NCBI GenBank assembly: GCA_013151415.1
Contig: JAADII010000097.1
Location: 1-39,532, forward strand
Source: Chloroflexota bacterium
GTDB lineage: Bacteria > Chloroflexota > Anaerolineae > J102
Direction of reading: 5' to 3'
Length of the DNA stretch: 39,532 nucleotides
Made by a program: the position numbers and the translations under genes. The notes below the pieces were generated by a model that was not told where the DNA came from, searched no databases, and saw only the letters and a program-made list of their open reading frames with translations. Shown here piece after piece: positions 1 to 39,532 of the stretch (position 1 is its first letter; each line of letters starts with the position of its first letter).

Positions 1-338
1 TTCCCACCGCGACTCCCACCCCGCGCCCAACCCAAACCCCGACCCAAACCGCCACCTTCACGCCAACCGTCACCCCCACCTTCACGCCCACGCCGACCCA
101 AACTCATACCCCCCTTCCCACCCCCTCGCCAACGCCGCGACTTGGCCGGATGTTGGGTCATGTCTATCTAAGAGCGACGCCTGATCCTGCGGCGCCGCAT
201 CTAAACCTGGTGGCGTTTCGAGGCGAAGTCGTGCAGGTTTTGGAGCAAGCGGGCTCCTGGTCTCTTATTCGCCGGTTGCCGCCCGCGCCTGAAATCGAGG
301 GTTGGGTTCCCAGCCGCTGGGTGCAAGCGTCACCCTAA
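1..338 (+). CDS. 3' end of exported PT-linker/SH3b protein (partial)
   Basis: The frame is open from the left edge (first full codon at base 3) to TAA at 336-338. The first ~48 codons encode a Thr-Pro linker (repeats such as PTPT, TFTPT, PTQT). The last ~62 residues form a bacterial SH3-like (SH3b) module: a GRMLGHVYLRATPDP start, a VVQVLEQAGSWSLIR core and a final EGWVPSRWVQ strand. In this family SH3b modules typically sit outside the membrane and bind cell wall or other polymers. The same linker-plus-SH3b design recurs in the large protein at 30535-34362. An ATG at 150 exists, but the upstream in-frame PT linker shows it is internal. The function of the missing N-terminal part cannot be known. 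Confidence 0.8.
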   Translation, partial: PTATPTPRPTQTPTQTATFTPTVTPTFTPTPTQTHTPLPTPSPTPRLGRMLGHVYLRATPDPAAPHLNLVAFRGEVVQVLEQAGSWSLIRRLPPAPEIEGWVPSRWVQASP

Positions 339-425
339 AACGCAAGCTTAGCGCGATGTTTTGTTCGATAGTTGCGCGTCCGACACAAAATCAATTCGTT
401 CTTGAAAATCAAATTTTTTGCTTTT

Positions 426-947
426 ATGGCCATTCCTACATTTCAACGCAAGATTTGCTTGTTAGGTGATTTCGCCGTCGGCAAGACCAGTTTGATCCGG
501 CGATTTGTCTATAATCGTTTTGAGGAGGAGTACCTCGCAACCATCGGGGTTCTGGTTAGTCGCAAGGAAGTGATCCTCCCACACGGCATTGTCAATTTGC
601 TGCTCTGGGATCTTGCCGGGGGAGAAACCTTCGTTCACATGGAAGAAGCCTATTATCGCGGCGCGGCCGGCGCTTTGGTGGTGGCCGATATCACCCGACC
701 AGACACGTTTGGCCTGCTCAATGTATACGCCACCTCTTTCCTGGCCATCAATCCCCAAGCCGCGCTCGTTTTCGCCATCAACAAGGTGGACCTCAAGGAA
801 GATTTTACAGAAGCGAGCAAGCGGGCCCAGGACCTGAGCGCCCGTTGGGGCGCGCCACATTTCTTCACCAGCGCTTTGAGCGGTGAACAGGTTCAGACGG
901 CCTTCGTCACTCTGGCCCGTCTCACCATCGAATCGCATTCAACGTGA
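426..947 (+). CDS. Ras/Rab-like small GTPase
   Basis: 173 residues from ATG 426; a TTG 54 bases upstream is also in frame, and no clear ribosome binding site precedes either. All G motifs are visible: G1 GDFAVGKT (14-21), switch I threonine near 39, G3 WDLAGGE (61-67), G4 NKVD (119-122), G5 SAL (~152). The fold is that of a stand-alone Ras-superfamily GTPase with no membrane segment and no C-terminal lipidation cysteine. The residue matching the catalytic Gln of Ras (DxAGQE) is Gly, which predicts slow intrinsic GTP hydrolysis or dependence on a partner. The TGA stop overlaps the GTG start of the next gene (GTGA), implying translational coupling and a joint role with that regulator-like protein. 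Family assignment is firm; cellular role is unknown. Confidence 0.88.
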   Translation: MAIPTFQRKICLLGDFAVGKTSLIRRFVYNRFEEEYLATIGVLVSRKEVILPHGIVNLLLWDLAGGETFVHMEEAYYRGAAGALVVADITRPDTFGLLNVYATSFLAINPQAALVFAINKVDLKEDFTEASKRAQDLSARWGAPHFFTSALSGEQVQTAFVTLARLTIESHST

Positions 948-2482
948 TCGTCATGCCCGATCCTATTGCCATTTTGAAGGAAAGTGAGTGGGGCGAGGTG
1001 TGCGCCCGGCTGAACATCATGTTCGCCTGGGCCGACCAAAACCTGGTCATTCGAGACGCGTCGCGACGTTTGCGCGTCACCGTGGGTCGCGATCTGACGG
1101 GACGCACGTTGTCGGAGGCGTTTCCCAATCTGTTGGGCCTGGAAGACGAGCTGCGACGCATTGCGCGCGGTCAGGCCCAACCTTGGCGCATTCCCGGCTT
1201 TCGTTTGTCTGAAAAGCACTTGCAGCCTTATGATGTGCTGTTCATGCCTTTGACCGAAAGCGGGGGATTGCTAATGGTCGTCCGCCAAATGGACATCGAA
1301 TCAGCCATGGAGCGCGAATTGCGACAGCAGCGCAATGAAATGGCTTTGCTGCAAGAGCAGCTAGAAACCCAGACCGAAGCTTTGCAGCTCACCCAGGCAC
1401 GTTTGGAGAACCTGGAGCGCGAGCGCAAATCGCTCATGGATATCATTGCTCTGGACATTCAATCTGCGTTGAGCATCGCACAGGGATACGCGGAGTGGCT
1501 CCAGCGCGCCCTCGCCGATTCGGCCATGTCTCAATATGAGCAGGCCCTAAAGCTCATCACGCAAGAGACCGAGCATATTGGCGAATTGGTTCGCGAAGTG
1601 CAGGCGTTTCAGCGCGTGGAGCGAGCGTTGGAATCGATGGCATGGCGACCTGTCGAGCTGGCTAAGCTGCTAGACGCGGTTACCGGCATGTGGCGAGACA
1701 TCGCCAAACTGCGCGAGGTGGATTTTGAGATCCACGCCAAAAGCCCTGCGCCGGGCATTAGCGGCGATCCTGAATTATTGTGCGAGGCCATGGATCGCAT
1801 CTACAATTACATGCTATTTTTGGCGGATCCGCCCGCCACTGTGCGCGTGGAGCTCAATGCATGGCCTGGCTGGGCGTTGATGCGCTTCACCTGTTCCAGG
1901 ATTAGAAAAGAGCAGGCGCTGTTGGAGCACCGCTCGGGCCATGCGCTCAACGCGCGACAACGCGCGTTTCAGCTTCAGTTGGCTCGAGCGCGCATCATTG
2001 CCGAAGGTCATGGGGGACATCTCAGCCTTAGTGACGAAACCGATAAGAACGCCGTCTTGTTCTGGTTGCCTGCGGAGAGCGCTCCGTCCGATGAAGCCCT
2101 TCCGGCCGGGGTGAAAAAGCCGCCTTTTCAAGTGAAGAAGAGGCCTGTCGAAGAGACGCGAACGCCGAGCGCGTCCAAATGGATCACCGCAGGCCGAGAG
2201 AGCATTCGCATCGATGTGGAGAAAGGGCGAGTGTGGCTTAACGATGAGCTCATCAAATTGACCGACAGCGAGTATCGTCTGCTCCTTTATCTGGCCCAAC
2301 ATGTGAATGAAGTGGTGCGCAACGAAGAGTTGCAGGCGCATCTCGGCAAGGATGGCCGACCGATTTCATTGGCCAGTTTGCGCGTGTTGGTTTGGCGATT
2401 GCGCCAACATTTGGGCGGCAATGAAGGCGCGGGTCAATATTTGCGCACGGTGCGCGGGTTTGGTTATCTGCTTGTGTCGTGA
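944..2482 (+). CDS. PAS / degenerate histidine kinase / OmpR-type winged-helix fusion
   Basis: 512 residues from GTG 944 (ATG 953 is possible). Order: PAS-like sensor (~18-115), coiled coil (~118-165), a HisKA-like helical pair (~163-225), an eroded ATPase-like region (~235-375), a Pro/Lys linker, and an OmpR/PhoB-type winged helix (~412-512) with LTDSEYRLLLYL and the diagnostic ending YLRTVRGFGYLL. The HisKA box reads IIALDIQSALSIAQGYAEWL, where the canonical SHELRTPL phospho-acceptor His is Leu170. The N-box Asn is missing (YNYMLFLADP), and there is no DxGxG; only a trace of the late GL..A..I...HGG segment survives. It therefore looks like a pseudokinase scaffold fused to a DNA-binding output, a one-component regulator. 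It overlaps the Ras-like GTPase start-to-stop, and its 3' end overlaps udk (opposite strand) by 19 bases. Confidence 0.85.
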   Translation: MIVMPDPIAILKESEWGEVCARLNIMFAWADQNLVIRDASRRLRVTVGRDLTGRTLSEAFPNLLGLEDELRRIARGQAQPWRIPGFRLSEKHLQPYDVLFMPLTESGGLLMVVRQMDIESAMERELRQQRNEMALLQEQLETQTEALQLTQARLENLERERKSLMDIIALDIQSALSIAQGYAEWLQRALADSAMSQYEQALKLITQETEHIGELVREVQAFQRVERALESMAWRPVELAKLLDAVTGMWRDIAKLREVDFEIHAKSPAPGISGDPELLCEAMDRIYNYMLFLADPPATVRVELNAWPGWALMRFTCSRIRKEQALLEHRSGHALNARQRAFQLQLARARIIAEGHGGHLSLSDETDKNAVLFWLPAESAPSDEALPAGVKKPPFQVKKRPVEETRTPSASKWITAGRESIRIDVEKGRVWLNDELIKLTDSEYRLLLYLAQHVNEVVRNEELQAHLGKDGRPISLASLRVLVWRLRQHLGGNEGAGQYLRTVRGFGYLLVS

Positions 2483-3108
2483 GCGCGATTCAACAGGCTC
2501 TCGATGCGGCCAATGACCATTTCCATGGCCACCTCGTTGTAGCCTCCTTCGGGAATGATGATATCGGCGTAACGTTTGGAAGGCTCGACAAATTGCAGGT
2601 GCATGGGGCGCACGGTGCGCTGATATTGCTCGATAACCGATTCGACTGTGCGTCCCCGCTCGCGAATATCGCGTTGCAGCCGTCGAATGAAGCGGATGTC
2701 GGGATCGGTCTCCACATAGATCTTGATGTCCATCAGATCCCGCAAGACTTGGTCGGCAAAAATGAGGATGCCTTCCACCAGGATGACCGGGCTTGGCTCA
2801 ATATGCCGCGTCTCCTTGCGCCGCGTGTGGGTCGTAAAATCGTAGATGGGCGCATCCACGGCTTGACCATCAACCAACATGCGGATGTGGCGAATGAGAA
2901 GCGCGTTGTCTAGCGAATTGGGGTGGTCGAAATTTAGGCGGGCGCGCTCGGATGCGGGCAGATGAGACGCGTCTTTGTAATAGGCGTCGTGAGGCAAATA
3001 GGCGATGCGGTCCCAGCCCACGCGCTCCAAGATGCGCTGGATGACGGTGGTCTTTCCAGAACCGCTGCCGCCAGCCACGCCGACGACGACCGGCGTAGGA
3101 GTGGACAT
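2464..3108 (-). CDS. udk: Uridine kinase
   Basis: 214 residues from ATG 3108; an in-frame GTG 18 bases upstream is less likely. Uridine kinase phosphorylates uridine and cytidine in cytoplasmic pyrimidine salvage. The P-loop GGSGSGKTT is near the N terminus, followed by the family blocks LPHDAYYKD, LNFDHPNSLDN, APIYDFTTHTR and VILVEGILIF, then RRLQRDIRERGR and the PSKRYADIIIPEGG signature. Length and motif order match the Udk/PRK family. The last 19 bases overlap the end of the convergent regulator gene. It lies 21 bases downstream of the ResB-like gene on the same strand and may be cotranscribed. Confidence 0.95.
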   Translation of the reverse strand: MSTPTPVVVGVAGGSGSGKTTVIQRILERVGWDRIAYLPHDAYYKDASHLPASERARLNFDHPNSLDNALLIRHIRMLVDGQAVDAPIYDFTTHTRRKETRHIEPSPVILVEGILIFADQVLRDLMDIKIYVETDPDIRFIRRLQRDIRERGRTVESVIEQYQRTVRPMHLQFVEPSKRYADIIIPEGGYNEVAMEMVIGRIESLLNRAHDTSR

Positions 3109-3129
3109 GGTTACGTTGGATTGCACATG

Positions 3130-4407
3130 TTATATGGAATGAGACGAAGCGCTTTCCCGCTCGCCGCGAACGGCCTGCGATATTTCCTCAAGGGTGGGGC
3201 GAGCGAAGGATTGAGCCTGGCGTCGAAGCGCGCTGCCGCTCGCATTTGTGCGCAGGCCCAAGCGCAAATAAGGCAAACGCCAGCGCACATAGAAACCCAT
3301 TAGGGTGAGCAGCGCGGCCGGAATGAGCAGCCACAGCCAGGGCCGTTTGGCGACGCGAAGCGCGACAAAATAGGTGGGGCGCAGGTGAATGCGGACATCT
3401 TCCACCTCGATCGTGACCGGCTCTTCGATTTCTTGGGTTAGAAGCAAGGCGTCGGACGCGTCGAGCGCTTGCAAGCTGAAGTGTTGTGGGCCGTCGTTCA
3501 CCACCCGAAAAAAGAGATTTCGTTCCGGTATGGCCACCGCGCGCTCGCTGCGCGGCTGCGGAAACCGTAATGTGAGCCTGGTCGCGGGCGCGCCCCCTTG
3601 CTCGATGGCCTGCACCGCCAATGCTCTTTCTCCCACCGTCACCGACACCTGAAGGCCGGGATGAATGGCTTGCTGACGCAGCAGCAGACCAAAACGGCTC
3701 GCTCCCTCCACTTGCACAGGCGCTTGGCCCACCCGAGGCGGATTGATGGCGTTTTCCTCGGGGATGGATAAGGTGATGGACGCCAAAGGCGCAAGCGAAA
3801 GCCGTTCTCCAGGGCTGAGCGTCAGCGTCTCGGTTTGCCAGCCAAAGCGCGCATTGAGCAACAAGGCCAATAATGTCAATCCCAGACCGACCTCAATGAG
3901 GGTGGCGAACCAGGTGAATCGTTGTCGCCTATCGCCATGCCACTGGCGCGTTTCGTTCTCCGCGTCGGGCTCACTTTGCCAACGCTCGCACCAACGCGCC
4001 ATGAATGCATCGCCCTCTTCAGGGGTTATCGGTTGCTCGAACGATAGATCGTCGATCTGGGTGGTGGGCGCGGGCTCCAGGGGCGGCTGCAAAGTGCGTG
4101 TGAGCTGGGCCAGGGCCAAACGGTCGGCCAAGCGCAAGAGCAAGACCACCGCGAACAAGGGGAGCAACACGCGCAGGAAGAGATTGTGTGCGATGTCGAG
4201 CAACCCCAGCGCGTTGAGCGCAGAACCTGCAGGAAGCGTCGCGGCCGTCTCCACTAACCAGCGGCTGCGGGCGATGGGATCATCGGCCAGGGTTGTTGGC
4301 GTCTGCGGCAGCGCGGTGTGGGCGGCAAGCGCAATGAACAATACGCCCGTCAACGCCAGGGCCAGCCAGGGGTGCGTCAGCGCGCGCCAAAGGCGAAAAA
4401 GATTCAT
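3130..4407 (-). CDS. ResB-like multi-pass membrane protein
   Basis: 425 residues from ATG 4407; the frame is open further upstream, but that part runs through the tRNA gene and its terminator and cannot be coding. Features: N-terminal membrane helix (WLALALTGVLFIALAAHTALPQ), a second hydrophobic stretch (LFLRVLLPLFAVVLLLRLA), a third (LIEVGLGLTLLALLLNARFGW), a large beta-rich extracytoplasmic portion, and a last helix (WLLIPAALLTLMGFYVRW) near the C terminus. This arrangement resembles ResB/Ccs1, which delivers haem in system II cytochrome c maturation. The partner CcsA/ResC is not in the window, so assignment is by topology and weak similarity. No Shine-Dalgarno is visible; AT-rich TATTATATG sits directly before the start. 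Confidence 0.5.
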   Translation of the reverse strand: MNLFRLWRALTHPWLALALTGVLFIALAAHTALPQTPTTLADDPIARSRWLVETAATLPAGSALNALGLLDIAHNLFLRVLLPLFAVVLLLRLADRLALAQLTRTLQPPLEPAPTTQIDDLSFEQPITPEEGDAFMARWCERWQSEPDAENETRQWHGDRRQRFTWFATLIEVGLGLTLLALLLNARFGWQTETLTLSPGERLSLAPLASITLSIPEENAINPPRVGQAPVQVEGASRFGLLLRQQAIHPGLQVSVTVGERALAVQAIEQGGAPATRLTLRFPQPRSERAVAIPERNLFFRVVNDGPQHFSLQALDASDALLLTQEIEEPVTIEVEDVRIHLRPTYFVALRVAKRPWLWLLIPAALLTLMGFYVRWRLPYLRLGLRTNASGSALRRQAQSFARPTLEEISQAVRGERESASSHSI

Positions 4408-4440
4408 ATAATAGATGACGACTGTTTGCGTTAACCGGTG

Positions 4441-4470
4441 CAAAAAAACCCCAGCCATAGGCGGCCGGGG
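4441..4470 (-). terminator. Intrinsic terminator after tRNA-Thr
   Basis: The + strand reads CCCCAGCC, a six-base loop, then GGCCGGGG (one internal mismatch). On the - strand this GC-rich hairpin is followed by seven T residues. It lies just downstream of tRNA-Thr and before the ResB-like gene, so it should end the tRNA transcript. Confidence 0.8.
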
Positions 4471-4481
4471 TGTCAAAAAGG

Positions 4482-4554
4482 AGCCACCCATCGGACTCGA
4501 ACCGATGACCCACGCATTACGAGTGCGTTGCTCTACCAACTGAGCTAGGGTGGC
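4482..4554 (-). tRNA. tRNA-Thr (anticodon CGT)
   Basis: A 73-nt cloverleaf on the - strand: acceptor stem GCCACCC/GGGTGGC, a D-arm with AGCTCAGTTGGTAGAGC, anticodon stem ACGCA/TGCGT with loop CTCGTAA (anticodon CGT at 4519-4521, reading ACG), and a T-arm with GGTTCGAGTCC. The 3' CCA is not fully encoded; the discriminator T is followed by CC and then a T tract leading into a terminator hairpin. The anticodon assigns threonine. Confidence 0.95.
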
Positions 4555-4604
4555 CTAAACCGCTCAAATTATAGCAAGGGCTGAGCCGAAAGGCAAGGTT
4601 TCGG

Positions 4605-5183
4605 CTATGGCGCAAGTTGGCTGAGCGCGGCTCGCAACCGGTTTTCGACCCCCTCCACCTCTTTGGGCACGCGCTGAAGCGCGCGTTGGGCCTCGACCAC
4701 GCTATATCCCAATGCGGTTAGCGCGTCGATGACCTCCGCGTCCACATCGCTCAGCGCGGTTGCGCCCGGCGGGCCCAGCTCTTCGGGCGCGAATTTGTCT
4801 TTGAGATGAAAAAGAATCTTGCGCGCACTCTTGGCGCCAATGCCTGGCACGCGGGTGAGGATGCCCGGTTCGTCGTTGGAAATGGCCAATCGAATCGCGT
4901 CGGGCGAAAGCGTGGAAAGCACATTCAGCGCCAGACGAGGTCCCACGCCGCTGGCGCCGAGCAAGAGATGAAATAGTTGCAGCTCTTCCTCGCTGAGAAA
5001 CCCAAAGAGCGATAGCTCTTGCTCGCGCACATGAAGATACGTGAATAAGGCCACCGATTGCCCCACGCGCAATGTGGCGGCGTCGGACGCGGGCAATTGC
5101 ACATGCACGCCAAACGGGCCGACATCCACCACGATATGGCCTTCGCCTTGCTCCTCCACCCGGCCGCGAACTCGCACAATCAT
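4605..5183 (-). CDS. ruvA: Holliday junction branch migration protein RuvA
   Basis: 192 residues from ATG 5183 (an upstream TTG is disregarded). RuvA tetramers bind Holliday junctions and load RuvB hexamers for branch migration in recombination and repair. Visible: N-terminal OB-fold (MIVRVRGRVEE, GPFGVHVQLP, LFTYLHVREQELSLFGF), then two helix-hairpin-helix motifs (LLGASGVGPRLALNVL and LTRVPGIGAKSARKI), and the C-terminal RuvB-interacting domain (VIDALTALGYSVVEAQRAL) after a linker. RuvB is not in the window. It lies 65 bases after the response regulator, in the yebC-ruvC-regulator-ruvA series on the - strand. Confidence 0.96.
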   Translation of the reverse strand: MIVRVRGRVEEQGEGHIVVDVGPFGVHVQLPASDAATLRVGQSVALFTYLHVREQELSLFGFLSEEELQLFHLLLGASGVGPRLALNVLSTLSPDAIRLAISNDEPGILTRVPGIGAKSARKILFHLKDKFAPEELGPPGATALSDVDAEVIDALTALGYSVVEAQRALQRVPKEVEGVENRLRAALSQLAP

Positions 5184-5248
5184 GAGCAAATGGGCATTGC
5201 CACGCGAATCAAGCGTTGCATGGGGGCTAATCGCCGTTTGGGGGGCGT

Positions 5249-5971
5249 TTACGAGGCGGGACGATATTCAAAGATATAGCCCGCGCCGCGCACTGTATGA
5301 AGATGCTCGGGTTCGGATGGGTTCATCTCGATCTTCTCGCGTAGCCGGCGCACAGCCACCTCGACCAAATTGGTGGAACCTTCGAATTCATAGCCCCAAA
5401 CCTCGCGAAACAATTGTTTCTTGTCTACGGTTTCGCCCTTGTGCGACATAAGGTATTTGAGCAAATTGTATTCAATGGGGCTGAGCTGGCAAGGCGCGCC
5501 ACGCACAATCACCTCATGGGTGCGAAGGTTCATCTTGATCTGGCCTTCGTCGAGCTCGGTGGGCGCTGCCGGCGGTTGCTTCATCCAGGCCACGCGGCGC
5601 AAAATGGCTTCGATGCGCGCGGCCACTTCGCGAAACACAAAGGGTTTGGTGATGTAATCGTCCGCGCCCATGTTGAAGCCCTTGATGATGTCGTCGGCCG
5701 ACCCCAATGCTGTGAGCATCACCACGGGAATGTCGGACACCTTGCGGATTTCCTCCAGCACCTCAAAGCCGTCCATGCGCGGCATCATGATGTCCAGCAC
5801 GACCATATCCAGGTCGTGGTCCCGCTTGAAAAGCTCCAGGGCTTCGCGACCATCTTCGGCCGCGATGATTTCATAGCCCTCAGCGGAAAGACTCATCTCA
5901 AGGAGGTTGCGGAGCGCGCTTTCATCTTCGGCGATCAAGATGCGCGCTTTGGGCTTGGAGTTGAAGTTCAT
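5249..5971 (-). CDS. OmpR/PhoB-family response regulator
   Basis: 240 residues from ATG 5971; an earlier ATG at 5977 is in frame, but AGGAG lies 7 bases before 5971 and only 1 base before 5977. The receiver domain (~10-125) has the acidic pair in IAEDES, the phospho-acceptor Asp in VVLDIMMPRMDG, the Thr in MLTALG and the Lys in YITKPF. A winged helix follows (~145-240) with CQLSPIEYNLLKYL, REVWGYEFEGSTNLVEVAVRRLREKIE split over the recognition region, and HTVRGAGYIF. It is thus a complete, phosphorylatable transcription factor. No cognate kinase adjoins it. It sits between ruvC and ruvA, 104 bases from ruvC, with an inverted repeat in its leader, so it probably has its own promoter. Confidence 0.94.
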   Translation of the reverse strand: MNFNSKPKARILIAEDESALRNLLEMSLSAEGYEIIAAEDGREALELFKRDHDLDMVVLDIMMPRMDGFEVLEEIRKVSDIPVVMLTALGSADDIIKGFNMGADDYITKPFVFREVAARIEAILRRVAWMKQPPAAPTELDEGQIKMNLRTHEVIVRGAPCQLSPIEYNLLKYLMSHKGETVDKKQLFREVWGYEFEGSTNLVEVAVRRLREKIEMNPSEPEHLHTVRGAGYIFEYRPAS

Positions 5972-6021
5972 TGCCATGCTCCTGAACCGGCGAGGAAAGA
6001 GGGTGGATGATTTGGAGATGT

Positions 6022-6037
6022 ATAGATGTATATCTAT
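6022..6037. promoter_or_regulatory. Inverted repeat in leader of response regulator
   Basis: ATAGAT-GTAT-ATCTAT, a perfect 6-bp inverted repeat in a very AT-rich stretch 50 bases upstream of the response regulator start. It overlaps candidate -10-like sequences on the - strand. It could be an operator for autoregulation; this is inference from position only. Confidence 0.3.
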
Positions 6038-6075
6038 GAGATAATCCAGGCGCGATGATGCTGCACCTTCGATTG

Positions 6076-6573
6076 TCAATCTTTGTTTTTGAATGACCAA
6101 GCCGTTGTATGCAGATGGCAAAGCGCGATGGCGAGCGCATCCGCGGCGTCATCCGGCCTGGGAATGGCCTCCAAAGCCAACAGCAGCCGGATCATTTCTT
6201 GCATCTGGCGTTTATCGGCCGCGCCATATCCGGTGATGGCCTGTTTCACTTCGACGGGTTTGTATTGGTGAAAACTTGCATCCGACTGAGCCGCGGCCAG
6301 CAACACGACGCCGCGCGCATGGCCCACATTGAGCGCTGTGCGAGCATTGCGCGCAAAAAACAACTCTTCTACGGCGATGGCGTCGGGACGGTGGCGCTCG
6401 ATAAGGGCGCTCAATTCGTCATACAGTGCGCGTAGTCGTTGCGGAAAAGGCGTGCTCGCCGCGGTGCGAATCACGCCATATTCCAAAACCAGGGTTTGCT
6501 GATCCTGCTCTGCAATGACGCCATATCCGGTGATGGCGATGCCGGGGTCGATGCCCAGAACGACGCGTTTCAT
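6076..6573 (-). CDS. ruvC: Crossover junction endodeoxyribonuclease RuvC
   Basis: 165 residues from ATG 6573. RuvC cuts Holliday junctions symmetrically with the RuvAB complex. The RNase-H-like fold carries its acidic residues in LGIDPGIAITGYGVI (Asp near 7), IAVEELFFARNARTALNVG (Glu) and the C-terminal RPDDAADALAIALCH (Asp pair). The KPVEVKQAITGYGAADKRQM segment is typical of the family, and the length is close to the usual ~165-175. It is 46 bases downstream of yebC, the common bacterial order. Its TGA stop is embedded in a TTGACA hexamer, but no matching -10 element follows. Confidence 0.96.
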   Translation of the reverse strand: MKRVVLGIDPGIAITGYGVIAEQDQQTLVLEYGVIRTAASTPFPQRLRALYDELSALIERHRPDAIAVEELFFARNARTALNVGHARGVVLLAAAQSDASFHQYKPVEVKQAITGYGAADKRQMQEMIRLLLALEAIPRPDDAADALAIALCHLHTTAWSFKNKD

Positions 6574-6619
6574 TGTCACTGTCGCGGCTCTCAGGCCAGT
6601 TTCGGGGCCTATGTTTCCA

Positions 6620-7375
6620 TCAGGCCGCCTCCAACTCGCCCAGCAGCTCGTCACTAAAGTTCAGGTTCGAGTGCACGCGTTGCACGTCGTCCAGGTCTTC
6701 CAGGCGTTCGAGCAGATTAACCACCGATCGGGCTTGCTCCACCGGCAGCTCCACCTCGTTCTTGGGGATCATGGTCAGCTCCGCGCTTTCGATCTTAACG
6801 CCCGATTCGCCCAATGCATCGCGCACCTTGCCCAGATCGACCGCATCCGTGATGATCTCCACGGTGCCGTCGTCATTGAAATTGACGTCTTCCGCGCCCG
6901 CGTCCACGGCCATTAGAAACATGTCATCTTCGTCCAAACCGTTCATGCTGGCGATGATTTGGCCCTTGCGTTCGAATTGCCATGCCACGGCCCCCGAGCT
7001 GGCCATGTTGCCGCCCGCGCGGCTCAGCAAATGGCGAATGGCCGACACGCTGCGATTGCGGTTGTCGGTCATGACCTCGATCATGATGGCGACGCCGTGC
7101 GGGCCATAGGCCTCATACGTCACCTCCTCCAGGGCCTCGGCTTTTTCCAGCCCGGCCCCGCGCGCAATGGCGCGCTCGATGTTTTCTTTGGGCATGTTGG
7201 CCGCGCGCGCTTTATCCAGCACCAGCCGCAGACGCAGGTTCATGGCGGGGTCTGGCCCGCCTTCTCGAGCGGCCACTTGCAGCTCTCGAGCGATCTTGGT
7301 GAATATCTTGCCTCGTTTGGCGTCCACCGCAGATTTGCGGCGTTTGATGTTGGCCCACTTGCTATGACCGGCCAT
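6620..7375 (-). CDS. yebC: YebC/PmpR-family protein
   Basis: 251 residues from ATG 7375, beginning with the family signature MAGHSKWANIKRRKSAVDAKRGK. YebC-family proteins are described both as DNA-binding transcriptional regulators and as translation factors that relieve ribosome stalling; the sequence alone does not decide which. Three-domain organisation is recognisable: N-terminal helical domain, NMPKENIERAIARG, YEAYGPHGVAIMIEVMTDNRNR, GGNMASSGAVAWQFERKG, and the C-terminal MIPKNEVELP. It is the first gene of the - strand series leading to ruvC. Confidence 0.95.
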   Translation of the reverse strand: MAGHSKWANIKRRKSAVDAKRGKIFTKIARELQVAAREGGPDPAMNLRLRLVLDKARAANMPKENIERAIARGAGLEKAEALEEVTYEAYGPHGVAIMIEVMTDNRNRSVSAIRHLLSRAGGNMASSGAVAWQFERKGQIIASMNGLDEDDMFLMAVDAGAEDVNFNDDGTVEIITDAVDLGKVRDALGESGVKIESAELTMIPKNEVELPVEQARSVVNLLERLEDLDDVQRVHSNLNFSDELLGELEAA

Positions 7376-7705
7376 AGACGTTCTGAATTGCCTCCTGCGC
7401 AGTTGTTAGGATTCGTTTTTGACTCCGTGTTGCAAATCGCGACAGCAATAAGCGCGTCCTCAGATGAGAAAACGCGCATCATGCATGCCGCACAGCAAGA
7501 GTGAACATGGTTGGAGTCGTTCAGTCACATAATGACTATAACCATTATAACACAACCCACCAAATTTCACGCCTTGCTATCTGGGCTTTTCTTCCATCTT
7601 TTTTTGCGATACACTAAACATGAACAACTGTGCATAAACAAGGCCTGCTATCATCTCTTCTGAGCCGCGGCTCACATTTTCGAGCGCGTGGCCGAAATGG
7701 AGGGC
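7376..7705. promoter_or_regulatory. Divergent intergenic region with candidate yebC promoter
   Basis: This gene-free stretch lies between yebC (-) and the + strand small ORF/helical-repeat gene. On the - strand TTGGTG (7563-7558), a 17-base gap and TATAGT (7540-7535) form a plausible promoter ~150 bases before yebC. The same spot has an inverted repeat, ATAATG (7529-7534) / CATTAT (7543-7548), so a regulator could bind over the -10. I see no RNA gene and no terminator here. Confidence 0.35.
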
Positions 7706-7711
7706 ATGGTT

Positions 7712-7783
7712 ATGATGGCGTTTAGATATCCGGTCTTTTCTTCGGATGAACGCATGGCCACGAACCTGTTCGAAATGACGTAA
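7712..7783 (+). CDS. Possible 23-residue small ORF
   Basis: ATG 7712 lies 7 bases after GGAGGG (7699-7704) and opens a 23-codon frame (starts MMAFRYPVFS, ends NLFEMT) stopping at TAA 7781-7783. That stop merges with the AAAGGA ribosome binding site of the next gene, whose ATG is 14 bases on. The spacing suggests a leader peptide or small protein coupled to the downstream gene. No homology is recognised; it may be chance. Confidence 0.3.
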   Translation: MMAFRYPVFSSDERMATNLFEMT

Positions 7784-7797
7784 AGGACGATAAAATC

Positions 7798-8370
7798 ATG
7801 TTTCGAGACCTCGACCTACCCGAAGACCTGAAAAACCGTTTGCTGGCGGCCGGCGTGGAGGACGAAGCCACTCTGGAGCGCGCGCTCGAGGCCGATGAAG
7901 CGCTGCGCGCAGACTACGAACGTTGGATCATTGGCCAAATTCTACAGGCGTTTGCAGCCACGCCCGATGAAAAGGCCCTGCGCGAGCTTGTGCGGCGCGC
8001 GCCGTTTTTGCTGGAAGCGCCTATGTTCGACGCCATCGAGCGCGCCATTGCCGCGGCCCGCCAGAAAGGCGATCGTCGCAACGCCACCGCGCTCAATCAA
8101 CGACTCGATGTGTTGCGCGTAATCAAGGCCGAGCGCGATGCATTTTATTCCAAAATGGCCGACGCGCTCAAGGCCTTTGTTCAGGCCGAGAACGACGAAG
8201 CCGCGCGGGGTGTGTTCGAGACCCATCGCGACCTGCTCATGTCTGACGACGCAGAGGCGTTTCTTATCTCTCATTTTCAGGCCGATAACGAGACCGCCCG
8301 ACGCCATCTTGAACAGCGCACCGAGTTTCTTCGTCGTTTGCGTATCGAAAACAGCGTTTCATCGTCATGA
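7798..8370 (+). CDS. Helical-repeat protein of unknown function
   Basis: 190 residues, ATG 7798, preceded by AAAGGA. The sequence is almost entirely amphipathic helix, rich in Ala, Glu, Arg and Leu, with no signal peptide or membrane helix. Two roughly similar blocks can be seen: ALRELVRRAPFLLEAPMFDAI followed by AAARQKGDRRNATALNQRLDVLR, and ARGVFETHRDLLMSDDAEAFL followed by NETARRHLEQRTEFLRRLR. Each has the pattern of the ~60-residue segments (a leader ending in LL, then a helix with an AR-x-GD type turn and L..R...L) found between TPR or CHAT modules in multicellular bacteria. A scaffold or interaction role is likely; no enzyme motif is present. Confidence 0.7.
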   Translation: MFRDLDLPEDLKNRLLAAGVEDEATLERALEADEALRADYERWIIGQILQAFAATPDEKALRELVRRAPFLLEAPMFDAIERAIAAARQKGDRRNATALNQRLDVLRVIKAERDAFYSKMADALKAFVQAENDEAARGVFETHRDLLMSDDAEAFLISHFQADNETARRHLEQRTEFLRRLRIENSVSSS

Positions 8371-8506
8371 TTGGGTGAAGAGAATGTTGGCTCTGCAAAT
8401 CATTTGTGGATATGAAACATCTCGCCCCTCATCAGGCGTGCGCTTGCACCGCAGCCATCGTTGAAAAAACGCGTGCGTCTCACTGCCTGTCAAGGAGGTG
8501 ATGCTC

Positions 8507-8860
8507 ATGCTTACCCTTATCGTACGCTGGGTGCTTATGGCTATTGCCGTGGGAGCCACGGCCTTGTTTATGCCCGGCATGGAAATACATCAGGGCCTTG
8601 TGGGGCTTCTTGTGGTTTCCGCTGTCTTGGGTCTCGTCAATGCCATCATCCGGCCCATTGTCATGTTTCTCACCTGCCCTTTGGTGATCTTAACCCTGGG
8701 GCTCTTCGCCATCGTCGTAAACGCGTTGATGCTTTGGCTCACAGCCTGGTTGTTGCCCAATTGGCTCACCATCGACGGCTTTTGGACCACGCTGGCCGCC
8801 AGCATGATTATTAGCATTCTCTCCTGGTTTCTAAATGGGTTGGTTTACGAAAAAGGCTAA
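8507..8860 (+). CDS. YvlD/phage-holin-IV-like membrane protein
   Basis: 117 residues from ATG 8507, chosen because AAGGAGGTG (8492-8500) gives a 6-7 base gap; GTG 8498 and ATG 8501 lie within or against this site. Four hydrophobic helices fill the protein: LIVRWVLMAIAVGATALFM, GLLVVSAVLGLVNAIIRPIV, VILTLGLFAIVVNALMLWLTAW and MIISILSWFLNGLVY. The conserved LGLVNAIIRPI followed by LT.PL...TLGLF..V.NAL..WL matches the phage_holin_4_2/YvlD family of small integral membrane proteins, whose function is not settled. No lysis genes are nearby, so a phage role is unlikely. Confidence 0.85.
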   Translation: MLTLIVRWVLMAIAVGATALFMPGMEIHQGLVGLLVVSAVLGLVNAIIRPIVMFLTCPLVILTLGLFAIVVNALMLWLTAWLLPNWLTIDGFWTTLAASMIISILSWFLNGLVYEKG

Positions 8861-8914
8861 GCCCCGAAGCCGCGGTCTTTGGCAGATAACGCGCGGGCGC
8901 ATCGTTTTTGAAAA

Positions 8915-9847
8915 TCAGTTCGGCTTTGGATCGTAATTCGTGATCACCAATTCGCGTATGGCGCCGCGCTTGCTTGTTTTGCTATTGATGGCCCGTTGCG
9001 CAACGACGCGGTGAATCTTGAACGGTCGGTACAGGTCATCGAAGAACGCATCATTTGGGTTGGTGTTTGCCGGATCGGAATTGCTCAGCATAAGCCTGGC
9101 CCCGGTTTGCGCGTGCAGTTGCGCGAAATACCTCGCCAGCCGCGTTTGCTCGCGGTCGTCGAAGCCTCCTTCAGCATAAGAAGTGAAGTTCGATGTCTTG
9201 CTGATGGGGCGATAAGGCGGGTCGAAATAGGCGAATGTGTGCACATCGATCGCGTCGAGACTACACTCGAAGTCGCCCTGTCGGATCTCGGCCACTTGCA
9301 ACACGCGTGAGGCGCGTTGCAGGTTTTCTGCATCGAGTATGCGCGGATTGCCATAACGGCCAAAGGGCGTGTTGAAATCGCCGCGACGATTGAGGCGAAA
9401 CAGGCCGTTGTAGCACGTTCGATTCAGAAATAACAGCATGGCCGCGCGTTCGATCCAGGCGTCCGACAGCCGTCTATAGTCGATTTGCTTTCTCTGGCGA
9501 TTGAGCGCGGCTCGAACCTGGTAATAATAGGCTTTTCTTTGCTCTTCGTTCAATCGGGCATAGCGTCGCGCGTAATGTTCCAGATGCTCGATAAGCGCGT
9601 CGACGCGGCGTTGGACCACCGTATAGATCAAAACCACCTCGACATTGACGTCGCATAGAAGCGCCTCCCGAATGGGAAACGTCTGCGCCACATCGAAAAA
9701 GACCGCGCCGCCGCCCAGAAAGGGCTCCACGTATTTCGTCAGCTCGCCCGCGTGCAATTCAGGAGGATATAAAGCTCTCAGTTGCGGCAGTAGCTGCGTT
9801 TTGCCCCCGGCCCATTTGAGAAAAGGCCGGGCTTTGCTTGCACCCAT
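8915..9847 (-). CDS. D12-class (Dam-like) DNA adenine-N6 methyltransferase
   Basis: 310 residues from ATG 9847. It transfers methyl from S-adenosylmethionine to adenine N6 in DNA. Motif X FLKWAGGKTQLL (9-20), motif I YVEPFLGGGAVFFD, the target-recognition region with NRTCYNGLFRLNRRGDFNTPFGRY, then motif IV YFDPPYRPIS and a C-terminal LMLSNSDP block: the order X-I-TRD-IV of the alpha group that includes Dam and DpnM. NTPFGRY-type sequences occur in GATC-specific members, so GATC is the best guess for the site. No endonuclease or helicase gene adjoins it, so it is an orphan, possibly used for epigenetic marking or as a remnant of a restriction system. Neighbour on the same strand is the M32 carboxypeptidase, 42 bases upstream. 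Confidence 0.93.
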   Translation of the reverse strand: MGASKARPFLKWAGGKTQLLPQLRALYPPELHAGELTKYVEPFLGGGAVFFDVAQTFPIREALLCDVNVEVVLIYTVVQRRVDALIEHLEHYARRYARLNEEQRKAYYYQVRAALNRQRKQIDYRRLSDAWIERAAMLLFLNRTCYNGLFRLNRRGDFNTPFGRYGNPRILDAENLQRASRVLQVAEIRQGDFECSLDAIDVHTFAYFDPPYRPISKTSNFTSYAEGGFDDREQTRLARYFAQLHAQTGARLMLSNSDPANTNPNDAFFDDLYRPFKIHRVVAQRAINSKTSKRGAIRELVITNYDPKPN

Positions 9848-9889
9848 CGTCCTTGTGGTTTCTTGTCCGCTCTCGACTGAGGCGCGAGA

Positions 9890-11410
9890 TCAGCCATCGA
9901 CATCATACAACGAGCCGAATTTCTCTCGCAAGTAGGCGATCAACGCGCTCGCGTCCGGGTCTCGGCCGGTAATGCGACGAATCAGCTCGCGCGACCGATA
10001 ACGCCGGCCCTGGTCGTAGATGTTTTCCTTGAGCCATGCCAGCAAAGGCGCGAAATCGCCCACGCGGAACCGCGCTTCCAGATCGGGCAAGGCTTGACAG
10101 GCCGCGTCGAAAATTTGCGCCGCGTAGAGATTGCCTAACGTATAGGTGGGGAAATAGCCGAAGCCGCCGAACGACCAATGCACGTCCTGCAAACACCCCT
10201 GGCTGTCGTCGGGCGTCTTGAGTCCGAAGTATTGCTCGAATCGTTCGTTCCAGGCTGCGGGAATATCATCCACGGCCAGGTCTCCGCGAATGATGGCTTG
10301 CTCCAATTCGAAACGAAGCATAATGTGTAAATTGTAGGTCACTTCGTCGGCTTCGACGCGAATGAATGAGGGCCGCACTTCGTTGATGGCGAAGTGAAAC
10401 TCCTCCAGGGTCGCGTCGCTAAGCGACTCGGGATACATTTGCTGCGCGCGAGGGAACCAGTGCTCCCAATAAGCGAGGTTTCGCCCCACAAAGTTTTCCC
10501 ACAATCGCGACTGCGATTCGTGAACGCCCATGCCGACGGCTTCCCCGCGCGGGGTTCCGTAATGTTCGGCGGGCAGGTTTTGTTCGTAAAGTCCGTGCCC
10601 GGTTTCGTGGAGAATGCCGAAGAAGGATTCGTTGAAAAAACGTTCGTTATAGCGGGTGGTGATGCGCACATCCCCAAGGCCAACATCGGTGGCGAAGGGA
10701 TGGGTGACAGCGTCGATGCGCCCGCGCTGGAAATCGTAGCCAAAAGCGATGGCCGCGGCCTGGCCGAAGAGTTTTTGTCGCTCGATGGGGAAATGGCGTT
10801 GCAAAATCTCCACCTTGGGGCGTCGCGAGGCGTGTTGAATCGCCTGCACCAAAGGGACCACCGCCTCTCGCAATTGAGAAAAAAGCTTCTCCACATTGGC
10901 CGTGGTTTCGCCCGGCTCATATCCATCGAGCAGCGCGTCGTAAGGGTTCGATTCGTAACCAATAGCCTCGGCCATTTCGCGCACAAGATCAATGAGTTTG
11001 GCCAAATGGGGCCGAAAAAGCGCGAAATTCGCGTCGCGGCGAGCGTTCACCCACGCTTCATGGGCCAGCACGGAGGTGCGGCTGATTTCTTCGACCAGTC
11101 GCGAAGGCACTTTGGCCGCGCGGTCGTAATCATGACGCCATTCGCGTACATTCACCGCTGCATCGCTGAAGGGATCGCTCACCAATTCGCTCGCTTCAAC
11201 TATGTTTAGCAGCTCGTCCACGCGCGGATCGATGAAAAGACGATGCGCTTTGCCGGCCACATAAGAGCGTTGTTGGGAGCGGTAAGAGGTCGCTCCTCGG
11301 GGCATATTTGTTTCCTGGTCCCAGTTTAGCAAGCTGCCCAGGCTTTTTAGCAAAGCCACTTCGCGAGAGATTTGAAGAAGTTCGTTGTAAGCTTGTTGGG
11401 GAGTGGTCAT
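9890..11410 (-). CDS. M32 family (Taq-type) metallocarboxypeptidase
   Basis: 506 residues from ATG 11410; the open frame extends ~65 codons upstream without a better start. The enzyme removes C-terminal residues from peptides in the cytoplasm using one divalent metal. The HEXXH motif HETGH is at 268-272, and the third ligand lies in HESQSRLWEN (297-306). Other family blocks are LNWDQETNMPRG, TTRYNERFF, GYFPTYTLGNLYAAQ and the YRSRELIRRITG end. The length equals the family norm (~500). There is no signal peptide. Gene order with the orphan methylase suggests, but does not prove, cotranscription. Confidence 0.95.
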   Translation of the reverse strand: MTTPQQAYNELLQISREVALLKSLGSLLNWDQETNMPRGATSYRSQQRSYVAGKAHRLFIDPRVDELLNIVEASELVSDPFSDAAVNVREWRHDYDRAAKVPSRLVEEISRTSVLAHEAWVNARRDANFALFRPHLAKLIDLVREMAEAIGYESNPYDALLDGYEPGETTANVEKLFSQLREAVVPLVQAIQHASRRPKVEILQRHFPIERQKLFGQAAAIAFGYDFQRGRIDAVTHPFATDVGLGDVRITTRYNERFFNESFFGILHETGHGLYEQNLPAEHYGTPRGEAVGMGVHESQSRLWENFVGRNLAYWEHWFPRAQQMYPESLSDATLEEFHFAINEVRPSFIRVEADEVTYNLHIMLRFELEQAIIRGDLAVDDIPAAWNERFEQYFGLKTPDDSQGCLQDVHWSFGGFGYFPTYTLGNLYAAQIFDAACQALPDLEARFRVGDFAPLLAWLKENIYDQGRRYRSRELIRRITGRDPDASALIAYLREKFGSLYDVDG

Positions 11411-11468
11411 GAGATTGGGAGAGAGTGTGCGTATTGCGTAGTTGACATATAAAGATTGAGGGGTTGAT

Positions 11469-11480
11469 CGGTCGCGACCG
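11469..11480. promoter_or_regulatory. 12-bp perfect palindrome
   Basis: CGGTCGCGACCG lies in the ~300-base gap between the carboxypeptidase (-) and lipoprotein (+) genes, 59 bases upstream of the carboxypeptidase start. It could be a repressor operator. The rest of the gap holds a candidate promoter near the lipoprotein gene and nothing else recognisable. Confidence 0.25.
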
Positions 11481-11661
11481 ACCGGATTCACGATCGGACA
11501 AGCCGTTGACGGCATCATGCGTATTGTAGGCGATGCGTCCGGGTTTTCCAAAACATGAGCGCGGGTTGGCGAAGAGCGCCCACCCCTAACCTGAGGCCTC
11601 GCCAATTTCAGCGGATTCGCGGCCCAACCAAAGTAGGGGGCGTTTTTCCTACCAATGGGGG

Positions 11662-11690
11662 CTGATCTTGCGCGTCGCGCCGGGTATGAT
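11662..11690 (+). promoter_or_regulatory. Candidate promoter of lipoprotein-hydrolase-P450 cluster
   Basis: CTGATC (11662-11667), a 17-base gap and TATGAT (11685-11690) precede the lipoprotein start by 20 bases. The -10 hexamer resembles that of the two best promoters in the window (TATGAT). The -35 match is weak. The implied leader is only ~13 bases and consists of the AAAAAGGAGG ribosome binding site. Confidence 0.4.
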
Positions 11691-11709
11691 GATGAAAAAG
11701 GAGGTTGTC

Positions 11710-12846
11710 ATGAAACGTTTTCTCGCACTTAATCTTTTTGCCTTTGCGCTCCTGGCCCTTAGCGCTTGTGGCGGGCGATCCGCCGACATTGTTGGCGCGG
11801 TGCAACCCACCATCGATGCAGCCGTCGCGGCCACGGTCACCGCGCAGGTCGCGATGCAGGGCGCCATCGACGCCGCGGTGGCCGCGACCGTCGAAGCGCA
11901 GAACGTCTCGGATGCGGCCGATCTCGCGCCCACCGCCACGCCAGCGCCAACATCCACCCCCATTCCCGCAGCCACGGCCTCGGTCGAATATGTGACCCTG
12001 ACCGAAGAGGAGCTGGCCGCGCTAATCGACGAGGCCGTTAGCGAGGCCGTGACCGCTTCGGAAAACGCGGCCGATGCGGCCGATAATGCCACCGACGACG
12101 GTGATGTGAACGCGGACGAGGTGGAAACCATCGAAGTCTATGTTCATTTGAGCGAAGAGACCATCGCCTATGCCGAAGCGCTTATCGATGCATATCAAGA
12201 GCAATATGGCGACGTCGCGGATGAATTCCTGGCCGTGTTGATGGCCATCGAAGAGGATTTGGCGGAGCTGGCCCAAAACACCGCGGCCATCGCTCAGTCG
12301 TTGGACGAAATCAGCCGCGCGTTGGAGCAAGGGCTGGCTTTGGCCGAAGAGAGCGTGGCCCAGCTGGAAGACGCCGCGGCTCAGACCACCGCGACCGTTG
12401 AACAACTTCAACAACAGGCCCAGGCCTGGCAGCGCGCGATGTTGGTTCAGTTGCAGCAACGCGACGCAGCGCAAAGCCAGGCGTCGGCCCCGAGTGAAGA
12501 CGCGCTTTCCCTTTTCCAACCCACCGAAGTGGCGTCCGACCCCGCCGCGGCCCTGCGCAGCGCCTGGGCTTACGCCAACATGGCGCAGAACGCGCTGGCC
12601 GATGGCGTTATTAGTCCCGATGAGCTCAACGCCATTGCTCAAGCCGGAGTCAATGCTTCGGCGGGGCTCAAGGCGCATGGCGGCCCGGGAATGCAAGACG
12701 CGGCCGCTCAGATCGAGCAACTCACGCGGCAATTGGCCGATGGCCAATTCGATCAGGCCCTGCGTTCATTGCAACAGCTGCAAGCCGGCCTGCCCTCTCT
12801 TCCCGCGGGATCCGGCGCGCCCGGCCGCGGCAAACGCGGCAAATAA
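11710..12846 (+). CDS. Coiled-coil lipoprotein of unknown function
   Basis: 378 residues from ATG 11710, preceded by AAAAAGGAGG with a 5-base gap. It has a lipoprotein signal peptide (MKRFLALNLFAFALLALSAC) with lipobox LSAC, so it should be anchored outside the membrane. Next come two copies of an IDAAVAATVxAQ segment (~residues 32-62), an Ala/Pro/Thr linker, an acidic Ala-rich stretch, and a long coiled coil (~140-260) rich in Gln, Glu and Ala. A helical region follows, containing DGVISPDELNAIAQAG, which resembles an EF-hand-like loop only superficially. The C terminus is basic (GRGKRGK). The TAA stop overlaps the AAGGAGG of the next gene, so the two are translationally linked. No known family is recognised; a periplasmic/cell-surface scaffold is plausible. 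Confidence 0.75.
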   Translation: MKRFLALNLFAFALLALSACGGRSADIVGAVQPTIDAAVAATVTAQVAMQGAIDAAVAATVEAQNVSDAADLAPTATPAPTSTPIPAATASVEYVTLTEEELAALIDEAVSEAVTASENAADAADNATDDGDVNADEVETIEVYVHLSEETIAYAEALIDAYQEQYGDVADEFLAVLMAIEEDLAELAQNTAAIAQSLDEISRALEQGLALAEESVAQLEDAAAQTTATVEQLQQQAQAWQRAMLVQLQQRDAAQSQASAPSEDALSLFQPTEVASDPAAALRSAWAYANMAQNALADGVISPDELNAIAQAGVNASAGLKAHGGPGMQDAAAQIEQLTRQLADGQFDQALRSLQQLQAGLPSLPAGSGAPGRGKRGK

Positions 12847-12857
12847 GGAGGCGTGCT

Positions 12858-14120
12858 GTGAGTCAATCCAATGCATTTGCACATAACATTTATCGCCGAG
12901 GAAAAAACTTGTTTTCAAATGGAGCCTTGCCGAATTGGAAGGACGCCCGACAGCCCTGCAAACGAGTGTTTCTCTCCTTCGCCGTCTTTCTGTTTCTTGC
13001 TTTGGGCGTCATCGGTTTTTTGCCCAATACACAGGTTCTGGCCTGGTCGGAGGAAAGTCTTGACTATTTCGATCCCCTGGATTCGCGTTCTTTGGATGAG
13101 CGGGACTATGTTTCGCCCAATGTGAGCAGCATTCATTTCGATCTGGTGGGCGCGTTGGCCATCGCGGCCGGGTTTGATGTGACGGACGCGGCCATCATCC
13201 AGGCCTATTCCGAGGCCACAGACGCGGGCCCCTTGCCCGAGGAGAATCCGGTCTACACCTTTGATGCAGATCCCGCCAACTACCCCGAGGCGCCGCCCAT
13301 CACCCATGTATCGCGCAGCGAGATATGCCCTTCGCCCGAAACCACCGCGCCCACCGTGACCATGGGATCCGCCAATTTTGATATGATGGAGTGCCCCGGA
13401 TGCTTCACCGACCGTTTTGGTCCATACGGCGTCTTCTTTCATATGCCGCACAACAGCGCGGACGAGCTGGTCGCAATCCATGATTGGGCCTGGGGCCTGA
13501 CCAACACCTTATTGGGCAAAGTCACCTTTGGTTATAGTTCCACAGCCCAATTCGACTGGCAGGGAACAGCCAATGTCTATGAAACGACGCCTTGTTTTGT
13601 GCAAGAATATCATGTTGTGGACACAGGAAGCATCGAGCCGGGCAGCCTTCAGGCTTTGGGAATTTATCTCCATTCACTGGGCGATTCTTGGTCACACAAC
13701 GATTGCCTTGCGGCCGCGGATGCGCTCGATCTGCCCTTTGCCGCGCATGTGACCGTCACCGGAGCGACCGACCCGTTATGGGATTGCCGCTGGACCCATC
13801 ACACCGTCGAATTCGGCGATGCAACGCGTTTTCCCGATAGCAGCCGCACCTTCAGCGGCGTGATCGCCCTTTATGAGGCGTTGATCGATTTCGCACAGCA
13901 AAGCGAGCGCCCCATATACCGTCCCATTCCCCTCACAGCCGAGGAAAATCGCATTTACGACGCGCTGGATGCATTCGTGCATGCATCCACGTTCTTGCGG
14001 CCCGGCCCCCGTCGCGTCATCGCCGATGAGCTGCGCCGGTGGGCGCAGGAAACCCGTGAGACCAACCCTCTCTACGCACGCGAGCGCGTATTTTTGCCAC
14101 TGTTTTCTCTTCATAACTAA
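12858..14120 (+). CDS. Exported His-rich putative metallohydrolase (phospholipase C-like fold?)
   Basis: 420 residues from GTG 12858, preceded by AAGGAGG with a 6-base gap. A hydrophobic segment (RVFLSFAVFLFLALGVIGFLP, ~35-55) after a basic N terminus acts as a signal or membrane anchor. The mature part contains regularly placed histidines: SSIHFDLVGALAIAAGF, VFFHMPHNSADELVAIHDWAWG, GIYLHSLGDSWSHNDC and CRWTHHTVEFGD. The core HxxxDxxxH pattern (HSLGDSWSH) and the His near the N terminus of the domain recall zinc-dependent phospholipase C and related DUF6765-type proteins. Several cysteines (CPSPE, MMECPGCF, TPCF, NDC, WDC) may form disulfides. It is the middle gene between the lipoprotein (11 bases upstream) and a P450 (4 bases downstream). 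Fold assignment is tentative; substrate unknown. Confidence 0.7.
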   Translation: MSQSNAFAHNIYRRGKNLFSNGALPNWKDARQPCKRVFLSFAVFLFLALGVIGFLPNTQVLAWSEESLDYFDPLDSRSLDERDYVSPNVSSIHFDLVGALAIAAGFDVTDAAIIQAYSEATDAGPLPEENPVYTFDADPANYPEAPPITHVSRSEICPSPETTAPTVTMGSANFDMMECPGCFTDRFGPYGVFFHMPHNSADELVAIHDWAWGLTNTLLGKVTFGYSSTAQFDWQGTANVYETTPCFVQEYHVVDTGSIEPGSLQALGIYLHSLGDSWSHNDCLAAADALDLPFAAHVTVTGATDPLWDCRWTHHTVEFGDATRFPDSSRTFSGVIALYEALIDFAQQSERPIYRPIPLTAEENRIYDALDAFVHASTFLRPGPRRVIADELRRWAQETRETNPLYARERVFLPLFSLHN

Positions 14121-14124
14121 CGTC

Positions 14125-15537
14125 ATGATGGATTCCATCTGCCATCCTAAAGAACAAACACCCCTCCAAGCGCCTTCGTCCTCGGCCACCCGGAGGCCGC
14201 CAGGCCCTCCGCGCGGCATCCCTGGCCGACATTTGTTTGCATTTCGCCGCGATCCCCTTTGTTACTTGCAGCAAATGGCGTCGACCTACGGCGATATCGT
14301 GCATTTGCCCTTTGGCCGACGACCGGTTTTTTTCTTCAATCATCCCGACTTCATTCGTGAAATTCTGGTGACTCGGCATCGCAGTTTTGGCAAAGGCCAA
14401 TGGTCACAACTCGGACGGTTGGTTTTGGGTGATGGATTGCTTACATCCGAAGGCGCGCTTCATGCGCGCGGCCGACGCCTGCTCAAAGCTGCGTTTGATC
14501 GCGCGTATCTGGCCGGCTATGCTCAGAGCATGGTGAACGAGGCCGCGCGCTGGGCCGAACAATGGCCTCATGGAAGCGAAATGGATATGGCCCAAGAAAT
14601 GGCCAGGCTCACCCTGCTGATTGCAGGCAATGCATTTTTGGGCGTGGACCTGCGTTCGGATCTGGATGCGATTCAACAGGCGTTGGAAGATCTGTTATCA
14701 CTCTTTGATCCCTTGCTCCCGCCCCTGATCGAGTTGGCGCCCTGGTTGTCGTTGCCTTCGCCGCGACGTTTGCATCAGGCGCAAGCGCAGTTGAACGCGG
14801 TTGTCGAGCGCACGGTGCAATCGCATCGCCAAAACAGCGCCTGCAAAGATCTGTTGTCTCTGCTCATTGCCGGCCAGGCGAAAGGTGAATGCACGCTCGA
14901 CGAGGATGCGGTGTGCAGCCATGCGCTAACCATCCTCTTGGCCGGGCACGAAACCATGGCCAGCGCATTGACCTGGACGTGGTGGCTGCTTTCCCAGCAT
15001 CCGCGCGTCGAGGCGCGGCTTCAGGCCGAATTGGATGCGGTGCTGGATGGCTATTTACCCGGTCCCGATGCGTTGCCCTATTTGCGCTATACGCGGATGG
15101 TGTTGGCCGAGGCGTTGCGTCTCTATCCTCCCATTTGGTTGATTGCTCGCGAGGCCGTTGAGGACGTGGTCATCGGTGGCTATGGCGTCCCGGCCGGAGC
15201 CACCGTGCTTGTTAGTCAATGGGTGATGCATCGAGATCCGCGCTATTATCCTGTGCCCGACGCGTTTCAGCCAGTGCGTTGGAAATCGGGCGGGCCGGAC
15301 GTCCGGCCTCAATACGCCTATTTCCCCTTTGGCGGCGGCCCTCGCGCTTGCATAGGCGCGCCATTCGCCTGGACCGAGGGCGTTTTATTGCTGGCCACGA
15401 TTGCTCAACGCCGGCGTTTTCGAATGATGTCGGACCAGGCTGTGGTTCCGGACCCGCGCGTCACCCTTCGCCCGCGCGGGGGGCTTGCCATGCGCGTGGA
15501 GGAAAGAGCGAGGGGCCGAAGGCCGCGAGAGGGTTGA
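14125..15537 (+). CDS. Cytochrome P450
   Basis: 470 residues from ATG 14125 (ATG 14128 equally possible), 4 bases after the previous stop. P450s insert one oxygen atom into an organic substrate using haem and electrons from a redox partner. Diagnostic motifs: I-helix AGHET (273-277), K-helix EALR (329-332, ExxR), and the haem loop FPFGGGPRACIGAPFA with the thiolate ligand Cys409. The N terminus has the proline-rich RRPPGPPRGIPG typical of membrane-type (eukaryote-like, CYP102/CYP110-like) P450s but no membrane helix, so it is probably soluble. No ferredoxin or reductase gene is nearby. Its position directly behind an exported hydrolase suggests a joint pathway on a lipid-like substrate (inference). 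The last ~15 residues are Arg-rich. Confidence 0.95.
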   Translation: MMDSICHPKEQTPLQAPSSSATRRPPGPPRGIPGRHLFAFRRDPLCYLQQMASTYGDIVHLPFGRRPVFFFNHPDFIREILVTRHRSFGKGQWSQLGRLVLGDGLLTSEGALHARGRRLLKAAFDRAYLAGYAQSMVNEAARWAEQWPHGSEMDMAQEMARLTLLIAGNAFLGVDLRSDLDAIQQALEDLLSLFDPLLPPLIELAPWLSLPSPRRLHQAQAQLNAVVERTVQSHRQNSACKDLLSLLIAGQAKGECTLDEDAVCSHALTILLAGHETMASALTWTWWLLSQHPRVEARLQAELDAVLDGYLPGPDALPYLRYTRMVLAEALRLYPPIWLIAREAVEDVVIGGYGVPAGATVLVSQWVMHRDPRYYPVPDAFQPVRWKSGGPDVRPQYAYFPFGGGPRACIGAPFAWTEGVLLLATIAQRRRFRMMSDQAVVPDPRVTLRPRGGLAMRVEERARGRRPREG

Positions 15538-15603
15538 TGACCCGAGTCCTGATTTTGGGAAGGGTTGGCGCGCGGCCTGCCTCGCGGCGACGCGAATGCG
15601 CGC

Positions 15604-16677
15604 TTATTCGCGCAACACGACCACCGCGTCCTCTGCGATGTCGAGGGCTATCTTCGCGCCGGGCGCGCGAATGGGGAAGAGCCCGGGCAGTTCGAATTCG
15701 AGCCTGAGCTCTTGGCCGGGCGGTTGCAGTTGGAGCACGGTGTGCGCGCCGCGGAAGGAGTTGAGAATCAGGCGCAGATGCACGCGGTTTTTGGCCGGCG
15801 CGGGGTTGGTCGCGGGGGTTGCGCCTTCGGGGCGGATGACGATTTGCACCCGTTCGCCTTCGCGTAGTCCTTCGGGCGCGCGCGCGGCGCGCAAAGGGCC
15901 CAGCGGCGTCTCCAATAGTGGGGCGGTCCCGCTTTTCAGCACTCGCGCCGAAAGGATGTTTTTGAAACCGAGGAAACGGGCCGCGAAGCGCGTGGCCGGT
16001 TGCAGATAAAGCTGGGCCGGGGGGGCCTCCTGCTCCACGCGGCCGCGGTTCATTAGGGCCACGCGGTCGGCGATGGCGAAGGCTTCCTCCTGATCGTGCG
16101 TGACATAAAGCGCGGTTTGATTCAAAGATTGCAACAGTTGCCGCAGCTCGGTGAGCAATTGGTCTCGTAGCAAACGATCCAACGAACCCAGGGGCTCATC
16201 CAGCATGAGCAGGCGGGGCTTGGGCGCCAGGCTGCGGGCCAAGGCCACCCGCTGTTGCTGACCGCCGCTCAACTCGAAGACCTTGCGATGTTCGAACCCA
16301 ACCAGATCCACCAGCGCCAACAGTTCGTCCACTCGCGCCTGTATGGCTTCGCGCGACCAACGTTGCATTTTCAGGCCGAAGGCGATGTTGTCGGCCACGC
16401 TCATGTGTGGGAAGAGCACATAATCCTGAAACATGAGACCAAACCCGCGACGATGCGGAGGCGTATGCGTGATGTCTTGGCCTTCGAGCCAGATTTGACC
16501 CTGGTCAGGCGTTTCCAGCCCGGCCACAATGCGCAAAAGGGTGGTTTTTCCGCATCCACTTGGCCCAAGCAGACATAAGACTTCGCCCTCTTCAAGACCC
16601 AAATCCACGCCATCCAGCGCCGCCACATGGCCGAATGTCTTGCGAATACGAGAGAGAATAAGCATGGGTTTTTCCAT
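15604..16677 (-). CDS. thiQ: ABC transporter ATP-binding protein, thiamine/iron type
   Basis: 357 residues from ATG 16677 (MLIL at 16665 also possible). The nucleotide-binding domain has Walker A LGPSGCGKTT, Q-loop MFQDYVLFPHM, signature LSGGQQQRVALARSL, Walker B LLMLDEP and the switch His in YVTHDQEEA. The C-terminal ~120 residues are a TOBE-type domain, making it longer than Escherichia coli ThiQ (~230) and more like FbpC/PotA. It energises the permease ThiP; the start overlaps the permease stop by one base (TAATG). Thiamine as substrate is inferred from the ThiB-like protein and the upstream riboswitch/kinase gene. It converges on the P450 gene with a 66-base gap. Confidence 0.85.
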   Translation of the reverse strand: MEKPMLILSRIRKTFGHVAALDGVDLGLEEGEVLCLLGPSGCGKTTLLRIVAGLETPDQGQIWLEGQDITHTPPHRRGFGLMFQDYVLFPHMSVADNIAFGLKMQRWSREAIQARVDELLALVDLVGFEHRKVFELSGGQQQRVALARSLAPKPRLLMLDEPLGSLDRLLRDQLLTELRQLLQSLNQTALYVTHDQEEAFAIADRVALMNRGRVEQEAPPAQLYLQPATRFAARFLGFKNILSARVLKSGTAPLLETPLGPLRAARAPEGLREGERVQIVIRPEGATPATNPAPAKNRVHLRLILNSFRGAHTVLQLQPPGQELRLEFELPGLFPIRAPGAKIALDIAEDAVVVLRE

Positions 16678-18338
16678 TAAAATTCGCCAATATCGCCATA
16701 TCGCAAATGCTCGATGCCCAGAAAGCCCATCGCGGTGGTGAACATAAGGATCACGCTAAGCGCGAGGGCTTGCCCGTAATTGATGAGACCCGGTTGGCCC
16801 AAGAAACGGTAGATGGCGATGGGCAGGGTGGGAAACTGCGGACGCGCCACCAACAGGCTGGCGCCAAACTCGCCCATGCTGATGGTGAACGCGAACACCA
16901 CGCCAACCAACAACGCCCGACCGACGATGGGAAGGTCGACATAACGTCGCACCTGCCAGGGCCGCGCGCCCAACACCGAGGCCGCGTCGCGCAGCCGCGG
17001 GTTGAGCCCTCGCAAAATGGGCAATAGCGAGCGCACCACGAACGGAAAGGCGATGAGCGTGTGGGTGATGGGAATGATGAGCAAATGGCCGCGCAGGTTC
17101 AAGGGTGGTTCGTCCAGCGCGATGAGGATGCCGAACCCCAGGGTGACCGCGCTCGCGCCCAGTGGCAGCATGAAAATGGGATCGAGCGCGGCCGCCAGTT
17201 TCGAGCCGCCTCCCTTGTTTTCGGCCAGGAGATAGGCGCTGCTCACACCCACAATGAGCGAGAGCGCAACCGTGGCCGCGGCAAAGGCCAGCGAATTACG
17301 CACAGCCTCGATGGGCGTAACGAAGAAGACCGAGCCGGTGCGATTGACGAAGAGCGCCCGGTAAAATTGCAGCCCCATCTCATCGCCCAAGGTGAACGAG
17401 CGCAAAACCAGCGCCAACAGGGGCGCGAGCAAAAACAGGGCCAAAGCGGCCAATGCGCCAAACACGAAGAGTCGTTCGGGCCAGGTGCGCGGCGGGCGTT
17501 CGGTCGATTGACGGGGTCGAAATTCCAGGGGAACCGCGGCTCGCGCCTGCAATCGCGTGTAGACCACCATCAGCGCGAACGTGAATAGAAGCTGGATAAT
17601 GGCCAGGGCCGCGGCCAGGGGCAGGTTGAATAGGCGCATCGCTGTGCGATAGATTTCCACTTCGATGGTGGCGAATCCGGGGCCGCCCAAAATGAGAATG
17701 ACGCCAAAGGAGGTGAAATTGAAAAGGTAGACCAACGCGCCCGCGGCCAGGATGGCCGGCATGAGCAGCGGCGCAGTAACATAGCGGAAGCGAGACCACG
17801 GCCCCGCGCCCAACACAGCCGCAGCGCCCCCCAAACGCGGGTCGAGGTTGGCCCAAAACCCGCCCACCAGACGCACCACGACCGATGTGTTGTAAAATAC
17901 ATGCGCCAGCAAAATGATCCAGATGGTGCGCATGAGATTGATGCGCGGGCCATCCAACGCGGCCATAATTTCGTTGAGCAGGCCGCGTGGCCCCAGCAGC
18001 GCGGTGAAGGCTGTGGCCACCACCACGGTGGGCAACACAAAGGGCAGGGTGGTGAAGGCGCGCATTAGGGTCTTGCCAGGAAAACGAAAGCGGGCGAAGA
18101 TGAAGGCCGCGGGCAAGCCCAAAAGAAATGCGCCCAGCGTGCTCGCGGCCGCCTGCCAAATGGTGAACCATAACACATGCGCGTAGTAAGGTTTTTCGAG
18201 CAGAGGACGCAAAGCCTCGCTCGCGAAGCGTCCCTGGGGAAAGAGGCTAAGCTGAAATATTGCGGCCAGCGGATAAAAGAAAAACAGGCCCAGGAAAGCC
18301 AAGGGAATCATGGCCAGGGCGAGTCGCGCGCTTCTCAT
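16677..18338 (-). CDS. thiP: Fused ABC permease, ThiP-like
   Basis: 553 residues from ATG 18338, about 12 membrane helices in two similar halves, as in ThiP and FbpB where two BPD_transp_1 domains are joined. First half: MIPLAFLGLFFFYPLAAIF, LPFVLPTVVVATAFTALLG and the EAA-like loop DPRLGGAAAVLGAGPWSRFR. Second half: LFLLAPLLALVLRSF, LMLPLGASAVTLGFGILIAL-type segments and the EAA-like loop NPRLRDAASVLGARPWQVRR. These loops contact the ATPase. The gene starts 3 bases after the methyltransferase stop and its own stop overlaps thiQ, so it is in the thiamine operon. Confidence 0.88.
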   Translation of the reverse strand: MRSARLALAMIPLAFLGLFFFYPLAAIFQLSLFPQGRFASEALRPLLEKPYYAHVLWFTIWQAAASTLGAFLLGLPAAFIFARFRFPGKTLMRAFTTLPFVLPTVVVATAFTALLGPRGLLNEIMAALDGPRINLMRTIWIILLAHVFYNTSVVVRLVGGFWANLDPRLGGAAAVLGAGPWSRFRYVTAPLLMPAILAAGALVYLFNFTSFGVILILGGPGFATIEVEIYRTAMRLFNLPLAAALAIIQLLFTFALMVVYTRLQARAAVPLEFRPRQSTERPPRTWPERLFVFGALAALALFLLAPLLALVLRSFTLGDEMGLQFYRALFVNRTGSVFFVTPIEAVRNSLAFAAATVALSLIVGVSSAYLLAENKGGGSKLAAALDPIFMLPLGASAVTLGFGILIALDEPPLNLRGHLLIIPITHTLIAFPFVVRSLLPILRGLNPRLRDAASVLGARPWQVRRYVDLPIVGRALLVGVVFAFTISMGEFGASLLVARPQFPTLPIAIYRFLGQPGLINYGQALALSVILMFTTAMGFLGIEHLRYGDIGEF

Positions 18339-18341
18339 GGC

Positions 18342-19280
18342 TCATTTTCTCGCAATGACGCGAATCACGTCGCTTTGCCCAAACGCGGCCGCGAACACGC
18401 CAAACACCCAACCCAAGATGAGCAAGAGATGCGAGCGGTTTGGGCCGCGTTTCAGACGATAGGCCACCGAATTGGCCGGGCCTACGCCGTTGGGGATGTG
18501 TTCCAGGCGCTCGACGCGAAAACCGGCCTCGATGACGGCCAGGCGCAGGCTGTGCGTTGTGAAATGGAGGCGATGGCGAGGCAGATCGAGATGATACCAA
18601 TAGCGCCCCATGAGACGGGCCGTCCAACCGCCCCAATTGGGTGTTTCGACCATGAGCAATCCGTTTGGCTTGAGGGCCGAGCGCACGCGTTTCAGCGCAG
18701 CCACCGGTTCGTCCAAATGCTCCAACACATGCCACATGGTGGCCGCGTTGTAGTGGGCGGGCGGTAGATCGACTTCCATAATTCCCCCCACTTTTACGTT
18801 CAGACCGGCTTCCTGGGCTCGTCGCGCAGCTTCCGCGTCCGGCTCTACGCCGTCCACTCGCCAACCCAAGCGGATGAGGCTGGCTCCATACGCGCCGCTG
18901 CCGCAGCCCACGTCGAGCAACCGACCGGGGGGCGGTGGCGGCGGCAGCCATGTCCAGCCGCGCACCCTGGCCAGCATCCGAGCGAGAAAACCGGGTAGGG
19001 CCGCGGCCTTCTCTTGCCGATACCCCATGGTCTTGAGCATGGACGCGGCCAATTGGCCGCGCCATCCCCGAGCAGGGCGGCCTTGCAAATGGTAGCAGGC
19101 GTAATGGGCCGGATAGGCCGCCGCCAGCTCGCTTGCTGTCAATGGCGGCCGCGTATGGCCCAAGCCGCACCTATCGCACGCCCACACCTCATATTCCTCT
19201 GTCCGCCCCAAGTGAAAATCGGGCGCGGCCAGGGCGGGATGAATCCGGTGGGAGCGGCAGAGCGGACAGGTGGAGGACAC
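18342..19280 (-). CDS. Zinc-ribbon class I SAM methyltransferase inserted in the thi operon
   Basis: 312 residues, GTG 19280 start; no ribosome binding site is visible and the start lies inside a repeat array. The N terminus has a CxxC...CxxC zinc ribbon (CPLC, CDRC) followed by GLGHTRPPLTASELAAAYP, as in C-methyltransferases and capsule or sugar methylating enzymes. The SAM-binding motif I is LLDVGCGSGAYG, then VDGVEPD, and post-motifs MWHVLEHLDEP and LKPNGLLMVETPN. A hydrophobic segment near the C terminus (SHLLLILGWVFGVFAAAF) could anchor it. It lies between thiB and thiP, 3 bases from thiP, where no thiamine gene is normally found. Its first 142 bases overlap the extended end of thiB in another frame. 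Substrate unknown. Confidence 0.85.
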   Translation of the reverse strand: MSSTCPLCRSHRIHPALAAPDFHLGRTEEYEVWACDRCGLGHTRPPLTASELAAAYPAHYACYHLQGRPARGWRGQLAASMLKTMGYRQEKAAALPGFLARMLARVRGWTWLPPPPPPGRLLDVGCGSGAYGASLIRLGWRVDGVEPDAEAARRAQEAGLNVKVGGIMEVDLPPAHYNAATMWHVLEHLDEPVAALKRVRSALKPNGLLMVETPNWGGWTARLMGRYWYHLDLPRHRLHFTTHSLRLAVIEAGFRVERLEHIPNGVGPANSVAYRLKRGPNRSHLLLILGWVFGVFAAAFGQSDVIRVIARK

Positions 19281-20467
19281 GGGGGCGGGGGCGAGGTGGC
19301 GAGTGGGCGGGTGGCGGGTGGGCGAGGTGGCGAGTGGGCGAAGGGGCGGGTTTTCAGCAATGGCGTTCGTTCAGCGCAACCGTCCGTCCAGGCCTCGATC
19401 CAGGCTTCGCGATTTTTTGCGATGGCTTCGGGCGCAACATCGACCGGGCTTTCGGGAATCGACGCCCATTTCTGGAAAAGCTCGCCGATGTCGGCCTGGC
19501 TATTGGCCGGATAGACGAACATATGCAGGGGGATGTCTTCCTGGAATGCGGGACTGAGCATGAAGTCGATGAATTGACGCGCAGCGTCTTGATGGGGGCT
19601 ATTGGCCACCACGCCTACGAACTCGATTTGTTTGAAGCTGTTGCCGGCTGTGTTGACGCTGGCCGTGGGCGGTTTGGGCAATTCGTTGAAATAAACCTCG
19701 GCCACAGGGCTGGTTGCATAACTAACCACGATGGGGCGGTCGCCCTCGCCGCCCGAACCAACCGTGAACGCGCCCCAATAGGCTTCGCTCCAGCCGTCGG
19801 TGACCAGAACATCATTTTCGCGCATGGCCCGCCAGTAGTCCAAATAGGTGAAATCGCCCGCCTCGCCAAAGCGCCCCACCGTGAGCAAAAGGAACACCAG
19901 ACCGGGTGAAGAGGTGGCCGGATTCTCCACCACGGTCAGGCCTTTATAGGCTGGGTCGATGAGGTCTGTGATATCGTCGGGCGGCTCCAGGCCATTTTCC
20001 TCGAACCAGGCGATGTCGTAGTTGAGAGTGACAAAGCCATAATCCACCGGCAACAGGCGGTGTTCTGGGTCGAGCTCCAGTTCGTCGGGGATGTCGGCCA
20101 GAAGGGGGCTTTTATAAGCCGCGAACATCTCGGCCTCGAGCGCGCGGCTGAGGAAGGTGTTGTCGATGCCGAACACCACATCTCCCAGCGGGTTTTCTTT
20201 GGAAAGGATCAGCGTGTTCAGCATTTCGCCCGCGTCGCCGCTCTTGAGGATGTCGACCTCGATGCCGGTCTCGTCGCTGAATGCATTCATCACCTCTTCG
20301 CTAATGTCGAAGCTATCGTGGGTGACCAGGGTGATCTTGGCCGGCGCGGTCGCGGTGGTTGGCGTGGGTTCTGGGGCTGGCGGCGCGCAGGCGGCGAGGA
20401 GGAAAAGAGGAAGGAGGGAGAGGAGCAAGAAGAGGGAGGGAGGGAAGAGCAGGTTTTTTTGTTTCAT
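19139..20467 (-). CDS. thiB: Thiamine-binding lipoprotein (ThiB/TbpA-like) with read-through tail
   Basis: 442 residues from ATG 20467, with GAGG 6 bases ahead. Signal peptide MKQKNLLFPPSLFLLLSLL... ends in the lipobox LAAC, so it is a membrane-anchored binding protein of the ABC importer. Family blocks of TbpA are clear: LVTHDSFDISEEV, DVVFGIDNTFLSRAL, PVDYGFVTLNYDI, NPATSSPGLVFLLL, VTDGWSEAYWGAF, VSYATSPVAEVYF and FMLSPAFQEDIPLHMFVYP, ending in NREAWIEAWTD. Normal members stop about there (base ~19382). Here the frame continues 80 more residues, first Pro/Ala/Thr-rich sequence encoded by a repeat array, then the wrong frame of the methyltransferase gene. This tail is probably acquired and non-functional. 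Confidence 0.9.
   Translation of the reverse strand: MKQKNLLFPPSLFLLLSLLPLFLLAACAPPAPEPTPTTATAPAKITLVTHDSFDISEEVMNAFSDETGIEVDILKSGDAGEMLNTLILSKENPLGDVVFGIDNTFLSRALEAEMFAAYKSPLLADIPDELELDPEHRLLPVDYGFVTLNYDIAWFEENGLEPPDDITDLIDPAYKGLTVVENPATSSPGLVFLLLTVGRFGEAGDFTYLDYWRAMRENDVLVTDGWSEAYWGAFTVGSGGEGDRPIVVSYATSPVAEVYFNELPKPPTASVNTAGNSFKQIEFVGVVANSPHQDAARQFIDFMLSPAFQEDIPLHMFVYPANSQADIGELFQKWASIPESPVDVAPEAIAKNREAWIEAWTDGCAERTPLLKTRPFAHSPPRPPATRPLATSPPPPCPPPVRSAAPTGFIPPWPRPIFTWGGQRNMRCGRAIGAAWAIRGRH
19258..19350 (+). repeat. GC-rich degenerate 7-8-bp repeat array
   Basis: Read on + as GAGGTGGC, GAGTGGGC, GGGTGGC, GGGTGGGC, GAGGTGGC, GAGTGGGC, GAAGGGGC. A stretch of 21 bases (19289-19309) recurs exactly at 19320-19340, 31 bases on. 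The array straddles the thiB/methyltransferase junction, supplies the thiB tail and contains the methyltransferase start codon. Confidence 0.8.
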
Positions 20468-20760
20468 GGGGCGCCTCACTTTTTGTTGCGCGGACGATGG
20501 TTGGAATAATCGTCGGTTTTTGAGAAAAGCGGCGTTTTGCGGATGATATGAGCGTGATTTGCCGTGGGAATCACATGAAAACGATTTCATTGACATAAAG
20601 TTGCAAAAACGCCGTTTTGAGCCGATTTTTTGGCCGAAAGCTGGTTGTTTTGATGGCTGCAAGCGCTTTTAGAAAACGATTTCAAGACTTCGGGTCATCG
20701 TCCTCCCCTTCATCCGCATCGGCGCTGGCAAACCTGCCGTCGCCTGCTTCGAAAATAAGC
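20468..20760. promoter_or_regulatory. Upstream region of thiB with LacI-type operator-like repeats
   Basis: GAAAACGATTTCA occurs twice exactly (20577-20589 and 20672-20684). The first copy sits in ATGAAA-ACGA-TTTCAT, a perfect 6-bp inverted repeat with a central CG, the shape of LacI-family operators; a partial third copy is at ~20891-20903. TGCAAGCGCTTTTA (just before the second copy) also resembles such sites. GGCGTTTTGC (20531) and GCAAAAACGCC (20603) form a longer inverted repeat, and GTGATT/AATCAC (20554-20574) another. The region looks like a controlled second promoter in front of thiB, but I cannot place -10/-35 elements with confidence. Confidence 0.35.
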
Positions 20761-20886
20761 GTCCAATGTCCAATGTCCGATGTCGGTCGCACAGGCCTTG
20801 ATGAGCGCTCAGACCAACATAGACCATAGGACACATAGACCAAAAGGCTCATCGTCTATCTTCGTCTACTTTGGTCTACGTTGGTC
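20761..20886. repeat. Period-7 and period-10 repeat arrays in inverted arms
   Basis: GTCCAAT, GTCCAAT, GTCCGAT, GTCGGTC run in register at 20761-20788 (period 7). Then AGACCAACATAGACC (from 20811) faces its near-complement GGTCTACGTTGGTC (20873-20886). The right arm is period 10: CGTCTATCTT, CGTCTACTTT, GGTCTACGTT, GGTC. The whole lies between the kinase gene stop and thiB, so it would be transcribed as long imperfect hairpins. Confidence 0.75.
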
Positions 20887-20938
20887 GGCGCAAACGATTT
20901 TCATCTGTTTCGGCGTGCGTCTGCGCACTGTAGGTCTG

Positions 20939-21601
20939 CTATGATGGCGAAGAGAAAGGGCGTTTCGTCATCCGGTGAATGACCAGAAGGACGCCGCGAC
21001 GAAGGGAGATTTCGGCCTCGTTCGCGGTCATTTCGTTGCTGATGCCGTGCGTGCTGCCAAAGGGTAGGGTGAAATCGTTGAGCATCCAGCGCAGGCCGCG
21101 ATGATAAGTGAGGCCGATGACTTCGGGACTGAGCGCCAACGCCGAGACCGTGTCGCCCTTGCGGCCATGAATCACCAATCGTTCGCGTACGATCCAGGCT
21201 GTTTCCGGGCCTTCAACCAGGCGAATGCATAGATCGGCAAACTTGGGTGAGGCCATAAGGAGCACATTGGCCATTTGCTGGTCCAGCCGGCCGCCCAATG
21301 CAGCCAACACCACCGCTTCGTTCGCGCCCAAGCGCCGCGCGGCCAACAGCGCCAGCTCGAGATCGGTGGCGTCCTTGTCCACCGGGTGTCGTTCGATGCG
21401 CGCGCCGAACGCGTCTAATCGCTTTCTGTCCTCAACATTCAGGCTGTCCAGGTCGCCAACGACCAGATCGGGGATCAGGCCCAAGGCGAGCGCATGGCGC
21501 GCGCCTCCGTCCGCGCACAGAACGAGATCGTCCGGCTGCACCAACTCGCGGGCGCGGTCGGGGTGGGAAAGTTGGCCGTTGGCAAAAAGGATGGCGCGCA
21601 T
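20939..21601 (-). CDS. thiN: Thiamine pyrophosphokinase
   Basis: 220 residues from ATG 21601; the frame is open further upstream but only through repeat array and terminator. The enzyme converts thiamine and ATP to thiamine pyrophosphate in the cytoplasm. Family motifs: LCADGGARHAL, IPDLVVGDLDSL, HPVDKDATDLELAL (the DxDxTD motif), LAALGGRLDQQMANVLL, and the C-terminal thiamine-binding part VIGLTYHRGLRWML...FGSTHGISNE. It is the first gene after a TPP riboswitch and precedes the thiamine transporter genes, giving an import-and-phosphorylate pathway. A 338-base gap with repeats separates it from thiB on that side (471 bases to the thiB start). Confidence 0.94.
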   Translation of the reverse strand: MRAILFANGQLSHPDRARELVQPDDLVLCADGGARHALALGLIPDLVVGDLDSLNVEDRKRLDAFGARIERHPVDKDATDLELALLAARRLGANEAVVLAALGGRLDQQMANVLLMASPKFADLCIRLVEGPETAWIVRERLVIHGRKGDTVSALALSPEVIGLTYHRGLRWMLNDFTLPFGSTHGISNEMTANEAEISLRRGVLLVIHRMTKRPFSSPS

Positions 21602-21604
21602 GAG

Positions 21605-21740
21605 AGTGAGTGGGCGTCGAGTGTTAAGTGTCAGGTGTCGAGTGTCAGGTGTCAGGTTGCGGGTGGCGGGTGACGGGTCGCGGATCTTCGAAGACAAGAA
21701 CCCCAAAACCTTCAACCAGAAACCTTGACCTGAGAACCGT
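21605..21740. repeat. Heptameric repeat array pair between riboswitch terminator and thiN
   Basis: On + the units are AGTGTTA, AGTGTCA, GGTGTCG, AGTGTCA, GGTGTCA, GGTTGCG, GGTGGCG, GGTGACG, GGTCGCG. After ~20 bases the complementary sense appears: the - strand of 21690-21740 reads GGTTCTC, AGGTCAA, GGTTTCT, GGTTGAA, GGTTTTG. Both arms have period 7 and share a GGT core, in opposite orientation. The array forms most of the thiN leader after the terminator. Confidence 0.8.
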
Positions 21741-21746
21741 GAACAA

Positions 21747-21778
21747 CAAAAAACCACCGCCGGGTGGCCAGCAGTGGT
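21747..21778 (-). terminator. Intrinsic terminator of TPP riboswitch
   Basis: On the - strand ACCACTGCTGG, loop CCAC, CCGGCGGTGGT forms an 11-bp stem (two G-T pairs) followed by a run of T. It lies 15 bases downstream of the TPP aptamer and upstream of thiN, so it is the expression platform: TPP binding should favour this hairpin and stop transcription. Confidence 0.88.
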
Positions 21779-21792
21779 CATGCTTGCGTCGC

Positions 21793-21885
21793 GAACTCCC
21801 TACGCCGGCATTACCCGGATCAGGTTCAGGGGTCGATGACGAATCCGGTCATCCTCTCAGCCGGGCTTGCCCCAGCTCCCCCGTC
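21793..21885 (-). promoter_or_regulatory. TPP riboswitch (THI element) aptamer
   Basis: The - strand carries the universally conserved TPP aptamer parts in order: GGGGGAGC, a short P3 hairpin GGGC-AA-GCCC, GCTGAGA (CTGAGA at 21860-21855), then ACCCCTGAACCTGATC (CCTGATC at 21824-21818), CCGGGTAATGCCGG (P4 with AATGCC at 21812-21807) and GCGTAGGGA (21805-21797). It binds thiamine pyrophosphate and, through the following terminator, should shut off thiN and the thiamine transporter genes when TPP is plentiful. P1 appears short. Confidence 0.96.
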
Positions 21886-21892
21886 AAGGTGG

Positions 21893-22013
21893 ATATTTTG
21901 GATGTTGGGTAGTGGATACTGGATATTGGGTGTTGAGAATGTTGGCGACGATAAAGCCGCTAAATTTGAGCATCCAATATTTCAATACCCAATACCTAAT
22001 ACTAATACCTACA
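21893..22013. repeat. Heptameric AT-rich repeat array in inverted arms
   Basis: Left arm on +: TTGGATG, TTGGGTA, GTGGATA, CTGGATA, TTGGGTG, TTGAGAA (period 7). After ~25 unique bases the right arm reads, on the - strand, GTATTAG, TATTAGG, TATTGGG, TATTGAA, ATATTGG, ATG (also period 7). The arms are complementary in sense and could fold into a long imperfect hairpin. The array lies between the thi promoter and the TPP aptamer. Confidence 0.78.
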
Positions 22014-22015
22014 TG

Positions 22016-22044
22016 ATCCTATGCGATCTCGCCTCATTTGTCAA
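22016..22044 (-). promoter_or_regulatory. Candidate thi operon promoter
   Basis: On the - strand TTGACA (22044-22039), exactly 17 bases, then TAGGAT (22021-22016). It points into the repeat array, TPP riboswitch and thiN. The vanW stop codon TGA is part of the TTGACA hexamer. It is the only near-consensus promoter upstream of the riboswitch. Confidence 0.6.
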
Positions 22045-23864
22045 CGTTTCGCCCACTTCACTTCTGCGCCTGCGGGCGGCTGGAAGCCTGGACCGAAGCG
22101 ATATTTGGCTTGCCAGGGTCGGTAGCGGCTTTTGAGCACGTCGTTCACCAACACTGTGCCGTCGGCGGCGATGACGCGTCGCTTGGCCACTGCATTCAGG
22201 CCTTCCACGGCCCAATCAAATTGCACCACTTTGCCTGCGGGCAATTCGGGGTCTTCAATGTAAAGCGGCGGAGGCGGCGCGACGCGATTGCTATATACAG
22301 GCGCTTCGGTTTCCACCGTCCAATCAGGCTTGGTGCCGTAAAACTGGAAGGTGAGAATCCCTTTTTTCTTGTCCACAATGGGTTTGATGAGCAGGTAATT
22401 CTCGGTTGTGTTGCGGAATTTGAAATCAACGGTTGGCGTGAAGATGGTGGCGTCGAGACCCGGCTTGCCATACCAGCTTACGACATAGCCATGCGCCCAG
22501 CGCTCCACCAAGGGAAAACCGCCAAACCAGGCCGCCCGAAATACGGTCGTGCTTACCTGACAAACGCCCCCGCCTACACCCACGGCCGTGGTGTTGCCCG
22601 AAATGATCAGCGAGTCCTCGAAACCGTTGGCCGCGGTGATATCGCCCACGTATTTGTTGAAAGAGAACACTTCGCCCGGCGGGATGACGACGCCCACAAA
22701 TTTAGACGCCGCAACCTCGATGTTCTTGACGCGCGCCGCGCTGGATCCCTTGAATTTGGTGGTCCCTTCTGAAATAAGCTCTTTGATGCCCAAGGCTTGA
22801 GGATTGTTGGAAGGCACGGCCGGCTGGATGACCTTCACTGGCAAGGTGATGCGATGTTCGCCGTTGCGGATGGCTTCGGCGATTGCCGCAATGGTTGCGT
22901 CCACGTCCAGCGCATAACCCTCGACGCCGGGTGAAAGCTCGATGAGCGTATTCGTGTTAGGGTCGAAATCGAAACGCGCGTCCAAAGGCGGGCGGGCCAC
23001 CTGTTCCGCCCATCCTTCCACAATGGGGCGGAGCGCGTCTTCGCGAATCTCGAATCGAACGCCGGCCGCCGCGCTGGGATCCTCTTGCGTCTCCAACAAA
23101 CTGTAAAGCGTGGCCGGATCCAATGCAAATTGATAATCCCCGCTGGGATCGGCCAACACAATGGGTTGCTCCAACAGGGCCTGAATAGAGGCCAACTTGG
23201 TTTCGAGATCGGTTTCGCTGACCGGCAATTCGCGCACCACCACATCGACCACCCCGCCCCGACCGCTTTCCAAGCGCTCCATCACCGCGATCTTGGTCGC
23301 TTCCACGTCCACCACTTGACCGGGTCTCGATTCCGTCATCACCACTTGAAGATCGCTTAGCGCCAATCGCGGTAAGATGACGGGCCGGTTCAGGCTTGCG
23401 GTGCGCGTTTCAATGACTTGAGTGACCGCGCCCGGCTGTACGCGTAGCAAAGGCGTGATGCGTTCGCCGCGACGGAAGGTTTCCCACTGCGTGGCCAAAT
23501 TTTGCCATGGATCGCCTGTGCGCCCCACCGCGAACGCCTGCGCCACCAGTTGCTCCACATCCACTTCCACGCCTAATTCTTCACCGGTCAAAGGCCACAC
23601 CTGATCGCCATGGCGCAAGGCCAATGGCGGCAGATCGTACTCGGCCGCGGCTTCCTCCAATGCAATCAACGCCTCCTCTTGCGTCATGCCGCTCAAATCC
23701 ACGCCCAACGCTTGCACGCCGGGATAGATGCGATCGACGTAGTTCAGTTCGAATTGCGCCACCGCCAGAATGGCCAATAAGACCGGGGCCAATAGCCATA
23801 TGAAAACCAATGGCCATGCGCTGGGACGGGAGCGGGGTTGGGGGAGAGTGAGTGCTTGCGCCAT
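22041..23864 (-). CDS. VanW family exported protein with peptidoglycan-binding-like repeats
   Basis: 607 residues from ATG 23864. An N-terminal membrane helix (WPLVFIWLLAPVLLAILAVAQF, ~17-40) exports it or anchors it. Two putative PG_binding_4-type domains follow (~55-370; GVDLSGMTQEEALIALEE and related SETDLETKLASIQALLEQ). The VanW domain (~390-525) carries IPPGEVFSFNKYVGDITAANGFEDS, GGGVCQVSTTVFRAAWFGGFPLVERWAHGY, SWYGKPGLDATIF and VDFKFRNTTENYLLI. This architecture (cf. YoaR) is common in Gram-positive-like bacteria; VanW proteins are linked to the cell wall but their reaction is not established. A C-terminal ~80 residue portion resembles a G5-like beta domain. No ribosome binding site is evident; the promoter lies ~50 bases upstream. 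Confidence 0.93.
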   Translation of the reverse strand: MAQALTLPQPRSRPSAWPLVFIWLLAPVLLAILAVAQFELNYVDRIYPGVQALGVDLSGMTQEEALIALEEAAAEYDLPPLALRHGDQVWPLTGEELGVEVDVEQLVAQAFAVGRTGDPWQNLATQWETFRRGERITPLLRVQPGAVTQVIETRTASLNRPVILPRLALSDLQVVMTESRPGQVVDVEATKIAVMERLESGRGGVVDVVVRELPVSETDLETKLASIQALLEQPIVLADPSGDYQFALDPATLYSLLETQEDPSAAAGVRFEIREDALRPIVEGWAEQVARPPLDARFDFDPNTNTLIELSPGVEGYALDVDATIAAIAEAIRNGEHRITLPVKVIQPAVPSNNPQALGIKELISEGTTKFKGSSAARVKNIEVAASKFVGVVIPPGEVFSFNKYVGDITAANGFEDSLIISGNTTAVGVGGGVCQVSTTVFRAAWFGGFPLVERWAHGYVVSWYGKPGLDATIFTPTVDFKFRNTTENYLLIKPIVDKKKGILTFQFYGTKPDWTVETEAPVYSNRVAPPPPLYIEDPELPAGKVVQFDWAVEGLNAVAKRRVIAADGTVLVNDVLKSRYRPWQAKYRFGPGFQPPAGAEVKWAKR

Positions 23865-23921
23865 AAGGATTTTGTTTTATATTGCATATTGAGTGAGGCG
23901 CTGAAAGAAAAGTCTGCTATC

Positions 23922-23950
23922 AGTGTAGCATAAACGCGCTTGTTTGCCAA
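23922..23950 (-). promoter_or_regulatory. Candidate vanW promoter
   Basis: On the - strand TTGGCA (23950-23945), a 17-base gap and TACACT (23927-23922), giving a start about 50 bases before the VanW-family gene. Good spacing and 4-5 of 6 matches in each hexamer. Confidence 0.55.
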
Positions 23951-24025
23951 GGAGGTTAGATTACATAAAAATGAGAACTGGATAAATGAGGTGGGAGGAT
24001 TGAGGAAGAAAATGTAGGCGTTAGT

Positions 24026-24045
24026 ACCGATTTTGTATCGGTTTT
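24026..24045 (+). terminator. Short hairpin with T tract
   Basis: ACCGAT, loop TTTGT, ATCGGT followed by TTT on +. It is weak by itself, but lies 38 bases before a strong + strand terminator in a region with no + strand gene. Confidence 0.25.
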
Positions 24046-24082
24046 GTGGCATAGTAGGGTGGAATCTTCCTCCTCCTTTGCA

Positions 24083-24126
24083 CAAGATTGGCCAGGCCTG
24101 TTGGGCGCCTGGCCAATCTTGTTTTT
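24083..24126 (+). terminator. Strong intrinsic terminator facing +
   Basis: CAAGATTGGCCAGGC (24083-24097) and GCCTGGCCAATCTTG (24107-24121) form a perfect 15-bp stem with a 9-base loop, followed by TTTTT. Only the + orientation has a T tract; in the - orientation the hairpin lies 5 bases after the methyltransferase stop but is followed by GTGCAAAGG. Flanking genes are both on -, so its + strand client is unknown. Confidence 0.75.
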
Positions 24127-24879
24127 CTATGCTTTCTCGGCCACGAGGAAATGCGAGATGCCGAACCCGCGCAGGGGGGTTTGCTCGAAGAGGCGGGTCA
24201 GGCTGCGCACCATGCGCCCTAGCCGCGGCGCGCGCTGAATGATGTTGTCGTAGCCCGGGTAGATCTGCGTGTGGTGGAGGATGCGCAAGGGCAAGGGGGC
24301 CAGCAACGCGTGCAGGTCGCGACGCGTGTAGGCCCGCACATGGGGCGCAAGTTGGTTGCGCCAGCGGTCGGGCAGGTAATTGATGAGAGGGGTGTTGCCA
24401 AAGTGATATTCGCCCCGCCAATAATGGCCGTGCGTCTCGAATGGGTAAAGACGATTGGGCGTGAACAGCACAAGCCGGCCGCCCGGACGCAACACGCGCG
24501 CGATCTCGGCCAGGGTTTGGGCGTCGTCGGCCACATGCTCCAGCACCTCGTGCGATAGGACCGTATCGAAGCTCTCGCTCGCGAAAGGAAGCGCTTCGCA
24601 AGCCGCGACCAGACAGGGGCTGACATGCGCTTTCGCCGCGGCCATGCTGGGGAAATCGATGTCAATCGAGACCACGCGCGCGCCGGCCCGGGCCAGGTGG
24701 CGGCTATACATGCCCACGCCCGCGCCATCCACCAGCACATCCGCGGCCTCGACGCGCGCCCAGGCGCGTATCAGCTCGAACCGCCGTTGCTGACCCTCGC
24801 GCCATACATAGGATGGATGCCCCAGCGCGGCGGCTTTGTCGTCCGAACGGCGAGAAAGAGAGGGGTTGGAAGAAGACAT
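24127..24879 (-). CDS. Class I SAM-dependent methyltransferase
   Basis: 250 residues from ATG 24879. Motif I is the somewhat altered [16 protein letters not shown], then [15 protein letters not shown] (motif II acidic end), [23 protein letters not shown] and [17 protein letters not shown], typical of the Methyltransf_11 group. The C-terminal third ([37 protein letters not shown]) resembles methyltransferases acting on sugars, lipids or quinone-like small molecules, but the substrate is not evident. It is followed by a strong hairpin, and lies 60 bases downstream of the flavoprotein gene on the same strand. Confidence 0.85.
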
Positions 24880-24939
24880 TTGCAAGGATGCAGGATTGTG
24901 TGCGAGTGGAAGGCGATGGGGAAGATCCGTGTGAGCGGC

Positions 24940-25392
24940 TCATCGTCCATGATGCAGATGAAATTCTTCTTTGAAGCCAAAGCCGCGCGTGTTGTCGATG
25001 AAGCGAATCCAGGAGAGGACGATCCGATAATAGCGCGCCCGCATAAGCGGCCCGGCCAGGGTTTCGGCGCGGCCGATGAAGGGGAAGCGCGCCATATATA
25101 CGGCGCGGGCGGTTTGGGTCTCTTCGCCCGCGCGACAGGGCCGCGCGAAACCGTGCAACTGAAGGCCGCGAATGGTGCGCCAGTCCTGATTGTTCTCCTC
25201 GATGGCGGCCGCGACGACCGCGCCTTGGCCGATGTGTTGGGCATGGGCTGTGTTTGGGTCGGAGAGGAAATAGAGCGTGAGGGATTCGTCGGCCGCGTAA
25301 AAAAGCGCGCAGGCATGTGGCCGACCATCGGCCGCGACCGTGGCCAGGGTGAGGGTGTTGTGGGCTTGCAAGAACGCGTGAATATGCTCCAT
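24940..25392 (-). CDS. PPOX-like split-barrel flavoprotein
   Basis: 150 residues from ATG 25392. The start (MEHIHAFLQAHNTLTLATVAADGRPHACALFYA) followed by LTLYFLSDPNTAHAQHI and the QDWRTIRGLQLHGFARP strand matches the pyridoxamine-5'-phosphate-oxidase-like split beta barrel that binds FMN or F420. Members like YhbP are small stand-alone flavin- or haem-binding proteins of uncertain reaction. No signal peptide. It is 75 bases downstream of ubiX, which makes prenylated FMN, so a flavin link is tempting but unproven. A period-6 repeat lies just upstream of its start. Confidence 0.82.
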   Translation of the reverse strand: MEHIHAFLQAHNTLTLATVAADGRPHACALFYAADESLTLYFLSDPNTAHAQHIGQGAVVAAAIEENNQDWRTIRGLQLHGFARPCRAGEETQTARAVYMARFPFIGRAETLAGPLMRARYYRIVLSWIRFIDNTRGFGFKEEFHLHHGR

Positions 25393-25422
25393 ATTTGGCC
25401 AAACCCGGGTTGGTTTCTCCGG

Positions 25423-25457
25423 CTCAACCTCAACCTCAACCTTAACCTCAACCCGCC
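25423..25457. repeat. Period-6 telomere-like array
   Basis: CTCAAC, CTCAAC, CTCAAC, CTTAAC, CTCAAC, CC on +. It fills most of the gap between ubiX and the flavoprotein gene and would be the leader of the latter (as GTTGAG units on -). Confidence 0.85.
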
Positions 25458-25467
25458 GACCTCGGAC

Positions 25468-26055
25468 TTATTTTCGGGCCGCGCGGCGGCCAAGTCCAAG
25501 CCATTCGCGGTAGAGGTCGTTGGGAATGCCCAATCGCGCCAGAATGCGGCCCACGGTGTTGTCCACCAGCTCGTCGATGCTCTTGGGCAGGGCGTAGAAC
25601 GCGGGGACGGGCGGAAAAATGGTGCATCCGATTTCCGCGGCCTGGGTCATCAAGCGCAAATGGCCCAGATGCAGCGGCGTCTCGCGCACCACCAGCAGAA
25701 CAGGCCGTCCCTCTTTCAGTTGCACATCCGCGGCGCGGGTGATCAGGTCGGTGGCGTAGCTGTGGGCGATGCCGCTCAGGGTTTTGATAGAGCAGGGGAC
25801 GACCACCATGCCCAAGGTTTGAAAGGAGCCTGAGGCGATGGCCGCGCCGATGTCGGCCGGCCGGTGGACCACCTCGGCCAGGGCCTCGACCTCGCGCGGG
25901 GTGAAGTTGGTCTCTTGGGCCATGGTGACGCCGGCCGCGGCCGACATCACCAGATGCGTTTCGATTTCATTGCTCTGGCTCAGGGCTTGCAGCAGCCGGA
26001 TGCCGTAAATCTGGCCGGACGCGCCCGTGAGCGCGACGATCAATCGTTGGGGCAT
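25468..26055 (-). CDS. ubiX: Flavin prenyltransferase UbiX
   Basis: 195 residues from ATG 26055. UbiX joins dimethylallyl phosphate to FMN, making the prenyl-FMN cofactor of UbiD decarboxylases. Blocks: RLIVALTGASGQIYGIRLL, LVMSAAAGVTM, GAAIASGSFQTLGMVVVPCSIKTLSGIAHSYATDLITRAADV, RPVLLVVRETPLHLGHLRLM and PPVPAFYALPKSIDELVDNTVGRILARLGI are all strongly conserved. UbiD is not in the window. ubiE/menG lies 335 bases away on the same strand beyond the small + gene, suggesting a quinone-biosynthesis neighbourhood. Confidence 0.95.
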   Translation of the reverse strand: MPQRLIVALTGASGQIYGIRLLQALSQSNEIETHLVMSAAAGVTMAQETNFTPREVEALAEVVHRPADIGAAIASGSFQTLGMVVVPCSIKTLSGIAHSYATDLITRAADVQLKEGRPVLLVVRETPLHLGHLRLMTQAAEIGCTIFPPVPAFYALPKSIDELVDNTVGRILARLGIPNDLYREWLGLGRRAARK

Positions 26056-26126
26056 AAGCGGGTCATGGAGATGGACAATGAGATGACGGTCATAGGGGAT
26101 ACTTTGTCTTCGCGATGTCAGTCCAA

Positions 26127-26156
26127 TTGCGAATTCAACGGAATTTATGCTATGAT
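26127..26156 (+). promoter_or_regulatory. Promoter of DUF2281-like gene
   Basis: TTGCGA (26127-26132), an 18-base gap and TATGAT (26151-26156). The predicted start of transcription (~26163) is only ~3 bases before ATG 26166, so the mRNA would be leaderless or nearly so; no ribosome binding site is present. Confidence 0.55.
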
Positions 26157-26165
26157 TTCATTGTT

Positions 26166-26456
26166 ATGAACAGTGCGTTGCTTCGTCAGCAGTTACATCG
26201 ACAGGTGGATCGATTGCCGGAAGACGTGCTTCGAGAAGTGTACGACTTTACGGCATTCCTGTTGGCGCGCCGTCAGTACGATATCGTTGTTGGGGATTGG
26301 GATGAGGCTTTATGGCAAGAGTTCGCGTTGGAGCAGTTTTTTCGCGACGATGAAGAAGACGATATCGAATATACCCTTGAGGATGCTGCTCTACACAGTG
26401 CCTATATGCAGTGCGACGGTGCCGAGCATGAGCGTGCGGTGGGTGACATCGCGTAG
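26166..26456 (+). CDS. Orphan DUF2281/VapB-like antitoxin homologue
   Basis: 96 residues from ATG 26166. The N-terminal half, LLRQQLHRQVDRLPEDVLREVYDFTAFLLARRQ, is the hallmark of DUF2281-type antitoxins (LPEDLLREVLDFxxFL); the middle ends with the acidic DIEYTLEDA common in these proteins. Such proteins normally precede a PIN or RelE toxin gene on the same strand; here the last 66 bases overlap the 3' end of ubiE on the opposite strand, and no toxin follows. The end (after EDAAL) may be read-through into ubiE-antisense sequence. A solitary or decayed antitoxin is the likely reading. Confidence 0.65.
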   Translation: MNSALLRQQLHRQVDRLPEDVLREVYDFTAFLLARRQYDIVVGDWDEALWQEFALEQFFRDDEEDDIEYTLEDAALHSAYMQCDGAEHERAVGDIA

Positions 26457-27098
26457 GCCGACCGAAGTCATGATGCGGGCCAGCTCGGGCGGGCGGGGAA
26501 AGGCCAGGGTGGAGGCCGGAAGGTAGGAATAGGCGTCGGGGTTGCTGCTGAGCCAGGCGCTGATGCGCGGAACCAGGCGATGAAAGTAGAAATGGAAAAT
26601 CTCGCGCCATATGGGCGTGGCCGGACGCGTGATCTCCAGGCAAACCACGCGGCCGCCGGGCCGCACCACGCGACGTTGCTCCGCGAAGGCCGCGCTCACA
26701 TCGCTGACATTGCGCATGAGAAAGCCCGAACAGGCCGCGTCGAAGCTGTCGGCGGGAAAGGGCAGCTTGAGCGCGTCCGCCTCCACAAAAGGCAAGTCCT
26801 CGGCTCCGGCCTTGGCCCGGCCCACCAACATCATCTCATGGGTGAAATCGCTGGCCACCACGCGCACATCGGGCCGACGCTTGCGGGCTTCTAAGGCGAT
26901 GTCGCCCGTGCCTGCGCCCACGTCAAGCAACGCGCCCCCGCGCGGCAGTTGGCACGCCTCCACCACCAATCGCCGCCAGGTTTGGTCCTGACCCAGTGTT
27001 ATCAGGCGGTTCATGCGGTCATAACGCCGGGCGGTGGCCGCAAACATGGAACGCACGAATTCGGGTTTTTCTTCGGGAGAAGGAAGTGAGGCGGACAT
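26391..27098 (-). CDS. ubiE: Demethylmenaquinone/ubiquinone methyltransferase
   Basis: 235 residues from ATG 27098. It C-methylates the quinone ring in the last step of menaquinone (MenG) or a late step of ubiquinone synthesis. Diagnostic blocks: VRSMFAATARRYDRMNRLITLGQDQTWRR, LLDVGAGTGDIALEA, VVASDFTHEMMLVGRAKA, DALKLPFPADSFDAACSGFLMRNVSD, VRPGGRVVCLEITRP and the YSYLPASTLAFPRPPELARIM region. TTGCCT-18-TACAAT (27134-27105) ends 6 bases before the ATG, so transcription may begin at the start codon (leaderless). The convergent small + gene overlaps its 3' end. Confidence 0.93.
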   Translation of the reverse strand: MSASLPSPEEKPEFVRSMFAATARRYDRMNRLITLGQDQTWRRLVVEACQLPRGGALLDVGAGTGDIALEARKRRPDVRVVASDFTHEMMLVGRAKAGAEDLPFVEADALKLPFPADSFDAACSGFLMRNVSDVSAAFAEQRRVVRPGGRVVCLEITRPATPIWREIFHFYFHRLVPRISAWLSSNPDAYSYLPASTLAFPRPPELARIMTSVGLRDVTHRTLMLGTVALHIGTV

Positions 27099-27104
27099 GA
27101 GCGC

Positions 27105-27134
27105 ATTGTAACAGTCACACGGCGACGCAGGCAA
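27105..27134 (-). promoter_or_regulatory. Candidate leaderless promoter of ubiE
   Basis: On the - strand TTGCCT (27134-27129), 18 bases, TACAAT (27110-27105). The ATG is 7 bases after the -10, the expected transcription start. No ribosome binding site precedes the ATG. Confidence 0.4.
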
Positions 27135-27164
27135 GGTTTTCGTTTGAAGATGATTTGCATAAGT

Positions 27165-27192
27165 TTGCATTCGCGAAGTATTGTAGTATACT
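27165..27192 (+). promoter_or_regulatory. Candidate distal promoter of multi-PAS kinase
   Basis: TTGCAT (27165-27170), a 16-base gap, TATACT (27187-27192) on +. It would give a ~310-base leader carrying the tandem and inverted repeats described below. A second -10-like TATATT at 27358-27363 without a good -35 could be an activator-dependent promoter. Confidence 0.4.
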
Positions 27193-27230
27193 TAAACACC
27201 TTCATTTTTTGGACATTTGCGCGATCTATA

Positions 27231-27329
27231 GCATCTTCTTAATGGCCTGTTAATGGCCTGGATGCGGTTTGAGAAGGCTGGCTTTTGTTCAAAAGTCGCT
27301 CTTCTGTTCTCGGAATGTTAAGAAGATGC
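27231..27329. promoter_or_regulatory. Kinase control region: 12-bp inverted repeat, 11-bp tandem repeat, palindrome
   Basis: GCATCTTCTTAA (27231-27242) is exactly complementary to TTAAGAAGATGC (27318-27329). Within it TTAATGGCCTG is repeated perfectly and without a gap (27239-27249, 27250-27260), an 11-bp direct repeat as bound by PhoB/OmpR-type regulators. CTTTTG-TT-CAAAAG (27282-27295) is a further palindrome. The rest of the 413-base gap holds two candidate -10 elements and a hairpin at the kinase ribosome binding site. Confidence 0.55.
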
Positions 27330-27492
27330 GCTCTACTGCTTGTGGTTGTACATTTTGTATATTGTTTTTGGATCACTGATGTGTTGAGCGCGGCTTACGG
27401 GCCTCGCGGCCAGACTCATACGGCTCGCGCACCCGGTCTGCGATTGAGAATGCATTGATATCCGAGTTCTTAGCCATCGGTCGCCAATGGTA

Positions 27493-27509
27493 GCGAGGGA
27501 GGCCCTCGC
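27493..27509 (+). promoter_or_regulatory. Hairpin covering the kinase ribosome binding site
   Basis: GCGAGGG, AGG, CCCTCGC: a perfect 7-bp stem with a 3-base loop, ending 2 bases before ATG 27512. The Shine-Dalgarno-like GGGAGG is inside the stem and loop, so translation would require the hairpin to open. Confidence 0.5.
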
Positions 27510-27511
27510 CT

Positions 27512-30298
27512 ATGAATCAGAAACTCAGCATGCCTGCTCGGCGGGTCTCGCCACAAAGTGAACCGTGGTTCCGCACCGTCTTATACAGCATTGGTGATGC
27601 GGTCATTGTCACCGATCGCGAAGGCCGTGTGGTGCAGATGAATCCTGTGGCCGAAAAACTCACCGGCTGGAGCGAGCGCGAGGCGCGCGGTCGCCCGCTT
27701 GCAGAGGTGTTTCGTATTTTGAACGAAGAAACCCGAACCGAGGTGAAAGACCCGGTGAGTCGGGTGTTGGAGGAGGGGATTGTCGTTGGATTGGGTGATC
27801 ATACATTGCTTGTTGCTCGCGATGGGAGCGAACGATTTATCACGAATTCGGCCGCGCCTGTCATCAATGAGCAAGGGGAAATGATGGGCGTGACGTTGGT
27901 CTTTCGCGACGAAACGGCCGATCGCAAGGCCCAACGAGCGCTGCGCGACGCGCACGATTTTATCGAAGGCGTTGTCGCCACCATTCGCGAACCCTTGCTG
28001 GTGTTGGATGGCGCTCTGCGCGTTGTCTCCGCGAACCGGGCTTTTTATCGCGCTTTTCATACGACGGCTCGCGAAACCGAGGGGCGATTGATCTATGAAT
28101 TGGGCGGCGGGCAATGGAACATACCCGAACTACGGCGTTTGTTGGAAGACATATTGCCCTCTAACAGCCATTTCGATGATTTTGAAGTGACGCATGAATT
28201 CGAGCGTATTGGCCGTCGCGTCATGCGATTGAACGCGCGACGCATTCGGCACGATGGGGAGGAGACGCCCTGGATTCTTCTGGCCATTGAGGATGTGACC
28301 GAACAAAAGTCGGCTGAAAGGGCGCTTCAAGAATCGGAAGCCATGCTGCGAAGCATCTTGATGGTGACGCCTATTGGCATTGGCGTGGCCGAGGACCGCG
28401 TCATTCGTTGGGTGAATGAAACATTTTGCGACATGGTGGGTTATGAGGCGCGTGAGTTGGTGGGGCGTAACGTGCGCTTTCTCTATGCCTCTCAAGAAGA
28501 GTACGAGCGTGCGGGAGCACAGGTTTACAAGAGCATTCGCGAGGGCCTGAAAGCGATAGAGATCCGCCTGCGGCGCAAAGATGGCCGCGTGATCGATGTG
28601 TTCGCCCGGGTGGCTTTTCTCTCGCCAGAATCCCCCATCTCGCCCCTCGTGTTCGCCACCATGGACATCACCGAACGCAAGCGCATGGAGAACGCGCTGC
28701 GCGAGAGCGAAGAACGTTTTCGGAGCTTGTATGAAAACAGCACGGTGGGCATCTATCGCACCACGCCCGATGGCCGCATTTTGTTGGCCAATCCGGCTTT
28801 GGTCGAGTTTTTGGGGTATTCCTCATTCGAGGAACTGGCTGCTCGAGACTTGGAGAAAGAGGGTTACGCGTCGCCTTACACTCGGGCGCAGTTCATAGAA
28901 AAGATCGAAAAAGATGGCCTGATTCGGGGATGGGAATCGGCCTGGCTGCGCAAAGATGGCTCTGTGGTTTGGGTGCGCGAAAGCGCCCGCGCGGTGCGAG
29001 ACGCCAACGGCCAGACTCTCTATTATGACGGCGTGGTGGAAGACGTCACCGAGCGCAAACGCGCCGAAGAGCGGCTTCATCGCCACGCCCTCTATATGGA
29101 GAAATTGAACCGCATTATCACTGCGGCCGCGAGCGAGCCTGATTTGGATGGGTTGCTGGAGACCGCTCTGGACGAGGTCTTGGAGGCGCTCGGTTTGCAG
29201 TGCGGCGCGGTTTGGGTGCAAGGACGTCATGTGATTCGCGGGCTTCCGCCTCGGATAAGGGATGTCGCCGGGCGCGGGTCGCGTCGTCTCAGGCTTGAGC
29301 TTCGCGGCCCCCTTGTGAGCCGCGATCTCGCCACAGAACAAATGGATGAGCCGTATGCAAGTCTGGCTTCTGCCCTGGCCTCTGAATTTGGGATACGCGC
29401 CATCATTGTCGCTCCCGTCCTGTCGGAGAGCGATCCAGCCCCCATTCGCGTTGGCGGTCTCGTGGTGTGCGACATGAGGCCTCGGGCGTGGTCAGGAGAG
29501 GAGATCACATTGGTGGAGGCGGTCGGAAAGCAGTTGGCGGCCGCGGCGCAGCGATTGCGCCTTATCGAACACTTGCAAGAGATGAACACGCGCTTAGAGG
29601 AGGCGCTTCGCGCCCAGAAAGAAATGGTTCACAATGTCTCGCATGAATTGCGAACGCCTCTGAGCGTGTTGATGGGATACGCCGAGCTCTTGGAAGCCGG
29701 CGGTCTGGGCGAGCTGACGCCAAAACAGCAGGAGGCCCTGGGGCTCATCATGCGGTATTCAGAAGAGCTGCATTTGCTGGTCGAGCGCTTGGTTCTTATG
29801 CGAACCCTGGAGACGCGACCGTTTCAACAAGAGATTTTGGACCTGCGCGCCTGGTTGTTGGAACGATTGCGCGGCTGGCGTTTGCAAGCTCGCCGGCACA
29901 ACTGCCGATTGGAAATCGAACTCTCCGATGGCGCGTTCACGGTCCGGGCCGATCCCACTTTATTGGATGAAGTGTTTGTCAACCTCCTGGATAACGCCTT
30001 CAAGTTCAATCCAGAAGGGGGCGTGGTTCGGGTTTTCGTCCGCCGCGAGAACGGTTTTATCATCATTTCCGTGTCCGATCAGGGCGTTGGCATTCCTGAC
30101 GGCGAATTGGATAAGATATTCGAACAGTTTTATCAAGTGAGCCAGGGGCTGACGCGGCGATTTCGAGGCTTGGGTTTGGGGTTGTCGCTATGCAAAGAGA
30201 TTGTGGAGCGGCACGGAGGTCGAATCTGGGCGGAGAGTGAAGGCGAGGGCCGAGGCGCGACATTCTATGTGTCTTTGCCTGCATATGATGATTCATGA
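27512..30298 (+). CDS. Cytoplasmic multi-PAS/GAF sensor histidine kinase
   Basis: 928 residues from ATG 27512. No membrane helix or signal, so a soluble sensor. Domain order: PAS1 (~18-140, LYSIGDAVIVTDREGRVVQMN), PAS2 (~150-270), PAS3 (~275-395), PAS4 (~400-525), each ending in a DxTERK/R-type linker; GAF (~540-690); HisKA with phospho-acceptor His711 in VHNVSHELRTPLSVLMGYAELL; HATPase_c with N-box NLLDNAFKF, G1 DQGVGIP, F-box IFEQFYQV and G2 GLGLGLSLCKEIVERHGG. All catalytic motifs are intact, in contrast to the pseudokinase at 944-2482. No response regulator adjoins it; it may signal to an unlinked regulator such as the one at 5249. Control elements lie in its 413-base upstream gap. Confidence 0.96.
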   Translation: MNQKLSMPARRVSPQSEPWFRTVLYSIGDAVIVTDREGRVVQMNPVAEKLTGWSEREARGRPLAEVFRILNEETRTEVKDPVSRVLEEGIVVGLGDHTLLVARDGSERFITNSAAPVINEQGEMMGVTLVFRDETADRKAQRALRDAHDFIEGVVATIREPLLVLDGALRVVSANRAFYRAFHTTARETEGRLIYELGGGQWNIPELRRLLEDILPSNSHFDDFEVTHEFERIGRRVMRLNARRIRHDGEETPWILLAIEDVTEQKSAERALQESEAMLRSILMVTPIGIGVAEDRVIRWVNETFCDMVGYEARELVGRNVRFLYASQEEYERAGAQVYKSIREGLKAIEIRLRRKDGRVIDVFARVAFLSPESPISPLVFATMDITERKRMENALRESEERFRSLYENSTVGIYRTTPDGRILLANPALVEFLGYSSFEELAARDLEKEGYASPYTRAQFIEKIEKDGLIRGWESAWLRKDGSVVWVRESARAVRDANGQTLYYDGVVEDVTERKRAEERLHRHALYMEKLNRIITAAASEPDLDGLLETALDEVLEALGLQCGAVWVQGRHVIRGLPPRIRDVAGRGSRRLRLELRGPLVSRDLATEQMDEPYASLASALASEFGIRAIIVAPVLSESDPAPIRVGGLVVCDMRPRAWSGEEITLVEAVGKQLAAAAQRLRLIEHLQEMNTRLEEALRAQKEMVHNVSHELRTPLSVLMGYAELLEAGGLGELTPKQQEALGLIMRYSEELHLLVERLVLMRTLETRPFQQEILDLRAWLLERLRGWRLQARRHNCRLEIELSDGAFTVRADPTLLDEVFVNLLDNAFKFNPEGGVVRVFVRRENGFIIISVSDQGVGIPDGELDKIFEQFYQVSQGLTRRFRGLGLGLSLCKEIVERHGGRIWAESEGEGRGATFYVSLPAYDDS

Positions 30299-30352
30299 AT
30301 TTCTGATGTGATAGATTATCTCCTTTTTCTCGAAACGCCTCCGCCTCCTCTG

Positions 30353-30382
30353 TTGCGCGGGACGCGCGGCGTCCTCTATAAT
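30353..30382 (+). promoter_or_regulatory. Candidate promoter of large modular protein
   Basis: TTGCGC (30353-30358), an 18-base gap and a perfect TATAAT (30377-30382) in the 236-base gap after the kinase gene. The leader would be ~145 bases. The -35 is weak. Confidence 0.5.
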
Positions 30383-30534
30383 GTACTGACTTTTTGTCAT
30401 ATTCGCGTTTCAAACACACTCGGCGACTCGCGACGAAAGCAGGCCCCAATGTTGCCTCTCGAAACAACCCGACGACAGGCTTGCCAGCGCGAACGCCGAT
30501 AAATGACTATTTTCTTTCAAGTAGGCGCGTTCTT

Positions 30535-33500
30535 ATGCGAACATCTCCCCCGTCGCGACGTTATGTGATCCTTTTGCTCGTTCTGTTGGCGCTCTTGCTG
30601 ATAGCTGCGCCTTTCTTGTGGTGGCGTCTTAGTCGCCCTGGCCCCACGCCCACGCCCACATTCACGCCAAAACCCACGGCTACGGCGGCGGCCACCTTCA
30701 CGCCCACGCCGCCGCAACCGACTTTGGCGCCTACTCTCACGCCTACAGCGCCCCCCACCTCAACGCCAACCCCAACGCCGTTCATCGCCGGACTGGTTTT
30801 GGAGGGCGCGTTGGAGGCCGGCGTCTATAAAGCTTATGATCATGTCGGAGTGACTGGCGTGGTCAAGGGCGGCGTGCTCGAGTTCACCTGGAAACAGGTG
30901 GAGCCGGGGCGTCGGGGCTACTCCTGGGAGTTTGTCGATCGCGAACTGAACCGCACGCCGTCGGGCAGACAAGTGATCCTGCGTCTTCTCATTCGTTGCA
31001 ACGACCGTTCAGATCGCGACGTATGTCAGCCCGAATGGACATTGAGCGATGAATACGATCCCATTGTGGCCGATGTCCCCGCGAACTGCGGTTTCGATGT
31101 CGCGCAACAAAGACATTTGAATTATCTTAATCCAAAGATCCAAACCGCTTTGCGCGAGTTGATCGCAGCATTGGGTGAGCGCTATAAGGACGATCCTCGC
31201 ATCGCGGCCGTGGAAATCGGCATTGGCTACAATGGCGAGTCTTCGCCCTGGCCATTGACAAAAACCTGCGATAAAGAGGCGCAGCGAGCGGCCTACGAGA
31301 GCAAATATGGCGAGACCGGCCCCACCGAATGGACGAATTACCATCTTTTCCTCATCGATGCTTATGTGGCTGCGTTTCCCGGAAAGACCATTAGCACCAT
31401 TATCACCGGCCCTTACGCGGAAGATGACCGTTGGCGGGTGGTGGAGCGAGCGGTCGAACAAGGCGTTGGGCTTATGGTGACGTCTCTCGCCGCCGATTAT
31501 TATAGCAATCGTGGAAAGTCGGGCATTTATTGTTATTGGGGCGATATTTCTCGGCCCGGCTCCCTGGTTGGGCCGGAGATGGCCCGGGCTTATCGCACAC
31601 AGTGGGCGCCTCTCGCTCACAATTGGCGCTTTGTTCCCATTGGCTTCGAATTCAACAACGCGCACAGTCTTATTGGGCTGGATGTGGAAGCGCACACATG
31701 GTGGTCCGCGCTCAACGCCCTGGATAAGCGCGCCGATTTTGTGGAGCCGTATGAAGCGAACCTGGCTTTCGAGGAGGTGTGGCAATTCTTCGACCGATAC
31801 GCCGGCGCAGGGGCCGACACCACGCCCGACGCCTGGATCGTTTTCCGCAGCAGCAATACAGCGCTCGAGGCCGCGCAGTGCGGCGATCTTTTTGACTACT
31901 CCTTTTTCCTCACCAGCGAGTTGGAGACGGTTGGTTACGATACATTGACGCGCCAGATTGCGGCTCGCACCATCGATGAACGAACAGCCAGTTTCAACAC
32001 AGGGCCGGTTGATGACTGGCGCAGCGCGTACAATCGTCGCACGACCGACAGTGATCCGGCTTTCAATCTCGATCTCGACGACGATTTTGCGCGCTCGATC
32101 GGCGATCGCGAGGTCGAAATCGAGGTGACTTATCTCGATCATGGCGACGGCGGCTCTTGGGCGCTGTATTACGATAGCCAATCCGGCGAAAAACTGGCCG
32201 GCAAAGTGGCCCTTATTGGCTCGGGTCGTTGGAAAACGCGCACCTTTCGTCTAAGCGACGCGCGCTTCGCCAATGGCCTGCCCAAGCGTAGCTTGCTAAG
32301 TCGGGCTTCGGGGTTCGATCTGCGGCTGGACCGCGAAGACGAAGTGGATGACATATTCCATCGCGTGCTGGTTCGGCCTTTGGGCCCCGCTCCTGGTTGC
32401 CCCGGCGTATGCACCAGCACCCCGACGCGCACCCCCTGGCCCACCCGCACGCCCACCCCCACGCCGGTTATTGGCGGGCAATATTTCTATCGTCAGGGAA
32501 CTGGGGGATATCAGGGCGCGCGCGATAGCACCATCCTGGCCTGGGAGCCCAACCAAAGCTTTAGCGATGCGCCCACTTTGCAAATTCGTAAGGACAATGT
32601 GGCCTCGGCCTTGTTGTATTTTGATATAAGCGACATCCCCCCTCAGCGCGAGGTCGCTTCGGCCACACTGCGATTATTTCGCATCGACGACCGTCCTCAC
32701 ACCCTTGAACTGAATGCTTATCCATTGCGTCGGTCTTGGGACGACGATGTCACTTTTGAGCAAGCTCAAGATGGGCGCGCCTGGCAAACACCGGGTGCGA
32801 CAGGCGTTTTGGACGCGGCGTCCACGCCTTTGAACCAGGAGCCGATACCTGTTCTCCCTGGCGGCTCGGTGCAGTTGGACGTCACCGATTTGGTGCAGCG
32901 CTGGGTGAGCAATCCCGCCCGCAATTTCGGTCTGATCTTGCGCGGGAACACCATCAATCGCGTTCTCACTTCTTTTGCCAGCGGTGAATATGAGGACGAA
33001 GCGCGGCGTCCCGCGCTGGAGATCATCCTCAAACCTCCCACCCCCACGCCCACCACCACGCCAACACCGACTCCGACGCCCACGCCCACGCGCACCCCCA
33101 CTCCCACGCCCACGCACACCCCCACCTCCACGCCCACTCCGACGGCCACGCCAACATACACCCCCACCTTTACGCCGACGCCCTCACCCACGCCGACATT
33201 CACCCCAACGCCCACCGAAACGCCCATCACTCAGCTGTTTGGGCGGGTGATCATGCCCGGAGCCAATCTCCGCACAGGCCCGGGTTTCGTCTTCGATGTC
33301 ATCGCGCCTTTGCCTGTGGGCCGCGTGGTCACCCTAACCGGCCGCACGGCCGATTCGAAATGGGTCAAGTTGTGTTGCGTGAGTGGAAAGGATGGCTGGT
33401 CGCTGGTTGCGGCCGTGAGCACAACGCGACCCATTCAGCTGCTGCCCGTCGTGGAAAGCCCACCCACGCCCACCCCAACCGAGACGCCCACGCCGACGCC

Positions 33501-34362
33501 TACATTCACACCCACGCCGACGCCCACTCCAGCATTGACCCCTATCATCGCCAAGATCGAGATCGTGTGGCCTCATGACAACGCACCCGTCACCGAGGCA
33601 AAGCTGGCCAACATCACCGCGCACCTCTATGAAGACGAGGCGCTCAACCCTGTGGCTTGTGATTTCGATCGCACGGTCCGCTTGTGGGCGGCACTGAATA
33701 ATGAACCCGCCCGCCCTATTGCCATTGGGCAACCGCGCACCGTCACTCAAAATGGCCGCACCTTCACAGTGTGGGATTTCAACGATATCGATGTGAGCGC
33801 GGCCAATGATCCCGCGAATAAGCTCAACTTCTTTGTCACGGTCGATGGCCTGGAGACGCGACGCAATATCTGGACTCATGGAGCGGATGCGCGCACTTTC
33901 GCTCCCGTGCAAGATGTTCCTGTGGCCGCGCTCACGTCGCTGCCGCGAGCTATCGACGCCAAGGTGGAGATCGTGTGGCCACACGGCGGCGCGCCCGTCG
34001 AAGAAGCCAAGCTGGCCAATATCACGGCCTACTTGTTCTCGCACAACACCTTCAATGCGGTCGGCCCGGATGTGCAATCACCGCCCGCGGCGCGTTTGTT
34101 CTGGTCGGTGGATAACGGCGTCAGTCAATCGCGGCGGTTTGCTCCTGAAGCCGTCTTGCGCGAGGTCACGGCCAATGGGGTCACCTGGCTGGCCTATGAT
34201 TTCAACGATATCGACGTAAGCGCGGCCAATGATCCGGCCAGCCACATCTATTTCTGGGTCGAGGTGGATGGCGTGGCCACGTATCCCAACATTTGGGTGC
34301 ATGGCGCCAGCGGTCTCACCATCAAACCCGAACAGGACATCCCCGCCCGTAGCTGTGAGTGA
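30535..34362 (+). CDS. Large exported modular protein: glycosidase-like barrel, DNRLRE-like domain, SH3b, duplicated C-terminal domain
   Basis: 1275 residues from ATG 30535 (the frame is open upstream but without coding character). A membrane helix ([21 protein letters not shown], ~10-30) then a PT linker (~37-83). Residues ~84-480 look like a TIM-barrel glycoside hydrolase or glycosidase-like domain ([22 protein letters not shown], then [16 protein letters not shown] with a candidate acid Glu), followed by a beta domain to ~620. A second PT linker leads to a DNRLRE-type beta-sandwich (~648-834; [25 protein letters not shown]). Then a long PT linker, SH3b (~900-965; [18 protein letters not shown]), a PT linker, and two copies of a ~125-residue unnamed domain (~1003-1128 and ~1138-1272). 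Likely cell-surface carbohydrate processing or binding; substrate unknown. Confidence 0.88.
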
Positions 34363-34368
34363 GCGAAT

Positions 34369-34453
34369 CGCGCGGGCGCGTTCCTTTTTTCGCCGGGCGG
34401 ATTGCGAATCCACCTTGGGGAGCCCTGCTCCTGTGCCGGATTCGTAATCCGGC
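34369..34453 (+). terminator. 3' hairpins after large modular protein
   Basis: CGCG-CGGG-CGCG (34369-34380) followed by TTCCTTTTTT is a short candidate terminator 7 bases after the stop. Farther on, GGATT-GCG-AATCC (34399-34411) and the longer GCCGGATT-CGT-AATCCGGC (34435-34453, then GGGTTTT) are two hairpins of the same GGATT-NNN-AATCC type. Together they should end the transcript; the pair may also be a REP-like palindrome. Confidence 0.55.
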
Positions 34454-34506
34454 GGGTTTTGAAACTTTTGCCCCAATTTTGAAACGCACTCTCCGCGCGA
34501 TGCGTT

Positions 34507-34535
34507 TGACAAAAGCCGCCGACGCGGATATGATC
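34507..34535 (+). promoter_or_regulatory. Consensus promoter of vapBC-like operon
   Basis: TTGACA (34507-34512), exactly 17 bases, TATGAT (34530-34535). The best -35 in the window with its -10 in ideal spacing; ~77-base leader to the antitoxin ATG. Confidence 0.8.
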
Positions 34536-34618
34536 TCGGATGCGCGCGATTGATTTCGTAACTCAAATTTATGGCGTAGCAGATTTTGTATGCACTTCTG
34601 GAGTCGAGGTTATCCATC

Positions 34619-34858
34619 ATGAAAACTGTCTCGTTCTCGGAATTTGGGCGAAATGCGTCGGGATATCTTGCAGAAGTTGAACGCGGTGAAAGGATTGTGT
34701 TGTTGCACCGCGGTCGGCCTGTGGCGCAACTTATACCCTATTCCAACGATGAAGATTCCACTGCATCGCCCGCTTGGAAACGGCCTGGACCGCGTTTGCG
34801 AGTATCAGGCCCTCCTTTGTCGGCGGCGATTTTGGAAGAGCGTGAGGTTGGTTCATGA
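34619..34858 (+). CDS. Phd/YefM-type antitoxin
   Basis: 79 residues from ATG 34619. The N-terminal FSEFGRNASGYLAEVERGERIVLLHRGRPVAQLIPY is the Phd/YefM DNA-binding and dimerisation domain; the C-terminal part (RPGPRLRVSGPPLSAAILEERE) is the flexible toxin-neutralising tail common in VapB-type partners of PIN toxins. It would repress its own promoter and bind the toxin. Its last four bases overlap the start of the toxin gene (ATGA), the usual coupling in such pairs. Confidence 0.9.
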   Translation: MKTVSFSEFGRNASGYLAEVERGERIVLLHRGRPVAQLIPYSNDEDSTASPAWKRPGPRLRVSGPPLSAAILEEREVGS

Positions 34859-35274
34859 AGTTGGCGACCGATTCTTCGGCATTGGCAAAGCGATATATTG
34901 AAGAGCCGGGAAGTGATAAACTCGTCGATCTTTTGGCTCCAGCCGATGAACTCGGAGTCTGCGTTATTTTGCTTCCCGAAATCGTCTCAGCTTTGAATCG
35001 CCGGATTCGGGAGAATGTCATTACTCATAAGGAATATCGTCGGATCAGAGGACAGTTACTGGACGACATCCGAGACGCCACTATTTTACAGATTACCTCA
35101 CCGGTGGTTGTGGGTTCCATAACTTTGCTGGAAACGAATACTTTACGGGCTATGGACGCCCTGCATATTGCTTGCGCCCTTGAGTGGAGGGCGGATTTGT
35201 TTGTTACATCGGATAAAAGACAGTTCGCGGCCGCCAAGCAAGCGGGGCTTTCTTCCGTGTTTCTGGGTGGATGA
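34855..35274 (+). CDS. vapC: PIN-domain (VapC-type) toxin ribonuclease
   Basis: 139 residues from ATG 34855. PIN toxins are metal-dependent RNases that cut tRNA or rRNA when freed of antitoxin. The acidic residues are at MKLATDSSALAKRY (Asp6), LPEIVSALNRR (Glu), RAMDALHIACAL (Asp) and LFVTSDKRQFAAAKQAGL (Asp), in the family order, so the active site appears intact. Directly coupled to the antitoxin gene. A degenerate receiver gene follows after 27 bases. Confidence 0.92.
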   Translation: MKLATDSSALAKRYIEEPGSDKLVDLLAPADELGVCVILLPEIVSALNRRIRENVITHKEYRRIRGQLLDDIRDATILQITSPVVVGSITLLETNTLRAMDALHIACALEWRADLFVTSDKRQFAAAKQAGLSSVFLGG

Positions 35275-35301
35275 GGCAAGTCGGATGAAGTGAAATGCAT
35301 C

Positions 35302-35694
35302 ATGTCGCGGGATATTCTCCTCATCGCGGCCGATCGGTGGAGTCGGGCGTTGATCTTGGCCGAGTTGCAAGAGGCCGGGCATGATGTTATGGCGGCTCCC
35401 GGTTTGCACTACGCGGTTTCGGTTATCATGAAAGGGCTGATCGAACCCTCGCTGGTGTTGCTGGACGTGCATGACGATGATTACGCCACGCCCGAGCGGG
35501 TTTCTCGCTTCATGGAATTCGTCCCCGGCGCGGCTTTTGTTCTCATCGTTCCCGTATTTCAGCGCGCGAGCTGGAAATCATTGGAGGAAAAGGGCGCGCG
35601 AGTGCTCTCGCGGCCCATCCGCGTGGGCGATGTGGTGGAATTGGCGGCGCGAACCCTGGCCGAGCAAGAAAAAGCGCGAGGCGAACGGGTTTGA
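35302..35694 (+). CDS. Stand-alone degenerate receiver-like protein
   Basis: 130 residues from ATG 35302 (an in-frame GTG at 35290 is possible). The fold of a CheY-like receiver is apparent: DILLIAADRWSRALILAELQEAGHDVMAA, then SLVLLDVHDDD with the phospho-acceptor Asp in place, VLIVPVF where the Thr/Ser is Pro, and ARVLSRPI where the conserved Lys is Arg. The acidic pair after strand 1 is reduced to one Asp. Phosphorylation is therefore doubtful; it may act as a constitutive adaptor. It may be cotranscribed with vapBC. Its TGA stop is part of the next promoter's TTGACA. Confidence 0.7.
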   Translation: MSRDILLIAADRWSRALILAELQEAGHDVMAAPGLHYAVSVIMKGLIEPSLVLLDVHDDDYATPERVSRFMEFVPGAAFVLIVPVFQRASWKSLEEKGARVLSRPIRVGDVVELAARTLAEQEKARGERV

Positions 35695-35719
35695 CAAGGG
35701 GGGAAGCGATGGATATGAT
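35691..35719 (+). promoter_or_regulatory. Consensus promoter of cupin-nucleotidyltransferase genes
   Basis: TTGACA (35691-35696), 17 bases, TATGAT (35714-35719), the same hexamers and spacing as the vapBC promoter, both within a GGATATGAT context. The -35 contains the stop codon of the receiver gene. Leader ~77 bases to the cupin ATG. Confidence 0.78.
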
Positions 35720-35802
35720 TATGGGCGTTTGCCAATGAGTTGAAGCAAGACCTTCACATATCCCGGCGCGTTAGGCGTCCATACAGGACAAGGGCGTGCA
35801 TC

Positions 35803-36123
35803 ATGAGTTATAAACTGACCAAATGGAACTGGGGCCCCGACGTGCGGGAAGAAGATCTGCGCGCGGACATGCGGGCGGAGGGGCTGGCCCCTTACGCCTG
35901 GCGCAACGGCCCCAATTTTCAATACTCTCCTCACACGCATTCTTACACCAAAGTTCTTTACGTCGTGCGCGGCTCCATCACCTTTCATTTGCCCGAAACC
36001 GAAGAGGATATTCATATGGAGCCGGGCGACCGTTTGGAATTGCCCGCGCGCACCCTCCACGCGGCCACGGTGGGGCCGGAGGGCGTGGTTTGCCTGGAAG
36101 CCGCGAAGCGCAATAGTAAGTAA
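35803..36123 (+). CDS. Small cupin-domain protein
   Basis: 106 residues from ATG 35803. The conserved single cupin barrel is seen from ~45 to 100: SPHTHSYTKVLYVVRGSITFHL gives the first metal-binding box (HxH and a Lys/Glu position), and MEPGDRLELPARTLHAATVGPEG the second (PGD...P...H). Cupins of this size bind a metal and a small molecule, as enzymes or sensors; the ligand is not predictable. The usual box-1 Glu is replaced by Lys (HTHSYTK), so metal binding may be weaker. It starts a two-gene unit with the nucleotidyltransferase-like gene 13 bases on. Confidence 0.85.
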   Translation: MSYKLTKWNWGPDVREEDLRADMRAEGLAPYAWRNGPNFQYSPHTHSYTKVLYVVRGSITFHLPETEEDIHMEPGDRLELPARTLHAATVGPEGVVCLEAAKRNSK

Positions 36124-36136
36124 ACCGGGTGGATGA

Positions 36137-36763
36137 ATGTACGAACCCTCATCAATCAGCGCACGAAGAAAAGCGTATCTCGCCCTGGCCAAAAAACGCA
36201 CGCGACCGGGCTCAGGCAGTAGTCCCGCCCATTTGCGGTCTCGCACCTCGCGGCAGCCCATTCCTGATCTGGCCAAAATCCTGGGTGACGCGCCTTATGT
36301 CGTGGTGGGGGCCATGGCCGCGCGGCTGTATATGCCTGAACGGATGACCCACGATGTAGATGCGTTGGTATTGGCGAGCGATCTTGAAACATGTGAACGG
36401 CGGTTGCAAAAGGCCGGCGCTCACAAAACGGGTTCTCTGGCTATCGGCGGCTCCACCTGGCGATTGCCTGACGGAACAGAACTCGATTTGATTGCATCAG
36501 ACGCGGCCTGGGCGAGCGAGGCGTTGGCCCGGCCGGTCATGGCCGACACCGGTCTCCCCACCATTCCTTTGCCATATCTGGTGGTGAGGAAGCTGCTTTC
36601 TGGCCGTGCGCAAGACATCGCCGATATGACGCGCATGTTGGGCGCGGCCGATGAGGCTACGTTGGCCGAAGTGCGTCGCGTGGTCGCCAAACACGCGCCC
36701 GACGCCTTGGAAGATGTGGAAAGCATGATTACTCTGGGACGAATGGAGTATGAATCGGAGTGA
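36137..36763 (+). CDS. Nucleotidyltransferase-fold protein (AbiEii/DUF6036-like)
   Basis: 208 residues from ATG 36137. After a basic, Ser/Arg-rich N terminus (~1-45) lies YVVVGAMAARLYMPERMTHDVDALV, the hG-G-A....R.T.DhDhhh pattern of minimal nucleotidyltransferases such as AbiEii-like toxins and DUF6036, where the Asp pair binds metal. The middle part (GGSTWRLPDGTELDLIA) gives a third acidic residue. The C-terminal half (LPYLVVRKLLSGRAQDIADMTRMLGAADEATL) is also typical (Kxxxxxx.RxxD). It could be a toxin or a housekeeping transferase; no AbiEi-like antitoxin adjoins it. A gap of 37 bases separates it from sua5. Confidence 0.7.
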   Translation: MYEPSSISARRKAYLALAKKRTRPGSGSSPAHLRSRTSRQPIPDLAKILGDAPYVVVGAMAARLYMPERMTHDVDALVLASDLETCERRLQKAGAHKTGSLAIGGSTWRLPDGTELDLIASDAAWASEALARPVMADTGLPTIPLPYLVVRKLLSGRAQDIADMTRMLGAADEATLAEVRRVVAKHAPDALEDVESMITLGRMEYESE

Positions 36764-36800
36764 GTGATGGGGAATATTCGGTGAGTATCTGCACGGACGA

Positions 36801-37844
36801 ATGACACCCAGACTGCTTCGCGTCAATCCGATCGAACCCGATCCCGAAAAGATCGAGCAGGCCGCGGCCGTCATCCGACGCGGGGGCCTGGTGGCTTTCC
36901 CCACCGAAACCGTCTACGGTCTCGGCGCCAACGCGTTGGATGAAAAAGCCGTGGCTCGCATCTTCGCGGCCAAAGGGCGACCATTCGAAGACCCGCTCAT
37001 CGTCCACATCGGCGACGCCGAAGAGTTGACCGAGCTCGTGGCCGATGCGCCCGAGACCGCGCGCATATTGGCCGACAGGTTCTGGCCTGGGCCTCTCACC
37101 CTGGTTTTGCCCAAGTCGCCCCGCGTGCCCGATCGGGTGACCGCCGGGTTGCCCACCGTGGCCGTGCGCATGCCCGCGCATCCTGTGGCCCTGGCCTTGC
37201 TGCGCGCCAGCCAACGCCCCATTGCTGCGCCTTCGGCCAATCGTTTTGGCTACACCAGCCCGGTGACGGCCGAGCATGTGTTGCGGGATCTGGGTTCAGA
37301 AGTGGACCTTATTCTGGACGGCGGGCCGACCACCATTGGCGTGGAATCTACGGTGCTGGATCTGACGCGCACGCCGCCCCTGATCCTGCGTCCCGGCGGC
37401 CTGACGCCTGAGGCCTTGCGCGAGGTCATTGGTCAGGTTGGGCTGCGCGACTCGACGGAATCGACGCCCGGCGCGCAGGTCTCGCCGGGATTGCTGGCGA
37501 GTCATTATGCGCCCCATGCCCAACTTGTTTTGGTCATGGGCGACCCGCCCGCTGTTTTGGAAAAGATGGCCCAAATAGCCAGGGCGCGGCTAAACCGCGG
37601 AGAGCGCGTCGGCCTGCTGCTGGCCGACGAAGACCGGCCATATTTCCAGACGTTGGATGCGCCGATGGTCACGCTGGGATCGGTGAGGGGTTTAAGCCAG
37701 GTCGCGCGCCATCTTTATGCCGGAATGCGGGACCTGGATCGCGCGGGCGTGGATGTGATCTTGGCGCACAGTTTCGCCGAGCAAGGGTTGGGCTTTGCTA
37801 TCAACGACCGTTTGATCAAGGCGGCTTCACAAATTATCGCCTGA
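36801..37844 (+). CDS. sua5: L-threonylcarbamoyladenylate synthase (Sua5)
   Basis: 347 residues from ATG 36801. It makes threonylcarbamoyl-AMP from threonine, bicarbonate and ATP for the t6A37 modification of ANN-decoding tRNAs. The YrdC fold is clear: GGLVAFPTETVYGLGANAL, AAKGRPFEDPLIVHI (KxRxxxxPL), FWPGPLTLVL, VAVRMPAHPVAL, IAAPSANRFGYTSPVTAEHV and STVLDLTRTPPLILRPGG. After a linker containing SPGLLASHYAPHAQL comes the C-terminal Sua5 domain (~235-347), distinguishing Sua5 from the short TsaC. Start is supported by family fit; no strong ribosome binding site. Confidence 0.95.
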   Translation: MTPRLLRVNPIEPDPEKIEQAAAVIRRGGLVAFPTETVYGLGANALDEKAVARIFAAKGRPFEDPLIVHIGDAEELTELVADAPETARILADRFWPGPLTLVLPKSPRVPDRVTAGLPTVAVRMPAHPVALALLRASQRPIAAPSANRFGYTSPVTAEHVLRDLGSEVDLILDGGPTTIGVESTVLDLTRTPPLILRPGGLTPEALREVIGQVGLRDSTESTPGAQVSPGLLASHYAPHAQLVLVMGDPPAVLEKMAQIARARLNRGERVGLLLADEDRPYFQTLDAPMVTLGSVRGLSQVARHLYAGMRDLDRAGVDVILAHSFAEQGLGFAINDRLIKAASQIIA

Positions 37845-37941
37845 ACTCGATATGCCAGGGTCTTTGGCGAGTGATTGAATTTATCCCCATGTGTTTTTGG
37901 TCAAAAAGCCATCGCCGGCCTTTTGAACCAGGGAGGCGAAT

Positions 37942-38937
37942 ATGAAAAAGGTCAAACAGATCTTTTGGAACAATTCGGAACAGCGCTTGCGCTTTTTGTG
38001 GCGCGTCATTATTTTTATCTTTCTGTTTGCCATGCTTACCGCGGGCGCGCAGGCGGCTTTGTTTGTCCTTGCGCCCGATCTCAGCCCCGGCATCGATAGC
38101 GGGCCGGATGCGCAGTTTCTCATGGGCTGGGCGCTCAGCGAATGGTTGATGCTGGTCGCGCTGGCAGCGACCCTGCTTGTGGTGGGGCGATGGGTGGACC
38201 GACGTCCCTGGTGGGATTACGGTTTTCGGCTTGGGCCGCGCTGGTGGAAGGATTTCGGCTTTGGCCTGGTACTGGGCGCGTTGCTCATGACCGGCATTTT
38301 TCTGGTCGAGCGCGCGTTGGGCTGGGTGACCATCACCGGAACCATGCAAGGGCCGGGAGACATGACCTTCGCCCAGGGCGTCTTGTGGGCCGCGCTTCTG
38401 TTCTTCGCCGTGGGCATATTCGAGGAAACGTTATCTCGCGGCTGGCTGCTGCACAACCTGGCCGAGGGGCTCAATTTCAAATTCTGGAACCCCGCCATCG
38501 CCCTGGTTTTGGCCTGGGCGCTCACTTCGGCGCTCTTTGGCCTGGCCCATGCCGGCAATCCCAACGCCACCATCATCAGCACCCTGAACCTGATCCTGGC
38601 CGGGATATTCCTCGGTCTGGGCTATGTGCTGACGGGCGATCTGGCCATTCCCATTGGTTTGCACATGACCTGGAATTTCTTTCAGGGCAATGTGTTCGGC
38701 TTTCCCAGCGGCACATCGTCCAACATGGTCAGTTTCATCGCCATTGAGCAGCGCGGGCCGGACGCATGGACCGGCGGCGCTTTCGGTCCGGAAGCGGGAC
38801 TTATCGGCGTCATCGCGGTGCTGGCGGGCATGGCGCTAACCCTGGCCTGGGTCAAATGGCAATATGGTCGGGTTCAATTGCAACAGACCATCCCTTTGGC
38901 CCCCAACGAAGATCTGCCGGTACGTAACATTCAATAG
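37942..38937 (+). CDS. CPBP family intramembrane metalloprotease
   Basis: 331 residues from ATG 37942, preceded by GGGAGGCG. About eight membrane helices. The catalytic motifs of the CPBP/Abi (Rce1-like) family are present: EETLSR (E161, E162, R166), FGLAH with its His, and HMTWNFFQG (HxxxN). The enzyme should cleave membrane-embedded or prenylated substrates; some members give immunity to their host's bacteriocins, but no such genes are near. The C-terminal part has a further helix (LIGVIAVLAGMALTLAWV) and an extended tail. Upstream gap is 97 bases with nothing notable. Confidence 0.93.
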   Translation: MKKVKQIFWNNSEQRLRFLWRVIIFIFLFAMLTAGAQAALFVLAPDLSPGIDSGPDAQFLMGWALSEWLMLVALAATLLVVGRWVDRRPWWDYGFRLGPRWWKDFGFGLVLGALLMTGIFLVERALGWVTITGTMQGPGDMTFAQGVLWAALLFFAVGIFEETLSRGWLLHNLAEGLNFKFWNPAIALVLAWALTSALFGLAHAGNPNATIISTLNLILAGIFLGLGYVLTGDLAIPIGLHMTWNFFQGNVFGFPSGTSSNMVSFIAIEQRGPDAWTGGAFGPEAGLIGVIAVLAGMALTLAWVKWQYGRVQLQQTIPLAPNEDLPVRNIQ

Positions 38938-38974
38938 GATTTGCCCTTCACGTAGCGCGGAAGAAGAGGATCTC

Positions 38975-39400
38975 TTATGTATACGAGAATTCATTGGGCT
39001 TAAAGCGACTGATCAGATAACGTAAATGCTCCTGAAGCCATCCTTTTGACGGTAAATTTGGATAGTCCGGGATTGAGATTGTTGTAAAGGTTTCTCTTTC
39101 GAAGTGCGGCCCCATGATGCCACAATGGAATGTATCGTGTTGGACGACAATTTTCCCGTTCGGTTTATCAAGCCAAAGTACGTAATACGTTCCCTCATAA
39201 TCTCCGTCCAGGGAAACGTCGCGCGTATTAGTCGGTATAATCTTCCATTCATAATCCTCTATCGACGATTTCCTTACCGGTTTTGCGCGAACCTCCCATT
39301 TTCTTCTAATCTGATGCCGCCAACTTCCATCAGCGCATATTGATCGCACTTCGCTGTCAATGTAGTTGATCCATTTCTGATCTGCACTTGATTTGAGCAT
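38975..39400 (-). CDS. Unknown 141-residue protein downstream of MntA-like gene
   Basis: 141 residues from ATG 39400, with GAGGAGGGG 4-5 bases upstream, so it is very likely translated. No family is recognised. It is rich in Trp, Tyr, His and Lys (DQKWINYIDSEVRSICADGSW, YEWKIIPTNTRDVSLDGDYEGTYYVLWL, VQHDTFHCGIMGPHFERE, LQEHLRYLISRF), with alternating beta-like strands and a C-terminal helix, and no signal peptide or membrane helix. It begins 10 bases after the stop of a nucleotidyltransferase-like gene, in the place where a HEPN partner would normally be. Its lower GC than neighbours hints at recent arrival. Confidence 0.75.
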   Translation of the reverse strand: MLKSSADQKWINYIDSEVRSICADGSWRHQIRRKWEVRAKPVRKSSIEDYEWKIIPTNTRDVSLDGDYEGTYYVLWLDKPNGKIVVQHDTFHCGIMGPHFERETFTTISIPDYPNLPSKGWLQEHLRYLISRFKPNEFSYT

Positions 39401-39410
39401 ATTCCCCTCC

Positions 39411-39532
39411 TCAAATGAACGTCACGCTCTCCTGAATTTCCTGCGCTGTGCGCTTTACGCGAATGCCTTGAAGTCCAATCGGAGTGAGTATATCCACTTT
39501 CCGTCCCAGGAGCTGTTCGAGGTATTCGGCAA
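39411..39532 (-). CDS. C-terminal end of MntA-type nucleotidyltransferase (partial)
   Basis: The frame runs from the right edge to TGA at 39413-39411 and encodes AEYLEQLLGRKVDILTPIGL followed by QGIRVKRTAQEIQESVTFI. The segment LExLLGRKVDxxTP.GL...IR is the typical C terminus of minimal nucleotidyltransferases of the MntA antitoxin kind (partners of HEPN toxins). Its catalytic GSxxxGxxxxxSDxD motif lies outside the window. It is in one operon with the unknown gene 10 bases downstream. Confidence 0.65.
   Translation of the reverse strand, partial: AEYLEQLLGRKVDILTPIGLQGIRVKRTAQEIQESVTFI

Follow-up and report, generated by a model that had tools for sequence, protein, structure and literature searches.

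Three genes packed on one strand of an Anaerolineae genome (Chloroflexota) encode a coiled-coil lipoprotein, an exported putative hydrolase and a cytochrome P450, and the question raised by this locus is whether such dissimilar products form one working unit and, if so, what it might do. The window, meaning the whole stretch of DNA that was analysed, comprises 39,532 nucleotides of contig JAADII010000097.1 (assembly GCA_013151415.1). An earlier note on this DNA had suggested a surface system that releases a lipid-like substrate, which is then oxidised inside the cell.

Layout of the three-gene block and its outer genes

The trio consists of three intact reading frames on the same strand, spaced by 11 and 4 bases, exactly as previously described from the sequence. 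The assembly holding the window (as contig C122) spans 4.5 Mb in 197 contigs and is 98% complete. Upstream of the trio lies a divergent gene for an M32 carboxypeptidase and downstream a convergent ABC-transporter gene set, both unrelated to the three genes. The features of the block, in window coordinates, are as follows:

11698-11704 (+), Shine-Dalgarno sequence AAGGAGG of the lipoprotein gene, read from the sequence
11710-12846 (+), lipoprotein gene, 378 aa
12845-12851 (+), Shine-Dalgarno sequence AAGGAGG for the hydrolase gene, sharing bases with the stop codon of the lipoprotein gene, read from the sequence
12858-14120 (+), gene for a secreted protein akin to DUF6765, putatively a metal-dependent hydrolase, 420 aa, GTG start
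14125-15537 (+), cytochrome P450 gene, 470 aa, starting 4 bases past the hydrolase stop codon
15322-15357 (+), P450 haem-binding loop FPFGGGPRACIG (Cys409), by motif inspection

Strong ribosome binding sites had been proposed for all three genes, and these are present ahead of the first two, but no Shine-Dalgarno site occurs in the sequence before the P450 start, so that translation of the third gene would have to be coupled to that of the second over the 4 intervening bases.

The first gene product has a signal peptide with a lipobox (LSAC, Cys20), followed by TQATIDAAVAAT-type helical repeats, a Pro-rich linker, a coiled-coil region, and a C-terminal Pro/Gly tail with basic residues at its end. 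Since Cys20 is unchanged in 37 aligned homologues, its designation as a lipoprotein is upheld. Of 396 genomes sampled from the class, 58 gave matches to this family, and in about 40 of them the matches were strong (at least 100 bits).

The third gene product is an intact P450, as had been claimed. It matches the full-length Pfam p450 domain (PF00067) at 1.5e-72, and all catalytic motifs are present, including AGHET (the I-helix acid-alcohol pair), EALR (ExxR), and the FxxGxxxCxG haem loop. Its nearest NCBIfam families are albaflavenone monooxygenase and pentalenene oxygenase, and its nearest PDB entries are 7wzl and 3dbg; because the score lies far under the equivalog cut-off (249 against 700 bits), no substrate can be inferred from this kinship. 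In contrast to the named bacterial P450s, this one is genetically linked to a lipoprotein. It is also unlike the EryCII-type glycosyltransferase activators (TIGR04515), since it keeps the haem Cys and scores 53 bits against a cut-off of 343.

The middle protein as a candidate metal-dependent hydrolase

To describe the middle protein, we refer to the following positions, identified in an alignment of 35 family members, some 10 of them of the hydrolase type and 25 of the fusion type:

12858-13043 (+), predicted signal peptide, residues 1 to 62, with V-L-A before Trp63 at the predicted cleavage site
13044-13046 (+), codon of Trp63, predicted first mature residue, comparable to the Trp whose main chain binds metal in S1 nuclease and PC-PLC
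13134-13136 (+), His93, candidate metal ligand, invariant (35/35)
13221-13223 (+), Asp122, candidate metal ligand, invariant (35/35)
13440-13451 (+), His195 and His198 (HMPH), candidate metal ligands (35/35 and 33/35)
13671-13697 (+), HxxxDxxxH, comprising His272, Asp276 and His280 (35/35, 35/35 and 34/35)
13746-13811 (+), His297, His315 and Glu318, candidate metal ligands (34/35 each)

The protein begins with a hydrophobic segment, and every aligned member has a cleavage-like site: position -1 is small in all 35, position -3 is small or aliphatic in 34 (Pro in the other), and position +1 is aromatic throughout (25 Phe, 9 Trp, 1 Tyr) and lies two residues ahead of an invariant Glu-Glu. Export, which had been predicted, is supported by the hydrophobic segment and this cleavage pattern. 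The accompanying proposal that the protein is chiefly membrane-anchored was rejected because the cleavage-like site is found in every member, making it more likely that a signal peptide is removed than that an anchor is retained.

Where several HxxxDxxxH motifs had been reported, we find a single copy (HSLGDSWSH, residues 272-280), which is conserved. In 3% of composition shuffles of the protein a motif of this kind appeared, so that taken alone it is weak evidence; what counts is its conservation in the alignment. Across the whole candidate set of His, Asp and Glu ligands, conservation is 94-100% (33 to 35 of the 35 members), and Asp95 is likewise invariant.

A likeness to zinc phospholipase C (PLC) had also been proposed. 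The PLC/P1 nuclease superfamily has an all-helical fold with three metals. In the middle protein, an aromatic mature N-terminus is predicted to come first, followed by His, Asp, His, HxxxD, His, His and Glu, which we take to be the ligand order of that superfamily, although the spacing differs. Secretion is a further point of resemblance, and the middle protein is longer than these enzymes. Ligand order and the aromatic N-terminus provide the strongest support for a zinc PLC-like reading, as judged from sequence. In S1 nuclease the mature chain begins at Trp21 after signal cleavage, and the main chain of Trp21 binds zinc (PMC5201275); in a PC-PLC the third metal is ligated by the main chain of the N-terminal Trp (PMC10576769).

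Family searches did not extend this likeness. The PF00882 profile matched neither the window protein nor 14 homologues, and when six PF00882 proteins from the class were compared profile to profile with the middle protein, probabilities stayed below 1%, with several of the best local alignments landing on HxxxDxxxH, a motif that is also carried by a PF00882 member above cut-off in the class (locus L088). S1-P1 nuclease (PF02265) had no Pfam match in the middle protein or anywhere in the genome, and a PDB sequence search with the protein and its profile matched no chain. AlphaFold models, with mean pLDDT of 36 for the protein alone and 32 with one relative, were not interpretable. The resemblance to zinc PLC lies in the conserved residue set and does not extend to matches with family profiles or PDB sequences. 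The middle protein may be a PLC/P1-like metal phosphoesterase, working as such an enzyme does, but it cannot be assigned to that superfamily.

The nearest named family is DUF6765 (PF20551), which the window protein matches at 22.4 bits, below the curated cut-off of 26.6. Thirteen of 15 family members weakly match this profile, at best with 2.1e-5, around His93 and HxxxDxxxH, and all members inspected score under the curated cut-off; no protein above it was found in 61 genomes or among 400 genomes sampled from the phylum. DUF6765 itself has no known function, and a literature search returned no paper on it.

Distribution of the trio and of its pairings

Outside the window genome, the trio was found in one genome (G008), which belongs to another genus of the same family and has the identical gene order, with adjacent genes overlapping or nearly touching. 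A fourth gene of 709 aa at that locus encodes a domain related to the middle protein fused to a carboxylesterase. No homologue of any further window gene is present at the G008 locus, indicating that the trio has been kept as a block in different surroundings.

The P450 of G008 is an uninterrupted frame of 418 aa that still matches the P450 profile (2.8e-46). However, FPCGNEAHVGMG stands in place of the haem loop, with no Cys at the ligand position, AAYEA replaces AGHET so that the acid-alcohol pair is gone, the C-helix is deleted, and its branch in the tree is longer. This gene is a pseudoenzyme, a decaying gene, or an assembly error, and the lack of a haem site counts against oxidation as the general function of the trio. 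EryCII, a P450-like partner protein that acts with its glycosyltransferase (PMC3391682), likewise derives from the P450 family and lacks the haem Cys, but the G008 cluster contains no glycosyltransferase, nor is there one among the immediate neighbours of the trio.

Eleven genomes, the window genome included (L025 and G068 are one genome), carry a close orthologue of the middle protein, at 50-72% identity, and in nine of these neither trio partner is nearby. The idea that the trio is widely conserved was rejected, since it is found in two genomes. With partners missing from nine of 11 orthologue genomes, and with the G008 P450 lacking its haem ligand, the earlier note's reading is in part refuted by its own standard of a conserved trio, although the gene order in G008 is the same. 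No relatives were detected in the viral contigs and plasmids searched.

The individual pairings reach further. A DUF6765-like domain is fused to an alpha/beta-hydrolase in many genomes, the two are split neighbours at loci L018 and L082, and an orthologue of the middle protein follows a lipoprotein alpha/beta-hydrolase in G075 (L072). The window genome itself has a fused DUF6765-esterase paralogue on a separate contig (C101). In this paralogue and in the fourth gene of G008, the esterase part is a BD-FAE/carboxylesterase domain (PF20434, PF00135) with its nucleophile motif GHSAGGH intact, differing from the known families in being fused behind the DUF6765-like domain.

On the other side of the trio, 44 lipoprotein loci were examined, and 10 of them, drawn from five families of the class, have a P450 close by. 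The P450 is directly adjacent at eight of the ten (families f38, f27, f35 and f21), two of these being fragments, and one gene away in both trios; beyond the eight, the 463 kb of DNA flanking the loci contained no P450. The P450 directly follows the lipoprotein in four f38 genomes, with no hydrolase between them; there, as in G190, a HisKA_3 kinase and NarL-type regulator adjoin the pair. A DUF6765-like gene without a P450 comes after the lipoprotein in G374, and in G162 a fusion that has lost most of its DUF6765 part does so, tying the lipoprotein to both partners.

When compared with other Chloroflexota P450s, six near full-length P450s adjacent to the lipoprotein grouped with both trio P450s (support 97/96). 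In a larger P450 sample, support for this grouping fell to 84/92 and one non-adjacent P450 joined it. The near full-length P450s from other families retain every catalytic motif. The proposal that P450s of this clade always stand beside the lipoprotein was rejected, since several high-scoring ones are located elsewhere.

The trio is thus a junction of two wider associations, lipoprotein with P450 and DUF6765-like domain with esterase. Because these pairings recur across the group, even though the complete trio is found in two genomes, we regard the gene set as real and undescribed, an operon-like block of limited distribution. The literature search gave no paper on such a gene set or pathway, in agreement with the earlier note.

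Possible functions of the block

We tentatively favor, and give close to an even chance to, the explanation that the trio is an envelope-associated operon, so far confined to one Chloroflexota family, that joins an older lipoprotein-P450 pair with a secreted hydrolase found elsewhere beside or fused to an alpha/beta-hydrolase esterase. The middle protein would be exported and its signal peptide removed just ahead of Trp63, so that the new N-terminus, together with the conserved His, Asp and Glu residues, could hold a metal cluster. Outside the cell it would then cleave a substrate that is a phosphoester or resembles a phospholipid, in the manner of zinc PLC and P1-type enzymes. The lipoprotein probably tethers this activity to the membrane surface or organizes it there. 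The cytosolic P450 of the window genome would oxidize a hydrophobic molecule, perhaps one related to the released product. A shared pathway, with release outside followed by oxidation inside, is conjectural, and as a general rule it is contradicted by the haem-less P450 of G008.

The three genes might instead represent two independent modules on one transcript, in which a lipoprotein-P450 unit for oxidation or sensing received a passenger hydrolase in one family, with no substrate in common. The f38 genomes with an uninterrupted lipoprotein-P450 pair, the kinase and regulator adjoining that pair there and in G190, and the solitary state of the hydrolase in most genomes are consistent with this idea; however, the association of lipoprotein and DUF6765-like gene in G374 and its remnant in G162 link the lipoprotein to both partners, and the G008 genes are coupled or overlapping, leaving this alternative on the unlikely side. 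We consider it highly doubtful that the P450-derived gene is non-catalytic in at least part of the group, serving as a scaffold or partner or decaying, around a core of hydrolase and lipoprotein. Although the altered motifs, missing C-helix, unbroken frame and longer branch of the G008 copy suit such a role, and EryCII sets a precedent for P450-like partners, the window P450 and the near full-length relatives beside lipoproteins elsewhere keep all catalytic motifs, no glycosyltransferase is adjacent, and the full-length dead copy is one case from a draft assembly.

A further alternative concerns the middle protein, whose His/Asp cluster could serve another kind of hydrolysis or metal storage, with a superficial likeness to zinc PLC. 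The phosphoesterase reading is without profile or structure support, the lone motif arises in shuffled sequences at the rate given above, and DUF6765 offers no functional guide. Nevertheless, the number, order and conservation of the candidate ligands, and the invariant aromatic residue after the cleavage-like site, fit a specific known metal-site design, so that we judge a protein that is not a phosphoesterase to be quite unlikely.

A bolder form of the envelope-operon explanation, improbable but worth stating, is that the trio is a surface lipid-remodelling operon, in which a lipoprotein-linked P450 lineage of Chloroflexota envelopes would have been combined, within one family, with an uncharacterised class of secreted metal hydrolases whose aromatic N-terminus is exposed by processing, and in which the P450 could be replaced by a haem-less pseudoenzyme. 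If the envelope-operon explanation is right, the widespread secreted family near DUF6765 would gain a function that can be tested, and a distinct set of P450s would be tied to a surface lipoprotein family, an unusual link for P450s. Because the operon exists in an intact and a haem-less version, comparing the two would show directly whether catalysis requires the P450.

Genes adjoining the lipoprotein-P450 pair and the trio

A HisKA_3 histidine kinase and a NarL-type regulator adjoin the lipoprotein-P450 pair at L114:8495-11553, L118:10186-12932 and L191. Genome G078 carries the lipoprotein and the P450 on two separate contigs, each close to a contig end, an arrangement compatible with the gene order of genome G190.

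Elsewhere in the window, minus-strand genes at 15604-21781 converge on the trio and encode an ABC transporter ATPase, a double permease, a solute-binding protein, a methyltransferase and thiamin pyrophosphokinase, likely a set for thiamine uptake and activation. One ORF at 944-2482 matches HisKA weakly and also carries, at its C-terminus, a DNA-binding domain of the winged-helix type (Trans_reg_C).

Lipoprotein and P450 homologues

The lipoprotein at the L110 locus of genome G162 is sister to that of G008, the only other genome with the full trio, and since these genomes belong to different families, this suggests transfer. Members of the lipoprotein family end in a Pro/Gly-rich tail (window 12790-12843 and homologues) with basic terminal residues, such as GRGK, GGRRP, PSRP and PRK. 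Within the G008 cluster, an uninterrupted frame (L014:13627-14880) encodes a P450 homologue lacking the haem Cys, the acid-alcohol pair and the C-helix.

DUF6765-like proteins

In G162, a DUF6765-esterase fusion (L110:5046-6335) has lost most of its DUF6765-like part by deletion, with the signal region and esterase retained, and in genome G075 an alpha/beta-hydrolase lipoprotein (L072:427-1314) lies immediately upstream of the DUF6765-like orthologue. Nearly all DUF6765-like proteins, or their domain, close with a (Y/F/W)(L/I/V/W)P(L/V/A/I) tail (window 14091-14105 and homologues; e.g., VFLPL, VYLPLV), which is possibly a structural or surface-sorting element.
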